Positions 1 through 60,610 of a DNA stretch of 60,610 nt are shown piece after piece (the first letter of the stretch is position 1; every line of letters begins with the position of its first letter). This DNA is from Gemmatimonadales bacterium (lineage in GTDB: Bacteria; Gemmatimonadota; Gemmatimonadetes; Gemmatimonadales; GWC2-71-9), in the NCBI GenBank assembly GCA_036500345.1, contig DASYCE010000030.1, forward strand, positions 1-60,610. The letters run 5' to 3'. The translations under genes and the position numbers were made by a program. Below the pieces are notes generated by a model that was not told the origin of the DNA, made no database searches, and saw only the letters and a list, made by a program, of their open reading frames with translations.

Positions 1-174
1 ATTCCAGCAGCGGCATGGACATAGTATCAGCTCGGCGCGCTCGGGAGGGCAAGGGTGGTACATCCCCTGAAATTCCCGTGTTCACGGTCGCGCAGCTGAT
101 CCAATCGATGCAGGGTGGGGACGTTCTTATTCGTGCTCCGCGTAATACGGTACCGGTGCTGGGCGCCCCTTCCG

Positions 175-194
175 CGCCGAGACGATACTATGGC
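175..194 (+). promoter_or_regulatory. Conserved start-region sequence of Uma2 gene 1
   Basis: The 20 bases CGCCGAGACGATACTATGGC span the start codon and are identical to the start region of the second Uma2 gene (14130-14149, minus strand). The element includes TACTAT, which resembles a -10 hexamer, overlapping the ATG. It could be a conserved promoter or translation signal, or simply recent common descent. Confidence 0.35.
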
Positions 195-771
195 CATGCC
201 GCACCCCCGACACTTCACCGCTGCCGATCTCGCCACCATGCCCGAAGACGGCAAGCGGTACGAGGTCATCGACGGCGACCTTTTCGTGAGTCCGTGCCCG
301 GGTGGTCGTCACCAGCCGATCGTCATCCGGCTGATCGATGCGCTGGCGCAGTATCTGAAGCCAGGTCGGCGCATGGACGAGCTCCTCGCCGGCCCCGCCG
401 ACATCACCTTCGCGGAAGATTCGCTCGTCGAACCCGACGTCCTCGTCGCCGACACCGCCGCGTTCCTCCGTACCGGCGACTGGCGCGACGTCACCACGAT
501 GCATCTCGTGGTCGAGATCATCTCGCCGTCGACCGCGCGCACCGATCGTACCCGCAAACTCTCGCTCTATCAGCGCTACGGTGTCCCAACCTACTGGATA
601 GTCGACCCAATCGCTCGGCAGATCGAATCGTGGACGCCGCTGGCAACCTCTGCGGTGGTCCATCGCGACACGATCGAGTGGCGGCATCCGGCGCTCGCCG
701 ATTCGCTCACCATCGATCTCGGCAAGCTCTTTACCTTTGACGCGCCAGAATCGCCCCAGGGAGAGAGGTAG
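190..771 (+). CDS. Uma2 family putative PD-(D/E)XK endonuclease
   Basis: 193-residue Uma2-type protein. These are restriction-like nuclease folds of unknown cellular role, often found in many copies per genome. The start region has the family signature (FTAADL...DGKRYEVIDG), followed by an EPDV aspartate, a VVEI glutamate and a RKLSLYQRYGVPTYWIVD segment carrying the lysine, which together give a PD-(D/E)XK-like active site. The frame is open upstream to 115, but the ATG at 190 matches the start context of the second Uma2 gene in this window (14134), so 190 is preferred. It stands alone upstream of a permease. Family assignment is firm; biological role unknown. Confidence 0.9.
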   Translation: MAMPHPRHFTAADLATMPEDGKRYEVIDGDLFVSPCPGGRHQPIVIRLIDALAQYLKPGRRMDELLAGPADITFAEDSLVEPDVLVADTAAFLRTGDWRDVTTMHLVVEIISPSTARTDRTRKLSLYQRYGVPTYWIVDPIARQIESWTPLATSAVVHRDTIEWRHPALADSLTIDLGKLFTFDAPESPQGER

Positions 772-959
772 CGGAACACAGCAGGCCGACTCAGGCCTGC
801 GTCCGAATCCGGGCCGATTAGTCCCACGACCGGACACCGGTGCCCAGCCGATTCCCACCACCATCACGCGCAAGTCGTTGCTGCATATCGCTATGGCGCC
901 ATGGCAATTCCGGCGTGGCGCTTGCCATACCAGCAACTGCCATCAACCGGGACTGCGCC

Positions 960-3410
960 ATGGATACCTTCGCCCAGGACGTTCGTTTTGCCCTGCGCCA
1001 ATTGCTGCGCAGTCCCCTCTTTGCACTGACCGTGTTGGCGACCCTTGCCATCGCCATCGGCAGCGTGACCGCCGTCTTCGGAATCGTCAACGGTGTCTTG
1101 CTCAATCCATTGGGCTTTTCGCGGCCCGATCGGCTCGTCTACCTGGAGGGGCTGGACCCGCAAGGCCATCCGATGGATATGTCGCCGCAAGACCTGCTGG
1201 ACGTCCAGTCGCAGAGCCACAGCTTCACCGCCATCGCGGCCGTGCGCGAGAGCAACAGCCTGACGCTGTCACGCGCCAATGCGCCGGCGGAACGGATCAG
1301 CGCCGCACGCGTCGGTGGCTCCTTCTTCAGTATTCTCGGCGTGCGTGCGCAGCAGGGCCGCTTCTTTCAGAACGGAGCAGACCTGAAAGGCGCGCCGCGG
1401 GTCGTCGTGCTGTCCGACCCGGCATGGCATCGGGATTTCGGCGGCGACATTCACGTCATCGGCAAGTCCATCGACCTCGACGGGCATCCGTATCAGGTTG
1501 TCGGGATCGCCCCGCCGGGATTCACCTTTCCTGGCACCCCGGACGCCTGGTATCCCGCGGCTTGGGACGACTGGGAGGTCGGTGACAACGCGCGCGGGCT
1601 CCATGAGATCCATGCGATCGCGCGCCTTGCCGACGGCGTCCCGGTCGCGGCGGCACAGCGCGATCTCGGGATCATCGCCCACCGGATCGCGGCGGAGTGG
1701 CCACGGTACGACGCGCGGATTGGCGCGACCGCGACACCGTTGCGAGACGAGATCATCGGTGACGTGGAACGGCCGCTCTGGATCCTGATGGGCGCGGTTG
1801 CGCTCGTACTGCTCATCGCGTGCGCCAACATCAGCAATCTGCTGCTGGTCCGCGCAGCCCGCCGCGAATCGGAGATCGCCGTGCGCACCGCCCTGGGAGC
1901 CGGGCGCCGGCGGTTGGCACTGCAGTTCATCACCGAAGCATTGGTGCTGGCCATAGGCGGCGCCGCGCTCGGCTTGCTGGTGGCGAGCTGGGCCCTCGCG
2001 CTGGTCGTGCGCTTCGGGCCGGCCGATCTGCCACGATTGAGCGAGATTGCGATCGACGGCCGCGTGTTCATCTTCTCGAGCATCATCGCCGTCCTGGTCG
2101 GACTCGCGTTCGGAGTGCTGCCGGCGCTCCGTGCGTCGCGGGCTGAAGTCGCGAGCATGATGCGCGCCGGCGCCGGGGGCGTCATTCGCGGCGCGCGCGC
2201 GACGCGCTCCGCCATGGTCATCTCCGAGTTCGCGCTCTGCACGGTGCTGCTCGTCGCTGCCGGACTGCTGATCCGCAGCTTCAACCGGCTGATGGCTGTC
2301 GATCCGGGCTTCCGCGCGGACCATGTCGTGGTGTTCGACGCCGCGCTGGACGGCCCGAAGTATCAGTACGATCCGGCGACCAACGCGTTTGTCGACGCGA
2401 TCATTGCACGGCTCGCCGCACTCCCTGGCACCGTCGGGGCGGCCGCGGCGGCCAATCGACCGTTCGACACCGACCCCGGCTTCTCGGCGTCCACCTCGTT
2501 CCTCATCGATGGCCAACCAAAGCCGCCAGAAGGACAACGGCCGGAGTCGCGGCTGCTTCCGGTATCACCGGGCTACTTCTCGACGATGGGAATGACGTCA
2601 GTCCGCGGCCGCGTGTTCACCGACCCGGACAATCGCGTCAGCGCCCCACCGGTTGTGGTCGTCAATCAGGCGTTGGTCGACCGCTACTTTCCCGGGACCG
2701 ATCCCATCGGCAAGCACATCACATTCGGCATCTCGCACACGGTGTCCGCCGCGCCTGGCGAGACCGTCCGGGCGCGAGGCGAGATCATCGGCGTTGTGCG
2801 GACGGTGCAGCACAGCTCGCTCAGCGCACCCGCGGAACCGGCAACGTACTTTCCCTATGACGTGCTGCCGGCCGGCCCCGCCTTTGTGATCCGGACGAAC
2901 GCCGATCCCGCGACGGTGGAACGCGAAGCCCGCGCGCAGGTGGCGGCCGTCGATCCGGACGTGGCGGTGTATGGGTTGCAGACGCTGGACAACGCCGTCT
3001 CGGCATCGGTCGCCCGCCCGCGCTTCTATGCCCTGGTGTGCACGCTCTTCGCGGCGGCTGCGCTGCTGCTCGCGGTCGTCGGGCTCTACGGCGTGATGGC
3101 GTACTCCGTGGCGCAGCGCCGCCGCGAGTTCGGCATTCGAATGGCCCTCGGCGCGACGTCATGGAATGTCATCAGCCTGGTGGTCTGGACCGGCGCACGA
3201 CTCATCGCCACCGGCCTCGTCCTCGGCCTTGTGGGTCCGGTGCTCGCCACTCGCCTGCTCGTCGGGTTGCTCTTCGGCGCACAGCCACTCGATCCGGCGA
3301 CCTTCGGATCAGTGGCGATCATCCTGGGCGGCGCAGCCACCTTGGCCTGCTGGCTTCCGGCGCGTCGCGCCGCTCGTGCCGACCCCATCGCCGCGCTGCG
3401 GGCGGAGTAA
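960..3410 (+). CDS. ADOP-type FtsX/MacB-like permease
   Basis: 816-residue duplicated orphan permease of the MacB/FtsX superfamily. One TM helix near residues 20-42 is followed by a periplasmic MacB core-like domain and a three-helix FtsX domain starting near 273 (ACANISNLLLVRAARRESE, then the ALGAGRRRL coupling segment). The arrangement repeats in the second half, ending in the usual PARRAARADPIAALRAE tail. Relatives act in MacB-type efflux or lipoprotein transport, but no ATPase gene lies nearby, so partner and substrate are unknown. The frame is open from 840, but the family start is MDTFAQDVRFALRQL at 960. It lacks the N-terminal prefix domain present in the PadR-linked copies. Confidence 0.92.
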   Translation: MDTFAQDVRFALRQLLRSPLFALTVLATLAIAIGSVTAVFGIVNGVLLNPLGFSRPDRLVYLEGLDPQGHPMDMSPQDLLDVQSQSHSFTAIAAVRESNSLTLSRANAPAERISAARVGGSFFSILGVRAQQGRFFQNGADLKGAPRVVVLSDPAWHRDFGGDIHVIGKSIDLDGHPYQVVGIAPPGFTFPGTPDAWYPAAWDDWEVGDNARGLHEIHAIARLADGVPVAAAQRDLGIIAHRIAAEWPRYDARIGATATPLRDEIIGDVERPLWILMGAVALVLLIACANISNLLLVRAARRESEIAVRTALGAGRRRLALQFITEALVLAIGGAALGLLVASWALALVVRFGPADLPRLSEIAIDGRVFIFSSIIAVLVGLAFGVLPALRASRAEVASMMRAGAGGVIRGARATRSAMVISEFALCTVLLVAAGLLIRSFNRLMAVDPGFRADHVVVFDAALDGPKYQYDPATNAFVDAIIARLAALPGTVGAAAAANRPFDTDPGFSASTSFLIDGQPKPPEGQRPESRLLPVSPGYFSTMGMTSVRGRVFTDPDNRVSAPPVVVVNQALVDRYFPGTDPIGKHITFGISHTVSAAPGETVRARGEIIGVVRTVQHSSLSAPAEPATYFPYDVLPAGPAFVIRTNADPATVEREARAQVAAVDPDVAVYGLQTLDNAVSASVARPRFYALVCTLFAAAALLLAVVGLYGVMAYSVAQRRREFGIRMALGATSWNVISLVVWTGARLIATGLVLGLVGPVLATRLLVGLLFGAQPLDPATFGSVAIILGGAATLACWLPARRAARADPIAALRAE

Positions 3411-3529
3411 TCGGGCGCGGCGCGAGCCATTTTGTGCCATCCGGCGCCGAGGGTACGTTCTATTGTATTGGCTGCCTCAAGCGACGGAGCGGCCAATGCC
3501 AGTGACAGCGAGACTTTCGAAGGGCTTGT

Positions 3530-3742
3530 ATGACCAGTTTGCCCGAGCTGAATGACCTCAACTTCGCCCGCTTCGACGCGAAGCTTGAGCAGCGCCTCGC
3601 AGAAGTCCGGGCCGAGCTGCGCAACGACCTCGGCGCCCTCGAGACCCGGCTCGAACGCCGCCTCGGCGAACAGTCCCGCTGGCTCGTCGGTATCTGGATT
3701 ACCGTCATCCTCGCCGCCTCAGCCCTCTGGTTTCGCCGATAG
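3530..3742 (+). CDS. Small coiled-coil membrane-anchored protein
   Basis: 70-residue protein. Residues 5-48 are a charged heptad-rich helix (RFDAKLEQRLAEVRAELRND), likely a coiled coil. A C-terminal hydrophobic segment (WLVGIWITVILAASALWF, about 50-67) would anchor it in the membrane with a short basic tail. An AAGGG Shine-Dalgarno lies five bases before the ATG. It resembles small uncharacterised proteins that scaffold or oligomerise at the inner membrane. No function is assigned. Confidence 0.75.
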   Translation: MTSLPELNDLNFARFDAKLEQRLAEVRAELRNDLGALETRLERRLGEQSRWLVGIWITVILAASALWFRR

Positions 3743-3794
3743 GACCTCGCGGGCACTTTCAATCCAACCGCCTCAGTTGAATTCCGCTTCGCTG

Positions 3795-4484
3795 TCGTCT
3801 ATTCCCGCTGCGCGACCTTCTCATGCCCTTTCACGCCCTTCTCATCCCTCGGCGACACCTTCTCATCTCGCATCGCGACCGCCTCATCCCGATGCGCTGT
3901 CATCTGCGCGCCGCAACGACGATTGCATGTCGATCAACGTCCTTTGCAAGTCGCTCAACGCTCCTCTCATTTCGCTTCGCGTCCTCTTCACGCCCGTGAA
4001 AGCCCTTCTCATCCCCGTTCAACCCTTCTTCATCGGGCCGCAAGCCGATTGAATCGCGATTCGCGCTCGCCTCGTCCTCATGCGCATCGATTGCATGCCT
4101 CTTCACGCTCATCGAATCCCGATTCGCGTTGACTTCATTCCTCGTCACGCTCATTGCACGGGCCTTCGCCCCGACTGCATCCCGCTTCACGCTCTCTTCA
4201 CATCCATTCGCCCCGACTGCATCCGGCCTCACGCTCATCGAATCCCGATTCGCATTGACTTCACGGCGATGCGCCTCGACTTCGTCCGCATTCGCCTGCG
4301 ATGCATGGCGCTTCACGCTCATTGCATCCCGCTGCGACCCTTCTTCATCTCCATTCGCCCTCACCTCATCCCTCGCAAAGCCGTCTTCATCTCCGTTCGC
4401 CCTCATCGCATCCCTCTTCGCCCTCTCTTCACGCCGCTCAAAGCTCACCTCAGATCGATTCGCGCTCTCTTCGATCGCAATCGT
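3795..4484. repeat. Array of about 32 degenerate 21-bp tandem repeats
   Basis: Units of 21 bp run in near-constant phase. The unit GCTCATCGAATCCCGATTCG(C) occurs at 4107 and again at 4233, exactly six units apart, and the last clear unit starts at 4464. Copies are diverged but keep a TTCATC/TTCGC skeleton. The region is less GC-rich than its flanks. Because 21 is a multiple of three, several frames on both strands stay open. A few 1-bp indels near 3830-3900 break the phase at the left end. It is not CRISPR: units abut and there are no spacers. Confidence 0.9.
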
Positions 4485-4565
4485 GTCATTACGTCGCTCA
4501 GCTCGATCCCAATACAGTCCAATGCCCACTTCCAAAACCACTCGCCGTAATCGCTGACAAGCCAT
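3900..4565 (-). CDS. Possible heptad-repeat charged protein encoded by the 21-bp array
   Basis: Reading the repeats on the minus strand gives 221 residues in sevens, such as ANRDSMS-VKRHAID-AHEDEAS-ANRDSIG. Each unit has one small or hydrophobic position (V/A/L) among charged residues, as expected for a long helical rod. The ATG at 4565 is the last start before the repeats; the frame is also open further upstream. No convincing Shine-Dalgarno is present. Plus-strand frames are open too, so this may only reflect a 21-bp minisatellite. The stop at 3900 falls where the repeat phase slips, suggesting decay of a once longer frame. No function is assigned. Confidence 0.35.
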   Translation of the reverse strand: MACQRLRRVVLEVGIGLYWDRAERRNDTIAIEESANRSEVSFERREERAKRDAMRANGDEDGFARDEVRANGDEEGSQRDAMSVKRHASQANADEVEAHRREVNANRDSMSVRPDAVGANGCEESVKRDAVGAKARAMSVTRNEVNANRDSMSVKRHAIDAHEDEASANRDSIGLRPDEEGLNGDEKGFHGREEDAKRNERSVERLAKDVDRHAIVVAARR

Positions 4566-4847
4566 CACCCGCGCCCAACCCAAACTCCAATCCCTCCCCA
4601 AACCGCTGTACGTACCATTCCGCAACTTGACACTTTGTCCGGATTTAATACAACCACTGTCCGCGGGCCCATCTCCAATATCCGTAACTCTTTGCCAGTC
4701 ATAGTGATAACGATTTGGCACACCGGATGCGTTCCAACGTGATCCGAGCGCCACGGCCAGTCTGGGTGGCACGCTCTTCCCAAACATCCTGATCCACCAT
4801 CGGTCCCGGTACCCAGACGCGCCGGTCACCACACCATGGAGTGCTTT
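4485..4847. other. Non-coding, lower-GC spacer
   Basis: About 360 bases between the repeat array and the next gene. It is AT-richer than its surroundings, including ATTTAATACAA near 4644, and holds no convincing gene, tRNA or terminator. It probably contains the promoter for the gene at 4848, but I could not place -35 and -10 boxes with confidence. Confidence 0.5.
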
Positions 4848-5618
4848 ATGAACGCAGTAACTCGCAGGCAGCTGTCGATGGCCCGTCGCGCATTGGACTA
4901 CGCCAATGCCAACCCCATCGACAACGACGGCTTCAAGATCGCCCTGCAGCGACTTGACTCTGCCGTCACCCAGGCCACATCGCTCGGACTGCAGGAAACC
5001 GGTGGAAAGACCGGCCAGGACTCCGCCGTCGTCCAGCGGAGAGCGGCGCGCCGGAAGATCCGCGACGAGCTCCTCGTCCGCCTTGCGGCGATCGGCCAGC
5101 AGGCAGCCGAGAGCAACCCGCAACTCGTCGGCGTCTTCAAGCTCCCAAGCGTCGTGGCGCCGACCAAGCGCTTCCTCCTCGACGCCCGCAACCTCCTGGC
5201 GCAGGGGACCGCCCACGCCGACATCCTCGTCCCGCTGGGCCTCGGTCAGTCGTTCATCACCGACCTTGGCACAGCGCTCGATCAGTTCGAGGCGAGCGGC
5301 ACCGCGATCGACACCGGGAAGGGACAGCACGTCGGCGCACGGAAGACCTACGGCAGGACGATCGCGCAGTGCCATCGCGCGATCACCGTGCTCGACACCT
5401 TTTACCAGGCGAACGACAGCGCTGATTCACCCTCCGCACTCGCCGGCTGGGTCAACGCCCGCACCATCGAGGGTCCGTTCGTCCGGAGCCATACCGCTTC
5501 CGTGTCGCCGGCACCGTCACCAGCTCCGACCCCGGTCGTTCCATCGCCGGAGCCGATTCCTGCTCCATCACCTGAACCTGCCGCGATACCGGTGAATCCG
5601 ACCGGAAAGGCAGCGTAG
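4848..5618 (+). CDS. Hypothetical helical protein with Pro/Ala-rich tail
   Basis: 256 residues, not recognised. The body is mainly helical and polar, and the last 40 residues are proline-rich (PAPSPAPTPVVPSPEPIPAP), resembling a flexible linker or cell-wall-spanning tail. There is no signal peptide or TM segment. The start at 4848 is chosen because GGAG lies six bases upstream; an in-frame ATG at 4836 has no such site. The muramidase gene follows 92 bases downstream on the same strand, which suggests a two-gene unit linked to peptidoglycan, but this is inference. Confidence 0.75.
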   Translation: MNAVTRRQLSMARRALDYANANPIDNDGFKIALQRLDSAVTQATSLGLQETGGKTGQDSAVVQRRAARRKIRDELLVRLAAIGQQAAESNPQLVGVFKLPSVVAPTKRFLLDARNLLAQGTAHADILVPLGLGQSFITDLGTALDQFEASGTAIDTGKGQHVGARKTYGRTIAQCHRAITVLDTFYQANDSADSPSALAGWVNARTIEGPFVRSHTASVSPAPSPAPTPVVPSPEPIPAPSPEPAAIPVNPTGKAA

Positions 5619-5710
5619 TGCCCGCTCGACGACGCGAGGGTGAAACGATCCATCCTCGCGTCGCCGCGGTCACTTTCACCGAACGCTCCACCACCCCCAG
5701 GGAGACGTCC

Positions 5711-6481
5711 ATGCGATTCCAGGGATCAGGCCGTCCACTCACCCGCGACGGCTTCTACACCGCACTCGGCTCGTTGCGCATCGGGCCCGCCGAACTCTGG
5801 GCGGTGCTGACCGCCGAAAGCGGCGGATTCGGATTCACCGCCGACCGCCGGCCGCAACTGCACTTCGATGCAACGCTCTTTCACACGCTCACCGACGGCC
5901 AGTGGTCCGCGTCCTCACACGATCTTTGCGAAGGAACTGATGTCACCAACCACGGCAGTGCAGGGGACTACCGCGCGTTCGATGCGGCGCTCGATCTCGA
6001 CGAGGAGGCCGCCATCGCCAGCGCATCGTGGGGGATCGGCGGCATCGCCGGATTCCACGCCACATCGATCGGATTCAAGAGCCCGTTCACCATGGTCGCG
6101 GAGATGATCTCCGCCGAAGATGCCCAGGTTCGCGCACTCACTCGCCGCATCGCGGTCGCCTGTGCCGACGACTTCCTCCGCGACCACGACTGGACAGCGT
6201 TCGCGCGCCGGTTCAAGCGACGCGCAGCACGGCACGACGAGTTCGCTGATCGCCTCGAATCGGCGTATCGACGCGCCACGCGCGTCCTCCCTGATCTCAC
6301 CATTCGCGCCGCGCAGGCCGCCCTCCTCTACGCCGGCTTCGACCCCGGCCCCATCGACGGGATCATAGGACCACGGACCCTTACCGCCCTCAGCGAATAC
6401 TCCCGAGTCCCGCGCCCGCTCCGCGGATTGTTCGTCGGTGCCGGGACGCTGCTCCGCCAGACCGCGGTCACGAAATCGTGA
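5711..6481 (+). CDS. N-acetylmuramidase-like protein with C-terminal peptidoglycan-binding domain
   Basis: 256 residues. Residues about 20-205 resemble the N-acetylmuramidase (DUF3380) fold: ELWAVLTAESGGFGF with a likely catalytic glutamate, then LHFDATLFHTLTDGQW. A short PG_binding_1 repeat follows (IRAAQAALLYAGFDPGPIDGIIGPRT). Such enzymes cleave the glycan backbone and are common in phage lysis cassettes and secretion-system effectors. No signal peptide is visible, so export would need a holin or dedicated secretion. An AGGGAG site precedes the ATG at 5711; a GTG at 5618 would give a longer, less likely start. It converges on the lipoprotein gene with a short overlap. Confidence 0.85.
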   Translation: MRFQGSGRPLTRDGFYTALGSLRIGPAELWAVLTAESGGFGFTADRRPQLHFDATLFHTLTDGQWSASSHDLCEGTDVTNHGSAGDYRAFDAALDLDEEAAIASASWGIGGIAGFHATSIGFKSPFTMVAEMISAEDAQVRALTRRIAVACADDFLRDHDWTAFARRFKRRAARHDEFADRLESAYRRATRVLPDLTIRAAQAALLYAGFDPGPIDGIIGPRTLTALSEYSRVPRPLRGLFVGAGTLLRQTAVTKS

Positions 6482-6827
6482 ATGTCTTGACCGGCGACGA
6501 AATCGTCACCTCGCCGTCCTCGTTGAAACACGAGAGGATCCAGGTGACGGTGTACTGACCCTTGGCAAAGCCGGTGATGTCGAACGATGCCGTGCTGGCG
6601 CTGTAGCTCTGCGAGACGAAGTTGTGATCGGTACCGTTCATGCTGAGTTCCATGATCGGCTGGCCCGCGCCAAACGAGCCGGTGATGTTGACCGCATTGC
6701 CCACCTGTGTCGCGGTGGCGACCGAGCCGGTACATCCGCCGGCAACCTTGTCCTCCCCATCACCGCAATTGCTGATCAGGAACGTGAGCGTGGCAAGCAG
6801 CGGCAAGGCGACAAATCTGGAACGCAT
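6468..6827 (-). CDS. Small exported lipoprotein
   Basis: 119 residues with a signal peptide (MRSRFVALPLLATLTFLIS) and the lipobox LISNC, so likely lipidated and membrane-anchored. The mature part is short and beta-rich (VNITGSFGAGQPIMELSMNG; GQYTVTWILSCFNEDGEV), suggesting a single immunoglobulin-like sandwich, with further cysteines in the GCTG and LSCF segments. GGAG lies six bases before the ATG at 6827; an ATG at 6839 is less likely. The 3' end overlaps the muramidase gene by 14 bases, tail to tail. Function unknown. Confidence 0.8.
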   Translation of the reverse strand: MRSRFVALPLLATLTFLISNCGDGEDKVAGGCTGSVATATQVGNAVNITGSFGAGQPIMELSMNGTDHNFVSQSYSASTASFDITGFAKGQYTVTWILSCFNEDGEVTISSPVKTFTIS

Positions 6828-6944
6828 CGAAAGCTCCATCCGGTATGGGTATCTGGGGCAGCTGCGGCGAAACCAGCGCTTCTATTCTACCGTCATTTCA
6901 GGCGGACGTAGCGGGCTGCTCCCAACCCGCCCGCGATCGGCACT

Positions 6945-6963
6945 CCCATCGACAATCGATGGG
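6945..6963. promoter_or_regulatory. Palindromic operator 1 upstream of PadR gene
   Basis: CCCATCGACAATCGATGGG is a perfect inverted repeat with 8-bp arms and a 3-base centre. It lies just upstream of the TTGACG -35 candidate. A second 19-bp copy occurs 50 bases downstream. PadR regulators bind such palindromes as dimers and often autoregulate; that they bind here is inferred. Confidence 0.65.
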
Positions 6964-6965
6964 GC

Positions 6966-6994
6966 TTGACGCCCCAGTCGCGCTGGTCCATCTT
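6966..6994 (+). promoter_or_regulatory. Candidate promoter of the PadR-permease operon
   Basis: TTGACG at 6966-6971 is a good -35 box. With a 17-base spacer the -10 position is CATCTT at 6989-6994, which is weak. The interval is framed on both sides by the two CCCATCG palindromes, as expected for a repressible promoter. Confidence 0.45.
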
Positions 6995-7013
6995 CCCATC
7001 GTCTCTCGATGGG
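6995..7013. promoter_or_regulatory. Palindromic operator 2 at the PadR start region
   Basis: CCCATCGTCTCTCGATGGG has 7-bp perfect arms around a 5-base centre and is the second copy of operator 1 (CCCATCG-N5-CGATGGG). It covers the expected transcription start just before the PadR start codon. Confidence 0.65.
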
Positions 7014-7020
7014 AATGACC

Positions 7021-7359
7021 ATGGATCCCGTTCACGCCGCCCCAGATCTTCTCCCCGGCACCCTCGACCTCCTTATCCTGCGGACCCTCATCGCCGGATC
7101 CAATCACGGCTATGGCATCGCGGAGCGGGTCCGCCTCCTGTCGGATGACGTCCTGCACGTCGGCGAGAGTTCGCTCTATCCGGCGCTGCAGCGGCTCCTC
7201 CTCAACGGTTGGGTCAAGGCCGAGTGGGGAACGTCGGAGAACAACCGGCGGGCCCGCTACTACACGGTGACCGCCGCGGGACGGAAGCAGCTCCACGCCG
7301 AACGCGCGGAATTCGACCGAATCGTGCGCGCCATCCAGCTCGTGCTGACCACCGCGTGA
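7021..7359 (+). CDS. PadR family transcriptional regulator
   Basis: 112-residue PadR winged-helix repressor. The characteristic core is present: LLPGTLDLLILRTLIAGSNH, GYGIAERVR, SSLYPALQRLLLNGWVKAEWG, RRARYYTVTAAG. GGGA lies seven bases before the ATG at 7021; ATGs at 7009 and 7015 are also in frame but lie in or against operator 2. Only seven bases separate it from the downstream ADOP permease, so the two are co-transcribed, as is usual for PadR-ADOP pairs. It probably represses its own operon through the flanking palindromes. The inducer is unknown. Confidence 0.92.
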   Translation: MDPVHAAPDLLPGTLDLLILRTLIAGSNHGYGIAERVRLLSDDVLHVGESSLYPALQRLLLNGWVKAEWGTSENNRRARYYTVTAAGRKQLHAERAEFDRIVRAIQLVLTTA

Positions 7360-7366
7360 CCTCCGC

Positions 7367-9958
7367 ATGAGTTCGCTCTTTCGCCGTCTCAAGTACTGGC
7401 TCGGCTCCGCCCGGATGAACGCCGATCTTGCGGATGAGCTCGAGGCGCACCACGCGCTCAAACGCGAGGCACTCGAACGCCAGGGACTGTCGCCGAACGA
7501 CGCCGCTGCCGCGGCGCACCGGGCCCTCGGGAACATCACCCTGGCGCGCGAAGATGCCCGCGGCGTCTGGCTCGCGCCCTGGTTCGAGAGCTGCTGGCAG
7601 GATGTGCGCATCGCCTTCAGGGCATTGCGCAAACGCCCCGGCCTCTCGGCACTGATCGTCGTGACGATGGCGCTCGGCATCGGCGTCAACACTGCGGTCT
7701 TCTCGCTCCTCGATTCGGCGCTCTTCAGCACGCTCCCGGTGCGTCACCCCGATCAGGTCGTCTTCCTCTCCCAGACTGATTCGGCGGGGGGGGGGCTCGA
7801 TTTCTCCTGGGCCGAGTTCGAGAGATTGCGCGACGCCAGCCGCTCCTTCGCGACGGTCGTCGCATACGACGGCTCCAGGTTCAGCGCTGTCGTCGATGGC
7901 GTGCCGGCGATGATCACCGGCGATTTCGTCTCGAGCGGGTACTTCGAACTCTTCGGCGGACATGCGCTTGAAGGGCGCATCCTGACCCCCGCCGACGATC
8001 AACCCGGCGCGCCGCCGGCACTGGTCATCAGTGCGGAATACCGCGCCCGGGCGTTCGGCACTGCCGCCGCAGTCGGTCGGGTGATCACGATCGGTCCGGT
8101 GCCGTTCACTGTCGTGGGAGTGATGCCGCCGACATTCCACGGGCGCCGCGTCTCCGGCACGCTCGGCGACGTCACCATTCCGATCGCGTTCCACCCGCAA
8201 CTTGCGCTGCGGGATCACCAGAGCTTCGGCATCGCAGCCAGACTCAGCCCTTCGGTGACCCTGGCCGCGGCCTCGGCAGAAACCGGAGTGATCCACCGCG
8301 CGTTCCTTGCCGATTCGAGCGGCCCGGCATTGTCGCCTGCGGCAATGCATGACATCGCCAGCCGGCAGGTCCGGCTGCGTCCCGGTCTTCACGGCACCGA
8401 CGGCGCTTTGTCGTCGAGCGGATTGGCGCAGGCACTCGTTGTCGGCGGCATCGTCGCGTTGATTCTCCTCATCGCGTGCATCAACGTCGCGAGTCTCCTG
8501 GTCGCTCGTGCGGCCGATCGCCAGAAGGAGATGGCGATCCGGCTCTCGATCGGCGCCGGTCGGAGACGGCTGGTGCGCCAGCTCCTCACCGAGAGCATCC
8601 TCCTCGCGGGGACCGGCGGTTTCGTCGGCCTCCTCTGCTCGGCGTCGGCTGCGGGCGTACTCAGGACGATGCTGCCGCTCGACAGCCTGAACTTCACTCC
8701 GCTCACGAATCCGGCGTGTCTCATCTTCACTGGACTCCTTGCCGTCGGCACGGGTATCCTCTTCGGCCTGGTGCCGGCAGTTGCCAGCACTCGCGTCAAC
8801 CTGAGTCCGATTCTTCGCGGCACCGACGCTGGGCAGGGAGGCGGCCGTCAGCTGCACATCGGCGGCGTCCTCGTCGTCGCGCAGATCGCGCTGTCACTGA
8901 CGCTGCTCGTCGCTGCCGGGCTGCTGGTGCAAAGCCTCCGCCAGCTTCACCGCGCCGAGCCTGGCTTTGACGCTGATCACGTCGTGGCGGCGTACGTCTA
9001 TCCAGTGTTGCTTGGCGGGTCGCACGCCCGAGAGATGCGCGACTACCAGCAGATGCTCGATCGACTCGCTGCGGTGCCGGGCGTGCGGTCGGCCAGCGTG
9101 ATGCGATACTGGATCGGATCGACGACCAACCTCGTCGGCCCCGGATTCTTCGCGACGCTCGGCGTGCCGTTCATTCGTGGGCGCGACTTCTCGGCGGCGC
9201 TCGACAGTCCTGCATCACAGAAGGTCGCGATCCTCAGCGCGTCGGCTGCGCGCGCCATCTTCGGCAACGATGATCCAATCGGGCGTGTCGTGCCGAGCGG
9301 CGATTTCGCCGGCGCGCAGGTGGTTGGCGTGGTCCGGGACATCCGCCACAGCGCGTGGCAGGACCACGGCGACGCGACCGTCTACGCCCCATACCAGCAG
9401 GCCGATTCATCGGCCCTTGGCCAGATCCAGCTGATGGTTCGCACCACAGGCGACGCGGCGCGGAGCTTCGCCGCGATGCGCGCGGCGGTACGCAGCGTCG
9501 AGCCGGATCTTCCGATCGTGAGCATGCAGACGGTCACCGACATCTTCGGGCAATCGGTGACAGCAGAGAAATCGACCGCGAGGCTGCTGACCTCGTTCGG
9601 CGCTCTCGCGCTCCTCCTCGCGCTGGTCGGGTTGTACGGGACGGTCTCGCATTCGGTGGCGCGGCGCACCCGTGAGATCGGCATCCGGATGTCGCTGGGT
9701 GCCGCGGCCGCCGATGTCGTGCGATCAATCCTCGGCGAGACGCTCCGCCTCGTCGCCATCGGCGTCGTGGTCGGCATCGGGCTGGCAATGGGCACCAGTC
9801 ATCTGATCGGCAGCTTCCTCTATCGCACCGCACCGACCGACCCGATCGCACTGGCGAGTGTCATCGTACTGACCGTCGCGGTGGGCCTTCTCGCCGGATC
9901 GATTCCGGCATACCGCGCGGCGCGGGTGAGTCCGATGGTGGCCCTCCGTCAGAGCTAG
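7367..9958 (+). CDS. ADOP-type FtsX/MacB-like permease with N-terminal prefix domain
   Basis: 863 residues. A cytoplasmic prefix domain (about 1-75, with LADELEAHHALKREALERQG) precedes the first TM near 92-118. A MacB-like periplasmic domain and FtsX helices follow (ACINVASLLVARAADRQKEMAIRL), then a second copy of the unit ending in PAYRAARVSPMVALRQS. It is co-transcribed with the PadR gene. A run of ten G at 7786-7795 encodes part of a Gly-Gly-Gly stretch after the first TM and is prone to slippage. No ATPase gene lies beside it, so function is by homology only. Confidence 0.92.
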   Translation: MSSLFRRLKYWLGSARMNADLADELEAHHALKREALERQGLSPNDAAAAAHRALGNITLAREDARGVWLAPWFESCWQDVRIAFRALRKRPGLSALIVVTMALGIGVNTAVFSLLDSALFSTLPVRHPDQVVFLSQTDSAGGGLDFSWAEFERLRDASRSFATVVAYDGSRFSAVVDGVPAMITGDFVSSGYFELFGGHALEGRILTPADDQPGAPPALVISAEYRARAFGTAAAVGRVITIGPVPFTVVGVMPPTFHGRRVSGTLGDVTIPIAFHPQLALRDHQSFGIAARLSPSVTLAAASAETGVIHRAFLADSSGPALSPAAMHDIASRQVRLRPGLHGTDGALSSSGLAQALVVGGIVALILLIACINVASLLVARAADRQKEMAIRLSIGAGRRRLVRQLLTESILLAGTGGFVGLLCSASAAGVLRTMLPLDSLNFTPLTNPACLIFTGLLAVGTGILFGLVPAVASTRVNLSPILRGTDAGQGGGRQLHIGGVLVVAQIALSLTLLVAAGLLVQSLRQLHRAEPGFDADHVVAAYVYPVLLGGSHAREMRDYQQMLDRLAAVPGVRSASVMRYWIGSTTNLVGPGFFATLGVPFIRGRDFSAALDSPASQKVAILSASAARAIFGNDDPIGRVVPSGDFAGAQVVGVVRDIRHSAWQDHGDATVYAPYQQADSSALGQIQLMVRTTGDAARSFAAMRAAVRSVEPDLPIVSMQTVTDIFGQSVTAEKSTARLLTSFGALALLLALVGLYGTVSHSVARRTREIGIRMSLGAAAADVVRSILGETLRLVAIGVVVGIGLAMGTSHLIGSFLYRTAPTDPIALASVIVLTVAVGLLAGSIPAYRAARVSPMVALRQS

Positions 9959-9975
9959 CGGCACGTTATCTCTCC

Positions 9976-10020
9976 TTGACAGCGGGCCTCGTCGCCACCT
10001 GGATTCCCGCGCGGCGGGCG
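9976..10020 (+). pseudogene. Remnant of an ADOP permease 3' end
   Basis: This stretch, just after the intact ADOP gene, translates to LTAGLVATWIPARRA, which matches the conserved last TM helix and PARRA tail of ADOP permeases. The remainder of the gene is absent and the frame runs into unrelated sequence. It looks like the leftover of a deleted or recombined paralogue. Confidence 0.55.
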
Positions 10021-10126
10021 CTCTCGCTCGTTCGCGCGATGCTGATGCGTGTACAATGAACGAATCCAACATCGCGAAGCTGGGGCGACAACAATGAGCG
10101 AATTCAACGTTGCGGAGGGAGCGGCG

Positions 10127-10525
10127 ATGACACGGCATGCGCTATTGAAGGGTGGGTCGGTGCTCTCGATCGTCCTCATGACGCTGCACTTTGCCTCCGA
10201 CACCGCGCGCGCCCAGGCCGGCTCGCCTGAGGCCGGGGGGATGACGATCCTGGCGGTGCCGATCCTGGTGATCTGGCTCTATGGAGCGCTGGTTCTCGAC
10301 GAGAAGCGTTCCGGGCACGTGATCATGCTGATCGGGTCGTTCCTGGCGATCATGATGCCGGCGATGCACGTGATCGGCCCGAACGGCCCGTTCAGCGGCA
10401 CGCTCACCAGGGCCGGCGATCCGTACCTCTTCGTCTGGACCCTTCACGCCCTCGGCGTGACGGGGCTGTTCACGTTGATTCTGGCGGTGCAGGGGATGTG
10501 GGATTTGCGCCGGCGGCAGCTCTAG
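10127..10525 (+). CDS. Small multi-pass membrane protein
   Basis: 132 residues, not recognised. After an N-terminal hydrophobic stretch (LLKGGSVLSIVLMTLHFAS) come three more likely TM helices (MTILAVPILVIWLYGALVL, HVIMLIGSFLAIMMPAMHV, LHALGVTGLFTLILAVQGM). The start at 10127 is chosen because GGAGGG lies seven bases upstream; in-frame ATGs at 10049 and 10094 have weaker signals. It stands between two ADOP permeases and converges on the second with a 16-base gap. Confidence 0.75.
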   Translation: MTRHALLKGGSVLSIVLMTLHFASDTARAQAGSPEAGGMTILAVPILVIWLYGALVLDEKRSGHVIMLIGSFLAIMMPAMHVIGPNGPFSGTLTRAGDPYLFVWTLHALGVTGLFTLILAVQGMWDLRRRQL

Positions 10526-10541
10526 ACCGGCGCAACATCGT

Positions 10542-12977
10542 TCACCCGTCGCCCAGCACCCTCATCGGATCCACTCTGGTGGCGCGGCGTACCGGCCGCA
10601 TGCAGGCGAGTGTACCGCTCCCGAAGAGTGCCGCGATCACCCCGGCGTAGACCGCAGGATCGCGCGGCTCGACGCCGACGAGGACGGCACTCAGCAGCGG
10701 CGCGATCAGCGCGGCGAGCACCAGCCCGATTGTTATTCCAACTCCCAATTGCGCGGCGCCCTGTCCGAGAATCAAGCGCATGATGCTGCCGCGCTGTGCG
10801 CCGAGGGCGATGCGAATCGCCATTTCGCGGGTGCGCCGTCCGACCGCCATCGACATCACGCCGTACAATCCGACGATCGCCAGAAAGAGCGCGATGAATC
10901 CGAAAATCACGAACATCGTTCCGAAGACGCGCACGAACCAGAGCGGCTCTGCGATCGCCGTTGCCAATGACTCCGGCATGTACAGCGGAATGTCGGGGTT
11001 CGCAGAGCGAAGGATCTCGCGCGCGGATCGTGTGATCGCCAGCGGATCGCCGGTCGTTCGAACGGTGAGGGCCACATCGCGACTCGGCGCCTGCGCGAAC
11101 GGTCGAAAGAGAATCGAAGGATGGGGATTTTCCGGATCACCGCCCCAGATGTCCGGAATGACGCCGACGATGGTGACCGTCGTGAGCTTCGCCGGCGCAC
11201 CGGCGTCGGCATCCGGCGAACCAACGTCGATCCGCAAACCGATCGGGTCACGACCGCCGAGGAACTTCTTGACGAAGCGCCGGGTGACGACGGCGACGGG
11301 CGGCGCCCCCGCACGATCGGCGTCAGTGAACAGGCGTCCCTCGGCGACTGGTATTCCGAGCGTCGCAAAGAAGGAGAGATCAACCGACGCCGTGTTGACG
11401 ATCGGGCGGTCGGAAGGATGCGCATAGGTAATGCGGTCGATCCCGATCGGTACACCCGCAAGCCCGAGCGATGCGCCCGGGAGCCCTGAGCTGATCGATA
11501 GGCCGCGTACGTTCGGGAGGCCGCTGAGTTCCTGCCGCAGCCGCTGCAGCGTCGATGATTCGCGAGCGGTATCGGCACCAGCGGGAAACGACATCGCGGC
11601 GGTGAAGACGTCACGGGTCGCAAATCCCGGATCCATCGAGCGGATCTTCGTCACGCTTTCGATCATCAAGCCGGCGAGGACCAGCAACATGCACGACATC
11701 GCCGTCTCGAGGATCACGAGCCCCCGGCTCAGGCGTCCCACGCGCCAGCTCGACGCGCCGCGCGAATCGTCTTTCAGCACCTCGGCAATGTCGACGCGCG
11801 AGGCGCGAAGCGCCGGGAGAACGCCCGCAGTGAGCGCCGAGATCACGCCCATCGCCGCCGCGAAGAGCAGCACCGGCACGAAAAGCTCGACGTGAACGAA
11901 CGATGGGAAGCCGGTATTCACGGTGGCACGATCGAATACCGCGACGCCGACGCTCGCGATGCCGATGCCGAGTGCCACGCCGCCGAGCGACAGCAACGCC
12001 GCTTCGATAAGCAATCCACGGAGTACCACGCCCCGGGAAGCGCCCAGGGCGCTCTTGAGCGCGGTCTCCCTGCGCCGGAATGCGGCTCGATGCGACAGGA
12101 GGTTCATCACATTTGCGCAGGCAATGAGCAGCACGCAGAAGACCGCGCCCAGCATCGTGAGGAGGAGGCGTCGCGGTCCCGGCCCGATCGACCAGTCGGT
12201 GAACGTTCCCGCAGTCGCCTCAAATCCCTTGTCGCTCTCCGGATATGCGGCGGCGAGTCGCCGGGCGATCGTTGCAACATCGGCCGATGCCGCTTCGCGA
12301 CCAATCCCCGGGCGCAGCGCTCCAATCGTGGTCACATACTCGCCCTGCCCGCGAACGCTTGCAGCCGGATCGTCCTGCAGCGGGAGCCAGAGTCCTTCTG
12401 AGGCGGGGAATCCGAAGCCGTCGGGCATCACGCCGACGACGGTGTAGACCAGGCCGTCGACCCGGATCGGAGCACCGATGATGTCCCTGCGGCTGGCGTA
12501 TCGATCGCGCCACGATCGATAGCTCAGCACCGCGACACGCGCTCCGCTCGGCCGCGTCTCCGTTTCGGAAAAGCCGCGGCCGAGCATCGGCTGCACACCA
12601 AGAATCGAAAACACGTCGGCGGTGACCCACGTCGCGTCGATCCGATCGGCACGCTCGGCGTCGCTCAGATTCACGGTACCCTCGGAGTATCCCCCGAGTG
12701 CCGTGAAGGATTGTTGTTGCGCGCGATGGTCGTAGAAATCCTGGATCGGCAACGCCTGTCGTCTGATGCCGCGGTCGGCGTTGTTGCGATAGACGATCGC
12801 GATCCTGGCGCCGTTCGGGTAGGGGAGTCCGCGCACCAGGACGCCATAGACGATGCTGAACATCGTCGTGGTGAGACCGACGCCGAGACCGAGCGCCATG
12901 ATGGCGATGGCAGTCTCCCAGAATGACTTGCGCAGCCTGCGCACGCCGTATCGGATGTCCGCGACGATGGTGTTCAC
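10542..12977 (-). CDS. ADOP-type FtsX/MacB-like permease
   Basis: 811 residues without a prefix domain. It starts MNTIVADIRYGVRRLRKSFWE, with the first TM around 23-48. The first FtsX unit has the signature ACANVMNLLSHRAAFRRRETALKSALGASRG. The second unit carries IALGAQRGSIMRLILG and the tail MRPVRRATRVDPMRVLGDG. It stands alone on the minus strand, with no PadR gene next to it, unlike two of its paralogues. The ATPase partner is not encoded nearby. Confidence 0.92.
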   Translation of the reverse strand: MNTIVADIRYGVRRLRKSFWETAIAIMALGLGVGLTTTMFSIVYGVLVRGLPYPNGARIAIVYRNNADRGIRRQALPIQDFYDHRAQQQSFTALGGYSEGTVNLSDAERADRIDATWVTADVFSILGVQPMLGRGFSETETRPSGARVAVLSYRSWRDRYASRRDIIGAPIRVDGLVYTVVGVMPDGFGFPASEGLWLPLQDDPAASVRGQGEYVTTIGALRPGIGREAASADVATIARRLAAAYPESDKGFEATAGTFTDWSIGPGPRRLLLTMLGAVFCVLLIACANVMNLLSHRAAFRRRETALKSALGASRGVVLRGLLIEAALLSLGGVALGIGIASVGVAVFDRATVNTGFPSFVHVELFVPVLLFAAAMGVISALTAGVLPALRASRVDIAEVLKDDSRGASSWRVGRLSRGLVILETAMSCMLLVLAGLMIESVTKIRSMDPGFATRDVFTAAMSFPAGADTARESSTLQRLRQELSGLPNVRGLSISSGLPGASLGLAGVPIGIDRITYAHPSDRPIVNTASVDLSFFATLGIPVAEGRLFTDADRAGAPPVAVVTRRFVKKFLGGRDPIGLRIDVGSPDADAGAPAKLTTVTIVGVIPDIWGGDPENPHPSILFRPFAQAPSRDVALTVRTTGDPLAITRSAREILRSANPDIPLYMPESLATAIAEPLWFVRVFGTMFVIFGFIALFLAIVGLYGVMSMAVGRRTREMAIRIALGAQRGSIMRLILGQGAAQLGVGITIGLVLAALIAPLLSAVLVGVEPRDPAVYAGVIAALFGSGTLACMRPVRRATRVDPMRVLGDG

Positions 12978-13112
12978 ATGTTGGTCCGGATGGAGAAGAA
13001 GAGTCCTGCGTCGCGGAGACGTACGGTCGCGATTGGTCGGGTGTTTCGGCTGTTGGGGACGAGTGTTGTTGCGTTGGCGCCGTCGCAGGGGTGGAACGTC
13101 TTTCGACTGCGG

Positions 13113-13229
13113 CTATTCCCCGTACATCTCCATCAACAGGCGCCGGAGCGCCGCAGCCTCGACGGCCGTCAGCGCTCCGATCTTACGACCAATGCGAGCC
13201 TTGCTCACCGTCCGGATCTGGTCCCTCGC
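13113..13229 (-). pseudogene. 3' remnant of a MazF/PemK-type toxin gene
   Basis: Overlapping the end of the antitoxin gene, another minus-strand frame reads ARDQIRTVSKARIGRKIGAL and continues with AVEAAALRRLLMEMYGE to a TAG at 13113. This is the conserved C-terminal third of MazF-family endoribonucleases. The frame is closed by a TGA about 40 bases further upstream, and the N-terminal two thirds (RNA-binding and catalytic Arg/Thr region) is missing. A GTG at 13208 could only yield a peptide of about 30 residues. The toxin is therefore inactive. Confidence 0.65.
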
Positions 13230-13525
13230 CGATACTGTGCCTTGGGTTCGGCAACGCGTTTGAGATCAGACCAGGGTGCGGCTGCAAGCCCGTCGGCGTC
13301 CGCGGCACTCCACTCACTCCAATCTTCCGTTGCTGCAGCCATCTCGCGCGCAGTGTCCTCCCACGACAGCTTCACCGGTGTGTGGCGTGCGGGGCGGAGC
13401 AGGATTCCATCTGCACGTTCCTCCATGACGACCTCCGTACCAATGTGATACCGCCTGAGCGTGGCGGCGGGCAATCGTACGCCGCGGGAATTGCCGATTC
13501 GTGCAACCGTGAGCGGAGTGGCCAT
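13205..13525 (-). CDS. AbrB/MazE-family antitoxin
   Basis: 106 residues. The N-terminus (LTVARIGNSRGVRLPAATLRRY) is a SpoVT-AbrB swapped-hairpin DNA-binding domain. The acidic second half (WEDTAREMAAATEDWSEWSAADADG) resembles the toxin-wrapping tail of MazE-type antitoxins. It is followed, overlapping, by only a remnant of its MazF toxin, so it may be an orphan antitoxin that could still repress its promoter or neutralise related toxins. The last residues, after about 85, may belong to the deletion junction. Confidence 0.82.
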   Translation of the reverse strand: MATPLTVARIGNSRGVRLPAATLRRYHIGTEVVMEERADGILLRPARHTPVKLSWEDTAREMAAATEDWSEWSAADADGLAAAPWSDLKRVAEPKAQYRRGTRSGR

Positions 13526-13542
13526 GTAATAGCTGTAATTAC
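13526..13542. promoter_or_regulatory. Candidate autoregulatory operator of the antitoxin gene
   Basis: GTAATAGCTGTAATTAC is an inverted repeat (GTAAT-N7-ATTAC), AT-rich in GC-rich surroundings, directly abutting the antitoxin start codon. MazE-type antitoxins bind palindromes overlapping their own promoter, so autoregulation here is plausible. Confidence 0.5.
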
Positions 13543-13585
13543 GCCGTCGAAGCTCGTCAAATTCGGTGCCGCAACAGAGGTCGCG

Positions 13586-14134
13586 TCACTCGCTGAACAC
13601 TTCTGGCAGTTCGATCGTGCAGCTCGCCTCGATCAACGGATGCTTCCACAGCAGCCGCTCGCGTTCGATCACCGGGAACGTTGCGTCCGGGGTCCACACT
13701 TCAATCGCACGCTTTTCGATGTCGACGACCCAGTAGGCGGGGACTCTTTGCTCCTGATAGAGCCGCCGCTTGGTGAATCGATCGGCGCGGACGCTCGATG
13801 GACTCAATATCTCCACTGCCAGGCGGAGGTGTGTGATATCCGACCAGCGCCAGGTCTCGCGGAATCGGTCGAGATCGGCGACGAAGAGATCGGGCTGAAG
13901 CAATGTGTCAGGGCCGAACGAGATGTCGGCTGGAGCAGCAAGGATCTCCTTGACTCCGTGCTCCAGCAGATACGGATCAAGTATCCGGCGCAGCTGCTCG
14001 AGGGCCCACTGATGCCGCCCACCCGGAGCGGGCGTCACCAGCAGTTCGCCGTGGACCGTCTCGTAGCGATTGCCGTCGTCGGGCAGCGCGCGCACGTCGT
14101 CGGCCGTGAAATAGTGCGGGAGCGGCATCGCCAT
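13586..14134 (-). CDS. Uma2 family putative PD-(D/E)XK endonuclease
   Basis: 182 residues, the second Uma2 protein of the window. Family signatures are present: LPDDGNRYETVHGELLVTPAP, LLQPDLFVAD, LAVEILSPSS, and KRRLYQEQRVPAYWVVDIE. The frame is open to 14215, but the start at 14134 (MAMPLPHYF) lies in a sequence context identical to that of the other Uma2 gene, which fixes the choice. It lies 60 bases downstream of the antitoxin start, both on the minus strand. Cellular role unknown. Confidence 0.9.
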   Translation of the reverse strand: MAMPLPHYFTADDVRALPDDGNRYETVHGELLVTPAPGGRHQWALEQLRRILDPYLLEHGVKEILAAPADISFGPDTLLQPDLFVADLDRFRETWRWSDITHLRLAVEILSPSSVRADRFTKRRLYQEQRVPAYWVVDIEKRAIEVWTPDATFPVIERERLLWKHPLIEASCTIELPEVFSE

Positions 14135-14149
14135 AGTATCGTCTCGGCG
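14130..14149 (-). promoter_or_regulatory. Conserved start-region sequence of Uma2 gene 2
   Basis: On the minus strand this is CGCCGAGACGATACTATGGC, identical to 175-194 at the other Uma2 gene. See that entry for the possible promoter or start-signal role. Confidence 0.35.
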
Positions 14150-14431
14150 CAACAGAGAGGACAAGGGGACATTGCGCGTGAACGATCGCGCTGTATCCGG
14201 GTACCGCGTGATCAATTCAACGCTGAGCGGGGCTTGTCTGCGCGTTCCTCATAACCGATCACTCAACACGCGCGGTACTCATTTACGCAAAATCGCCGGA
14301 CGCTTCCGGCCCGACTGCCCCGGATCGGTCTTTCGGATTCATCCTCCCGTAAGTCTCCCTGCCGTACCTTCTCCTCCAGTCCATCGACCGGCAGGTCGCC
14401 ACCGACCGCCCACAGCTCACCGGAGGATTCC

Positions 14432-14962
14432 ATGCCGACCCTACGCCTCAAAGCCTCGTTCGCTGCGATCACCGCAGCAGCGGCTCTCTCGCTCGCTCTA
14501 GCCACCACCGCGATGGCCCAATCAGCCTCCAAGCCGGCGGCCAAGCCCGCGATGTCCAAGCCCGCCGCCAAGGCTCCCGCCGCGAAATCGTTCGCCCAGC
14601 GCCTCGTCGAATCGACCCAGGCGAAGCACCCCGAAGCCGACGAGATCGGCATCTCGGCCACCACCGCCAAGGGATGCATCGGGATCGCGTCGACCGACAA
14701 GAGCGACATCGGCGAGAAGTGCGAAGCCGATGACGTCAAGCCGATGCAGACCGGCAAGCCGTACGTCGAGAAGGAAAAGGACGGCATGGACGTCTCGGTC
14801 CCGCTCCACGACGCCACTGGCAAGACCGTCGGCGTACTCGGTATCGGCTTCAAGGCAGCACCCGGCCAGACCGAAGCGTCCGTGACGGCGATGGCGACGA
14901 AGATCGCCGCCGAACTCGCGCCGCAGATCCCGTCGAAGGCGAAACTGCTCGCCGCCAACTAG
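14432..14962 (+). CDS. Secreted protein with Cache/PDC-like domain
   Basis: 176 residues with a signal peptide (about 1-29, ending in TTAMAQ) and a Lys/Pro/Ala linker (SASKPAAKPAMSKPAAKAPA). The rest is a compact alpha/beta domain: HPEADEIGISATTAKGCIGIASTDKSDIGEKC, then YVEKEKDGMDVSVPLHDATG and VGVLGIGFK. That pattern resembles the small-molecule-binding PAS-like Cache fold seen in chemoreceptor sensor domains. GGAGG precedes the ATG by five bases. A YncE-like propeller gene follows 17 bases later, so the two probably form an operon. The 297 bases upstream contain no other gene. Confidence 0.85.
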   Translation: MPTLRLKASFAAITAAAALSLALATTAMAQSASKPAAKPAMSKPAAKAPAAKSFAQRLVESTQAKHPEADEIGISATTAKGCIGIASTDKSDIGEKCEADDVKPMQTGKPYVEKEKDGMDVSVPLHDATGKTVGVLGIGFKAAPGQTEASVTAMATKIAAELAPQIPSKAKLLAAN

Positions 14963-14979
14963 TCTCGCCGGAGAAGATG

Positions 14980-16017
14980 ATGTCGACTATGTCTCGATTC
15001 ATTGCCGTGGCGGTCGTCCTCGCCGCGCCCACGCTGACCGCTCCGATCGGTGCACAGGCGCCGGGTTACCGCATCGTCGCCACCTATCCGCTCGGCGGCA
15101 CCGGAAGCTGGGATTATCTCGCCTTCGACGGGCGCGGCGGCCGCGTCTTCATCGCGCGACAGACGCGCCAGATGGTGGTCGACGCAAAGACCGGCAAGCT
15201 CCTCGGTGAGGTGACCGGCATCAACGGCGCGCACGGCGTGGCGTTCGACTACGCCAGCGGCCACGGCTTTGCCACCTCGGGCGCTGATTCGTCGGTGGTG
15301 ATCTTCGACCTCAAGACGCTCCAGGTGCTCGGCCGCGTCCACGCCGCCGAAGACGCCGACGGGATCCTCTTCGACCCGGCGTCGAAGCGGGTCTTCACCA
15401 TGAACGGCGACGCCCATTCGTCATCAGTGATCGACCCCGCCACCGGCAAGAACATCGGCACGGTGGCTCTCGGCGGTAAACCCGAGTTCGGCGCGTCAGC
15501 CGGGAACGGGATGGTCTACGCCAACCTCACCGACAACGCAGAAGTGGTGGAATTCGACGCGAGGACGATGAAGGTGACACGCCGCTGGCCGGTGGCGCCG
15601 TGCGCATCGTCGACTGGAATGTCGATCGACGTGGCGCATCACCGGCTCTTCTCGGTCTGCCGCAACAAGTATCTGGCGATCTCGGATTACGCTGCCGGGA
15701 AGCTCGTCACCACCGTCCCGATCGGCTCAGGCGTCGATGCATCCGTCTTCGATCCCGCCACGCAACTGATCTTTGCATCGAACAACGACGGGACGATGAC
15801 CGTCGTGCATGAGGATTCGCCCGACAAGTACACCGTCGTCGAGACCGTCACCACCGGCGGCGGCGCCAAGACGATGACCCTTGATCCGGCGACGCACCGC
15901 GTCTTCCTTGGCGCCGCGACCTTTGGCGCGATCGACACGGCGACCGCCGCCGGACGTCGCGGCCGCGCGCCGATGGTAGCAGGGACATTCAAGTTGCTGG
16001 TGCTCGACAGGAAGTAG
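14980..16017 (+). CDS. YncE-like exported beta-propeller protein
   Basis: 345 residues with an N-terminal signal peptide (MSTMSRFIAVAVVLAAPTLT, cleaved after IGAQA). About six or seven blade-like repeats follow, each with a strand such as VFIARQTRQMVVDAKTGKLL, SVVIFDLKTLQVLG or AEVVEFDARTMKVTRRWPV, as in the YVTN/YncE family. YncE-type propellers are periplasmic, and some bind DNA or metals; the ligand here is unknown. GGAG is best placed for the ATG at 14980, while 14977 is in frame with shorter spacing. It forms a probable operon with the Cache-like gene and ends at a clear terminator. Confidence 0.85.
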   Translation: MSTMSRFIAVAVVLAAPTLTAPIGAQAPGYRIVATYPLGGTGSWDYLAFDGRGGRVFIARQTRQMVVDAKTGKLLGEVTGINGAHGVAFDYASGHGFATSGADSSVVIFDLKTLQVLGRVHAAEDADGILFDPASKRVFTMNGDAHSSSVIDPATGKNIGTVALGGKPEFGASAGNGMVYANLTDNAEVVEFDARTMKVTRRWPVAPCASSTGMSIDVAHHRLFSVCRNKYLAISDYAAGKLVTTVPIGSGVDASVFDPATQLIFASNNDGTMTVVHEDSPDKYTVVETVTTGGGAKTMTLDPATHRVFLGAATFGAIDTATAAGRRGRAPMVAGTFKLLVLDRK

Positions 16018-16040
16018 GCAGTACCGGGATCGGCAACGCC

Positions 16041-16072
16041 AAAGGGGGCCGCGGATTCTCGTGGCCCCTTTT
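16041..16072 (+). terminator. Intrinsic terminator after the YncE-like gene
   Basis: The arm AAAGGGGGCC pairs with GGCCCCTTTT across a 10-12 base loop, with one bulged G, ending in four T. The A run on the left makes it potentially bidirectional, also serving the minus-strand gene that ends at 16100. Confidence 0.75.
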
Positions 16073-16099
16073 GCAGTACTCCCTCCGCCGCCGACCCTG

Positions 16100-18064
16100 T
16101 TACGGCGCTGCTGCCAACTCCTTCCGCAGATCCCGCCGACCCGCCGCCGACCGGACAAACCGCGTCTCCACCGTCGCGGTCGATGTTCCGATGATCCGCC
16201 GCAACGTCGCTTTCACCGTCGCTTCGTCATCATCGAAGTCGCCATGGTGCTCCGCCCGGGATGCCCCCACTGTCCCGATCGCCGCATCATTGGGCGCTAC
16301 CACCCAGTCAAACCGGTACTTGCCTCTCCTCGACTTCAATAGCGAAGAGGGCGCCACAAACTTCGTCATCCCGAGCAGCGGCTCACCGTCCGGATGGATG
16401 ATCGGGATCCGCGCCGTCGCCTCGAAGGCATTCGACACCAGGTAGAGCAGCGACTTGTTGTAGATGTGCCCGCAGTTGTCGTCCTGCTCGGCCTTGTCGC
16501 TCAAGGTGTAGATCGCGAAGTTCGCGACCTTCCCGCTCACAATCGCCGGATCATACGTCGTCCCGTACAGCGCCATCGTGATCGCCGGTGCCCAGAGGGT
16601 GCATGTCTTGATCGTGACATCATCCGCCAGCCGTCCCACCAGCGGCGCGAGCAGAATCGACCCCGCCGAGTGCGCCGCCATATGCACTTCGACCCCGTTG
16701 CGCGCCAGGTCGCTCACATACTGCGCCACGAGTGCACCACCCCGGGTGTGTGCCGGATCGGGGCTTGGATCGGCGTCGGACGCCGCGATCGCGTTCTTCT
16801 TCATTTCATCCCAGAGGAGCTTTCCGCCGAGATGTCGCGCCACCGGTTCCAGGAAATCATCGGTCCGGTCGAGCATGAAATCGGTCGCACTCTGGAGAAT
16901 CCCCTCGGTCTTGCGGGTCCCGAGTGCGTCCTCGATCACATTGGTGATCGTCGACCAGAGGTCGGTCTTCCAGATGAACGCCAGCGGATAGACCTCCGAC
17001 GCCAGGAGGCTCGCGCGCCAATCGGCGATTCGCTGCAGTGCCGCGTCTTCCGACACCAGGCCGCCATGGGCGTAGAGGAGAATCCGCCGCTTCGACCACT
17101 TCGCCGTGATCCGCGCGAAGTCGTTGGTGAAGATCTCCTTCACGTCATCGGGTGTCGTGCCGAACGGACCACTGTTCCGCAGTTCACCATTATCGCCCAG
17201 GGCGATGACGTGTGGTCGCAGGTCTGCATTGCTGGCGACCTGGTGGGAACCGGCGAGGTCGGATCGCGACGCCGCTTTCCCCTGCGCCGTGACGAGGCGC
17301 ACCGGTGCCGCGAGCCGGGCGACCCACGTGTCGGTGGCGTTGGCGAGCCAGTCGTCGTAGCTGATCCGGGCGAATCCGTGAAATCCCCAGTCGGCGGACC
17401 ATGAGTTCTGGATCCAGAATCCGAATTCATCGTACGCCACAATTGCGAACGCATGTCCGCCTTCGTCATCGCTGTCGGGAGTGTAGGGAATCAACCCATC
17501 GGCCTTGACGGTGTCCCATCCGGCGTGCGTATTCCCGGTCGCATAGAGCACGCCGACCTCGGCGATCGCCGAATGCATTGCCACCAGGTCGCCGTGATTG
17601 ACCCGCAGGTACGCGCCGAGGGGGCGGCCCTGCGCGTCGGCGGCGCGGGCGTGGCTGTACGAACCAGTCTTGCCTGCGTGTGGCCAGAGCGCGTCTGAAC
17701 AGACGCCGTGCTTCAACCACCCCTTCATCGCCCCGCGCGCCGATGAGCCGTTATCTGCCGTCCCCGGATACTCGTCATACCGCCGCGCCATGTAGTACAG
17801 CATCCGTGGCGATACCGGCGTGTCGTCCGGCACGGTGCGCCGACTGCGCAGGAGATAGTTCGCCACCGTCGCGAGTCCAAAGCCGGTGCAGGCGCCTTGC
17901 GTGCCCTGATCGAGAATCGGTACCCGGGCCTGGCGGTACGATTGCAGCGTGATCTTCGTCGGCACTTCGACCAGCGTCGGTTGATACATCCGGTCGCGGA
18001 AGTCGACCGTGTCGGGGCGCGCATCGAGAATGCGACTGCCCAGGCGGATGCGGCGTGTTGTCAT
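16100..18064 (-). CDS. Papain-like C1 cysteine protease fused to an alpha/beta hydrolase
   Basis: 654 residues in two parts. Residues about 30-255 are a papain-like domain: QGTQGACTGFG gives oxyanion Gln53 and nucleophile Cys59, GGHAFAIVAYD gives His204, and WIQNSWSADWG gives Asn220, so the catalytic set is complete. Residues about 320-600 look like an alpha/beta hydrolase: the oxyanion-loop strand ILLYAHGG (near 333) and the nucleophile elbow AAHSAGS (Ser466). There is no signal peptide. TGGAGG precedes the ATG, which lies ten bases after the upstream exported gene, so the two are co-translated. The fusion suggests coupled peptide and ester hydrolysis; the substrate is unknown. Confidence 0.85.
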   Translation of the reverse strand: MTTRRIRLGSRILDARPDTVDFRDRMYQPTLVEVPTKITLQSYRQARVPILDQGTQGACTGFGLATVANYLLRSRRTVPDDTPVSPRMLYYMARRYDEYPGTADNGSSARGAMKGWLKHGVCSDALWPHAGKTGSYSHARAADAQGRPLGAYLRVNHGDLVAMHSAIAEVGVLYATGNTHAGWDTVKADGLIPYTPDSDDEGGHAFAIVAYDEFGFWIQNSWSADWGFHGFARISYDDWLANATDTWVARLAAPVRLVTAQGKAASRSDLAGSHQVASNADLRPHVIALGDNGELRNSGPFGTTPDDVKEIFTNDFARITAKWSKRRILLYAHGGLVSEDAALQRIADWRASLLASEVYPLAFIWKTDLWSTITNVIEDALGTRKTEGILQSATDFMLDRTDDFLEPVARHLGGKLLWDEMKKNAIAASDADPSPDPAHTRGGALVAQYVSDLARNGVEVHMAAHSAGSILLAPLVGRLADDVTIKTCTLWAPAITMALYGTTYDPAIVSGKVANFAIYTLSDKAEQDDNCGHIYNKSLLYLVSNAFEATARIPIIHPDGEPLLGMTKFVAPSSLLKSRRGKYRFDWVVAPNDAAIGTVGASRAEHHGDFDDDEATVKATLRRIIGTSTATVETRFVRSAAGRRDLRKELAAAP

Positions 18065-18074
18065 GAACCCTCCA

Positions 18075-19337
18075 TCATGTGGTTGGCACCTTCAGCCCAG
18101 CCATTCCGCCGAATGCCGCAAAGGCAAAGACCGCCGCCTCGTTCACGAGCGGAACTTTCCCGACGCCCGGGACAAGGGCGATTCCCAGCGCGACGTAGAT
18201 CGCCGTCGCCAGCACCGCACCCAGCGCTCCCGCTGCAATCATCTTCGCCCGCGACGCGGTGGCAGTGGTCGCACCATCCGAGGAGGTCCGTTTCGCCCTG
18301 GTCTGTGCGTACACTGAGCCGAGAATCGCGCCGAGGAGTGCGGCGAGCGCGAAACGAACCGGCGGCACGAAACGGATCGTCGCCTCCGCGGTTCCGTATT
18401 GATTGGAGCGCGCTCGAACGGTGACGGGGCCGAGGGCGCCTGCCGATTGCAGCGTGACGATGCCGCCACTCGGGCCGACGGTCAGCGTTCGCGCGCTGAG
18501 GTTGCCACGGTCGGAGCCGATCATCAGCTCGATCGAGTCCTTCGCATTCGTTCCCCGGGTGCCGATCACCAGCGTCGCCGTCTCGATCCCGTATCCCTCG
18601 ATCGATGTTGGCGGCGTCTCGAACGCCAGTGCCGGCGCGACGCGTATCCACACCGATGTTCCGGGCGGATTGGACCCCGGCATGATCTCGACCATCAGCG
18701 AATCGTGGGGATTCTTCGCCACGACGCGCACCGGGAGCATCTCGCCGACATCATGGAAGGTCAGTGATCGTGGCGAGATCAGGTCGGGGTCCCCGCCGAA
18801 TGCCACCGCGACCGAATCCTCCAGCCCCGTGGCATCGGTCGTGTCGAGCCGCTGGATGCCGACCAGGAAGACTCCTTCGAAGTCATTGGAGTCTGCCACG
18901 AATTGCAGCTGGCCTTCAGGGAGATAGACAGGTACGAACTCGGATGCCCTTCCCCGGGCATCGGCCGCCAGCACGTGCAGCGGCAGCGCAAACACCGAAT
19001 CGAGTCCGTCCGAGGCTGGTCTGCGGCCGCCATGGGCCGCGGCACTCGACATCATGGTCAGGAACGTCGGCTTCGTTCCGGTGCGAGCCACCAGCACTTC
19101 GCCGCGGTTCAACGTCACCGTCGGCGCGGTCGTCTTGCCGGTGTCGGCAGGAGGCGGGACCGGTACCGCGGCAAGGGGAACACGGGTGCCCGCGCCGGCC
19201 ACCTTCACTACCGCGCCGCGATCGAGCGCGGCGCGCATCGCCGGCGACATTGCGGCGCGCGACACCGGTCGCGCCTGCGCAGCGGCGGAGTGCAAGGGTG
19301 TCGCGGCGAGACTCACCGCCATCAGCAGTCTTCGCAT
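18075..19337 (-). CDS. Exported protein with C-terminal membrane anchor
   Basis: 420 residues, not recognised as a family. It has a signal peptide (MRRLLMAVSLAATPLHSAAA), a long beta-rich extracytoplasmic region of about 300 residues with sandwich-like strands (VTLQSAGALGPVTVRARSNQ), and two C-terminal TM segments (VRFALAALLGAILGSVYAQ and MIAAGALGAVLATAIYVALG) plus a final hydrophobic stretch. It is encoded ten bases upstream of the protease-hydrolase fusion, so the pair probably forms a functional unit, with this protein as envelope partner or anchor. Function is otherwise unknown. Confidence 0.8.
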   Translation of the reverse strand: MRRLLMAVSLAATPLHSAAAQARPVSRAAMSPAMRAALDRGAVVKVAGAGTRVPLAAVPVPPPADTGKTTAPTVTLNRGEVLVARTGTKPTFLTMMSSAAAHGGRRPASDGLDSVFALPLHVLAADARGRASEFVPVYLPEGQLQFVADSNDFEGVFLVGIQRLDTTDATGLEDSVAVAFGGDPDLISPRSLTFHDVGEMLPVRVVAKNPHDSLMVEIMPGSNPPGTSVWIRVAPALAFETPPTSIEGYGIETATLVIGTRGTNAKDSIELMIGSDRGNLSARTLTVGPSGGIVTLQSAGALGPVTVRARSNQYGTAEATIRFVPPVRFALAALLGAILGSVYAQTRAKRTSSDGATTATASRAKMIAAGALGAVLATAIYVALGIALVPGVGKVPLVNEAAVFAFAAFGGMAGLKVPTT

Positions 19338-19497
19338 AAACTCACTCTGTCATGGACTGAAGGGGACGTCGGTTCACCCGGATCGGGGTTCCGCGACTGA
19401 TGTACCTCCGAGTGCAGAATTGCGCCACTAGGGGATTCCTGGGGGTTCCTGGCGCGATCACCATACCTTGCGGCGCACGGCCCGCAGCGGCAGCTAC

Positions 19498-20055
19498 TCA
19501 CCGCGCCAGTTGCTGGATCATCCTGCGCACGTCGTCAGCGAGCGCGGCGGCGACATTCAGCATCAGCGGTGCGGTGGAAGAGGTTGACGTGTAGGTCATC
19601 CCCCCTCCCGATGACTCGGAAGTCGACCACCCGCTCGACGATTCGGTGACCGATTGATGAAGGCCTCGCCGGTCACCGCCGAGGACGGTGAGCGACACGT
19701 CGGCGCTGAGCGTGACCGTCGTCCTCGATCTGGTCGGCGCGCACGTGCGCGTCGCCCCACCGGTGCAGGGAGCATTGGCGTAGTCGCTGGTGGATGACGC
19801 TACTTCCTGCATTTCGATCAGGACAGTGGCGGCGCTGTCCGCGGGCGACAATGCGGAGTCACGCGGCGTCAGCGCAACGCCATGCTTTGGAAGTGTGGAC
19901 CGGAGCGCCCGGCGAATTTCATCGACGTCCCGGCCGGCCATTGCGCCGAGGATGACGCGATTGAGTGGTCGATTGCTCACCGGAGACGGGTCAGCGTACC
20001 TGATTGGATGACTGCAGGCGGCGAGGAGGAGCAATGCGGCCCCTCGACTACGCAC
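19498..20055 (-). CDS. Lipoprotein whose signal peptide begins inside a REP-like repeat
   Basis: 185 residues from a GTG at 20055. The short signal peptide RSRGAALLLLAAC ends in an LAAC lipobox. The mature part has LNRVILGAMAGRDVDEIRRALRSTL, a Ser/Thr-rich stretch with four cysteines, and a C-terminal helix. The frame is open to 20094, but residues before the GTG read CHPERSTRRV, the translation of a widespread REP-like repeat, so they are unlikely to be authentic. It is the last gene of the kinase operon, 40 bases after kinase C. Function unknown. Confidence 0.72.
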   Translation of the reverse strand: MRSRGAALLLLAACSHPIRYADPSPVSNRPLNRVILGAMAGRDVDEIRRALRSTLPKHGVALTPRDSALSPADSAATVLIEMQEVASSTSDYANAPCTGGATRTCAPTRSRTTVTLSADVSLTVLGGDRRGLHQSVTESSSGWSTSESSGGGMTYTSTSSTAPLMLNVAAALADDVRRMIQQLAR

Positions 20056-20083
20056 CCTGCGGGTGCTTCGCTCGGGATGACAG
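20039..20083. repeat. REP-like palindromic element
   Basis: The element has the hairpin core GCACCC-TGC-GGGTGC (20052-20066) flanked by CCCTCG on one side and CGGGATGA on the other. Read on the minus strand it gives the CATCCCGAGCG... sequence that translates to HPERS, a repeat type common in bacterial intergenic DNA. It supplies the start of the lipoprotein gene. Confidence 0.6.
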
Positions 20084-20095
20084 ACGGTGGGCATC

Positions 20096-22552
20096 CTATC
20101 GTTGCTCCGCTGGGGGTGACAATCGCGACCGTGTCAGCAGCACCTTGAACCGCGGATCGCCGCGCAGTGGATCGAGCTCCGGTGCCAGGGTGAACAGGAG
20201 ATTGAGTCCTCCGGTGACGTGCTCATTTGCGCCGAGCCAAGCCAATGCGGTATCCCGGCTCGCCGCGTCCGGGAGATTGGCGTAGATCATCCCGATCAGC
20301 GCCGGCGTGACGTACCGCGTGCGGGATACCGCCTCGAGGTCGTGCGCCACACGCAGTGCACTGTCGCGCAATCCCATCCGCGCGTAGGTCACTCCGAGTC
20401 CGAAGAGCGGCTTGGTGGCGATCCGTTGAGCTTCGCGATAGCGGGCCACTGCATGCGCGTAGTCGCCGAGTTCACGGTAGCTCGCCGCATCGACCACGTC
20501 CCAGTACACCAGGTCGGGGGAGAGTTCCTGGGCCCGCTGCGCTTCGGTGATCGCTTCGCGGTAGCGGCGGCCCTCATAGAGCCCACCAGCGCGAATGAAC
20601 GATGCGAATCCCGAGAGGGGATCGAGTGCAATCGCCCGGTCGGCCTGCGCCACCGCGGCATCCGGCCGATCGAAGAAGAGGAGATTGGCGTAGAGCTCGC
20701 GCACCTCGGCCGAATTCGAGTCCAGCGCCACCGCCCGATCGAGCTCGCGGTACGCCGCGGTGAGATCACCGTTGGTAAAGCCTGTGGCGATGCCGAGAAT
20801 GGCATGTGCCACTGCCGAGTTGCTGTCGAGTGCCACGGCGCGTCGCGCCATCTGGAAGTATCTGTCATAGGAACTGTCGGGCGGGAGGTATTCGTCCGCG
20901 AGATATCCCCACGCAACCGAACTGCCGGCATACGCCGCGGCGAAGGTCGGATCGAGCGCAATGGCGGTGTCGAAGTGGGCCAGCGCGCGCCGGAGATCAC
21001 GCTCGTCGAGCTGATATGCCTCATGCTGTCCGATCAGGTACTGGGCATACGCCCTGGGGTTCGCGGTACGCCCTGCGGCGCGGGTCGCTGGCGCGGCGGT
21101 GAGCCGGAGTCGCAGCGCCGAGACGATCGCATTGCGGATCGAATCCTGCTCGGCGTAGAGATCGCGGAGTTCCAGGTCTGCTGTCGTACCCCAGATCTGA
21201 TGTCCGTCGACGGCGTCATCGAGTTCTGCCACGAGGTGAAACCGCAAGCCGGCGCTGGTCAGCGCACCCTGCAGCACGGCGTCGACGCCCGCGATCCGCT
21301 TGCGGACGTTGCGCGGATCGGCGGAGGCGCCGAACGCCAGCGAGGATACCCGTCCGACGACGGTGACTCCCGGCACCAGATCGAGCGCGTTGCGGACGCC
21401 GTCGCTGATGCCGTCGGCGAACGGCGTGTTGACGGTGTCGCCTTTCACATCGATCGGCAGCACCGCAATGGTGTGCCTGCCGGCCGTCGGTGGCACTCGT
21501 GACGACTGGGCGAATCGCCACCCGGCGCCGCCGGCGGCGAGGATGATGACCGCCGCTGCCCACCACCACCGCTGCCGCGTCGCGGTCAGGCGAGCGTTTA
21601 CCGGGAGCCCCGAGCGCCGGTCGGCCGGCGCGACGCCGGTCGGCGGCGTGACGCATGCCTCGAGGGCAGCGTGGAGTTCACTGGCACTCTGGAAGCGGTC
21701 GGCTGGGCGTTTCTCCAGGCATCGCATCACGATGGCATCGATGGCCGGTGCGATTGACGGGCGGTGTTGGCTCGCAGGAGCAGGCGTTGCCGTGATGTGC
21801 GCCGCGAGCATCTGTTGCGGTGTCGTCGCGACGAACGGTGGTTGCCCGGTGAGCATTTCGTAGAGCATCACCCCCACGGAATAGATGTCGCTGCGATGGT
21901 CGACGTGCGGATCGGCGGCGGCCTGTTCCGGCGACATGTAGGCCGGCGTGCCGACGGCGACGCCGAGCGTCGTGAGGTCGCTCGACCGCGCTGCGATCCC
22001 GGGACGATGCACGCCGCTGGCAGCGGCGTTGATCGCCTTCGCGACGCCGAAATCCGTGACCAGTGCGTGCCGCCCGGACAGCATCACGTTGTCCGGTTTG
22101 ATGTCGCGGTGCACCACGCCGTTCGCATGCGCTGCGGCGAGCGCGTCAACCACGTCGCCAATCAACCGCAGCGCATCGTGCACCGGGAGTTCGGTTTCGC
22201 GCGCCAGACGCTGCCGCAGCGAGTCGCCGTTGATGTACGGCATGACGAAGAAGAGCTGGCCGGGTCCCACGTCCGCGGCTGCGCTCTGGTCGGCACGATT
22301 CTCACTGGTCGAGCCGGAATCGAGCAACGGGAGGATGTGCGGATGCTGCAGCTGTGCCGCGATCCTGATTTCGCGAAGGAAACGTTCCGCACCGAGCGAT
22401 GCGGAGAGGTCGGCTCGGAGCACCTTGATCGCGACATCCCGTTCGTGGCGAATGTCCCGCGCAAGGTAGACCGTGGCCATGCCGCCTTGGCCGAGCTCGC
22501 GCTCGATGAGGTAGCGGCCGGCAAGGGTCTGGCGAAGCGAATCGAGCGTCAT
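20096..22552 (-). CDS. Membrane Ser/Thr protein kinase with TPR output region (kinase C)
   Basis: 818 residues. The kinase domain (about 13-300) is complete: ELGQGGMATVYLA loop, AIK lysine 43, HRDIKPDN with Asp150, DFG Asp167, and GTPAYMSPEQ. One TM helix lies at about 328-345. The extracytoplasmic part starts with a FlgO-like domain (HTIAVLPIDVKGDTVNTPFADGISDGV) and continues with several TPR units to the C-terminus. The start at 22552 is chosen from the family N-terminus; the frame extends to 22612. It follows the NTF2-like gene by 19 bases. Targets are unknown. Confidence 0.92.
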   Translation of the reverse strand: MTLDSLRQTLAGRYLIERELGQGGMATVYLARDIRHERDVAIKVLRADLSASLGAERFLREIRIAAQLQHPHILPLLDSGSTSENRADQSAAADVGPGQLFFVMPYINGDSLRQRLARETELPVHDALRLIGDVVDALAAAHANGVVHRDIKPDNVMLSGRHALVTDFGVAKAINAAASGVHRPGIAARSSDLTTLGVAVGTPAYMSPEQAAADPHVDHRSDIYSVGVMLYEMLTGQPPFVATTPQQMLAAHITATPAPASQHRPSIAPAIDAIVMRCLEKRPADRFQSASELHAALEACVTPPTGVAPADRRSGLPVNARLTATRQRWWWAAAVIILAAGGAGWRFAQSSRVPPTAGRHTIAVLPIDVKGDTVNTPFADGISDGVRNALDLVPGVTVVGRVSSLAFGASADPRNVRKRIAGVDAVLQGALTSAGLRFHLVAELDDAVDGHQIWGTTADLELRDLYAEQDSIRNAIVSALRLRLTAAPATRAAGRTANPRAYAQYLIGQHEAYQLDERDLRRALAHFDTAIALDPTFAAAYAGSSVAWGYLADEYLPPDSSYDRYFQMARRAVALDSNSAVAHAILGIATGFTNGDLTAAYRELDRAVALDSNSAEVRELYANLLFFDRPDAAVAQADRAIALDPLSGFASFIRAGGLYEGRRYREAITEAQRAQELSPDLVYWDVVDAASYRELGDYAHAVARYREAQRIATKPLFGLGVTYARMGLRDSALRVAHDLEAVSRTRYVTPALIGMIYANLPDAASRDTALAWLGANEHVTGGLNLLFTLAPELDPLRGDPRFKVLLTRSRLSPPAEQR

Positions 22553-22571
22553 CGCGGTGCCCGATGGCGGA

Positions 22572-23087
22572 TCACTTGCCCGGCACACTGGCGCCGGGGT
22601 GAGTCGAATCATCCACCGACACGTCGGTCAGCACCTTCCACTGTCCGCCCTGTCGCTGCCATGTGACCTGGTAGCGCCCCCACACCTGCTGCGGAGGTTG
22701 ACCGTTCGGCGCCACCACCTCGTATTGCGTGCCCACCTCGGTCACCATCCCGCCGCGTCCGACCACGAGAATCGGCTGCAGCTCGAAGGTGGTGACTTTC
22801 GCCGCCACCAGCGCCGTCTGCAGAAACGCGAGCAGTGCCGCGTGGCCTCGCAGTGTCGCGGAGCCCGTTCCCGCGAAGACCGCGCTGTCGGCGTATCCGG
22901 CGACCACGGCGGTGGCGTCGCCCGCAAGCAGATACCGGGTCATGTCGGCGCGTGCCTGACCGATCCCGGCGGTGTCGGCGGCGGTCATCGTCTCCGATGT
23001 TGGGCCTGCGACCGGTTGGCGGCAGGAGCCAAGCGCTGTCGCGGCAATGAAAACGATTGTGGCACGCCTTCTCACAGTGTGGTTCAT
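22572..23087 (-). CDS. NTF2/SnoaL-like lipoprotein (DUF4440 type)
   Basis: 171 residues. The signal peptide has a lipobox-like end (TALGSC), so the protein is likely lipid-anchored. The remainder is an NTF2-like fold: DMTRYLLAGDATAVVAGYADSAVF, TLRGHAALLAFLQTAL, and the closing strands RYQVTWQRQGGQWKVLTDVS typical of DUF4440. Such domains bind small molecules or serve as pocket enzymes; the ligand here is unknown. GAGGAAG precedes the ATG. It sits between kinases B and C in the operon and may provide an extracytoplasmic input to them, which is inference. Confidence 0.85.
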   Translation of the reverse strand: MNHTVRRRATIVFIAATALGSCRQPVAGPTSETMTAADTAGIGQARADMTRYLLAGDATAVVAGYADSAVFAGTGSATLRGHAALLAFLQTALVAAKVTTFELQPILVVGRGGMVTEVGTQYEVVAPNGQPPQQVWGRYQVTWQRQGGQWKVLTDVSVDDSTHPGASVPGK

Positions 23088-23134
23088 CGTTGCTTCCTCG
23101 TTGAATGGATCTGCATGCCAGTTGTCGTACGGGA

Positions 23135-26100
23135 TCAGTGCGGCTGACGTGGCAGCGCGCTCGTCGCCGGGGCATCGCCCAGCGCCGCGAGCGCTTCCCT
23201 GGCGCGACGCACCATCGGCTGCAATTCGGGATCAGCCGACTTCCACAGGTCGATGAACCGGTCGAGATAGAGGCGCGCCCGAACCGGATCGTTGCTCGCC
23301 CGGTACAGCTCGCCCAATCGCAGCAGTGCGATCGGATAGAACGTCAGCTCATTGAAGGTGAACCCGAACGTGGGTCGATCGATGAAGCGCTGATAGACGC
23401 GGCGCGCCGAGTCGGTCTTCCCGGCGCGGTCGAGGAGATAGCCGTACCAGAGCCCGCTTGTGCACGAGGTGTCGCAGAACGAGCTGGCTGCCGTGACGGC
23501 CGCTCCCCATTGGCCCGCCGCGATCGCCTGCAGGGCATTCCAGCTCTGGCTTCGTGCCGTGGACGCCCTGATCGCCGTCTGCGCTGCGCGGAACTGCTTC
23601 ACGGCAGCGGCGTCGCCCGCATACGCTGCCGCCTCCGCGAACGAGAAGTACGGCCGGTCATTGGGGCGAATCGAATCCATCGGAATCCGCTGGAGCGCGG
23701 CGTGAATTTCACCACGGGCAACGGCAGGATTATCGCGCAGCAGTGCGTCGTGCATCGCCGGAATCAGGAGGTCGTGCAGCGCGTTCTGTCGGCCGCCGAT
23801 CGTGCCGATCAATCCCGAGTGCACCACGGCGGCGCGTTCCGCGTCACGGAAATGGCCGTGATAGTCGGCCTGGTAGCGGCGCCACGTCTCGAGCCCACGC
23901 AGGCGTCCACCCGTCAGCTTGAGCGTCGCATACTGCGTCAGCAGCGAGTCGACGCGCGGGACGTCGCGATGATATCTCGCGATGTCGATCTGGTATCCGA
24001 GCGCACGCATTGAGTCGCCGAAGCGGGCCAGTAACAGCGCGGGGACCGAATCTGCGGCGGCCCACTTCGCCTGATGCGTCAACGCCCAGATCAGGCCGCC
24101 CCACGCAGTCCCCCACGGTGCGCCCGCAGCGATGCTGCGGCGAAATATCGACTCGGCCTCCGGGAAGCGGCCGAGGTTGTTGAGCGTCTCGCCGAGGTTG
24201 CCGAGTACCAGCGGATCATCTGGCTTGACCTCGAGCGCCAGGCGATAGTCGGCCAGCGATTTCTCGACGCCATTCGCGGTGAGGTAATAGTCGGCGCTTC
24301 CTTCGGTGAGATAGCGTTCGTACGGCGTCAGGCGGTCGAGATGTCGCATTGCCGCCGCCAGTGCGGAATCGCCTTCCGCGGGGTTGCCGTCATCGATCGC
24401 CAGGACACCGAGCTTGCGCCACGCCATCGCGAACCCGGTATCCGCGCGCACCGCTTCGCGCAGGAGCGGAATGGCGCGATCGTCGTCGCCGGCATAATTG
24501 GCCCTGAGCGCAGCGCTATAGAGGCGCAGTGCTTCCATCGACGGCGTCACCACCTGCTCGAGCGGATCGCCGCGGTGCACCTGGCGCAACGATTCGCCGA
24601 TGTCGCTGCGCAGCGTGTGGGACATCCTGTCGAGCGTGTTGATCAGCGCATCCGGCAGTGGCGCAACCGCCCGCGCCGCCAGCAGCGTCGTACCAGTGTT
24701 CGCGTCGACGAGCCGCGCCGCAATCACGTATCCGCGGCCAAGCGGAGTTACCTCGCCGGTGATGTAGGCCTTGGCGTCGGCGCGCTGCGCTACATCGCGC
24801 GTAACCGAGTCGGTCAGCCGCATCGACGACGGCAGCCCCATCCGGCTCAGCTGCGTCGCCACCTCGACCGGTTCGACGAGATGCACGCTGCGTGATTCCT
24901 CGAGGTCGATCCGGAACGCCTCGACCAGCGACACGGAGAGCGTGCTGTCACCGGTGCGATTGACGAAATCGCCCAGCACGATCCGGTCGTTCGACGCGAG
25001 CGTGCCGCCCGACAGCAGCGTCGCCGCGGGACCGATCCCCGCCGCGCGCATCGCCATGAAGCCCGCCACCAGCAGCGCGAATGCCGTGACGGCGACCATG
25101 CCGCCACGCGCGGTGCGGCTCCAGCTGAGATAGGGCGTCGCCTTGACCGCGATCGTCGCCATGGTGCCGTGCGCCTGCGGTACCAGCGTCGTCCCGCCCG
25201 GCGTCATCGTCGGCGTGGCGCTGATCAGCCGCCGATTCACCTGCTGCGCGTAGCCGGTGAAGAGGATCACCGGAAGTCCCAGTGCCATCATGACCAGCGC
25301 GCCACCAAACACCCAATCCGGCAAACCGACGCCGACGATTGCTGCCTTCGCAAGGACAGCGACGGCAATCACCGCCATCCCATAGAAGAACAGCGCGCGA
25401 CGGAACGCTCCGGCGCCGCCACGCAGAATTCCGGGTGCCGACGCGGCGCTGCCGCTGGCGACAGCATCGAGGAGGCGCACGATGTCGGCGCCAGACTGCG
25501 GCCGGTCGGTCGCGTCCTTGGCGAGCGATCGCATCACCAGATCGGCGAGCGGCGCGGGCGTGTCTGGCCTCAATTCGGCGACGAGCCGCGGCGTCTCGGT
25601 CATGTGCGCCGCGATCATCCGCTGCGCCGTGCGACCGCCGAACGGCGAATCGCCGGTGAGGAGCTCATACGCGGTACAGCCGAAGGCGTAGACGTCGGCG
25701 CGGGCGTCGACGCCGGGATCGCCAGCCGCCTGCTCCGGTGCCATGTAGGCCGGGGTGCCGATCGAGGTGCCGAGGGAAGTGAGTGCGGCAGTTGGGCGGT
25801 CCCTCGCACCCTCCGGGTGCTCGGGACGATCGGAACTGCCACGGGCGGCTCCGATCGCCTTGGCGATGCCGAAGTCGGTGACGACCGCGGACCCCGCCGA
25901 GAACATCACATTGTCGGGCTTGATGTCGCGATGCACCACGTTGCGGCCGTGGGCATATGCCAGTGCCCGTGCGACGTCGCGGAGGATCGAGATGCATTCG
26001 CCGATCGGCAGCGGGCCTCGGGCGACTCGCGCCCGCAGCGATTCGCCTTCGATGAACGGCATCGAGAACCACGGCAATCCGTCGACGTCGCCGGTGGCGA

Positions 26101-26362
26101 GGACGCCAACGATGTGCGGATGCTGCAGCGACGCCGCCATCCTGATCTCGCGCTCGAATCGCTCGATCGAAATCCCCTGCGCCAGTTCGGGCGACAGGAC
26201 CTTGATCACGACCTTGCGGCCGAGGCGCCGCTCGTCGGCGACGAAGACGCGCGACATCCCGCCGCCGCCGATCTCCCGCTCGATCGAGTAGCTCCCCGCT
26301 ACGGTCTCGCGCAGTCGCCGCTCCAGGTCTTCAGCGGCTCCCTCCGCCGCGGCCCGGCTCAC
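23135..26362 (-). CDS. Membrane Ser/Thr protein kinase with TPR output region (kinase B)
   Basis: 1075 residues. The kinase domain has all motifs: IGGGGMSRVFVA, VVIK Lys54, HRDIKPDN with Asp146, DFG Asp163, GTPAYMAPEQ. Three TM helices follow at about 323-345, 351-371 and 421-441, then a FlgO-like domain (RIVLGDFVNRTGD) and about ten TPR-like helices. The activation loop carries an extra segment, about residues 175-191 (SSDRPEHPEGARDRP), encoded by a REP-like hairpin. The GTG start overlaps the stop of kinase A by four bases (GTGA), so the two are translationally coupled. It is a close paralogue of kinase A. Confidence 0.93.
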   Translation of the reverse strand: MSRAAAEGAAEDLERRLRETVAGSYSIEREIGGGGMSRVFVADERRLGRKVVIKVLSPELAQGISIERFEREIRMAASLQHPHIVGVLATGDVDGLPWFSMPFIEGESLRARVARGPLPIGECISILRDVARALAYAHGRNVVHRDIKPDNVMFSAGSAVVTDFGIAKAIGAARGSSDRPEHPEGARDRPTAALTSLGTSIGTPAYMAPEQAAGDPGVDARADVYAFGCTAYELLTGDSPFGGRTAQRMIAAHMTETPRLVAELRPDTPAPLADLVMRSLAKDATDRPQSGADIVRLLDAVASGSAASAPGILRGGAGAFRRALFFYGMAVIAVAVLAKAAIVGVGLPDWVFGGALVMMALGLPVILFTGYAQQVNRRLISATPTMTPGGTTLVPQAHGTMATIAVKATPYLSWSRTARGGMVAVTAFALLVAGFMAMRAAGIGPAATLLSGGTLASNDRIVLGDFVNRTGDSTLSVSLVEAFRIDLEESRSVHLVEPVEVATQLSRMGLPSSMRLTDSVTRDVAQRADAKAYITGEVTPLGRGYVIAARLVDANTGTTLLAARAVAPLPDALINTLDRMSHTLRSDIGESLRQVHRGDPLEQVVTPSMEALRLYSAALRANYAGDDDRAIPLLREAVRADTGFAMAWRKLGVLAIDDGNPAEGDSALAAAMRHLDRLTPYERYLTEGSADYYLTANGVEKSLADYRLALEVKPDDPLVLGNLGETLNNLGRFPEAESIFRRSIAAGAPWGTAWGGLIWALTHQAKWAAADSVPALLLARFGDSMRALGYQIDIARYHRDVPRVDSLLTQYATLKLTGGRLRGLETWRRYQADYHGHFRDAERAAVVHSGLIGTIGGRQNALHDLLIPAMHDALLRDNPAVARGEIHAALQRIPMDSIRPNDRPYFSFAEAAAYAGDAAAVKQFRAAQTAIRASTARSQSWNALQAIAAGQWGAAVTAASSFCDTSCTSGLWYGYLLDRAGKTDSARRVYQRFIDRPTFGFTFNELTFYPIALLRLGELYRASNDPVRARLYLDRFIDLWKSADPELQPMVRRAREALAALGDAPATSALPRQPH
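25801..25829. repeat. REP-like element embedded in the kinase B activation loop
   Basis: CCCTCG, then the hairpin GCACCC-TCC-GGGTGC (25806-25820), then TCGGGACGA. This aligns with the REP-like element at 20039-20083 apart from two short gaps of about four or five bases. It lies between the DFG and APE motifs of the kinase and is read in frame. Confidence 0.55.
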
Positions 26363-29300
26363 GGCCGCCCCGGCAGCGTCGATGTCGCGGCAACATCACC
26401 CAGCGCCGCCAATTGTCGTCGCGCCTCGGCGACGCGTGGCTGGAGTACTGGATCGGCGTTCGACCAGAGTGCGATGAACTGCTTGTAGTACTTCGCTGCG
26501 TCGAGGCGATTCCCCTGCCGCGCCGACAGCTCGGCGAGTCGTTCGGTGAATGGCGCGAGGACATACGGATCCCAGCTGAGCCGCTCGTAGGAATACCCCT
26601 CTACGACGCGCCGATAGTGCGCCATCGCGGAGTCGGTCTGACCGAGGGAGTCGAACAGCGTCGCGAGCTCGACCGACAGACAGATGTCGCATGCGTCGGC
26701 CGGGCCGTCTGGTTGCCGATCCCCGGCCCGGTAGGCGGCGATCGCTTCGGGATAGCGATGCTCGGCGCGCAGGATATCCCCCATGTCCCAGGAGCGCGCC
26801 GGCAGCTGCTCTCGTCGCTGCGCGGTATCCTCGCGGTCCGCGTCATATCGCGCCAGCCACGTCCGCGCCTTGTCGGGTCGTCCGGCCGCGGCATAGGTGT
26901 GTACGATGTCGCCGTACGGACGGCGCCCTTCCGTCCGGCTCCGGATGTCATACTGCGCGAGGGCGCTGTCGAGTTGCTGCTCGACGTCATGCGCCCGTCC
27001 CTCAAACTCGCTACGGACACTGGCGTCCGCGGCACTGGTCGCCCAGTTGAGCCGGATCGATGGCGTCGCAACCGCGTCGGGTGTCCGCGCGCCGTAGTAC
27101 GACTTGCGCCACTCGGCGATGTGGCCGTCGCGGAGCGCCAGGTTCTGGTGCAGGGTCCGAGCCCACGTCCGATCGGAATCGCCGTGTGCGAGCACGCTGT
27201 CGACCGCCGTTCGATACGCGGGGGTATCGCCGCGCAGGTAGAGAATTTCGATATGGCGCCGGGCGAGTGAGCGTTCCTTCGGAAACCGGGTGAGTCCGAC
27301 GGCGATGACCGAGTCCGCTTCCGCGAGACGGTGCGCCCGCATCAGCTCGTCGACCAGGTTGATATACAACGGCCGGAAGCAGCCGGGGCAGGCGCGTTCC
27401 TGAGCGTACAGCAATGCCACCGCACCAGCGAAGTCGCGTCGGGTACCCAGGAGCATCCCGAGATTGTTTCCCGGTCCAGCGGTGTCGCCACGCCGCAACA
27501 TCGACTCGAACGCGTCGGCGGCCTTGGCGCGATCGTGGCCGGCGTAGCTCCAATAGCTCCCCTCGACCATGTCGCGCTCGGAGCCGTGCAGACGTTCGCG
27601 AAAGCGGTACGCCTGCGTGATGGCTGAATCCCGGAGGGGAGTGAGGGCCGCGATGCGGCTCGCGACGACGGCCATCTCACGCCACGCCATGGCGAAGGTC
27701 GAATCGATCGCCACCGCCTGGCGCAGCACCGCGATCGCCTCGGGATACTTCCGCTCGAGCTCATACAGGCGTTCGCCGGCCGTGTACTTGCGCAGTGCGT
27801 CGAGCGACGACGTCGTTGCGTCGTTGAGCGACTCCGTCGCGCGGACACTCCTGAGCGATTCACCGACCTTCCCGCGCAACGAACGCGACAACTTGTCGAT
27901 GGCGACGATCAGCCCCTGCGGGTCGCGCGCCGTTTCGCGGAACGACGCCAGTTCCTTCGCCGAATCAGCGGTGACCATTCGGAGGGTCACGATGAAGCCC
28001 GAGGCGCCGAGGCCGGTCAATTCGCCGGTCACCAGCACGTTGATCCGGTTGCGGATCGCCAGCACGCGCGCGACCTCGAAGGTCACCGGCGCGTTGGGTG
28101 GCTGCTGCATCCGTTGGAGCGCGGCCGCGATCGCGACCGGCGACGTGAGCGTGATCGCAGATGAAGACGCCAGCGTCGCCCGGGTCGCGTCGCCGAGTAC
28201 CCGACCGAGCGAGGTGTCGGCGTTGGTCACGGCGAAATCAGTGACGAGCACCTCCTGGCGGCCGTGCAGCGATCCTGCGGCGAGGAGTGAACCGAACGGT
28301 CCGATCCCTGTGGCGCGCATGGTCATGAATCCGGCCACGGTCAATGCGAACGCCACGACGGCGACGATTCCTCCGCGCGCGGTGCGCCGCCAGCTGACGT
28401 GCGGGGTCGCGTGGAGCGCAATCGTCGCGAGGGTCCCCTCGGGAGCGGCGACCTGCGGTGTACCGCCCGGCGTCAATGTGGGTGTCGCGGTGAACAACCG
28501 CTGGTTGACGCGCTGGACGTAGCCGGTGAAGAGGATGACCGGCAATCCGAGCAGCATCACGATCGCCGCGCCCGGCACCACCCAGTCGGGGAGTCCGATG
28601 GTGATCGTGAGCGCCTTCGCCGCACCGATCACCGCGACGCATGCGACGACGTACCAGGCCATCGCCCGGCGAAAGATCGCGGCCCCCCCGAGGAGGAGCG
28701 CCGGCATCACGCTGTTGCTGCCGCTGGTGATGGTGTCGAGGGTGCGAGCGATTTCCGCCGCCGACACCGGTCGCGCACCCGGATCCTTCGCGAGTGAGCG
28801 CATCACGAGGTCTGCGAGCATTGGCGGCGTGTCGGGCCGCAATTGCCGGATCGGGCGCGGCGCTTCGGCCATGTGCGCCGCGAGCATCGCCTGCGGTGAG
28901 CGTCCGCTGAACGGCGAGTTGCCGCTGAGCAATTCATACGCGGTGCAGCCGAAGGCGTAGATGTCCGCGCGAGCATCGACATTCGGATCACCAGCCGCCT
29001 GCTCCGGTGCCATGTAGGCCGGGGTGCCGATCGAGGTGCCGAGGGAGGTGAGTGCGGCGGTTGGGCGGTCCCCCGCACCGACCGGGTGCTCGGGACGATC
29101 GGCACCGCCACGGGCGGCGCCGATCGCCTTGGCGATTCCGAAATCGGTGACCACCGCGGAGCCGGCCGAAAACATCACGTTGTCGGGCTTGATGTCGCGG
29201 TGCACCACGTCGCGGCTGTGGGCATAGGCGAGGGCGCGCGCCACGTCGCGCAGGATCGAGATGCATTCGCCGATCGGCAGCGCTCCGCGAGCGGTCCGTG

Positions 29301-29607
29301 CGCGCAGTGATTCTCCGTCGATGAACGGCATCGTGAACCACGGGAGCCCCGCCACTTCGCCGGTCGCCAGGACCGGGACGATGTGCGCATGCTGCAGCGA
29401 CGCCGCGAGTCGGATCTCTCGCTGGAAGCGTTCGATCGAGATCCCCTGCGCGAGGTCGGGGGCCAGCACCTTCACCACCACCCGGCGACCGAGCCGGATC
29501 TCTTCGGCGACGAAGACCCGGGACATTCCGCCGCCGCTGAGTTCTCGCTCGATGACATGGGTGGCGAGGAGCGCGTCTTCGAGTTGGGTGCGGAGATCCG
29601 ATTCCAT
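26359..29607 (-). CDS. Membrane Ser/Thr protein kinase with TPR output region (kinase A)
   Basis: 1082 residues, first gene of the five-gene minus-strand operon. The kinase core is intact: LSGGGMSRVFVA, VVVK Lys46, HRDIKPDN with Asp138, DFG Asp155, GTPAYMAPEQ. Three TM helices include the conserved LPDWVVPGAAIVMLLGLPVI segment shared with kinase B. A FlgO-like region and TPR helices follow. The activation loop carries the same extra segment as kinase B (GGADRPEHPVGAGDRPTAAL), encoded by a decayed REP-like hairpin at 29075-29089. The upstream region is shared with the divergent BTAD regulator. Confidence 0.93.
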   Translation of the reverse strand: MESDLRTQLEDALLATHVIERELSGGGMSRVFVAEEIRLGRRVVVKVLAPDLAQGISIERFQREIRLAASLQHAHIVPVLATGEVAGLPWFTMPFIDGESLRARTARGALPIGECISILRDVARALAYAHSRDVVHRDIKPDNVMFSAGSAVVTDFGIAKAIGAARGGADRPEHPVGAGDRPTAALTSLGTSIGTPAYMAPEQAAGDPNVDARADIYAFGCTAYELLSGNSPFSGRSPQAMLAAHMAEAPRPIRQLRPDTPPMLADLVMRSLAKDPGARPVSAAEIARTLDTITSGSNSVMPALLLGGAAIFRRAMAWYVVACVAVIGAAKALTITIGLPDWVVPGAAIVMLLGLPVILFTGYVQRVNQRLFTATPTLTPGGTPQVAAPEGTLATIALHATPHVSWRRTARGGIVAVVAFALTVAGFMTMRATGIGPFGSLLAAGSLHGRQEVLVTDFAVTNADTSLGRVLGDATRATLASSSAITLTSPVAIAAALQRMQQPPNAPVTFEVARVLAIRNRINVLVTGELTGLGASGFIVTLRMVTADSAKELASFRETARDPQGLIVAIDKLSRSLRGKVGESLRSVRATESLNDATTSSLDALRKYTAGERLYELERKYPEAIAVLRQAVAIDSTFAMAWREMAVVASRIAALTPLRDSAITQAYRFRERLHGSERDMVEGSYWSYAGHDRAKAADAFESMLRRGDTAGPGNNLGMLLGTRRDFAGAVALLYAQERACPGCFRPLYINLVDELMRAHRLAEADSVIAVGLTRFPKERSLARRHIEILYLRGDTPAYRTAVDSVLAHGDSDRTWARTLHQNLALRDGHIAEWRKSYYGARTPDAVATPSIRLNWATSAADASVRSEFEGRAHDVEQQLDSALAQYDIRSRTEGRRPYGDIVHTYAAAGRPDKARTWLARYDADREDTAQRREQLPARSWDMGDILRAEHRYPEAIAAYRAGDRQPDGPADACDICLSVELATLFDSLGQTDSAMAHYRRVVEGYSYERLSWDPYVLAPFTERLAELSARQGNRLDAAKYYKQFIALWSNADPVLQPRVAEARRQLAALGDVAATSTLPGRP
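29075..29089. repeat. Decayed REP-like hairpin in the kinase A activation loop
   Basis: GCACCGACCGGGTGC keeps the GCACC/GGGTGC arms of the element in kinase B with a mismatch near the centre, flanked by CGGGACGATCGG as in kinase B. It is the same insertion inherited through duplication. Confidence 0.5.
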
Positions 29608-29690
29608 GATGCCCCGTTCGCGGAGTGGGCGCTGAAATGGCTGGCCGTCGAGGTTGCGCGGGGAATATCAATTCGACGTCGGACGTTGCT

Positions 29691-29707
29691 CTTAACGCGG
29701 CCTTAAC
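29691..29707. promoter_or_regulatory. Direct repeat CTTAAC, 11-bp period, in the divergent kinase/BTAD region
   Basis: CTTAAC at 29691-29696 and again at 29702-29707, exactly 11 bp apart. SARP/BTAD activators are known to bind direct repeats with about 11-bp period near their promoters. The position here, about 25 bases before the TATATT box, is not the classical one, so this is only a candidate site. Confidence 0.3.
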
Positions 29708-29732
29708 TCCCCCCGCGGCAACGGTTTGGCGG

Positions 29733-29738
29733 TATATT
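29733..29738 (+). promoter_or_regulatory. -10 box of the BTAD regulator; probable leaderless mRNA
   Basis: TATATT ends eight bases before the ATG at 29747, so transcription would begin at or beside the start codon. No Shine-Dalgarno is present, consistent with a leaderless transcript. No clear -35 box is seen. Confidence 0.5.
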
Positions 29739-29746
29739 CGCGCCAG

Positions 29747-32539
29747 ATGTCCCGTCCCACCGTTCGGCTCCTTGGCGGTCCGACATTGTTTGACGGGGCG
29801 GGACTTCCCATGGCGGGAGCTCCGGCCCAGCGCCACCGCGTCGCCCTGCTCGCCCAGCTGGCGGTCGCGTTCCCCGGCACGATCTCGCGCGACCGCGTCA
29901 TCGGACTCCTCTGGCCCGATCGCGGCACCGCCGCCGCCCGGAATCTTCTCAACGTCTCGCTCGCCGTCCTCCGCCAGGCATTCGGCTCCGAATTGATCAT
30001 CACCGCCGGCGACGACCTCCGCCTCGACGCCGGGGTGATCGATATCGACCTGCATGAGTTCGAGCGGGCCATCGATGAAGAGCGGCTGGAGGATGCGCTC
30101 CGCGTGTACCGCGGCGCGTTTCTCGAGGGATTCTTCCTCGACGATTCCGTCGAGTTCGAGCGCTGGGTCGAGTCGCAGCGGATCCGGCTGGCGCGCCGCT
30201 ACGTCGATGCGCTCACGGTCCTCGCCGAACGCACCGAGAAGACCGGCGACGTGCACCGTGCCGTTGGCTGGTGGCGCGCGCTCGCGCACGCCGAGCCGAC
30301 CAGCCCCGAGGCGGTGTTGCGGCTCTTCGACGCGCTGGTGGCCGTGGGCGACGTGAGCGGGGCGCTTGCCGCAGAGGAAACCCATTCCGCCCACATGCGC
30401 GCGGAGGTCGGCATCGAGCCCGATCCCCGGATACTGGCTCGGGCGCAGGCGCTGCGGATGTCGCTGGTCCGTCCGGGCCGCCCCGAGGCGATGCCTCGCG
30501 TCGCGCCGATGCCATCCGGACAGCCAGCACCTGCTGCCGTCGGAGTTCGGAGGTTGACTCGCCCGCGACTGGTCGCAGCGGCGGCGCTATTGATCCTCGC
30601 AGGTGGCGGCGCCGTGTGGGTTCGTTCGCGACCGGTGCACCGGGCCGGTGATCCCGATCTCGTTGCGGCGATCATCCCGGTTGCCGGGGGGGCGGGAGGC
30701 ACCAACGATGAACTCGCCGCCGGATTCGACGATCTGCTTGCGCTCAACCTCGATCAAGTCGACGGTGTGCGCATCGCGAGCGCGGCGCGAAGCACCCTGT
30801 TGCGCGATGTCGGGGTACCGCCCGCGCAGGTCGCCCGCGCGCTCCATGCATCGGTGGCGATTACCGGCCGGTTGATCGCCGACTCGGCCACGATGACGGT
30901 GACGCTGTCGCTGACCGACTCGACCGGTCAGCTCCTTGGCACTGTGTCGGCGACCGAGCCGCGCCGCGCCGACCTCCTCAGTGCGCTGGTCGACGGGGCA
31001 AGCGTGCAGGTCATGCGACTCCTCTGGGGACGGCGATGGCAAGTGCCGGCACCGCGAGTTGCCGCCATCAGCACCACGTCGATGCCTGCGCTCCGCGCCT
31101 TCCTCGCCGGAGAACGGCAGTTCCGGATTTCACACTGGGATTCCGCTGCGACGCACTATCAGGACGCGGCGGACCTCGATTCGACGTTCGCGCTGGCGTA
31201 CTTCCGCCTCGGCGAAGTCGACGGCTGGCGAAGCAAAGTCACCGGCACCACGATCGCGGAACACCTGCAACACGCGGTCCGCCTCATCGACCGGTTACCG
31301 CCGCGTGAAGCGATGCTGCTCCGGTACCGGGTGCTGTTCGCGCACTATGACGTGCGCGCGGTCGCGGCTGCCGCGGACCTTGCAGCGCGATATCCTGACG
31401 ACGCGGATGCACAGCTCGCCCTGGCAGATGTGTGGTGGCACGTCGGGATCATCGCACCGCCGTCGCCCGACGCGCTCGTGATGCAGTGGCACCGGGCCGT
31501 GGCGACCGATCCGGTGTCGCTCCGGCCGCTGGTTCATTCGATCGAGATCGCACAGGCGCTGCACCGTGGTTCATGGTACGACTCATTGGTCGTGTTGCAG
31601 TCCGCGCGCGGCGGCGATCCACTGACGACACGTCAGCGCGCCGAGTCGCTGGCGCTCTGGTCGCCACTGGCGACGGTGCGCGATTCGCTTCTGGCGCACC
31701 GCCATGACGTGGCGGCCCGTGGTGCTCATCCATTGGCGTACTACGGTGGTGCGGCGCTTCTCGGTCGCTGCGCCGCCGATGCCGCGTGCGGTGACACCGG
31801 TGTCACGACGCTCACCGCGCTGGGGTTCACGCTTGACCTGGATGAACTTCGCGGCACGCTGGCCGGCCTGGCGGGTGAGGTGAACGGCGACGAGCCGTTC
31901 AACCTGACCCGTCGACTGGTGACCTTGGCTGGCGTTGATGCACGCGCCGCCGATATTGCTGCCGCGCTGACCCGGCGATTCACGCGTGACTCCGAGCAGT
32001 CCTGGCGTTCACGCATCGCGCTGGCGGAACTCGCACTGGTCCGCCGCGATACCGTCGCCGCACACCGCGCGCTCGATGCGGCGGCGATGATTCTCCGTGG
32101 AGACTCGTCAACCTGGGGGCCGTTCGGCGGTATCTATTCTCCGCCGCTTACCCGGGCGATGACAGGATGGATCCGGATTGTCGCCGGTGACACTGCAACC
32201 GGAATCCGGGTGATGGACTCGTCGATCCAGGCGGCAGGATTTGTCAGCGAAGCGCATCAGGAGGGGCAGGCGATGAGCAACGAGCTGGCGATCGCGATGG
32301 CGGCGTTCGGTCCCACCCGCGCCGACGGGATTACGAGGCTCCGCTGGATCACGGCGATCTCCGATGGGAACAGGCCCGAACTGCACTGGTATCTCGCGCG
32401 GGCGCTTGACGCCGGCGGCGATACCAATGCCGCGAGCGCCGAATACCGGCTGTTTGCGACGCTCTGGCACGATGCCGACGCGGTGTTGCAGCCGCTGGTG
32501 ACCGAAGCGCGCCAACGGTCGGCAGCGCCCAGGCAGTGA
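29747..32539 (+). CDS. BTAD-TPR transcriptional regulator-like membrane protein
   Basis: 930 residues. The N-terminus has a compact winged-helix-like segment (VRLLGGPTLFDG...ISRDRVIGLLWPDRGTAAARNLLNVSLAVLR) followed by a bacterial transcriptional activation (BTAD) TPR domain (DLHEFERAI to ALAAEETHSAHMRAEVGIEPDP), as in SARP-like proteins. A TM helix lies near 275-291, followed by a FlgO-like domain and further TPRs like those of the kinases across the divergent promoter. It may therefore be a one-component membrane regulator of the kinase operon. The frame extends seven codons upstream, but ATG 29747 fits the TATATT box. Confidence 0.88.
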   Translation: MSRPTVRLLGGPTLFDGAGLPMAGAPAQRHRVALLAQLAVAFPGTISRDRVIGLLWPDRGTAAARNLLNVSLAVLRQAFGSELIITAGDDLRLDAGVIDIDLHEFERAIDEERLEDALRVYRGAFLEGFFLDDSVEFERWVESQRIRLARRYVDALTVLAERTEKTGDVHRAVGWWRALAHAEPTSPEAVLRLFDALVAVGDVSGALAAEETHSAHMRAEVGIEPDPRILARAQALRMSLVRPGRPEAMPRVAPMPSGQPAPAAVGVRRLTRPRLVAAAALLILAGGGAVWVRSRPVHRAGDPDLVAAIIPVAGGAGGTNDELAAGFDDLLALNLDQVDGVRIASAARSTLLRDVGVPPAQVARALHASVAITGRLIADSATMTVTLSLTDSTGQLLGTVSATEPRRADLLSALVDGASVQVMRLLWGRRWQVPAPRVAAISTTSMPALRAFLAGERQFRISHWDSAATHYQDAADLDSTFALAYFRLGEVDGWRSKVTGTTIAEHLQHAVRLIDRLPPREAMLLRYRVLFAHYDVRAVAAAADLAARYPDDADAQLALADVWWHVGIIAPPSPDALVMQWHRAVATDPVSLRPLVHSIEIAQALHRGSWYDSLVVLQSARGGDPLTTRQRAESLALWSPLATVRDSLLAHRHDVAARGAHPLAYYGGAALLGRCAADAACGDTGVTTLTALGFTLDLDELRGTLAGLAGEVNGDEPFNLTRRLVTLAGVDARAADIAAALTRRFTRDSEQSWRSRIALAELALVRRDTVAAHRALDAAAMILRGDSSTWGPFGGIYSPPLTRAMTGWIRIVAGDTATGIRVMDSSIQAAGFVSEAHQEGQAMSNELAIAMAAFGPTRADGITRLRWITAISDGNRPELHWYLARALDAGGDTNAASAEYRLFATLWHDADAVLQPLVTEARQRSAAPRQ

Positions 32540-32847
32540 ACGAACGATCTGGAACGCTCCTGCCTTCGGTCATCGCCGCGCGCATCATCGCCGCCGTTGC
32601 GGACCTGGCGCAACTCGTCTTTCTCCCGCTCTTCGCCGAAGGTGTCGCGTCGCCGGTCAATGACGCCCTCGACGTCGTCGTCGGAGCGATCATGATCTGG
32701 CTGCTGGGCTGGCATCTCGCATTTCTGCCGGCGTTCGTCGTCGAGGCGCTTCCGTTCGGCGACTTGGCGCCTTCGTGGACCCTCGCCGTGTTCCTCGTCA
32801 CGCGATCGAAACTTCCTGCGATTCGAGCGGAGCGACCATCTCGATGA
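32536..32847 (+). CDS. Small hydrophobic membrane protein
   Basis: 103 residues starting at a GTG that overlaps the BTAD gene stop (GTGA), so translation is coupled. Two or three TM segments are likely (IAARIIAAVADLAQLVFLPL; ALDVVVGAIMIWLLGWHLAF), and the C-terminus is basic (VTRSKLPAIRAERPSR). It resembles uncharacterised small membrane proteins. Its coupling to the BTAD protein suggests a role at the same membrane complex, which is inference. Confidence 0.75.
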   Translation: MNERSGTLLPSVIAARIIAAVADLAQLVFLPLFAEGVASPVNDALDVVVGAIMIWLLGWHLAFLPAFVVEALPFGDLAPSWTLAVFLVTRSKLPAIRAERPSR

Positions 32848-32946
32848 CGCGCCTTCGCCACGAATAACTGCGCCGGATTCCTCCTGGATGATCGATCCCA
32901 CGAGGGAGCACCCCCGAGAACGGCAAGCGTTTACACCACGCGCCAT

Positions 32947-32972
32947 CACCTAGGGGTGCCTAGGTGTTTACC
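32947..32972. promoter_or_regulatory. Operator-like palindrome with CCTAGGTGTTTACC half-site
   Basis: CACCTAGG-GGTG-CCTAGGTG (32947-32966) is a perfect 8-bp inverted repeat; its right arm continues into CCTAGGTGTTTACC (32959-32972). The latter matches 13 of 14 bases of a minus-strand motif at 37703-37716. It is the main signal in the 334-base gap between 32848 and the lipoprotein start; no other gene is evident in that gap. Confidence 0.6.
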
Positions 32973-33181
32973 GCGGTGTGGAATCAGCGTATCGGCGATA
33001 CGTTGATCCGCTCAGGAATGCCTCCGAGACAGACCCAGAGGAAGCTTGGTTGATCGTTGACCCGATCGATGCCGGGACGTCCATACCCGTCACGGCCACG
33101 CCTGCCACCTGCGCCCCTGCCCCCGGGGCGGAAAAGCTCATCACCGGTGAGCAAATCAGGACTGTGCGTGACCGTGGCGGA

Positions 33182-33835
33182 GTGGACTGGCACCGTCAAT
33201 CCGGCCTGCGATGCGTCGTTGGCGTGGCCGTGGTGCTCGCCGGATGCAGACCGTCAATCGCCGACTTCCAGGCGCGTCCGCTTCGGATCTGCCCGGAGAC
33301 CCGCGGCGAGTTCCGTTGGCGGATCACGGGACACGGGATGCTCACCGCCGATACTGCGGCGTTCACACCCAGAGCGGTGGCGTCGCACGACTCGATGCCA
33401 TTCACCGCGACGCAAACCACGGTGTACACCCTCACCGTCACCCGCTGGATGAGGAGTCCGACCTTCGCGCGCCAGGAAGTCCGGATGCTGTACCCTGACT
33501 CTCCCGAAGAGCTCGTCATGCCAACCCGACCCCTCGGCGCCGACAGCGTGATTGCTCGCGACAGCACCGAGACTGGGCAATGGGACCCGCAGGCGGCGAT
33601 TGCCGGCGTGGTGAACACGTCCGGCCGCGCGCTTCGCATCTCCCACGCCGGGAGGAGCTTCACCGTCGATACCGGGGCCGCGCCCGCCCAGACCTTCAAC
33701 GGCACCACACGTGGTGGAATCTGGGAGCTGAAGGCGGCGCTGCAAGCCGGCGAGGTCCTGGGCAATCCGCAACACGCTCCGCCCTCGGCGCTGTCGATCG
33801 ACGTGACGTTGTCGTGCGGGGGAGGTGGCGCATGA
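33182..33835 (+). CDS. Putative lipoprotein preceding a phosphoesterase
   Basis: 217 residues from a GTG at 33182; the frame is open from 32978 and the start is uncertain because no candidate has a good Shine-Dalgarno. A hydrophobic signal (LRCVVGVAVVLAGC) with an LAGC lipobox is followed by beta-rich sequence: ETRGEFRWRITGHGM, TATQTTVYTLTVTRWM, and a C-terminal sandwich-like part (VVNTSGRALRISHAGRSFTV). Its stop overlaps the phosphoesterase start (ATGA), so the two are translationally coupled. Function unknown. Confidence 0.65.
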   Translation: MDWHRQSGLRCVVGVAVVLAGCRPSIADFQARPLRICPETRGEFRWRITGHGMLTADTAAFTPRAVASHDSMPFTATQTTVYTLTVTRWMRSPTFARQEVRMLYPDSPEELVMPTRPLGADSVIARDSTETGQWDPQAAIAGVVNTSGRALRISHAGRSFTVDTGAAPAQTFNGTTRGGIWELKAALQAGEVLGNPQHAPPSALSIDVTLSCGGGGA

Positions 33836-35223
33836 GCCCGGCGCTGACCGACATCGACACCATCGTCATCGTGATGCTCGAGAACCGTTCGTTTGATCAC
33901 CTTCTCGGCCATCTCAGCTATCCGCCGAATGGCAACCGGCCCGACGTCGACGGGATCAGGCTCCCGCTCAACCAGCAGGCCTACAGAAACCTCTTTGCCA
34001 CGGAATCCTACTACCCGTTCCTGATGCGGGATGGCGACCTCCCAGCCGACCTGCCACACGAGCGGGCCGCGGTCAGCGAGCAGCTCGCGTTTTCGTCGGT
34101 CACCGGCAAGTACGACATGAGCGGGTTCGTGTCGGCGTACTACAAATCGACTCCCGTCAACCGGACGTTGACCCCGGAGACGATGGGGTTTCTGGCCGCC
34201 GACCAGGTGACGATCTCCGACTTCCTGGCTCGGGAGTACGTGGTCTGCGACCGCTGGTTCGCGCCGATCCCGACCAGCACCCAGCCGAACCGGATCATGT
34301 CGCTCACCGGCACGACGATGGTGGACAAGACGGAGTCGACGATTGTGCCGATTGGCGCGGGGACGTTCGTGCTCGATTGGCTCGATCTGCATCGCGTTCG
34401 CTGGCGAGTCTACAACACCAGCGTGGTGTCGTTCTTCCTGGCGATCGGCCGATTCCTCGATGTGATCGGTCCGAACTTCCACGACGTGAGCAAGCTGGCG
34501 GGTGACTTTGCCGGACCGCGGGCTGCTGGTGATCCGCAGGTTGTCTTCATCGAGCCGTGCTATTCGGACGCACCGTTCCTCGGAATTGAGCCGAACGACG
34601 AGCACGCTCCCCGGCCCGTCACGCAGGGCGAGCGCTTTCTGCACGATGTCTATGAGGCGCTCACCGCGAACCCGAAGCGCTGGGCGAAGACGCTGCTCAT
34701 CGTGACATATGATGAGCACGGCGGATTCTTCGACCACGTCCCGCCGCTGCCGATTCGATTCACGCCGCCACCCGGCGCCCGGTTCACCGCCGGATTCGAG
34801 AGCACCGGTCCGCGGGTTCCAGGGTTGATCGTATCACCGTTCGCGGCAAGGGCCGGCGTCTGTCAGTCGCCGTTCGATCACACGTCGATCCTGCAGCTGC
34901 TCGCCGAGAAATTCACGCCAGGTGCGCCGTATTCGCCGGAAGTCGACAATCGCCGCGTGCAGGGAATCCGGAGTCTTTCCGAGGCGCTCAGTGATGTGCC
35001 GAGGGCGGACATTCCGCTTGCGCCAGCGTCGCCTGCGCCGACGACCGGGGCGGCAGGACCGTACAAGCAAGCGGTGGCACCGAGTCCGCCGCCGCCGGCT
35101 CGCGGGCCGACTGCCAACGAACTCGCCTTTCGCGACGCGAGCATCCAGTTCCTTCAGAAAGTGCCGGAAGCGGCGGCGCGATTCCCCGAGCTGGCGGAGT
35201 GGCGGACGAAGTTGCCGCCGTGA
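33832..35223 (+). CDS. Phosphoesterase family protein (phospholipase C / acid phosphatase type)
   Basis: 463 residues with the PF04185 phosphoesterase pattern. The N-terminal metal-site motif VIVMLENRSFDHLLG (Glu and Asn nucleophile region) lies at about 13-27, followed by PTSTQPNR and the C-terminal metal site TYDEHGGFFDHV. Bacterial members hydrolyse phospholipids or phosphate monoesters and are often exported, but here no signal peptide is visible, so it may be cytoplasmic or co-exported. A Pro/Ala linker (SPAPTTGAAGPYKQ) leads to a helical tail ending in RFPELAEWRTKLPP. It is translationally coupled to the upstream lipoprotein. Confidence 0.88.
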   Translation: MSPALTDIDTIVIVMLENRSFDHLLGHLSYPPNGNRPDVDGIRLPLNQQAYRNLFATESYYPFLMRDGDLPADLPHERAAVSEQLAFSSVTGKYDMSGFVSAYYKSTPVNRTLTPETMGFLAADQVTISDFLAREYVVCDRWFAPIPTSTQPNRIMSLTGTTMVDKTESTIVPIGAGTFVLDWLDLHRVRWRVYNTSVVSFFLAIGRFLDVIGPNFHDVSKLAGDFAGPRAAGDPQVVFIEPCYSDAPFLGIEPNDEHAPRPVTQGERFLHDVYEALTANPKRWAKTLLIVTYDEHGGFFDHVPPLPIRFTPPPGARFTAGFESTGPRVPGLIVSPFAARAGVCQSPFDHTSILQLLAEKFTPGAPYSPEVDNRRVQGIRSLSEALSDVPRADIPLAPASPAPTTGAAGPYKQAVAPSPPPPARGPTANELAFRDASIQFLQKVPEAAARFPELAEWRTKLPP

Positions 35224-35238
35224 GGCGCGGCGGGGCGG

Positions 35239-35868
35239 CTACTTCTCGTCAGCGAAGAACTGCTCCGACCACCTGATCAGCTGCGTCTTGCCACGAACAC
35301 CGACGCGCCGGGTCATTGCTGCGACGTGGTATTCGACCGTCTTGGTCGAAATGGCGAGGCGCCTGGCGATGGCGGGATACGTGTGGCCCGCACGCAAGAG
35401 CGCAAGGATGCTGCGCTGACGGTCGGACAACGTGACCGTCCCCGAGAGCGATGTTGCGCCGCCGGCGCCGCGCATCTGAAGCAGCGGCGTGAGGTAGACC
35501 CGCCCGCAGAGCGCTTCCTCGATCGCGACGCGGAGCTCGGTCGCCGCAGAATGCTTGACGACGTAGCCGATGGCGCCCGCGCGAAGCGCTTCGTCGGCGA
35601 TGACTGGCTCGATGTGGCCGGTCAGGACGACGAATCGGCACTTCGGGTGCCGGTCGACAAGCTGCGGCAGGATCTTCATCGCGCTGGTCTTTCCAAACGC
35701 GAGATCGAGGAGCACCACATCCGGTGATGTCAGTGCGATCTTCGCGCTGAGATGATCGAGCGCGGTGACCGTTCCGACGACACGAAACCATCGCCCGATC
35801 GACGCCGAGAGCGCTTCGGCGACAATCGGCTGGTCGTCGGCGATCAACACCGTCGCGACCGACGCCAC
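35239..35868 (-). CDS. LuxR/NarL-type response regulator
   Basis: 209 residues. The receiver domain has the acidic pair Asp11-Asp12 and phospho-acceptor Asp55 (DVVLLDLAFG), and the lysine of the YVVKH segment. The C-terminal LuxR helix-turn-helix is clear: LSDRQRSILALLRAGHTYPAIARRLAISTKTVEYHVAAMTRRVGV. The GTG start lies one base after the histidine-kinase stop, so they are co-translated. It is the most likely binder of the CCTAGGTGTTYACC operators flanking the region; that is inference. Confidence 0.93.
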   Translation of the reverse strand: MASVATVLIADDQPIVAEALSASIGRWFRVVGTVTALDHLSAKIALTSPDVVLLDLAFGKTSAMKILPQLVDRHPKCRFVVLTGHIEPVIADEALRAGAIGYVVKHSAATELRVAIEEALCGRVYLTPLLQMRGAGGATSLSGTVTLSDRQRSILALLRAGHTYPAIARRLAISTKTVEYHVAAMTRRVGVRGKTQLIRWSEQFFADEK

Positions 35869-35869
35869 G

Positions 35870-36616
35870 CTACGGCACCTTCCTGGGAAGGTCAGCGATG
35901 ACCCGCGTCCCGTGGCCCGGCGAACTGTCGATCGTCAGCGCGCCGCCGAGGAGAGACAGTCGTTCCTGCATCGATGTGATCCCGATGCCGTAACCACTTG
36001 ACGCCGTGCGCGGATCGAACCCGGGACCGGCGTCCTGCACGATCAGCCGTGTCATCGTCGCGATGTCGCAGAACTCGACGCGCGCCTCACGGACCGCGGC
36101 GTGGCGCGCAACATTCCCGAGCGCCTCCTGCGCCACGCGGTAGAAGGCCAGGCGGAACGGTGGCGGGAGGTCGTCTCCACTGGTGCTGCATTCGAACTCG
36201 ACGTCGATCCCTTCGCGCTCGGCGAACGTCGCCGTCAGGTCCCTTAGCGCCGACTCGAGGGAGACGTGATCGATGAGCGTCGGATGAATCCCGCGAGCGA
36301 AGGCGCGGAGATTGTCGGTGACCCCGTCGAGCTCCGTCGCGACGCTGCCCGCCTCGGGCAACGCCGTCGTTCGCAGTCGGGATGCAATGGTGATCAACCG
36401 CTGGACCGTATCATCATGCAGCTCGCGGGCAATTGCCGCGCGCTCTTCGTCCTGCGCGGTGAGGAGCCGGCCGCCGAGATGCGTCCGGGTCCGGAGGTAA
36501 CGCCGGCGCTGAATCACCGCCGATCCCACCAGCGCCCAGACCAGGATCAGCGCGACCAGGAGAAAGGTCACCACGATCGCGGTGACGATGAGTTGGGATC
36601 CGTGCACCGTGGTCAC
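35870..36616 (-). CDS. NarL-family (HisKA_3) sensor histidine kinase
   Basis: 248 residues. One N-terminal TM helix (about 8-35) is followed directly by the HisKA_3 dimerisation segment EERAAIARELHDDTVQRL with phospho-acceptor His67, then a short HATPase_c domain (FYRVAQEALGNVARHA, DAGPGFDPRTASSGYGIG). There is essentially no periplasmic sensor region, so input may come from the coupled seven-helix protein. Its start overlaps that gene's stop by four bases. Confidence 0.92.
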   Translation of the reverse strand: MTTVHGSQLIVTAIVVTFLLVALILVWALVGSAVIQRRRYLRTRTHLGGRLLTAQDEERAAIARELHDDTVQRLITIASRLRTTALPEAGSVATELDGVTDNLRAFARGIHPTLIDHVSLESALRDLTATFAEREGIDVEFECSTSGDDLPPPFRLAFYRVAQEALGNVARHAAVREARVEFCDIATMTRLIVQDAGPGFDPRTASSGYGIGITSMQERLSLLGGALTIDSSPGHGTRVIADLPRKVP

Positions 36617-37278
36617 CGCTCGACCGCGGCCGCTGACGGAGGCCGCCCGATCAGTGCACGGATGATCACGATCTCAGCCAGTGCCGTCAGGATGTTGCAC
36701 GCGGCAAAGAAGGCCTCGACGTAGTTGGGGAGCGTCGCCGTCCACAGTTGAGCGACGAGCGTTTCGAACACCGCCGCGACGGCATACCCGATCAATCCGG
36801 CAGCGACCAGGAAGCCGGGATCGGAGAAGAGGTCGCCGCGGCCGAGCAGCGTACGACGGAACACCGTCACGACCGCCGCGATCAGGATCACGAGAGCGTG
36901 GAGCGGAGCCGCGTATGTCGTCATTGCGTTGAGCGGCTCCCCGGTGACCAGCAGGACGATCGATGTCAGCACGTACGCAACGCTCGCCACCCTGAACGCC
37001 ACGACGCGGCGCTGTTCGCTCTGAAAGCGTGCCAGTGCTTCGAGCGCGAGGACGACACTCGCGGCATACCAGACGCGTCCCGAAGGTTGCGTGTTCTGTC
37101 CATGGTACGAGAGGAAGAGGACGACAGCGTCGCTGACCGTTGCGGCGCCGAACCACAGCGTCGCTGCTCGCTGCCCCGGTCCCAGCCGCCTCCATCGGAT
37201 GCTTCCGATCAGAAAGCCGATGAATTCGACGGCCGAACTTCCATCTGCAACCAGCCACAGGAACTCCCGGGTGGTCAT
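36613..37278 (-). CDS. Seven-TM membrane protein, probable sensor partner
   Basis: 221 residues with about seven TM helices (including GFLIGSIRW, AATLWFGAATVSDAVVLFLSY, VVAFRVASVAYVLTSIVLLV, GFLVAAGLIGYAVAAVFETLV and AFFAACNILTALAEIVIIRAL). It is not assigned to a named family; the topology resembles 7TM sensor modules. Its start codon overlaps the stop of the preceding gene (TGATG) and its stop overlaps the histidine-kinase start. The context suggests it acts as the sensory half of the short kinase. Confidence 0.82.
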   Translation of the reverse strand: MTTREFLWLVADGSSAVEFIGFLIGSIRWRRLGPGQRAATLWFGAATVSDAVVLFLSYHGQNTQPSGRVWYAASVVLALEALARFQSEQRRVVAFRVASVAYVLTSIVLLVTGEPLNAMTTYAAPLHALVILIAAVVTVFRRTLLGRGDLFSDPGFLVAAGLIGYAVAAVFETLVAQLWTATLPNYVEAFFAACNILTALAEIVIIRALIGRPPSAAAVER

Positions 37279-37637
37279 CAGGGGGGGCTGTTCAAGATGC
37301 TCGGCGCCCCGCAGGTGGGCGGGCAGGGAAACGGAAACTGTTCGGTGCCGCCGCCCGCCTGAGTCGCTCCTCCGGGCGCAGACGCGACCATGTCATTGCC
37401 CATGGCGTCGGTACCGACGAGTACAAGTGTCCACAGGCTCGGATTCCCGTTCATTGCCGCGGGTTCCATCCCCATATAGATGCGGATCCCTTCGCACCCA
37501 GCTTGGCCGAGCAGATTGTCGAAGGCAACGCGGTGGAACATCGCGCCGTTGAAACTTCCCGGCGGCGCATTCTGCCGCCAGCGGGCCGTAAGCACAGCTG
37601 CATCTGCCGGAGGAATGAAATGCGGGTCGCTCTGCAC
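37278..37637 (-). CDS. Uncharacterised protein with cysteine-containing tail
   Basis: 119 residues, first gene of the two-component operon. It matches an uncharacterised family I recognise by pattern: DAAVLTARWRQNAPPGSFNGAMF, FDNLLGQAGCEGIRIYMGME, LWTLVLVGTDAMGNDMV, and the end PCPPTCGAPSIL. There is no signal peptide. The GTG start has GGAG six bases upstream. The operon promoter region just upstream carries two palindromes. Function unknown. Confidence 0.8.
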   Translation of the reverse strand: MQSDPHFIPPADAAVLTARWRQNAPPGSFNGAMFHRVAFDNLLGQAGCEGIRIYMGMEPAAMNGNPSLWTLVLVGTDAMGNDMVASAPGGATQAGGGTEQFPFPCPPTCGAPSILNSPP

Positions 37638-37653
37638 AGGGGGCTCCCGGGTA

Positions 37654-37679
37654 TGATACCAAGTGATCAGATGGTATCA
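37654..37679. promoter_or_regulatory. Symmetric palindrome TGATACC...TGATCA...GGTATCA
   Basis: TGATACC and GGTATCA arms are symmetric about a central TGATCA (layout 7-3-6-3-7). It lies 17 bases upstream of the GTG start of the operon and probably overlaps its leader or promoter, so it may bind a repressor. Confidence 0.5.
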
Positions 37680-37699
37680 GACGCCAAGTCCCAAGGCAA

Positions 37700-37716
37700 C
37701 TAGGTGAACACCTAGG
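37700..37716. promoter_or_regulatory. Operator-like palindrome CTAGGTGAACACCTAG
   Basis: A perfect 16-bp inverted repeat (CTAGGTG-AA-CACCTAG). On the minus strand it contains CCTAGGTGTTCACC, matching 13 of 14 bases of the motif at 32959-32972 upstream of the lipoprotein-phosphoesterase pair. It lies about 65 bases upstream of the operon start. Confidence 0.6.
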
Positions 37717-37766
37717 ATCGCGGGCACCGGTGTCCTGCTCCGTTCCGCCCGCATGCGGCTTGAGCG

Positions 37767-40394
37767 CTACTCTCCCCTCAGCGCGACTAGTGGATCGACC
37801 GCCGCCGCTCGGCGCGCCGGGACGGCGCTCGCAGCGACAGCTACGCAGAGGAGAAGCACGCTGGCGCCGACGATGAAGAACGCGCTCTCGCCGGCAAGTC
37901 CGTAGAGTTCCGCGCCAATCGCTCGACTGCCGCCAACGGCGAGCGGTGCGCCGACGATGACGCCGGCCAGCACCAGCATCACCGCCTCCCGCAGTACCAT
38001 CCAGACGACCTCCCCTCCCGCTGCGCCGAGCGCCATCCGTACGCCGATCTCCCGGACGCGCCGTGCCACGCGGTATGACACGACGCCGTACAGGCCGATT
38101 GCGGCGAGTATCAGCGCCACGGCCCCGAAGAGCGCCGCCAGTACCGCGGTCGACGTCTCGCGGCCGAGCGCGTCGTTCATCGTTGCTTCCATCGTCTCGG
38201 GCTGATCGACGCGAAGATCGGGAGTCTCGGCCAGCACGGCGCTGCGGAGTTCCGCCGGTACGCCGCGGTCGTCGGAGGCCGTCCGCACCGTGATGTCGAG
38301 CTTCGGAATCTGCCCCAGCTGCGGGATCTGGCCGAACTGGGCGAGCGGCACATAGATCATCGCCTCTGCTGGTTGGCGCAGGTTGAGATAGCGCGCATCA
38401 CCGACCACGCCGACGATCTCCCTGAGAATGGTGTCGGTCCCGCCCACCGATCGGACGATCGCGCCGATCGGATTGCGTGCGCGGAGGTAACGATGGACAA
38501 ATGCCTCGTTGACGACTGCTACCTGCTGGCCCGCGCCCTGATCGTTCGCCGAGAAATCGCGTCCGGCGCGAAGCGGAATGCCCAGGGTGCTGAAGAATCC
38601 GGGAGTCACCGGGTTGATCCACCCCGCCATGCTTTCACCGGGCGTCGGGGCATACCCTTCGACGTCGATCGCGCCGCCGATCCGGCGGCCGCCGTACACG
38701 GGGACCAGCGCCGAGATCGCCTCCGATCGCACGCCGGGAACCAGCGCTGCGCGCGCCAGGAGTCGATCGGCCTGGGCGATCAGTCCCGAGCTCTCGTACG
38801 GAGTGCCGCGGGCGTCGAGGTTGGCGCTCACGCTGCGTGTCGTGGCGAATCCTCCGCTCACGTTGCGCAGGTTGCGAAGCGTCGCGACGAAGAGTCCGGC
38901 GCCGTTGAGCAGGACCAGCGCGATGACGATCTGTGCGACGACCAGGCTGCGATCGAGCCATCCGGCGCGACGGGCGCGAGAAAGCTGACTTCCCTCCTTG
39001 AGCGGTGCGATGAGGTCGGTGCGCGTTGCGCGCCAGGCCGGCACCACACCGAACAGCAATACCGATGCAACGGAGATCGCTGCGGTAAACCCGAGCAATT
39101 GTCCGTTGATGTGCAGTCCGAAGCGCGAAACGATCGGCGAGAACTCCTGCGGAAGACGATGGGCAATCAGTTTGAGCGCCCAGTCGGCGAGCACGAGGCC
39201 TGCGAGTGTGCCGATGATCGCGAGCAGCGCGCTCTCGACCAGCATCTGCGTGACGAGGCGGCGGCGCGATGCTCCCAGCGAGAGGCGGACGGCGACATCC
39301 CGTTCCCGCGCCATGCCGCGTGCCAGAAGCAAGGTACCGAGATTGGCGCAGGCAGCGAGGAGCACGATCGCGGCCCCGCCCATCAATTCGATGAGGACGC
39401 GGCCGAAGAGGGCGGGGATGTCGAACTTCGACGATGGAATGCCGTGCGCGATGCTCAGCAGTGTGAGTCCGTGACCGGGGGCGGGCCGGCGACCGGCGAT
39501 GCGGCCGATGACCTGCAACGACTCCGAGTTCGCGCCGCTCGTCTCGACCGGATCGCCACCGACCAGGGCGAGCGCGCTCATCGGCACTGCCGCCTGGAAG
39601 ACTTCCGGACTCGACAGCCCCTGATACGACTCCGGTACGATGCCGATGACGGTGAACGCATTGCCATGCATGGTGATCGTGCCGCCGATCGCGGCGGGGG
39701 CACGATTGAACAGCGCAGCCCACACCTTGTCGGAGATCACCACCACTGCGGCGCGACGGTTTTCGTCGTCGGGGGTGATCAAGCGTCCGTGCAGCGGTGA
39801 CACGCCGACCGTCGAGAAGAAGGTGCCGTCGACCGCATCGATGTCGAGGTAGTCGCGGTTCTCTCCCACCACGACCGGAACACTGCCAGTTCCGGCGCGT
39901 GCGCCGATGCCGGTGAATCCGGCGCTCTGCCGGAGCGATCGGTACTCGTCGTACGAAAAGAGGTCGTTCGGGATGTCGGGACCGACGTGCTGGATCTCCA
40001 CCAATTGCTCCGGATGCGACACCGGAAGCGGTTGCAGCAGCAGTGAGTAGAGCAGTCCGAAAATCGCCGAGTTGGCGCCGATCCCGATGGCGAGCGACAG
40101 GACGGCGACGAGCGTGAAGCCAGGCGAGCGGCGGAGATCGCGCCAGCCGTAGCGCAGGTCCTGCGCCAGCGGATCGAGCCAGCGGAGCGGGGTCATCCTG
40201 CGAGTCTCCTCCATGTAATAGGCCGGGCTCCCGAAATGGGCGCGTGCGCGCGCGCCAGGATCGTCGTCGGTGCCGGTGAGTTCCTGTTCCTGCAAGCCGA
40301 CATGATGACGGAACTCGTGATCCATCTCACGGTCGAACTCGTGCCGCCGGAGGAGCGGACGGAGGCGGTGGCGGAGCGCGTCGAGGAGGGACAT
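37767..40394 (-). CDS. ADOP-type FtsX/MacB-like permease with N-terminal prefix domain
   Basis: 875 residues. A cytoplasmic prefix (about 1-70, HEFDREMDHEFRHHVGLQEQ) precedes a TM segment near 92-115 (FTLVAVLSLAIGIGANSAIF). The usual MacB-like and FtsX domains follow twice (LLAACANLGTLLLARGMARE and SLGASRRRL; YGVVSYRVARRVREIGVRMALGAA), ending PARRAAAVDPLVALRGE. It starts nine bases after the PadR stop and is co-transcribed with it, the second PadR-ADOP pair of the window. No ATPase partner lies nearby. Confidence 0.92.
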   Translation of the reverse strand: MSLLDALRHRLRPLLRRHEFDREMDHEFRHHVGLQEQELTGTDDDPGARARAHFGSPAYYMEETRRMTPLRWLDPLAQDLRYGWRDLRRSPGFTLVAVLSLAIGIGANSAIFGLLYSLLLQPLPVSHPEQLVEIQHVGPDIPNDLFSYDEYRSLRQSAGFTGIGARAGTGSVPVVVGENRDYLDIDAVDGTFFSTVGVSPLHGRLITPDDENRRAAVVVISDKVWAALFNRAPAAIGGTITMHGNAFTVIGIVPESYQGLSSPEVFQAAVPMSALALVGGDPVETSGANSESLQVIGRIAGRRPAPGHGLTLLSIAHGIPSSKFDIPALFGRVLIELMGGAAIVLLAACANLGTLLLARGMARERDVAVRLSLGASRRRLVTQMLVESALLAIIGTLAGLVLADWALKLIAHRLPQEFSPIVSRFGLHINGQLLGFTAAISVASVLLFGVVPAWRATRTDLIAPLKEGSQLSRARRAGWLDRSLVVAQIVIALVLLNGAGLFVATLRNLRNVSGGFATTRSVSANLDARGTPYESSGLIAQADRLLARAALVPGVRSEAISALVPVYGGRRIGGAIDVEGYAPTPGESMAGWINPVTPGFFSTLGIPLRAGRDFSANDQGAGQQVAVVNEAFVHRYLRARNPIGAIVRSVGGTDTILREIVGVVGDARYLNLRQPAEAMIYVPLAQFGQIPQLGQIPKLDITVRTASDDRGVPAELRSAVLAETPDLRVDQPETMEATMNDALGRETSTAVLAALFGAVALILAAIGLYGVVSYRVARRVREIGVRMALGAAGGEVVWMVLREAVMLVLAGVIVGAPLAVGGSRAIGAELYGLAGESAFFIVGASVLLLCVAVAASAVPARRAAAVDPLVALRGE

Positions 40395-40403
40395 CGGGGA
40401 CGT

Positions 40404-40757
40404 TCAGGCGCGCCCGAGGACGCGCGAAATCGCCAGCGCGAGGTCATCGAACGCAGAGATCTTCTGACCGAGGCGTTTCCGCCCGGATGCGGTGATGGTG
40501 TAGTACCGGGCGTCGCGACCGGTCGGCGAGGTTCCCCACGCCGACTTGACCCATCCCTTTCGTTGCAGGCGCTCGAGGGCCGGGTACAGCGACCCCTGCT
40601 CGACGCGGAGCAGCTCCTCCGAGCAGCGTTCGATGTGCCGGGCGATGGCGTACCCATGCATCCGCCCGAGCGTCAGCGTCTGGAGGATGAGGAGGTCCAT
40701 CGTGCCGGCAAGGAGTTCGTTCCGGGAAGTCGGGCGAGGAGGCATGACAGATAGCAT
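40404..40757 (-). CDS. PadR family transcriptional regulator
   Basis: 117 residues from ATG 40757, or 113 from ATG 40745 (MPPRPTSRNELLAGTMDLL), which better fits the family; neither has a strong Shine-Dalgarno. Winged-helix motifs: GYAIARHIERCSEELLRVEQGSLYPALERLQRKGW and ARYYTITASGRKRL. It precedes an ADOP permease with prefix domain in one operon. The start region lies in a 46-bp palindrome that probably serves as its own operator. Inducer unknown. Confidence 0.92.
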   Translation of the reverse strand: MLSVMPPRPTSRNELLAGTMDLLILQTLTLGRMHGYAIARHIERCSEELLRVEQGSLYPALERLQRKGWVKSAWGTSPTGRDARYYTITASGRKRLGQKISAFDDLALAISRVLGRA

Positions 40758-40791
40758 GACTACCTATCAATAGGAAGTCAAGCTACCTGTC
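40746..40791. promoter_or_regulatory. 46-bp imperfect palindrome over the PadR promoter
   Basis: The sequence equals its own reverse complement at 38 of 46 positions (19 of 23 pairs). The inner core is CCTAT-CA-ATAGG (40763-40774), the outer arms GACAGATAGC and GCTACCTGTC, and all are concentric on 40768.5. The minus strand carries TTGACT (40776-40781) as a -35 candidate within it, with CATGCT or TGCTAT as a weak -10. This is a plausible double PadR binding site. Confidence 0.7.
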
Positions 40792-40820
40792 TGCGGCACG
40801 GCCAGTGGACGTGCGTGGTA

Positions 40821-42938
40821 CTACCGCATCAATCGGCTGGCGAAATAGGTGTACTCCAGCGCGTTGGTGTGCGCCTCCTCCTTGAGGTTCGCACCAGATC
40901 CATGCCCGCCTTCGGTCACTTCGTAGAAGAAGTACGGGTCGCCGAACGAGGCCATCTTCGCCGCGAACTTGCGGGCGTGCTGCGGCCCGACGCGATCGTC
41001 CTTGGTCGTGGTCCAGATCAGCGGCGTCGGATACTTCACGCCCCGGCGAAGATTCTGGTACGGTGAGATCGACGCCAGGAAGGCGCGCTGCACCGGATTC
41101 GACACGCTGCCATATTCGCCGACCCACGACTCCCCCGCGTCGATCTGCTCGAATCGCAGCATGTCGAGGAGCGGGATCTGGATGTCGACGGCGCCCCAGA
41201 GATCGGGGTGCTCGGTGAACTCGACTCCCATCAGCAATCCGCCATTCGATCCCCCCATGATGCCGAGGTGCGGCGTGCTGGTGATCTGGCGGGCGATGAG
41301 ATCGCGCCCCACCGCCGCGAAATCGTCGTAGATCACCTCACGATGGGTTGTGAGCCCCGCTTCGTGCCACGCCGGGCCGAATTCGCCGCCGCCGCGGATA
41401 TTCGCAAGCACGAAGACCCCGCCGTGTTCGAGCCACAACTTCCCGATCCCCGCCGAGTAGTATGGTGTCATCGAGATTTCGAAGCCGCCGTACGCGTTGA
41501 GGACCGTCGGGTTCGTTCCGTCGAGCTTCATCCCCTTCGGATGCACCACGAAGTACGGCACCTTGGTCCCGTCCTTCGAGGTCGCCTCGAACTGATCGAC
41601 GGTGTCGTGCGATGCGTCGAAGCGCGCCGGCGAAGTCTTGAGCGACGATGCGGTGCCGCGCGCTGCATTGACTTCCCAGACACTTGTCGGCGTGAGGAAC
41701 CCGGTGACGCCGACGAACGCGTTGTCGCTCCGGACGTCGGCACTGCCGATATCGGTGGCGAGATTGTCGGGGAAGGGGAGCCGCTGCCGGGTCCACTTCC
41801 CAGCTGCGTGCGTGAATGCAAAGACGCGTCCGCGAACATTCTGGTAGATCGCTGCGATCAAATGATGCTTCGTCGCGGTGACGCCGTTCACCGACTCGCG
41901 CGGCCCGGGCTGGAAGATCACCGATGGCGTGAGACGCGCCGGATCGCTGGCGGCCGCTGCCGCATCAATCGACACCAGTGATCCCGCGGCGATCGACCCG
42001 TTCCCGGTGGTCCAGGGCTGCGACAATTGAATCACCATCTGATTGTCGACCAGCGCGACGAACCCTGCCTTGAGTGGAATCCCCAGTCGCGATGGCTTGC
42101 CGTTCCGCACGATGTAGAGTTCGGTCTCGAAGGTGCTCACCGTGCGCCCGATCACTTCGACGCGATTGCCGCTCCCGTCCCATGCAACGCCCGGCGACAC
42201 GCCGTAGCCGCCATCCTTCGCCGTTCCGCGGAAGATCTCGGCCGCCTTGTCGAGCGGCTCCCCACGAGCGACTGCCTTCACGATGAAGGGATATCCCGAC
42301 GAGGTCACGTCGCCCTTCGCCCACTCTCGCGAGACGAGGAGCGTGTCGGTGCCGAGCCAGTCGAAATTCTGCTTGCCGTGCGGCAGGACGAATCCGTTCG
42401 CAACGAAGGCGCGCGTCGCGAGGTCGAACTCGCGCGCGGTGATCGCATCCTCACCGCCGTCCGACAGCGAAATCATGCAGCGGCGCTGCACCGGCAGCGC
42501 GCAGTTGACCCCCTCCCAGACCCAGTTGGCGTGCTCCACTCTCGCCAGGGAATCGAGATCCAGGACGGTGGTCCATTGCGGATGCGGCGTGCGGTAACTC
42601 TCGAGCGTGGTGCGCCGCCAGAGCCCGCGGACATGTGCGCTGTCCTGCCAGAAGTTGTAGAGCGCGCCGCCGATGAAGTTGGCGGAGGGAATCCGGTCGG
42701 TCGCCTCGGCGATCTTGAGCGCATCCCGATAGAACCCGGCGAAATGCGGATCGCGTTCGAGAACCGCCGTGGTCTTGGCGTTTTCGGCGTTGACCCACGC
42801 CATCGAGCGGGCTCCGTGCTGGTCCTCGAGCCAGAGGAACGGATCGGACGAGGTGTCGGGTGTCGCCTGTGCGGCGGCATGATGGGTGGCGCAGAACGTC
42901 GCGACGGCGACAGCGAGTGTGAGCGAGCGACAACGCAC
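40821..42938 (-). CDS. Prolyl oligopeptidase family (S9) exported serine peptidase
   Basis: 705 residues. A signal peptide (about 1-24, ATHHAAAQ) indicates export. The N-terminal helices and beta-propeller (DPFLWLEDQHGARSMAWVNAEN; PHPQWTTVLDLDSL) lead to a catalytic alpha/beta hydrolase domain: YGGFEISMTP, nucleophile in GGSNGG (Ser564), Asp in TTKDDRVGPQHA and His in TEGGHGSG. Prolyl oligopeptidases cleave short peptides after proline; a periplasmic role in peptide scavenging is likely. It lies 63 bases from the PadR start, in tandem on the minus strand. Confidence 0.93.
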   Translation of the reverse strand: MRCRSLTLAVAVATFCATHHAAAQATPDTSSDPFLWLEDQHGARSMAWVNAENAKTTAVLERDPHFAGFYRDALKIAEATDRIPSANFIGGALYNFWQDSAHVRGLWRRTTLESYRTPHPQWTTVLDLDSLARVEHANWVWEGVNCALPVQRRCMISLSDGGEDAITAREFDLATRAFVANGFVLPHGKQNFDWLGTDTLLVSREWAKGDVTSSGYPFIVKAVARGEPLDKAAEIFRGTAKDGGYGVSPGVAWDGSGNRVEVIGRTVSTFETELYIVRNGKPSRLGIPLKAGFVALVDNQMVIQLSQPWTTGNGSIAAGSLVSIDAAAAASDPARLTPSVIFQPGPRESVNGVTATKHHLIAAIYQNVRGRVFAFTHAAGKWTRQRLPFPDNLATDIGSADVRSDNAFVGVTGFLTPTSVWEVNAARGTASSLKTSPARFDASHDTVDQFEATSKDGTKVPYFVVHPKGMKLDGTNPTVLNAYGGFEISMTPYYSAGIGKLWLEHGGVFVLANIRGGGEFGPAWHEAGLTTHREVIYDDFAAVGRDLIARQITSTPHLGIMGGSNGGLLMGVEFTEHPDLWGAVDIQIPLLDMLRFEQIDAGESWVGEYGSVSNPVQRAFLASISPYQNLRRGVKYPTPLIWTTTKDDRVGPQHARKFAAKMASFGDPYFFYEVTEGGHGSGANLKEEAHTNALEYTYFASRLMR

Positions 42939-42987
42939 CAGAAAGCCCCTGAGTGACGGTGTCGATAATCTACGCCGAATTCAGAGA

Positions 42988-43120
42988 TCAGTGTCCGTGC
43001 TGCTCTCTGTATCGCCGCAAGGCCGTCAACCAGTGCTCGCGATGCTCCTCACTCCGACCGCAACGTCGTCAACCAGCGGTTGCGGTGCTGCTCATTCCGA
43101 CCGCAACGCCGTGACCGGAT
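42988..43120. repeat. Three degenerate 43-bp tandem copies of an ADOP gene 3' end
   Basis: Copies begin at about 42988, 43030 and 43073 (steps of 42 and 43). The rightmost is the true end of the permease gene (VTALRSE and stop). The middle one, read on the minus strand, gives LTTLRSE and a stop, and the left one LTALRRY without a stop. They look like tandem duplications beyond the stop that then decayed. Confidence 0.6.
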
Positions 43121-45572
43121 CGAGCCGCGCCGCGCGCCGGGCCGGAAGCCACGCCGCCGCAACCGCCGTGACGAGCAGAATCGCGGCCGCCGCGGCGAGG
43201 GTCAGCGGGTCGGTGGGACTGACATCGAAAAGGACGCCGGCCATCACCCGCGCGAGGAGTACCGCGCCGACGATTCCCACCGCGACGCCGATCGCCGCAT
43301 CGCTTACCGCGTGGCGAACTACCAGGCGCCGAACACTGGACGGCTTGGCGCCGAGGGCGAGGCGCACCCCGATCTCGCGAGTCCGCAGCGAGACGAGATA
43401 CGCGATCACTCCGTAGATTCCGGTCGCGCCGATCGCCATCGCCACCACGGCGGCAACGCCAAGGAGCAGCAGGGTGAAGGAGGTGCGCGAGACCGTGGCG
43501 ACGAGGAGCGTCTCCAGCGGGAGCATCCGATAGAGCGGCAACGCCGGCGCCATGCGTGTGACTGCCTCTCGTACCGGCACGGCGAGCCCAGCCGGATCGC
43601 CGCTGCCGCGCACCACGAAGACCAGGTCGCGTGGCGTCCATGGAGCGCCGGTGAAGGTCACCGTCGTCATCGGGATATACACCACGGCGCCAGCAGGCTG
43701 ATCAAGCCCATCGTCGTGCACGCTGCCCACCACACCGACGATCGTCGACCACGGGTCGCCAGGGAACATCCTGATCCGCTTTCCCACCGCGCCACCACTC
43801 TTCCAGTACCGCGCGGCGAACGCCTCGCTGACGACGACTTCGCGGAGAACGGTGGTGCTGTCGGCGCCGGGAATCAGCGGCGCGAAGGTACGGCCGGCGA
43901 TCATCGGGATCTTCATTGCGGCGAAATACCCGGGCGTGGCGAAGATCGTGTGGTGAATCCCCGGGAGCGTTCCCGGCTGCAGCGGCTGATCCTCGATGAA
44001 GACGGCGCTATCCTGCGGCGACGTGGCATCGAGCGGCAACCGCGTCGCGGCACCGGCTCCCTGGACGCTCGGCAACGCGGCGAGGGTATTGACCGTCTCC
44101 ACGATCTCGCGAGCGGCGGCACTTGCCGACGGATAACTCGCCGTGGGGAGCGCCTGCCGGAAGGTCAGCGCATGCTGCGCATCAAAGCCGGGTTGAACGG
44201 CGCGCAGCCGCTCGAAGCTCCGCGCGAAGAGCCCCGCGGCGGAGAGGAGAAGAAGCGCCAGCGCGACCTGTGACACGACGAGCGCCCGCCGCGCGCGATG
44301 CCGTTGCCGGCCGCCGGAGGCCGACGGCGCGTTGGCGATCAGTGTCGCCGAGAGCGATTCCCTGTCGCCGCGGACCAGCGGAATCACGCTCACCACAAGT
44401 GCCGCGATCGCGACCACCACGACCGTGAAGACCACTGCGTACCAGTTGATCTGCACGTCGGCGAGACGCGGAATCGCGGCCGCGGCGTCGAGTGACTGCA
44501 GCAGCTGCACCCCGGCGCTGGCGAGAACCAGGCCGATCGCACCGCCGATCGCCGAGAGGACCAGCGCTTCAGCCAGCAATTCCCCAAGGAGCGCGCGGCG
44601 TCCGGCGCCGAGCGCGTTGCGGATCGCGAATTCTCGGGTCCGGCCGGCGGCGCGCGCGAGGAAGAGGTTGGCGACATTGGCGCACGCAACGAGGAGCAGA
44701 ACGATCACCGCGCCGAACAGGATCCAGAGGACACGCGTCACGCTTCCAGTCATCACGTCGCGGAGCGGCTGCACCGCCGGTACCATGTGTGTCGAGGTGA
44801 TTCCGTCGGCGGTCAGACGGCCCGGGAAGGCGATGGGAACCTGCGGCAGCAGGCGTCGGAGATCCGCCGTTGCCGACGCGATCGTGGTACCGGAGCGAAG
44901 CCGCGCGATCCCGCGGTAATCAAATGCCGCAGAGTTGGTGTTTGCCGCGTCGAGCGCAAGCGGAAGCCAGAGGGCGACGCCGGCATCGGGGAAACGGAAA
45001 TTGTTCGGCATCACGCCGACGACGGTTCGCGCGACGCCATCGATCATGACCTGGGTGCCGATGATTCCCGGATCGCCGCCGAAGGCGCGCTCCCAGAGAC
45101 CGCGCGAGATCACCACCACAGGCGCCGCGCCGATCCGGTCGTCCATGTCGGAGAGGGCCCGCCCGCGCAACGCGCCGCTCTGGAGGACGTGGAAGGTGCT
45201 CGCTGTCGCGAACGTCGCCGCGACCCGTTCCGGTGTTGCGGCCACTCCCGCGGCGCCGGCCGACGCCAGGAAGTTCACCGCGGCGGTGCGATAGATCCCG
45301 ACATCGGTGAACGAGTGATTGTCACGACGATAGAGGAGGTAGGTCGCATCCGATTGATCGACTCGGGTGAGCCCGGCGACCGCGAGGGTGTGCGACAGGT
45401 CGACAAGCGCACTCGCCCTCGGATACGGGAGTGGCTGCAGTAGCACCCCATCGAGCACCGTGAAGACGGCGACCGCACCGCCGATACCAAGCGCGAGAGT
45501 CAGGGCGGCGGCGATGGTGAACGACGGGGTGCGGCGCAGGCGGCGAGCGGCAAGGCGAACGACGGAGAACAT
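43092..45572 (-). CDS. ADOP-type FtsX/MacB-like permease
   Basis: 826 residues without prefix domain, starting MFSVVRLAARRLRRTPSF, with the first TM at about 17-42 (FTIAAALTLALGIGGAVAVF). FtsX motifs: LLVACANVANLFLARAAGRTREFAIRNALGAGRRALLGELL in the first half and YLVSLRTREIGVRLALGAKPSSVRRLVVR in the second; tail PARRAARLDPVTALRSE. It has no PadR gene, but stands at the end of a long minus-strand run. The 3' end has been tandemly duplicated just beyond the stop. The partner ATPase is not in the window. Confidence 0.92.
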   Translation of the reverse strand: MFSVVRLAARRLRRTPSFTIAAALTLALGIGGAVAVFTVLDGVLLQPLPYPRASALVDLSHTLAVAGLTRVDQSDATYLLYRRDNHSFTDVGIYRTAAVNFLASAGAAGVAATPERVAATFATASTFHVLQSGALRGRALSDMDDRIGAAPVVVISRGLWERAFGGDPGIIGTQVMIDGVARTVVGVMPNNFRFPDAGVALWLPLALDAANTNSAAFDYRGIARLRSGTTIASATADLRRLLPQVPIAFPGRLTADGITSTHMVPAVQPLRDVMTGSVTRVLWILFGAVIVLLLVACANVANLFLARAAGRTREFAIRNALGAGRRALLGELLAEALVLSAIGGAIGLVLASAGVQLLQSLDAAAAIPRLADVQINWYAVVFTVVVVAIAALVVSVIPLVRGDRESLSATLIANAPSASGGRQRHRARRALVVSQVALALLLLSAAGLFARSFERLRAVQPGFDAQHALTFRQALPTASYPSASAAAREIVETVNTLAALPSVQGAGAATRLPLDATSPQDSAVFIEDQPLQPGTLPGIHHTIFATPGYFAAMKIPMIAGRTFAPLIPGADSTTVLREVVVSEAFAARYWKSGGAVGKRIRMFPGDPWSTIVGVVGSVHDDGLDQPAGAVVYIPMTTVTFTGAPWTPRDLVFVVRGSGDPAGLAVPVREAVTRMAPALPLYRMLPLETLLVATVSRTSFTLLLLGVAAVVAMAIGATGIYGVIAYLVSLRTREIGVRLALGAKPSSVRRLVVRHAVSDAAIGVAVGIVGAVLLARVMAGVLFDVSPTDPLTLAAAAAILLVTAVAAAWLPARRAARLDPVTALRSE

Positions 45573-45619
45573 GTCGCGGCAACTCCTCGGAGTGACCGGC
45601 GAAAGTTATCCCCGAACGG

Positions 45620-46516
45620 TCAGGGTCGCCCGCTCGTCGGCGTCGTGACCAGCGGCAAGCGGCGCGCGCTCCAGTCCTGATACGACCCGTCGTACAGCTT
45701 CGCCGGATATCCCAGCAGACGTGCCACCAGATACGTCGCGCTGCTCCGATGTCCCACCCGGCAATACGCCACCACCGTATCGCCGGGAGCTGCGAGCGCG
45801 TCCCACATTCGCGCCAGCTCGCCGTATTCCTTCAGCGAAAACTCCGTCGTGCTGCTGAACATGGCTTCCCACTCGAGCCGGCGAGCTCCCGCGATATGGC
45901 CCGCCGACGCCGGATTGGTGCCGAGATATTCGTCCTCGTGACGGGTGTCGACGAGCGCGACTCCGCGCGCCCCGCTCGCCAAGTGCGCCGCGATCCATTC
46001 GCTCGAGGCGACGACTTCGGGATGCGCGGAGACTGCGAGCGCTCCGCGCCGCACCACCGGAATCGTCCGATCGATCGGCCGCCCCTCGGCGCGCCACTTC
46101 GTCACGCCGCCATCGAGCACCGAGACGTTGCGCAGTCCGAGATAGTCGAGGGTGAAGAAGGCGCGCGCCACGGTAAGCGGCGATCCGGTCAGCACCACGT
46201 GGGAGCCGGTCGAGATCCCGACATGTTCAAGACGATCGCGGAGTGAGTCGACTGCCGGCAGTTCCGTCGACAATCCGCTCGCCTCGGTGATGATCATCTG
46301 GTACGGCAGGAAGCGGGCACCGGGGAGGTGCCCGCTCCGGTACGCCGAGTCGGAGATATCGACCTGGACGACCACGATCGACCGATCCGACAGGTGCCGG
46401 GCCAGCCACTCCGTCGACACCAGGAGCGACGAATCGGGGCCGGCGATCGCCGTTGCAGCGAATGCCAGCGCCGCGATCACCGGCCACCTTCGGTTGGAAG
46501 CTTGCGCAGTGACCAA
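45620..46516 (-). CDS. Exported double-domain rhodanese-like sulfurtransferase
   Basis: 298 residues with a hydrophobic N-terminus (VIAALAFAATAIAG) acting as signal peptide. There are two rhodanese domains. The first lacks the catalytic cysteine (VVLTGSPLTVARAF). The second keeps Cys252 in the active-site loop AYCRVGHRSS. The two-domain layout resembles thiosulfate sulfurtransferases, which transfer sulfane sulfur to cyanide or thiols. The ATG at 46516 overlaps the preceding rhodanese gene by 40 bases; a GTG at 46480 overlapping its stop (GTGA) is an equally good coupled start. Confidence 0.88.
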   Translation of the reverse strand: MVTAQASNRRWPVIAALAFAATAIAGPDSSLLVSTEWLARHLSDRSIVVVQVDISDSAYRSGHLPGARFLPYQMIITEASGLSTELPAVDSLRDRLEHVGISTGSHVVLTGSPLTVARAFFTLDYLGLRNVSVLDGGVTKWRAEGRPIDRTIPVVRRGALAVSAHPEVVASSEWIAAHLASGARGVALVDTRHEDEYLGTNPASAGHIAGARRLEWEAMFSSTTEFSLKEYGELARMWDALAAPGDTVVAYCRVGHRSSATYLVARLLGYPAKLYDGSYQDWSARRLPLVTTPTSGRP

Positions 46517-47376
46517 TCCTGGAACGATCCGTCGTAGAGGCGGACCGGGTGCCCTGTGATCCAGGCGCCGAAAAGGAGGAGTGTCGCCTGCTGTCCGACG
46601 TGACAGTACGCGACGACCGTATCGCCGGCCGCTACTCCCGCATGTTCGAACTTCGCCTCGATCGCGGATTTCGCGAGGAGAAAGTCGTTGCTGTCGGTCA
46701 TCTCGTCGTATGGCAGGTTCACCGCCCCCGGCACGTGACCGGCTGATCGCGTGCCATCCGACGGTCCGGTGTAGAACGAAGTCGCGCGAGCATCGATCAG
46801 CGTGGCATGGCCGGTGTGTGCGTGCGCGGCGACGTAGTCGTGATCGACAATCAGGTCACTTCTGACCGGGTGTGATACGACACCCGGGGTCACATTCGGC
46901 ACGTCGGTCGTCACGGGATTCCCCGCCTTCCGCCACGCCGCCAGCCCGCCATCGAGGAGCGACGACCGATCAGCGAGTCCGGCGTAGCCCAGCGTGAAGA
47001 GGACGCGGGTCGCCGGCGAGACCCACTCCGAGTCGAAGACGACGACGATCCGCGACTGATTGGAAATCCCGAACGATGCGATGGCGCTGTCGAGCGTCGC
47101 CTGCGGCGGCATTTCGAGCATCAGGGGGCCGGCCGTCATCGGCGTGGAGAGGTCATGGTACGCCACGTACCGCGCGCCGGGGATGTGACCGCCGCGAGTG
47201 TAGCCGTCGGGAGGGCCGACGTGCAGGACAACCAGGTCGCGGTCGTGCAGGTGTTGCGTCAACCATGGGACAGTCACCACGGCGGACGCCGGGTTCGTGG
47301 CAAACTGCGCGGCGGCAAGCGAGGGACTGAGCGTGATGCCGGCGGCAATCGCAGTGGCGAGCAGGCGAGAACGCAT
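46477..47376 (-). CDS. Exported double-domain rhodanese-like sulfurtransferase
   Basis: 299 residues with a clear signal peptide (MRSRLLATAIAAGITLSPSL, cleaved after AAAQ). The first rhodanese domain lacks the cysteine (VVVFDSEWVSPATR). The second has Cys258 in AYCHVGQQAT. GGAGG lies six bases before the ATG at 47376; the frame is open further upstream but overlaps the response-regulator gene. It is a paralogue of the next gene and follows the OmpR/kinase pair by 113 bases, so it may be controlled by it. Confidence 0.88.
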   Translation of the reverse strand: MRSRLLATAIAAGITLSPSLAAAQFATNPASAVVTVPWLTQHLHDRDLVVLHVGPPDGYTRGGHIPGARYVAYHDLSTPMTAGPLMLEMPPQATLDSAIASFGISNQSRIVVVFDSEWVSPATRVLFTLGYAGLADRSSLLDGGLAAWRKAGNPVTTDVPNVTPGVVSHPVRSDLIVDHDYVAAHAHTGHATLIDARATSFYTGPSDGTRSAGHVPGAVNLPYDEMTDSNDFLLAKSAIEAKFEHAGVAAGDTVVAYCHVGQQATLLLFGAWITGHPVRLYDGSFQDWSLRKLPTEGGR

Positions 47377-47489
47377 CGCTGACCTCCAGATGGGTGAGGG
47401 CCTACTATTGACAGGAACGATGTCGGATCGGCGTTCCGGGCGGGTGGCGGCGTCGTCCGGGAGTCGTGCAGATCTTGTGTGGAACCCGC

Positions 47490-48176
47490 CTACACCTGGA
47501 AGCGATATCCGGTCTTGAAGACCGTGAGGATGTGGCGCGGATTGGCGGGATCGTCTTCGAGCTTGCGCCGCAGTTCGGCGACGTGAGAGTCGACCGTTCG
47601 CGACAGCACCAGCGCCTGGTACCCCCACACCTCGCGCAGCAGCGTCGAGCGATTCGCCACGCCTCCGTCGCGCCGGATCAAAGCCAGCAGCAGCGCGAAC
47701 GCCTTGGGTGAGAGAACGACCGGTTCGCCGCGCCGTGTGATGGCGTGCGCACCGACGTCGACATCGATCTCGCCGAAGGTGATTCGCTCCGCCGCATCGT
47801 TGACCTCGCGCACCGCCGTTCGACGCAGCAATGCGTGCACCCGCTCCAGCAGTTCGAGGACGCCGAACGGCTTGGTCACGTATTGATCGGCATCGAGCCG
47901 GAAACCCCGGATCTTGTCGACCTCCTCCGTCCGCGCTGACAGGATGATGACCGGGAGCGTCCGATCGGAACCGCGCAGCATCCGCAAGACTTCGAAGCCA
48001 TCGAGTCCCGGGAGCATCAGGTCGAGGATGACGAGGTCGGGACGCCACGATCGAACCAGTGGCATCACCTCGCGGCCGTTGCCGACGACCCGCGTCTCGA
48101 ATCCCTCGATGCCGAGATTGCGCGCCACGAGTTCGGCGAGATCGCGCTGATCCTCCACCACGAGGATTCGCGCCAT
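47490..48176 (-). CDS. OmpR-family response regulator
   Basis: 228 residues. The receiver has Glu8-Asp9, phospho-acceptor Asp52 (DLVILDLMLPGLDG) and Lys102 (YVTKPFG). A winged-helix output domain follows (LSPKAFALLLALIRRDGG, SRTVDSHVAELRRKLEDDPANPRHILTVFKTGYRF). Its start overlaps the histidine-kinase stop (TGATG), so the pair is translationally coupled. It lies immediately upstream of two exported rhodaneses. Confidence 0.94.
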   Translation of the reverse strand: MARILVVEDQRDLAELVARNLGIEGFETRVVGNGREVMPLVRSWRPDLVILDLMLPGLDGFEVLRMLRGSDRTLPVIILSARTEEVDKIRGFRLDADQYVTKPFGVLELLERVHALLRRTAVREVNDAAERITFGEIDVDVGAHAITRRGEPVVLSPKAFALLLALIRRDGGVANRSTLLREVWGYQALVLSRTVDSHVAELRRKLEDDPANPRHILTVFKTGYRFQV

Positions 48177-49861
48177 CAGCGCGCGCTCCGGAACGAGACG
48201 GTGAACGTCGCACCACCACTCGGTCCGTTCGCGACCGTCGCCGAACCACCGGTGCGTTCGGCCGCCTCCCTCACCACGGTGAGGCCGATGCCGCTGCCGC
48301 CGACCGCGCGTTCCGACGCGGCGCTGCCCCGCTCGAACGGATTCCAGATCCGATCGGCCTCGCCTGGTGGGACGCCGGGGCCGTGATCGGCAACGGTCAG
48401 CGTGGCACCCTCGTCGGTTGCGGCGACCGTCACCTGAATGACTTGCCCGTCCGGGCCGTACTTGACCGCGTTGTCGAGGAGATTGAGCAGCACGCGACGA
48501 AGCGCGCCGGTGGCGAGGACTGCGCGCGGCTCACCCCGCACCTCCACATCGACGGCGACGCCACGCGGTTGCGCCAGCGGGAGGAATTCCGCTACGATCG
48601 CGCGGGTCTCCGCGCCGACGTCAACCGCTTCGACCGACGCCGGCCCGGTTCCCTCGCCTCGCGCAAATCGAAGCACATTGTCGATCAGGTGCTGCAGGCG
48701 TGTCACCTCACGATCCATCAGCGATAGGTCGGCTGCCCGCCTGACAGGATCGGGATCGCGATTGAGCCTGAGGGTATCGACGACCAGCCGGATCTGCGCC
48801 AGCGGCGTCCGGAGGTCGTGTGATGTCGCCGCGATGAACGCGGTGCGCGCCGCGGCGAAGCGCGATTCACGCCGCCACTGGATCACCGCCAGCGTGGTCA
48901 GCGCGGCCGCGAGCGTGAGGAGTGCCACGAGGAGCGGCACCCGCGATCGAGGGAGGGTGGCAATCGCTCGCGCGGCGAGCGCCGGCTGAATCTCCATCCG
49001 GATCGCGAGCCCACCGTAGCTCGCCGGGAGCACCGTCGACGCCTCGAGGTCCCAGTTCGCGGGGACACCCGATGCCAGGAGGATGTTGCCTGACGCATCA
49101 CGCACTTCGGCCGCGAGGACCTCGCGATTGCCGCCGGTCGCGGCGAGCGCTTGGGGCAACAGGTCATTCTCGTCGAGCGTTGCCGCGAGCATCGAATCGA
49201 GTGCCTGCGCCGAGTATTGCACGGCATAGATCACCGTGTCGCCCCACGTGGTCGGCATCGTGGTCAGCGCGAAGGCGAGCGTCGAGTCACCGTTGCGCGT
49301 GACGAGGACGCGGTATCCCCAGCGCGCCAGCGGCTGGCGTGCGAGGGTCGTCAGCGCGCCATTCATCCAGATCCGTTGCCCCGCGGTGAGGACCGGTGCA
49401 GCGCGCGGCGGACCGAGAGTATCGCCCGGCACGTCGACCAGCCACCCCCGCGCCGACGCGGGGGCCCGATTGTACGCGACACTCACGGTATCGCTGCCCA
49501 GCGTGAAGCCGACGAACGCCGCCGGCATCGGGCCGAGCAGCGGCATGTGACAGCTGCAGCGCGGATCCCAGCGGAGCGCGTGGCCGAGACCTGCGGCTGC
49601 GGGGAAGGGGCGCGTCTGGTGGATCATGTTGACTCCGCCGAGGGTTTCCTGAGCCGCCACGCGGAGCGCCTCGGTGAAGTGTTCCTCGTAACTCCATGTC
49701 GCGAACGACGCGTACCCGCGCAACGACTGTCTCGCGAGGAGCTGATTCGACCGGACGCTCGCCTGCATCTCAAGGACGGCGGTCACCACGCAGACCGCCC
49801 CGGCGAGGAGGGCGAGAAGGGGCCAGCCGGCCCGGAGGGCGGGGCGTGTCCTGGGTGCCAT
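48176..49861 (-). CDS. Sensor histidine kinase with unusual periplasmic domain
   Basis: 561 residues. TM1 is at about 12-31 and TM2 at about 309-327, bounding a periplasmic region of about 275 residues. That region contains a CxCH motif (RWDPRCSCHMPLLG; Cys102, Cys104, His105) that could bind metal or take part in thiol chemistry. The cytoplasmic part has the HisKA box ATSHDLRTPLAQIRLV (His348) and an HATPase_c domain (RRVLLNLLDNAVKYGPDG, DHGPGVPPGEADRIWNPFERG, GSGIGLTVV). There is no HAMP domain. It is coupled to the OmpR regulator; a sulfur or redox signal is plausible from the rhodanese neighbours. Confidence 0.92.
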   Translation of the reverse strand: MAPRTRPALRAGWPLLALLAGAVCVVTAVLEMQASVRSNQLLARQSLRGYASFATWSYEEHFTEALRVAAQETLGGVNMIHQTRPFPAAAGLGHALRWDPRCSCHMPLLGPMPAAFVGFTLGSDTVSVAYNRAPASARGWLVDVPGDTLGPPRAAPVLTAGQRIWMNGALTTLARQPLARWGYRVLVTRNGDSTLAFALTTMPTTWGDTVIYAVQYSAQALDSMLAATLDENDLLPQALAATGGNREVLAAEVRDASGNILLASGVPANWDLEASTVLPASYGGLAIRMEIQPALAARAIATLPRSRVPLLVALLTLAAALTTLAVIQWRRESRFAAARTAFIAATSHDLRTPLAQIRLVVDTLRLNRDPDPVRRAADLSLMDREVTRLQHLIDNVLRFARGEGTGPASVEAVDVGAETRAIVAEFLPLAQPRGVAVDVEVRGEPRAVLATGALRRVLLNLLDNAVKYGPDGQVIQVTVAATDEGATLTVADHGPGVPPGEADRIWNPFERGSAASERAVGGSGIGLTVVREAAERTGGSATVANGPSGGATFTVSFRSAR

Positions 49862-49933
49862 CCTTCAAGGTGAACCGGGCCCCGCGACCCGGCTAGTGGT
49901 GAGTTGTGAAGGAGTGATGAAAGACGCCGGCTC

Positions 49934-52486
49934 CTACCGGTTCAGCCAGTACGACATCTTCACCAGGAAGGTGTTGTTTGCCCGCTCCGCGAACAGATTG
50001 CGGAGATCCCCCGTCAGTCCGTTTGGTCCCGCCGCCGGATCGAATCCGTTGCGTCCCTGCGTCCAGACGAAGAAGAGCGTCGACCCACGGCGGTATTCCC
50101 ACCGCACCACGAAATTCGAGTTGAACTGCCTCGAGTCAAAGCCACCGAGATGATTCGTGACGGCGGTATCCATGTACGGTTGATAGCGGGCGTCGTACTG
50201 CTCGGCCCCCGGATTCGCGAGCTCGCGGAGGTTGGTATATGCCCCCCGGCTCACAAATGGCTGCAAGTGCCATTGCACGGTGAGCGTCGGCGTGAAGGTG
50301 TAGCCCAGGTCGGCGGTGAGCGAGAGCGTGTGCTGCTCGAGGTGGGCGAAGGTGTAATGCTCTGCGCCAGCCACATCGAAGTTGCCATACCACTGGTTGT
50401 CGGTATGCGCATGCGACCAATCGGCACCGATGCTCGCCGACACGCGTGGTGACGCATTCAACGTGACGCTCGGCATGATGTCGACGTTCCCGTTGCGGCC
50501 GCTCGAACTCTCGAAACCATTGTAGGACAGGGTCGGAATGATCTTGTGGCGATCGTCGCCCGAGATTGTGGCCCATGGCGCGACATACGGATCCTGCCGT
50601 ACGGCCGGGCCGCCACGGGCGCAACGATCGCACCAGGTCTGTCCGAGCTGGCCCACCGTTCCACCGGCGTGAACCCACCAGTAGTTGGCGAGCTGCAGAT
50701 GCACGTTTGTGTTGGCGGCGCGCTCGGTCGGAACCCCAGCGGCGGTCCAGTACTGCCACCAGTTGAGGTTCCACCGCACCGACCGGGTGACCCGGTTCGG
50801 CGAGTTGAAGATGAACGCGAACCAGTTGTTCCAGCTCTGCTGGTCGGCCTGGCGGAGGTAACCGATGTCGTTGATCTCGAACCCAGGCGAGCGGCGCAGG
50901 TAGCTGGTTTCGAACATCGTCCGTCGCCCGCCGATCTTGCCGAAGTGCACCTCCTCGGCGTTGCCGTCGAGTGATGTTCGGGTTGAATCGAAGACGAGAG
51001 GGCCGTCAGGGCGCTGGTAGAGGTGGACGTCGTCCCGCTGCAGCGCCGCGATCGCCGTGGTACTTCCGCTCACCTGAGAAAAGTCGACTGACGCCGACAG
51101 CTCGAAGCGACGGTTGAGGAACTGGTGACGCGCCTCAAGCGCGCCCACATACGCCTCGGCCGAAAGCGCCGTGTCGGTCCAGCGATCGAGCGACCGATTG
51201 ACACCGGTGAACATCGCGCCGAACGAACTCGTCCCGCCATCGAGATCCTGGGTGGCGCGGAGGACGGCGTAGTTGGTCGCCGGTTCGATCGTGGCGTTGT
51301 TGATCCCCGATTCGCGCGCGGTTACCGCGTCGATTGCGCCGACCGATAGCCCGCCCTGCGACCGGCCGGTGACCTTCGCCGCGCCGAGAATCGTGGTAGC
51401 CTTCGGCGAGTCGTTGCCGCCGAACGAGCCGGCGAGTTGCGGGTCGCGCCCGATCCGCCGGGAATAGAAGAGTTCTTCGTTGCTGCAATTGACGGCACTG
51501 CAGTCGACGTTGAACTGAAAGAGGGAACTCCCCTCGACGAAGAACGGCCGCTTCTCCGGGAAGAAGGTCTCGAAGGCGCTGAGATTCAGCACCGCCGGAT
51601 CGGCTTCAACCTGTCCGAAATCCGGATTGATCGTGCCGGTGATCCGGACGTTGGGGGCGACCGCAAACTGCAGGTCGGCGCCGGCGGTGAGCTGCTGATT
51701 GCGACCATAGCCACGATCGCCGATTGTCTGCACATTGCGCGTGACGACGTACGGTGCAATTTCGGCGCGCTCTGGTTCCGCAAGATTCTCGAGGCCCACC
51801 AGCTCGCCGAGCTGCGAGGCAAGCCCGGGGCGCGACGCACGCCAGAGTGGCCACGCGGTCTGCTCGCCGGTCCGTTCGACGGTCCGCCAGATCGCGATCC
51901 CGAAGGTGTTATTCCCGTTGGGAACGTACCGCAGCTGCGCCAGCGGAATCCGATATTCTGCGGTCCAGCCGAGCGAATCGATCCGCGCCACGGCATCCCA
52001 GACACCATCCCACGCTGGATCCTCGTTGCCGTCCTGCGAAATCGCGTAGTCGACTTTCACGCCGGCGGGGTTGATGTCGAATTCATAGCCTGTCCGCCGG
52101 TCGTGGTACGAGTCGACCATCAACGCGATGACGTCCGACGGTGTCGACACGTCTCGCCGTGACATCAGGGCGACAATGCTGTCGGGATGAGCGTCATAGG
52201 CTCGAACGAAGACGTAGAGTGCATGCGCGTCGTAGGCGATCCGCGCTTCGGTGCGAGAGTGCGGATCGCCATTCTCCGTCGGTCGCACCACGCGAAAGCC
52301 GCTGATAACCGGCGCCGTCTTCCAGACTGCGTCGTCATCTCGCCCGTCGATCACCGGCGCTTCGGTGGCAAGGGTCGCCGTCACCGATGCAACGGTCGGA
52401 GGTGGTGCTACTTGTTGCGCGCGCGACGGCCCGATCGGGATCAGGAAACCGAGCGCGGTCGCCGCGGCGATACGAGAAATCGGCAT
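49934..52486 (-). CDS. DUF5916 outer-membrane protein with N-terminal CBM9-like domain
   Basis: 850 residues with a signal peptide (MPISRIAAATALGFLIPIGP, SRAQ). Residues about 45-230 form a CBM9-like sandwich (APVIDGRDDDAVWKTAPVISGF, ARIAYDAHALYVFVRAYD, EYRIPLAQLRY). The rest resembles DUF5916 beta-barrels (PDFGQVEADPAVLNLSAFETFFPEKRPFFVEGSSLF, FYSRRIGRDP, and paired strands to the end SYWLNR). Such proteins sit in the outer membrane and are thought to bind or take up large substrates. It starts 23 bases after the secreted HEAT protein. The frame is open to 52960, but the signal peptide sets the start at 52486. Confidence 0.9.
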   Translation of the reverse strand: MPISRIAAATALGFLIPIGPSRAQQVAPPPTVASVTATLATEAPVIDGRDDDAVWKTAPVISGFRVVRPTENGDPHSRTEARIAYDAHALYVFVRAYDAHPDSIVALMSRRDVSTPSDVIALMVDSYHDRRTGYEFDINPAGVKVDYAISQDGNEDPAWDGVWDAVARIDSLGWTAEYRIPLAQLRYVPNGNNTFGIAIWRTVERTGEQTAWPLWRASRPGLASQLGELVGLENLAEPERAEIAPYVVTRNVQTIGDRGYGRNQQLTAGADLQFAVAPNVRITGTINPDFGQVEADPAVLNLSAFETFFPEKRPFFVEGSSLFQFNVDCSAVNCSNEELFYSRRIGRDPQLAGSFGGNDSPKATTILGAAKVTGRSQGGLSVGAIDAVTARESGINNATIEPATNYAVLRATQDLDGGTSSFGAMFTGVNRSLDRWTDTALSAEAYVGALEARHQFLNRRFELSASVDFSQVSGSTTAIAALQRDDVHLYQRPDGPLVFDSTRTSLDGNAEEVHFGKIGGRRTMFETSYLRRSPGFEINDIGYLRQADQQSWNNWFAFIFNSPNRVTRSVRWNLNWWQYWTAAGVPTERAANTNVHLQLANYWWVHAGGTVGQLGQTWCDRCARGGPAVRQDPYVAPWATISGDDRHKIIPTLSYNGFESSSGRNGNVDIMPSVTLNASPRVSASIGADWSHAHTDNQWYGNFDVAGAEHYTFAHLEQHTLSLTADLGYTFTPTLTVQWHLQPFVSRGAYTNLRELANPGAEQYDARYQPYMDTAVTNHLGGFDSRQFNSNFVVRWEYRRGSTLFFVWTQGRNGFDPAAGPNGLTGDLRNLFAERANNTFLVKMSYWLNR

Positions 52487-52509
52487 GGGGGAGTGCCTTG
52501 TCGTGTCTG

Positions 52510-53856
52510 TCAGTACGGGAACGGACGCGGGCGCGGCTGCGGCCACGGCCACGGATCGACATGATGACCACCGGCGAGCGCACGCGTCACCGCCGCCCGG
52601 ACGCTCGGATCCTTCGATTCGAGGAGCGTCGCGAGTTGCTCCGGGTCGCTCCCGCCATGAACCAAGGCGCGAATCTCCGCTTTCTCCGCCTGGGAATCGT
52701 GCTCCCGGGCGAGCGCCGCCTTGAGTGCGGGGATCGCCGCGGCGTTGTCGTCGAGCTGCGAGATCGCCCACGCCGCCGGCGTGCGCACCCTCGCGCTGCT
52801 GTCGCTCAGCGCATCGATCAGCGCCTTCGGTGGCGGCGACACGCCGAGCTCGCCGAGCGCCCACGCAGCGGTGGCCCGGGTGTGTGAGTCGTGATCGCTG
52901 GCAAGGGTCCGCGCGATGGCCGGCGCGGCGTTGTGATCGCCGATTTCGGCCGCGGCCCACACCGCCATCTCGCGAGTTCGCCCGTCGGCGTCACGCTCCA
53001 TCACGGTGAGGAGCGCCTGAGGTGCCACGTCGCCACCGATGTTGCCGACCGCCCAGACGCTCATCTCGCGAACGCCGGCGTCATGATCTTCGAACGCCGT
53101 GATGAGCGCGGGCAGACCAGCGTTGTCCCCAATATTGCCGAGAGCCCAGGCCGCCGAGCGACGCACCATCGGCGATGTGTCGGTGCGGAGGACCCGCGCG
53201 AGAATCGGCACGGCGCTGTTCGAATCGGAGTGACCGAGCGCTTCGACGGCGGCGAGGCGGACGATCTCGGCCGGGTCGTTCGCGATGCCGAGGAGCGCAG
53301 CGTAGCCGACGGCAGTGTCGGCGCGTCCGAGGGCCCACGCGGCGTTGGCGCGCACCCCGGCGGAATTGTCCTTGAGCGCACGAATCAGGTCGCCGGTGTT
53401 CCGCTCAGGGTCGATCAGGCCAAGACCAAATGCTGCCGCCTGGCGGACACCGGAGTCACTGGCGGACAGACGCTGCGCCAGCGGGCCGCGCAATGCGTCG
53501 CTGCCGTCGTATCCGAGGAACCGGATCGAGATGTCGCGGACGCATGGATCGGGGTTGTCGATCCCGGCGAGGATCAGTGCACGATCCGCGGCGGTGAGCG
53601 AGTCGACGCCGCGACGTGGTTCGGAGCGCTGGGTGACGCCGAGTGGCGTGACCGGCGCATCGCCGGAACGTCCCCAATCGCCGTTGCGCACCGACCGCGC
53701 GGCGAGGCTGCAGAGAACGCGCGAGGCACCGGCGGCGGCGTCGAGGATGCCGCGAACATCGACCGTCTCGGCTCCGGCTGCCGCGGCGGTCGGAGAGGTC
53801 GCGGCGGGGGGCGCCGCTGTGAAGGTGGTGGCGATGATCAGGACATGTCGCAGCAT
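52510..53856 (-). CDS. Secreted HEAT-repeat protein with Pro/Arg-rich tail
   Basis: 448 residues. A hydrophobic N-terminus (MLRHVLIIATTFTAAPPAAT) is a probable signal peptide. About nine HEAT repeats follow, with the recurrent helix pattern VRxxAAWALGxIGD, matching the repeats in the C-terminus of the M56 protein encoded upstream. The protein ends in a tail, DPWPWPQPRPRPFPY, very like the M56 protein tail. GGAG lies six bases before the ATG 53856; the frame is open to 53898. The start region is preceded by the palindrome TGTTGAAATTTCAACA. A role as soluble partner or competitor of the receptor is suggested by the shared repeats but unproven. Confidence 0.88.
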   Translation of the reverse strand: MLRHVLIIATTFTAAPPAATSPTAAAAGAETVDVRGILDAAAGASRVLCSLAARSVRNGDWGRSGDAPVTPLGVTQRSEPRRGVDSLTAADRALILAGIDNPDPCVRDISIRFLGYDGSDALRGPLAQRLSASDSGVRQAAAFGLGLIDPERNTGDLIRALKDNSAGVRANAAWALGRADTAVGYAALLGIANDPAEIVRLAAVEALGHSDSNSAVPILARVLRTDTSPMVRRSAAWALGNIGDNAGLPALITAFEDHDAGVREMSVWAVGNIGGDVAPQALLTVMERDADGRTREMAVWAAAEIGDHNAAPAIARTLASDHDSHTRATAAWALGELGVSPPPKALIDALSDSSARVRTPAAWAISQLDDNAAAIPALKAALAREHDSQAEKAEIRALVHGGSDPEQLATLLESKDPSVRAAVTRALAGGHHVDPWPWPQPRPRPFPY

Positions 53857-53869
53857 CGGGCGCTCCGTC

Positions 53870-53885
53870 TGTTGAAATTTCAACA
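53870..53885. promoter_or_regulatory. BlaI-box-like operator of the HEAT-repeat gene
   Basis: TGTTGAAATTTCAACA is a perfect 16-bp palindrome just upstream of the HEAT-protein start. It matches the two boxes in front of the blaI-like gene (pattern TGTTGA-N4-TCAACA), so the same repressor probably controls both promoters. Confidence 0.7.
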
Positions 53886-53945
53886 CTTCAGGGCACATGA
53901 TATGGGCGAAGCGGTTGCTCCGCGCCGTGATCGGTCAGTGAATGC

Positions 53946-55889
53946 TCAGGGAAACGGGATCGGACGAGGTCTGGGGCGCGGCATCGGATCGCTCGACGCG
54001 CCGCCGGCAATCGCGGATGCTGCGATCTGGCGGATCTCCGGATCGCTCGACCGCAGCCACGAAACCATATGCGATGGATCTTCGCCGGCGCGAATCAACG
54101 CCCGCATCTCCATCTTGAGCACGTCGGCCGACTTCTCGCCCTGCGCTGCGGCGCGAAGTGCCGGTAGCGCGCCCGCGTCTTCGACCTCGCCGAGAGCCCA
54201 GGCGGCTGTCTCACGCATGTCATCACTGGCATCACGGAGCGCCGCGACGAGCAGCGTTCCGGTGTGCGGCGCGCGGAGATATCCCAATGCCCAGGCACAG
54301 GTTGTCCGAACCCGCTCGCTCCTGTCGGCGGTGATCGCCGTGCGGCACGCCGAACTCGCGGCGGTATCACCGCTCTCGGCGAGCGCCCAGATCGACGTCT
54401 CCCGTACATCGTCATCGGTATCGCTGTGTGCTGCGCGCACCAGTGCTGCGCTCCCCATCGTGCCGTGACCACCCTGCAACGCCCAGGCCGCCATCGTTCG
54501 CACATCGGAATCGTGATCGCTGTTGAGGGCATTGCCCAACGCGGTCGCTGCCGCCGCGTCATCCGCGAAGTCCTGCAGTCCCCACGCGGCAACGCGGCGC
54601 ACCGACGCGGACGAATCCTCACGGAGCAGGCGAGCGAGCAACGCGACACGCTCGGAGCGCGGCAGTGAATCCGCGGCCTGCATCACCGGATTGATGGTGT
54701 GCTTTGACTCGGCCCCCGGCTTCAACTTCAGTGCAGGACGACTCGCCGATGGTTTCGGCGTGTCGAGCGCCAGGGCGTGATCGGCGATGGTGGCGACCGA
54801 ATCGATCGGCGAATGGAAGGCATTTGCGGCAGGGGACACCACGGGCGCGACCGGTGATGCCGCGCTCACCAGCACGGCGAGGACGGCGAGGCCGCCGACC
54901 AGCGACGCGGTGGCGGTACGCCCGGGCCCGACTCGGCGCTGATCGGGATCAAGAATGGCGAGCATGCGTCCCTCGAATTCCTTTCGATGTGCCATGGCAA
55001 GCGCGACCGACGGTGTGGCATGATCGCGTACGCAGGTGACGATTTCCAGCAGGTGCTCGGCGTACTCGCTCGGCCGTTCGCCGAACGCCAGCGCGAGATC
55101 ATCGCACGCACGCTCGCTCTCCGCACGGAGGCGGCGGGCGGCGCCCCAGACCATCGGGTGGAACCAGTAGAATGCGCAGGCGATCCGCCCGACCGTATGA
55201 CCGATCAGGTCACGACGACGGATGTGCGCCAGTTCGTGGATCAGCACCGCGGTGCGGCGTTCGACGCTCCACTCGCTGCTGTCGGCGGGGAGCACGACCA
55301 CGGGATGGAACATCCCGGCCGCGAACGGCATCCGGACGTCGTTGCTTCGAAGGATCCGCGGTGCATTCGGAATGTCGAGCCGGTCGGCGATATCGTAGAG
55401 CGGCCCCTGCCAGTCGGGATCGTCCAGCGGTTCGGCGCGCGCGATGATCCGCCGTACCGACCAGCTCCCAATCGCGAGCCAGAGGATGAGCAGTGCCACC
55501 ACGCCGCCCCAGAGTGCCACGATCACGCTGAAGCGATGCGCGTCGACAAAGTCGATCACGCGAGCGGTCAGCGGCGTCGACGAGGCGAAAGGCGCGTCGA
55601 CGGTCTGCCGTGATGCGGCAGGCGCCGGCAGGCCTGCATTCGGCGCTGTATTACCCGTTGGTATAGTCAGCGGTGCCGCGACCTGTGCCGCCGGAGTGGC
55701 GGGGAGCACGCGAAGCTCCAGCGGCCCCCACGCTGCGAGCGCCGGCAGCGACAACAGCGCAACGAGCGCCACCAGCCAGACGAGATGGCGCGATCCGGCC
55801 GACGCGCGCGACAGCAACCGCGCCAGGAAGAGCGCGATCGCGAGGAGCACCGTCGCCTTGATGAGGAGGAGGACGATCGACATGCTCAC
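53946..55889 (-). CDS. BlaR1/MecR1-like M56 metalloprotease with C-terminal HEAT repeats
   Basis: 647 residues. Three N-terminal TM helices (about 6-24, 34-52, 122-142) lead into the cytoplasmic M56 protease: HELAH with zinc ligands His218, His222 and catalytic Glu219, and the third-ligand segment RAESERACDD. A fourth TM lies at about 327-345. In BlaR1 the outer segment would be a penicillin-binding sensor; here residues 405-630 are about six HEAT repeats (VRRVAAWGL, VRETAAWALGEVED) and a Pro/Arg tail (DPMPRPRPRPIPFP). Signal binding would therefore be by protein-protein contact. The start overlaps the blaI stop (ATGA). Confidence 0.9.
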   Translation of the reverse strand: MSMSIVLLLIKATVLLAIALFLARLLSRASAGSRHLVWLVALVALLSLPALAAWGPLELRVLPATPAAQVAAPLTIPTGNTAPNAGLPAPAASRQTVDAPFASSTPLTARVIDFVDAHRFSVIVALWGGVVALLILWLAIGSWSVRRIIARAEPLDDPDWQGPLYDIADRLDIPNAPRILRSNDVRMPFAAGMFHPVVVLPADSSEWSVERRTAVLIHELAHIRRRDLIGHTVGRIACAFYWFHPMVWGAARRLRAESERACDDLALAFGERPSEYAEHLLEIVTCVRDHATPSVALAMAHRKEFEGRMLAILDPDQRRVGPGRTATASLVGGLAVLAVLVSAASPVAPVVSPAANAFHSPIDSVATIADHALALDTPKPSASRPALKLKPGAESKHTINPVMQAADSLPRSERVALLARLLREDSSASVRRVAAWGLQDFADDAAAATALGNALNSDHDSDVRTMAAWALQGGHGTMGSAALVRAAHSDTDDDVRETSIWALAESGDTAASSACRTAITADRSERVRTTCAWALGYLRAPHTGTLLVAALRDASDDMRETAAWALGEVEDAGALPALRAAAQGEKSADVLKMEMRALIRAGEDPSHMVSWLRSSDPEIRQIAASAIAGGASSDPMPRPRPRPIPFP

Positions 55890-56281
55890 CGTCCCTTCTG
55901 CCGGGCGGTGCGGATCGTGGCACGGAGCTTCGATACATCGGCGTCGGAGAGATCTGCGTCGGCAATGCGGAGCAGCGCCGTGACCGCCTGTTCGGCCGAC
56001 CCCGCGAAATAGGTCCGGACAACCTGCTCGAGCACCTCATCGCCGGCGCGGTTGACCGGGGTCGCGGGACGGTAGATGTAGCGGGCGCCTTCGGCCTTGA
56101 AGGTGATCAGCCGCTTGGTGCCGAGGATGCGGAGAATCGATCGGACCGCGGAATAGGTCGGCGGGTCCGGGAGGTCATCGAGGATCTCGGAGACGGTCGC
56201 TTCGCCGCGGCGATAGAGGATCTCCATCACCTGGCGCTCGCGTCGCGAGAGGTCGTCGGTCGTCGCGGGTTTGGCCATCAT
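55886..56281 (-). CDS. BlaI/MecI-family repressor
   Basis: 131 residues from ATG 56281 (56278 and 56305 are in-frame alternatives; GGAG lies against the 56281 and 56278 ATGs). Winged-helix pattern: LSRRERQVMEILYRRGEATVSEIL, SAVRSILRILGTKRLITFKAEG. The C-terminal dimerisation helices follow (DEVLEQVVRTYFAGSAEQAVTALL). BlaI-type repressors are cleaved by their partner M56 protease to derepress target genes. It is translationally coupled to the M56-HEAT gene. Two TGTTGA-N4-TCARCA boxes overlap its promoter. Confidence 0.92.
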   Translation of the reverse strand: MMAKPATTDDLSRRERQVMEILYRRGEATVSEILDDLPDPPTYSAVRSILRILGTKRLITFKAEGARYIYRPATPVNRAGDEVLEQVVRTYFAGSAEQAVTALLRIADADLSDADVSKLRATIRTARQKGR

Positions 56282-56324
56282 CTCCTCGGGTCCCGGATGC
56301 GGCAATCAGCAGGGGGTGGACCGC

Positions 56325-56357
56325 CGCTGAAAAATCAACAGTGCTGATAATTCAACA
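56325..56357. promoter_or_regulatory. Tandem BlaI-box-like operators upstream of blaI
   Basis: Two 16-bp boxes at 17-bp period: CGCTGAAAAATCAACA (56325-56340) and TGCTGATAATTCAACA (56342-56357). Each fits TGYTGA-N4-TCAACA, and the HEAT-gene palindrome at 53870-53885 is the perfect form. The second box overlaps the -10 box of the minus-strand promoter. Confidence 0.7.
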
Positions 56358-56375
56358 GGGGGCGACGGAAGTCAA
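56347..56375 (-). promoter_or_regulatory. Promoter of the blaI-like operon
   Basis: On the minus strand TTGACT (56370-56375) and AATTAT (56347-56352) are separated by exactly 17 bases. The -10 lies inside the second BlaI-like box, a classical arrangement for repression. Confidence 0.65.
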
Positions 56376-56502
56376 GGGGAGGGGGCATTCCCGTGGTCGA
56401 GGTCGGCGCGGCCGCGGGCAGAACTCGCGACTATTCGCGTGATCTGCGCATCAGCCTTGCGTCGATGTCCCGCGTTGCGCGGCGCGAGCCGCAGGAGAAT
56501 CC

Positions 56503-57447
56503 GTGACCATTTGTCGGCTGCCAACCCGGTTGTTGCTCGCCGTCAGCCTGCTTCCCGGCGTGACCGGTCTTGCAGCACAACAGCCCGTTTCCCGCGCGGT
56601 AGCGTATCAGCCTGACTCGGCACCGCCGCGGTCGATCACGCTGTCGGGAACGGTCGAAGTCCCGCTCCTCGGCGCGAGTGCCCGCGACCGACGGCCGATG
56701 GTGGAGGTGATGATCGACGGGAAGGGGCCGTATCGCTTTGCGATCGAAACTGGCGCGCGCGAAATCGACCTGTCGAAAGCGCTGGTCGATTCCCTTCATC
56801 TCAAACGGATCGGCGGCCCCGACGAATCTCCGGAGTTTCACCTCGACTCACTCAACGTCGGTGCGGTGACGTTCGCCGATTTCCCCGTCGGCGAACTGCC
56901 ACCAGGGATCGGCGGCTTCGATGGCGTCCTGGGCCTGCCACTCTACCAGAATCTTCTGCTCACCATCGACTATCCGGCGGGGCATGTACGCTTTGCAAAG
57001 GGCGAGTTGCCCCGCGCCGACGGGCAGTCGATCCTGGCGCTGACTCGCGTCGGGGCGTTCTGGGGAATTCCGGTGCGCATCGCGGGGAAGGCGTTCGATG
57101 CAGTACTCGACACGCAGAACAGTGGAGCGATCAACATTCCGCCATTTCTGGGCGACTCGCTGCCATTCGACGGCGCGCTGCAAACGATCGGGCGGGCGCG
57201 CGGCGCGTTCGGTACTGTCGATGTGAAGGGCGGGTCGCTCGCAGGCGACGTCACGATCGGGAGATACACCGTGCCGAAGCCGTTTCTCGCCATCGTCCCG
57301 CTGCCGCCCGAGTATCCCAATCATCCGAATATCGGGTCGCAACTGCTCGACAGCTTCGTGGTGACGCTCGATCAGCGCAACGGGCGGTTGCAGCTGTCGC
57401 ACGAGGGAGGATCGGTGATCACGCTCCCTGCGCGGCGCGGCAGTTAG
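56503..57447 (+). CDS. Exported retropepsin-like aspartyl protease family protein
   Basis: 314 residues with a signal peptide (about 1-25, LAAQ). Two copies of a retropepsin-like fold: the first has RFAIETGAREID, where the catalytic Asp of the usual DTGA is Glu82; the second has AVLDTQNSGAINI with Asp203. The conserved strand GFDGVLGLPLYQN and the closing GSQLLDSFVVTLDQRNGRLQL fit this family. The D-to-E change makes catalysis uncertain. It starts at a GTG with GGAG six bases before. Its stop overlaps the stop of the convergent TPR gene. Confidence 0.8.
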   Translation: MTICRLPTRLLLAVSLLPGVTGLAAQQPVSRAVAYQPDSAPPRSITLSGTVEVPLLGASARDRRPMVEVMIDGKGPYRFAIETGAREIDLSKALVDSLHLKRIGGPDESPEFHLDSLNVGAVTFADFPVGELPPGIGGFDGVLGLPLYQNLLLTIDYPAGHVRFAKGELPRADGQSILALTRVGAFWGIPVRIAGKAFDAVLDTQNSGAINIPPFLGDSLPFDGALQTIGRARGAFGTVDVKGGSLAGDVTIGRYTVPKPFLAIVPLPPEYPNHPNIGSQLLDSFVVTLDQRNGRLQLSHEGGSVITLPARRGS

Positions 57448-58600
57448 TGCCAGTCACTCGCTTTGAGGATCGCCTCGAAGCGGGGATTCCCCTTGAGCTT
57501 GGCGAACGTCGGATCGATCCGGACCCATTGCGGCGATAGGGTGCACGGCACCTTGAGGAGATCCGCCAGCCGATCGAGCGCCTTGGCAGTTTCACCGGTG
57601 AGGAGGTAGACGCGGATCAACTGTTGCTGTCCGTAGGCGCCGTTCCCCTTGTCGCGGCTGAGTGGCGCGAGGGTATCGCCCATTTCTGCTTCGCGGATCG
57701 CCTCTGCCTTTCGGCCGAGGTACGCCAGCGCGAGCCCCGAGAAGAGATGCCGCTGCGGGTCGTTGGGGGTCGCCTTGAGCTGCAGCTGTAAGGCCTTGTA
57801 CGCGGTATCGGCGTACGCCCGCGCACGCACGGTGTCGCCGCGGAGCCACCAGGTCTGCATCATCACATCGGCCCACACCGCACGATCATCGAAGAAGGCC
57901 GACGGCGTGAGACGCAGCAGCAGCTGCTGCTGCGGATCATCGAGGACCCAGTAGAGGTCCTGGTAGTTGCCGAAGTACGCGACCAATGCCGGCTGCGCCA
58001 GCGTCGGTGGCACGTTCGCCAACACCTTGCGCGCGCCGGCGAGGTCGCCCTCCAGCAAGTACGTCTCCGCCTGATCCTCGATACCGTTCAGGTCGCTGGG
58101 TGCCAGACCGAGCAACTCATTGCCGAGCGCAAGCGCTTCCGGATACCGTCGCAGATCAGTCAGCAGGGTCTGCAGCACGTCCCCGACGACCACCGATCGC
58201 GGATCGAGTCGGCGCGCCAGCTGCAGGTGCTGCAGTGCATCATTCCATCGCCCCAGCGATTCCTCCAGATTCGCCGCACTCCGAAGGACCCCGACGTCGT
58301 TCGGCGCGCGCTCCAGCGCCAGCTTCACCTCCGACTCCGCCCCGTCGACGTCGTTCAGGACCAGGTATCGGTAGCGTGACTCGGCGTAGTGGGTCAACGA
58401 GCCATCGGGTTCGAGAGCACGCGCCCGGTCGGCGGCGACCTTGGCTCGGTTGCCAATCGCGGGGTCCGGCGTTCCGTTGAAGTAGAGGTTGGACAGTGTG
58501 GAACTGAGGATCGCCCACGCTTCGGTAAAGGTGGAGTCGAGCGCGACCGCTTGTTCGTAATACCCGGCGGCCTGGGTGAGTGTGGCTGGATCGTTGCTGG

Positions 58601-60184
<1,584 letters not shown>

Positions 60185-60330
60185 GCTGATCCCTCGTGAT
60201 GCAGCAGCGATGGTTCGAGCGGGGTGGTGAACCAGTAAGGTGTGACCGTCGGCCAAGTGGCACAAGGCGAGGCGGATTCGAGCGGCGCCCCGACACGCCG
60301 GACGGCGGGTTCCCGCCTGCGGCGACTGCT

Positions 60331-60336
60331 TATACT
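60331..60336 (+). promoter_or_regulatory. -10 candidate for the partial gene at 60390
   Basis: TATACT is a near-consensus -10 box about 54 bases before the ATG, divergent from the kinase gene. The -35 region is not convincing. Confidence 0.4.
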
Positions 60337-60389
60337 GCGACCAACCGATCAGGCACATCGCACCCCCACCATCCAACGGGAGCTGCAGC

Positions 60390-60610
60390 ATGCTGCACGC
60401 CATCTGGAAGGGCGGATCGCTTCGCTCGTGGATCTCGATCGGCATGGCCGTGGCCATTTTCCCGCTCGGCGCCTCAGCGATCGGTGGCTACCTCGTGCTC
60501 GACCGCGGCGTGGTGGCGTCGTTCCAGGACGTCGTGGCGCGGCAGCGCAATCAGCTCGACCCCACCCAGCGACTTCGCCTCCTTCTCGCCGACGCCACCG
60601 AACCGCTGGA
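60390..60610 (+). CDS. 5' end of a membrane protein, probable sensor (truncated by window)
   Basis: The window ends within this gene; 73 codons are visible. One TM helix (ISIGMAVAIFPLGASAIGGYLVL) is followed by a helical extracytoplasmic start (RGVVASFQDVVARQRNQLDP). GGGAG lies seven bases before the ATG. Such a beginning is typical of histidine kinases or diguanylate cyclases with a helical sensor, but the output domain lies outside the window. Confidence 0.7.
   Translation, partial: MLHAIWKGGSLRSWISIGMAVAIFPLGASAIGGYLVLDRGVVASFQDVVARQRNQLDPTQRLRLLLADATEPL

Follow-up and report, generated by a model that had tools for sequence, protein, structure and literature searches.

Genes and features of the locus

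The window, by which we mean the whole stretch of DNA analyzed (60,610 nucleotides from a Gemmatimonadales bacterium), carries on its minus strand four genes in the order blaI, M56-HEAT receptor, soluble HEAT gene, and DUF5916 gene (Table 1). The genome to which it belongs (3.3 Mb, 96% complete) encodes just one member each of the BlaI and M56 families. The blaI and receptor genes overlap as GTGA. The blaI product scores 79.7 bits against a Penicillinase_R family cut-off of 22.6, and its profile matches the MecI/BlaI structures 1okr and 1sd4; the receptor matches Peptidase_M56 (8.3e-33, residues 7-311) and HEAT_2 (5.2e-27). The BlaI/BlaR1-type pair proposed in an earlier, sequence-only reading of this DNA is therefore borne out, at the correct coordinates. 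For the soluble HEAT gene, a start at 53856 is better than the one at 53898 chosen by the ORF caller. The DUF5916 gene follows 23 nt after it, and the two are probably co-transcribed.

Table 1. Features of the HEAT receptor locus in the window
Feature	Positions	Strand	Evidence
Exported CBM9/DUF5916 protein	49934..52486	-	Pfam DUF5916 1.2e-57, CBM9_1 7.9e-08
Exported soluble HEAT protein, 448 aa, about 11 repeats	52510..53856	-	Pfam HEAT_2 2.7e-78, AlphaFold, alignment
C-terminal tail of soluble HEAT protein, DPWPWPQPRPRPFPY	52513..52557	-	Ortholog alignment
Perfect 16-bp palindrome, BlaI-type operator TGTTGAAATTTCAACA, 13 nt before soluble HEAT start	53870..53885	.	Motif scan
Receptor, 4-TM M56 zinc protease with predicted extracytoplasmic HEAT domain and Pro/Arg tail, 647 aa	53946..55889	-	Pfam, AlphaFold
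C-terminal tail of receptor, DPMPRPRPRPIPFP	53949..53990	-	Family form GPWPWPWPxPRPFP in relatives
Receptor HEAT domain, residues 401-627, about 7 repeats, in the position of the penicillin sensor	54009..54689	-	AlphaFold helices, alphaRep match, positive-inside rule
M56 zinc/catalytic residues, HELAH (218-222) to RAESER (255-260)	55110..55238	-	Invariance in homologs
BlaI-type repressor, 131 aa, winged helix, Penicillinase_R	55886..56281	-	Pfam PF03965 2.7e-22
Second tandem operator upstream of blaI, TGTTGATTTTTCAGCG, one mismatch	56325..56340	.	Tandem pair also in many relatives
Operator upstream of blaI, TGTTGAATTATCAGCA	56342..56357	.	Conserved before blaI in all relatives with sequence

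A divergent gene for an exported, retropepsin-like aspartyl protease (56503-57447) borders the same intergenic region as the blaI operators. It was rejected as a regulon member, as it is without a homolog in the relatives' loci. Assignment of the locus to a defense system was likewise rejected, the PADLOC matches being to generic HEAT only.

The receptor and its HEAT domain

In the receptor, residues H218, E219, H222, E257, E259, and D263 are invariant among 33 homologs, so that the zinc and catalytic residues are indeed intact, as had been read from the sequence. The M56 part matches the cryo-EM structures of Staphylococcus aureus BlaR1 (8exs, Z 18.7 over 254 residues; 8ext, Z 18.5, rmsd 2.9), with the fold alignment spanning receptor residues 1-306, and a profile search with the receptor also recovers BlaR1. 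In that alignment F284 of BlaR1 stands opposite a near-invariant M299; Phe284 is the P1' residue of the BlaR1 autocleavage loop (PMC9834060). The equivalent of the BlaI cleavage site is hydrophobic, in a stretch where the alignment is ambiguous. Covariation between the BlaI cleavage site and the receptor autocleavage loop (Met/Met) hinges on gap placement and is not claimed.

In the AlphaFold2 model (33-sequence alignment, pLDDT 83), a disordered linker (residues 355-400) between TM4 and the HEAT solenoid is followed by 15 helices, which correspond to about seven HEAT repeats with pLDDT mostly 93-98. This C-terminal part matches alphaRep HEAT proteins with a Z of about 25. Thus, of the claim that about six HEAT repeats had taken the place of the beta-lactam sensor, the replacement stands and the count is corrected to about seven. 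The class-D beta-lactamase-like, penicillin-binding C-terminal sensor is absent, residues 401-627 being HEAT by both Pfam and structure, which also agrees with the earlier view that the sensor is of a non-penicillin type. The best NCBIfam match, blaR1_generic, reaches 85.7 bits against a cut-off of 400 and covers the M56 part only, and the blaR1 and mecR1 models fall far below their cut-offs. Since the defining sensor was tested for and is absent, the system does not belong to the BlaR1/MecR1 beta-lactam receptors; the repressor and the protease are members of the respective families. Within its own family, the window receptor is divergent in both its tail and its HEAT domain, the latter being fast-evolving (end branch 1.15).

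Among the loci collected, two other M56 receptors have different C-terminal extracytoplasmic regions, a Glu/Arg-rich coiled tail and another repeat type, respectively (L034, 4851-7313; L035, 2353-4569), showing that the sensor is freely exchanged among M56 receptors.

The receptor has four hydrophobic segments, as many TM helices as had been claimed, with net charges before/after each of 0/+3, +3/0, 0/+2, and +2/-1 in the window protein. Because the charge is net positive after TM1 and TM3, the positive-inside rule predicts that the protease lies inside and the HEAT domain outside the cytoplasm, and the same charge pattern is found in the large majority of the 33 homologs. A cytoplasmic HEAT segment, the outcome that the sequence-only reading had named as fatal to its own proposal, was thus looked for, and the predicted location is outside.

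The soluble paralog, its pairing with the receptor, and the operators

The soluble HEAT protein (AlphaFold pLDDT 86) has a signal-peptide-like N-terminus and two cysteines, C49 and C105, that are invariant in an alignment with 21 orthologs, a combination in keeping with export. Both this protein and the receptor domain score above the HEAT_2 family cut-off and adopt an alpha-solenoid fold. The receptor HEAT and soluble HEAT domains form sister paralog groups, with the exceptions of the divergent f3/f5 rows and of the window receptor. Distances within the two groups correlate (r 0.81), as common descent of one locus alone would make them do. There is no sign of concerted evolution between the two domains, the identity being 43.5% within the same genome and 42.6% across genomes.

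To follow the pairing, the receptor was searched in 394 genomes of the class, and receptor and soluble protein were searched separately in 288 genomes of the order. In the latter set, a close receptor occurs in 39 genomes, the soluble HEAT protein in 40, and both in 35, with two further, distant receptors in G215 and G249. The unpaired genomes mostly reflect contig ends (G154, G240, G486, G304, G108, G477, and G488); a leftover, G379, has a divergent soluble protein. The one clean exception is G146, which has the soluble gene only: at L143 (6350-7678) the gene has the conserved tail, and no adjoining BlaI, M56 receptor, or operator was found, making it a possible orphan. Wherever downstream sequence is available (34/34 receptor loci), the soluble gene is next to the receptor on the same strand, so the search for M56-HEAT fusions suggested earlier found the adjacent HEAT gene each time; blaI is present in all receptor loci with upstream sequence. 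The second outcome that the sequence-only reading had named as fatal, a pairing missing from relatives, was thus also looked for, and the pairing is conserved. Of the deeper class members examined, most also have BlaI, M56-HEAT, and next to them a HEAT gene of smaller size. The system is patchy, being present in 1/10 genomes of its own genus, and therefore the genes are gained or lost together. A scan for fusions outside Gemmatimonadota gave 12 loci, none of them M56-HEAT as read, with exact peptide seeds that missed most known cases.

Both proteins end in an alternating Pro tail (PWPWPxPRPRPFP-like) in nearly all close relatives. In the soluble protein, Pro 435, 437, 439, 441, 443, 445, and 447 and R444 are invariant across 22 orthologs. 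The sequence-only reading had pointed to a common tail on the two proteins: the likeness is beyond chance, while the window receptor's own version departs from the family form. The motif PWPxPRPxP occurs once in the window genome, at the soluble HEAT gene, and in relatives mainly in these two genes, other matches being about as rare as in the control.

A further common feature lies within the repeats. In most repeats of both proteins, the residue preceding A-L-G is Trp (116 matches against 8 for the next residue in the soluble family; 69 against 6 in close receptors). Alignment to alphaRep places this Trp at position 26, which in alphaRep is among the variable positions of the concave face, where binding occurs (PMC3754942). 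In the soluble family, conservation is higher at concave than at convex positions (1.34 vs 2.12 bits). In the receptor, the four repeats that were scored show no variation at position 26, and the groove overall is not clearly better conserved (1.61 vs 1.74 bits). As predicted from these alignments, the HEAT grooves of both proteins carry a tryptophan ladder.

The genes are also connected by palindromes of consensus TGYTGA-N4-TCARCA. At up to three mismatches, two operator sites are found in the window against 0.01 expected. There are 38 exact matches to TGYTGAWWWWTCARCA, spread over 24 genomes, and 26 of the matches are at the cluster; the reversed control gives 0. At up to one mismatch, all loci with sequence there have a site before blaI, and 31/38 systems have one before the soluble HEAT gene; six of the seven systems that lack the latter site are in genus g39, so separate control of the soluble gene is not universal. 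The window genome has only three sites at this threshold, all at the HEAT locus, and at two mismatches further matches are close to the control count. Palindromic putative operators upstream of both its own operon and a target gene, a trait of BlaI/MecI/CopY-type repressors, are therefore present, and from their position and from the repressor's family we infer that BlaI binds them. Altogether, adjacency, operator, tail, and common ancestry support the view that the soluble HEAT gene belongs to the receptor system.

In distant class members (L074-L088), the gene order is the same and the blaI operators differ in sequence (TGCTAGAATTCCAGCA, TGCTACTGTAGTAGCA); the specificity of the operator shifts from clade to clade. 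Genus g35 has a further BlaI-M56 pair immediately upstream of the HEAT system (L060, 3815-6693; also L145); this pair lacks HEAT and has a palindrome of its own, TGTCAATGCATTGACA.

The gene downstream of the soluble HEAT gene is exported and variable. It is CBM9/DUF5916 in six systems (the window plus L052, L065, L066, L068, and L072). In genus g35 its place is taken by a gene for an S41-peptidase-like lipoprotein, and in genus g39 by one for a small exported TPR protein that directly adjoins the stop of the soluble gene; G457 has an amidohydrolase-TPR-S41 protein there. Given 2-9 DUF5916 matches per genome, finding it in this position six times, across at least four lineages, is more than chance would give. 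The open-access papers that we searched do not mention DUF5916. Off-cluster operators in G288, G330, and G379 precede DUF5916 genes (DUF5916 stands behind such operators at L086, L124, and L125), and other BlaI paralogs could own them. Exact BlaI-type operators also lie off cluster near position 4000 in L118, L119, L120, L121, and L123 and near 2570 in L122, beside genes for a serine beta-lactamase-like hydrolase, two ADOP-type ABC permeases, an alpha/beta hydrolase, and a peptidase-like protein. The L118-L123 sites possibly mark a wider regulon of exported proteins.

Proposed circuit, alternatives, and known systems

We propose, with a probability of roughly 0.6, that the locus encodes an autoregulated, BlaI/BlaR1-type regulated-proteolysis switch with an extracytoplasmic HEAT ligand-binding domain, whose soluble paralog most likely binds the same ligand; sensor and output may also recognize one another's tails. 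At rest, BlaI dimers on the TGYTGA-N4-TCARCA operators would keep both transcription units repressed, blaI-receptor on the one hand and the soluble HEAT gene plus exported cargo on the other. Binding or release of a ligand by the HEAT domain would then lead the cytoplasmic M56 domain to cleave BlaI, and the cell would raise its production of receptor, soluble HEAT protein, and cargo (DUF5916, a predicted envelope protein, in this case). The soluble protein would most likely bind the sensor's envelope ligand and then remove or handle it, since it is a paralog of the sensor with the same Trp-lined groove and Pro-rich tail. Repression by BlaI and its stimulus-driven cleavage by the M56 domain are presumed by analogy with the BlaI/BlaR1 family, and the direction of the signal and the sign of the regulation would be as just described. 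We likewise infer that the main output is the soluble HEAT protein and that it has its ligand in common with the sensor; such sharing has a precedent, because the BlaR1 sensor resembles class-D beta-lactamases, so that sensor and effector share a ligand (PMC7593790). The data equally allow two parallel binders of one ligand and a soluble protein that acts as the receptor's partner; by analogy, the BlaR1/class-D beta-lactamase precedent favors parallel binding, with the soluble protein as output.

In the partner alternative, which we regard as somewhat unlikely, the receptor's ligand would be the soluble HEAT protein itself, with the Pro/Trp/Arg tail of one of them lying in the other's Trp-lined groove. 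Free soluble protein would hold the receptor off (or switch it on), and its titration by envelope damage would alter the signal, much as RseB acts on RseA and CpxP on CpxA. Both proteins have both groove and tail, the tail is nearly specific to these two genes, the soluble gene is under the same operator and would close a feedback loop, and armadillo proteins with fused alternating-dipeptide peptides are among the structural matches. However, the tail has a pLDDT of only about 63-73, the receptor's own tail could fill its own groove, and a Trp-lined groove does not identify a ligand. More doubtful still is a self-recognizing receptor system, in which both proteins would have a polyproline tail fitting the Trp-lined HEAT groove, and free soluble HEAT protein would be measured by tail-groove exchange and adjusted through BlaI proteolysis, with exported cargo genes as plug-ins.

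The two HEAT genes might also be no more than neighbors, an envelope HEAT gene having been duplicated into the receptor without a sensing role or common ligand, and BlaI simply regulating an envelope operon. Some relatives do have a broader regulon, as off-cluster operators there precede genes for further exported products (DUF5916, ADOP-type permeases, hydrolases); yet the adjacency in every receptor locus of the order with downstream sequence, and in most distant class members, together with the retention of groove and tail in both paralogs, makes this reading improbable. Most well-known HEAT proteins are cytoplasmic, which is what speaks for a HEAT segment serving as a cytoplasmic scaffold, for example for BlaI or the protease. 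We consider this very improbable in view of the four segments and their charge pattern, a segment order that is the same as in BlaR1, whose sensor is outside, and a paralog with a signal-peptide-like start and two invariant cysteines. Still less credence, indeed next to none, goes to an ordinary beta-lactam sensor of the BlaR1/MecR1 family: M56 and BlaI homology and the identity of the best NCBIfam match point that way, but that match is far below its cut-off and confined to the M56 part, a HEAT solenoid without a penicillin-binding fold fills the sensor position, only HEAT and DUF5916 genes are operator-linked here, and the M56 proteins that do have a penicillin-sensor-like C-terminus (L038, L040, L042) look different. 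The switch that we favor therefore looks like an envelope-sensing circuit separate from antibiotics.

M56/BlaI pairs are widespread, and to our knowledge, the characterized receptors among them sense beta-lactams. Among the open-access papers that we searched, none describes an M56-HEAT/BlaI system of this kind. The palindromic operators, the likely DUF5916 operon, and the tryptophan-lined groove are newly recognized here. Sensor class, operator, and a directly controlled output are all defined by sequence, given the presumed binding of BlaI, and as BlaI and M56 each occur once in this genome, what non-penicillin BlaR1 receptors sense becomes testable. If, as predicted, the main product under the receptor's control is a free copy of its sensor, the feedback design is both unusual and simple.

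Like BlaR1/BlaI and MecR1/MecI of Staphylococcus aureus and Bacillus licheniformis, the system has a repressor gene beside that of a four-TM M56 gluzincin receptor with an HExxH...E zinc site, a sensor after the last TM, and a repressor that controls (here by prediction) its own operon and an output gene. It differs in having a HEAT solenoid as sensor instead of a penicillin-binding domain, in its operator, in the near-invariant Met299 aligned with BlaR1 Phe284, and in a predicted output that consists of the sensor's own soluble paralog and an exported protein. The fold, the 31-32 residue repeat, and about 30-35% identity to alphaRep are those of HEAT_2/PBS-lyase-type proteins and designed alphaRep proteins; unlike them, the proteins here have Trp at concave position 26 in most repeats and a Pro-rich tail, and are predicted to be exported. 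RseA/RseB and CpxA/CpxP also combine a membrane signal transducer with a soluble periplasmic protein in a feedback circuit. The layout is the same and the proteins are unrelated; in the present system, receptor sensor and soluble protein are homologs.
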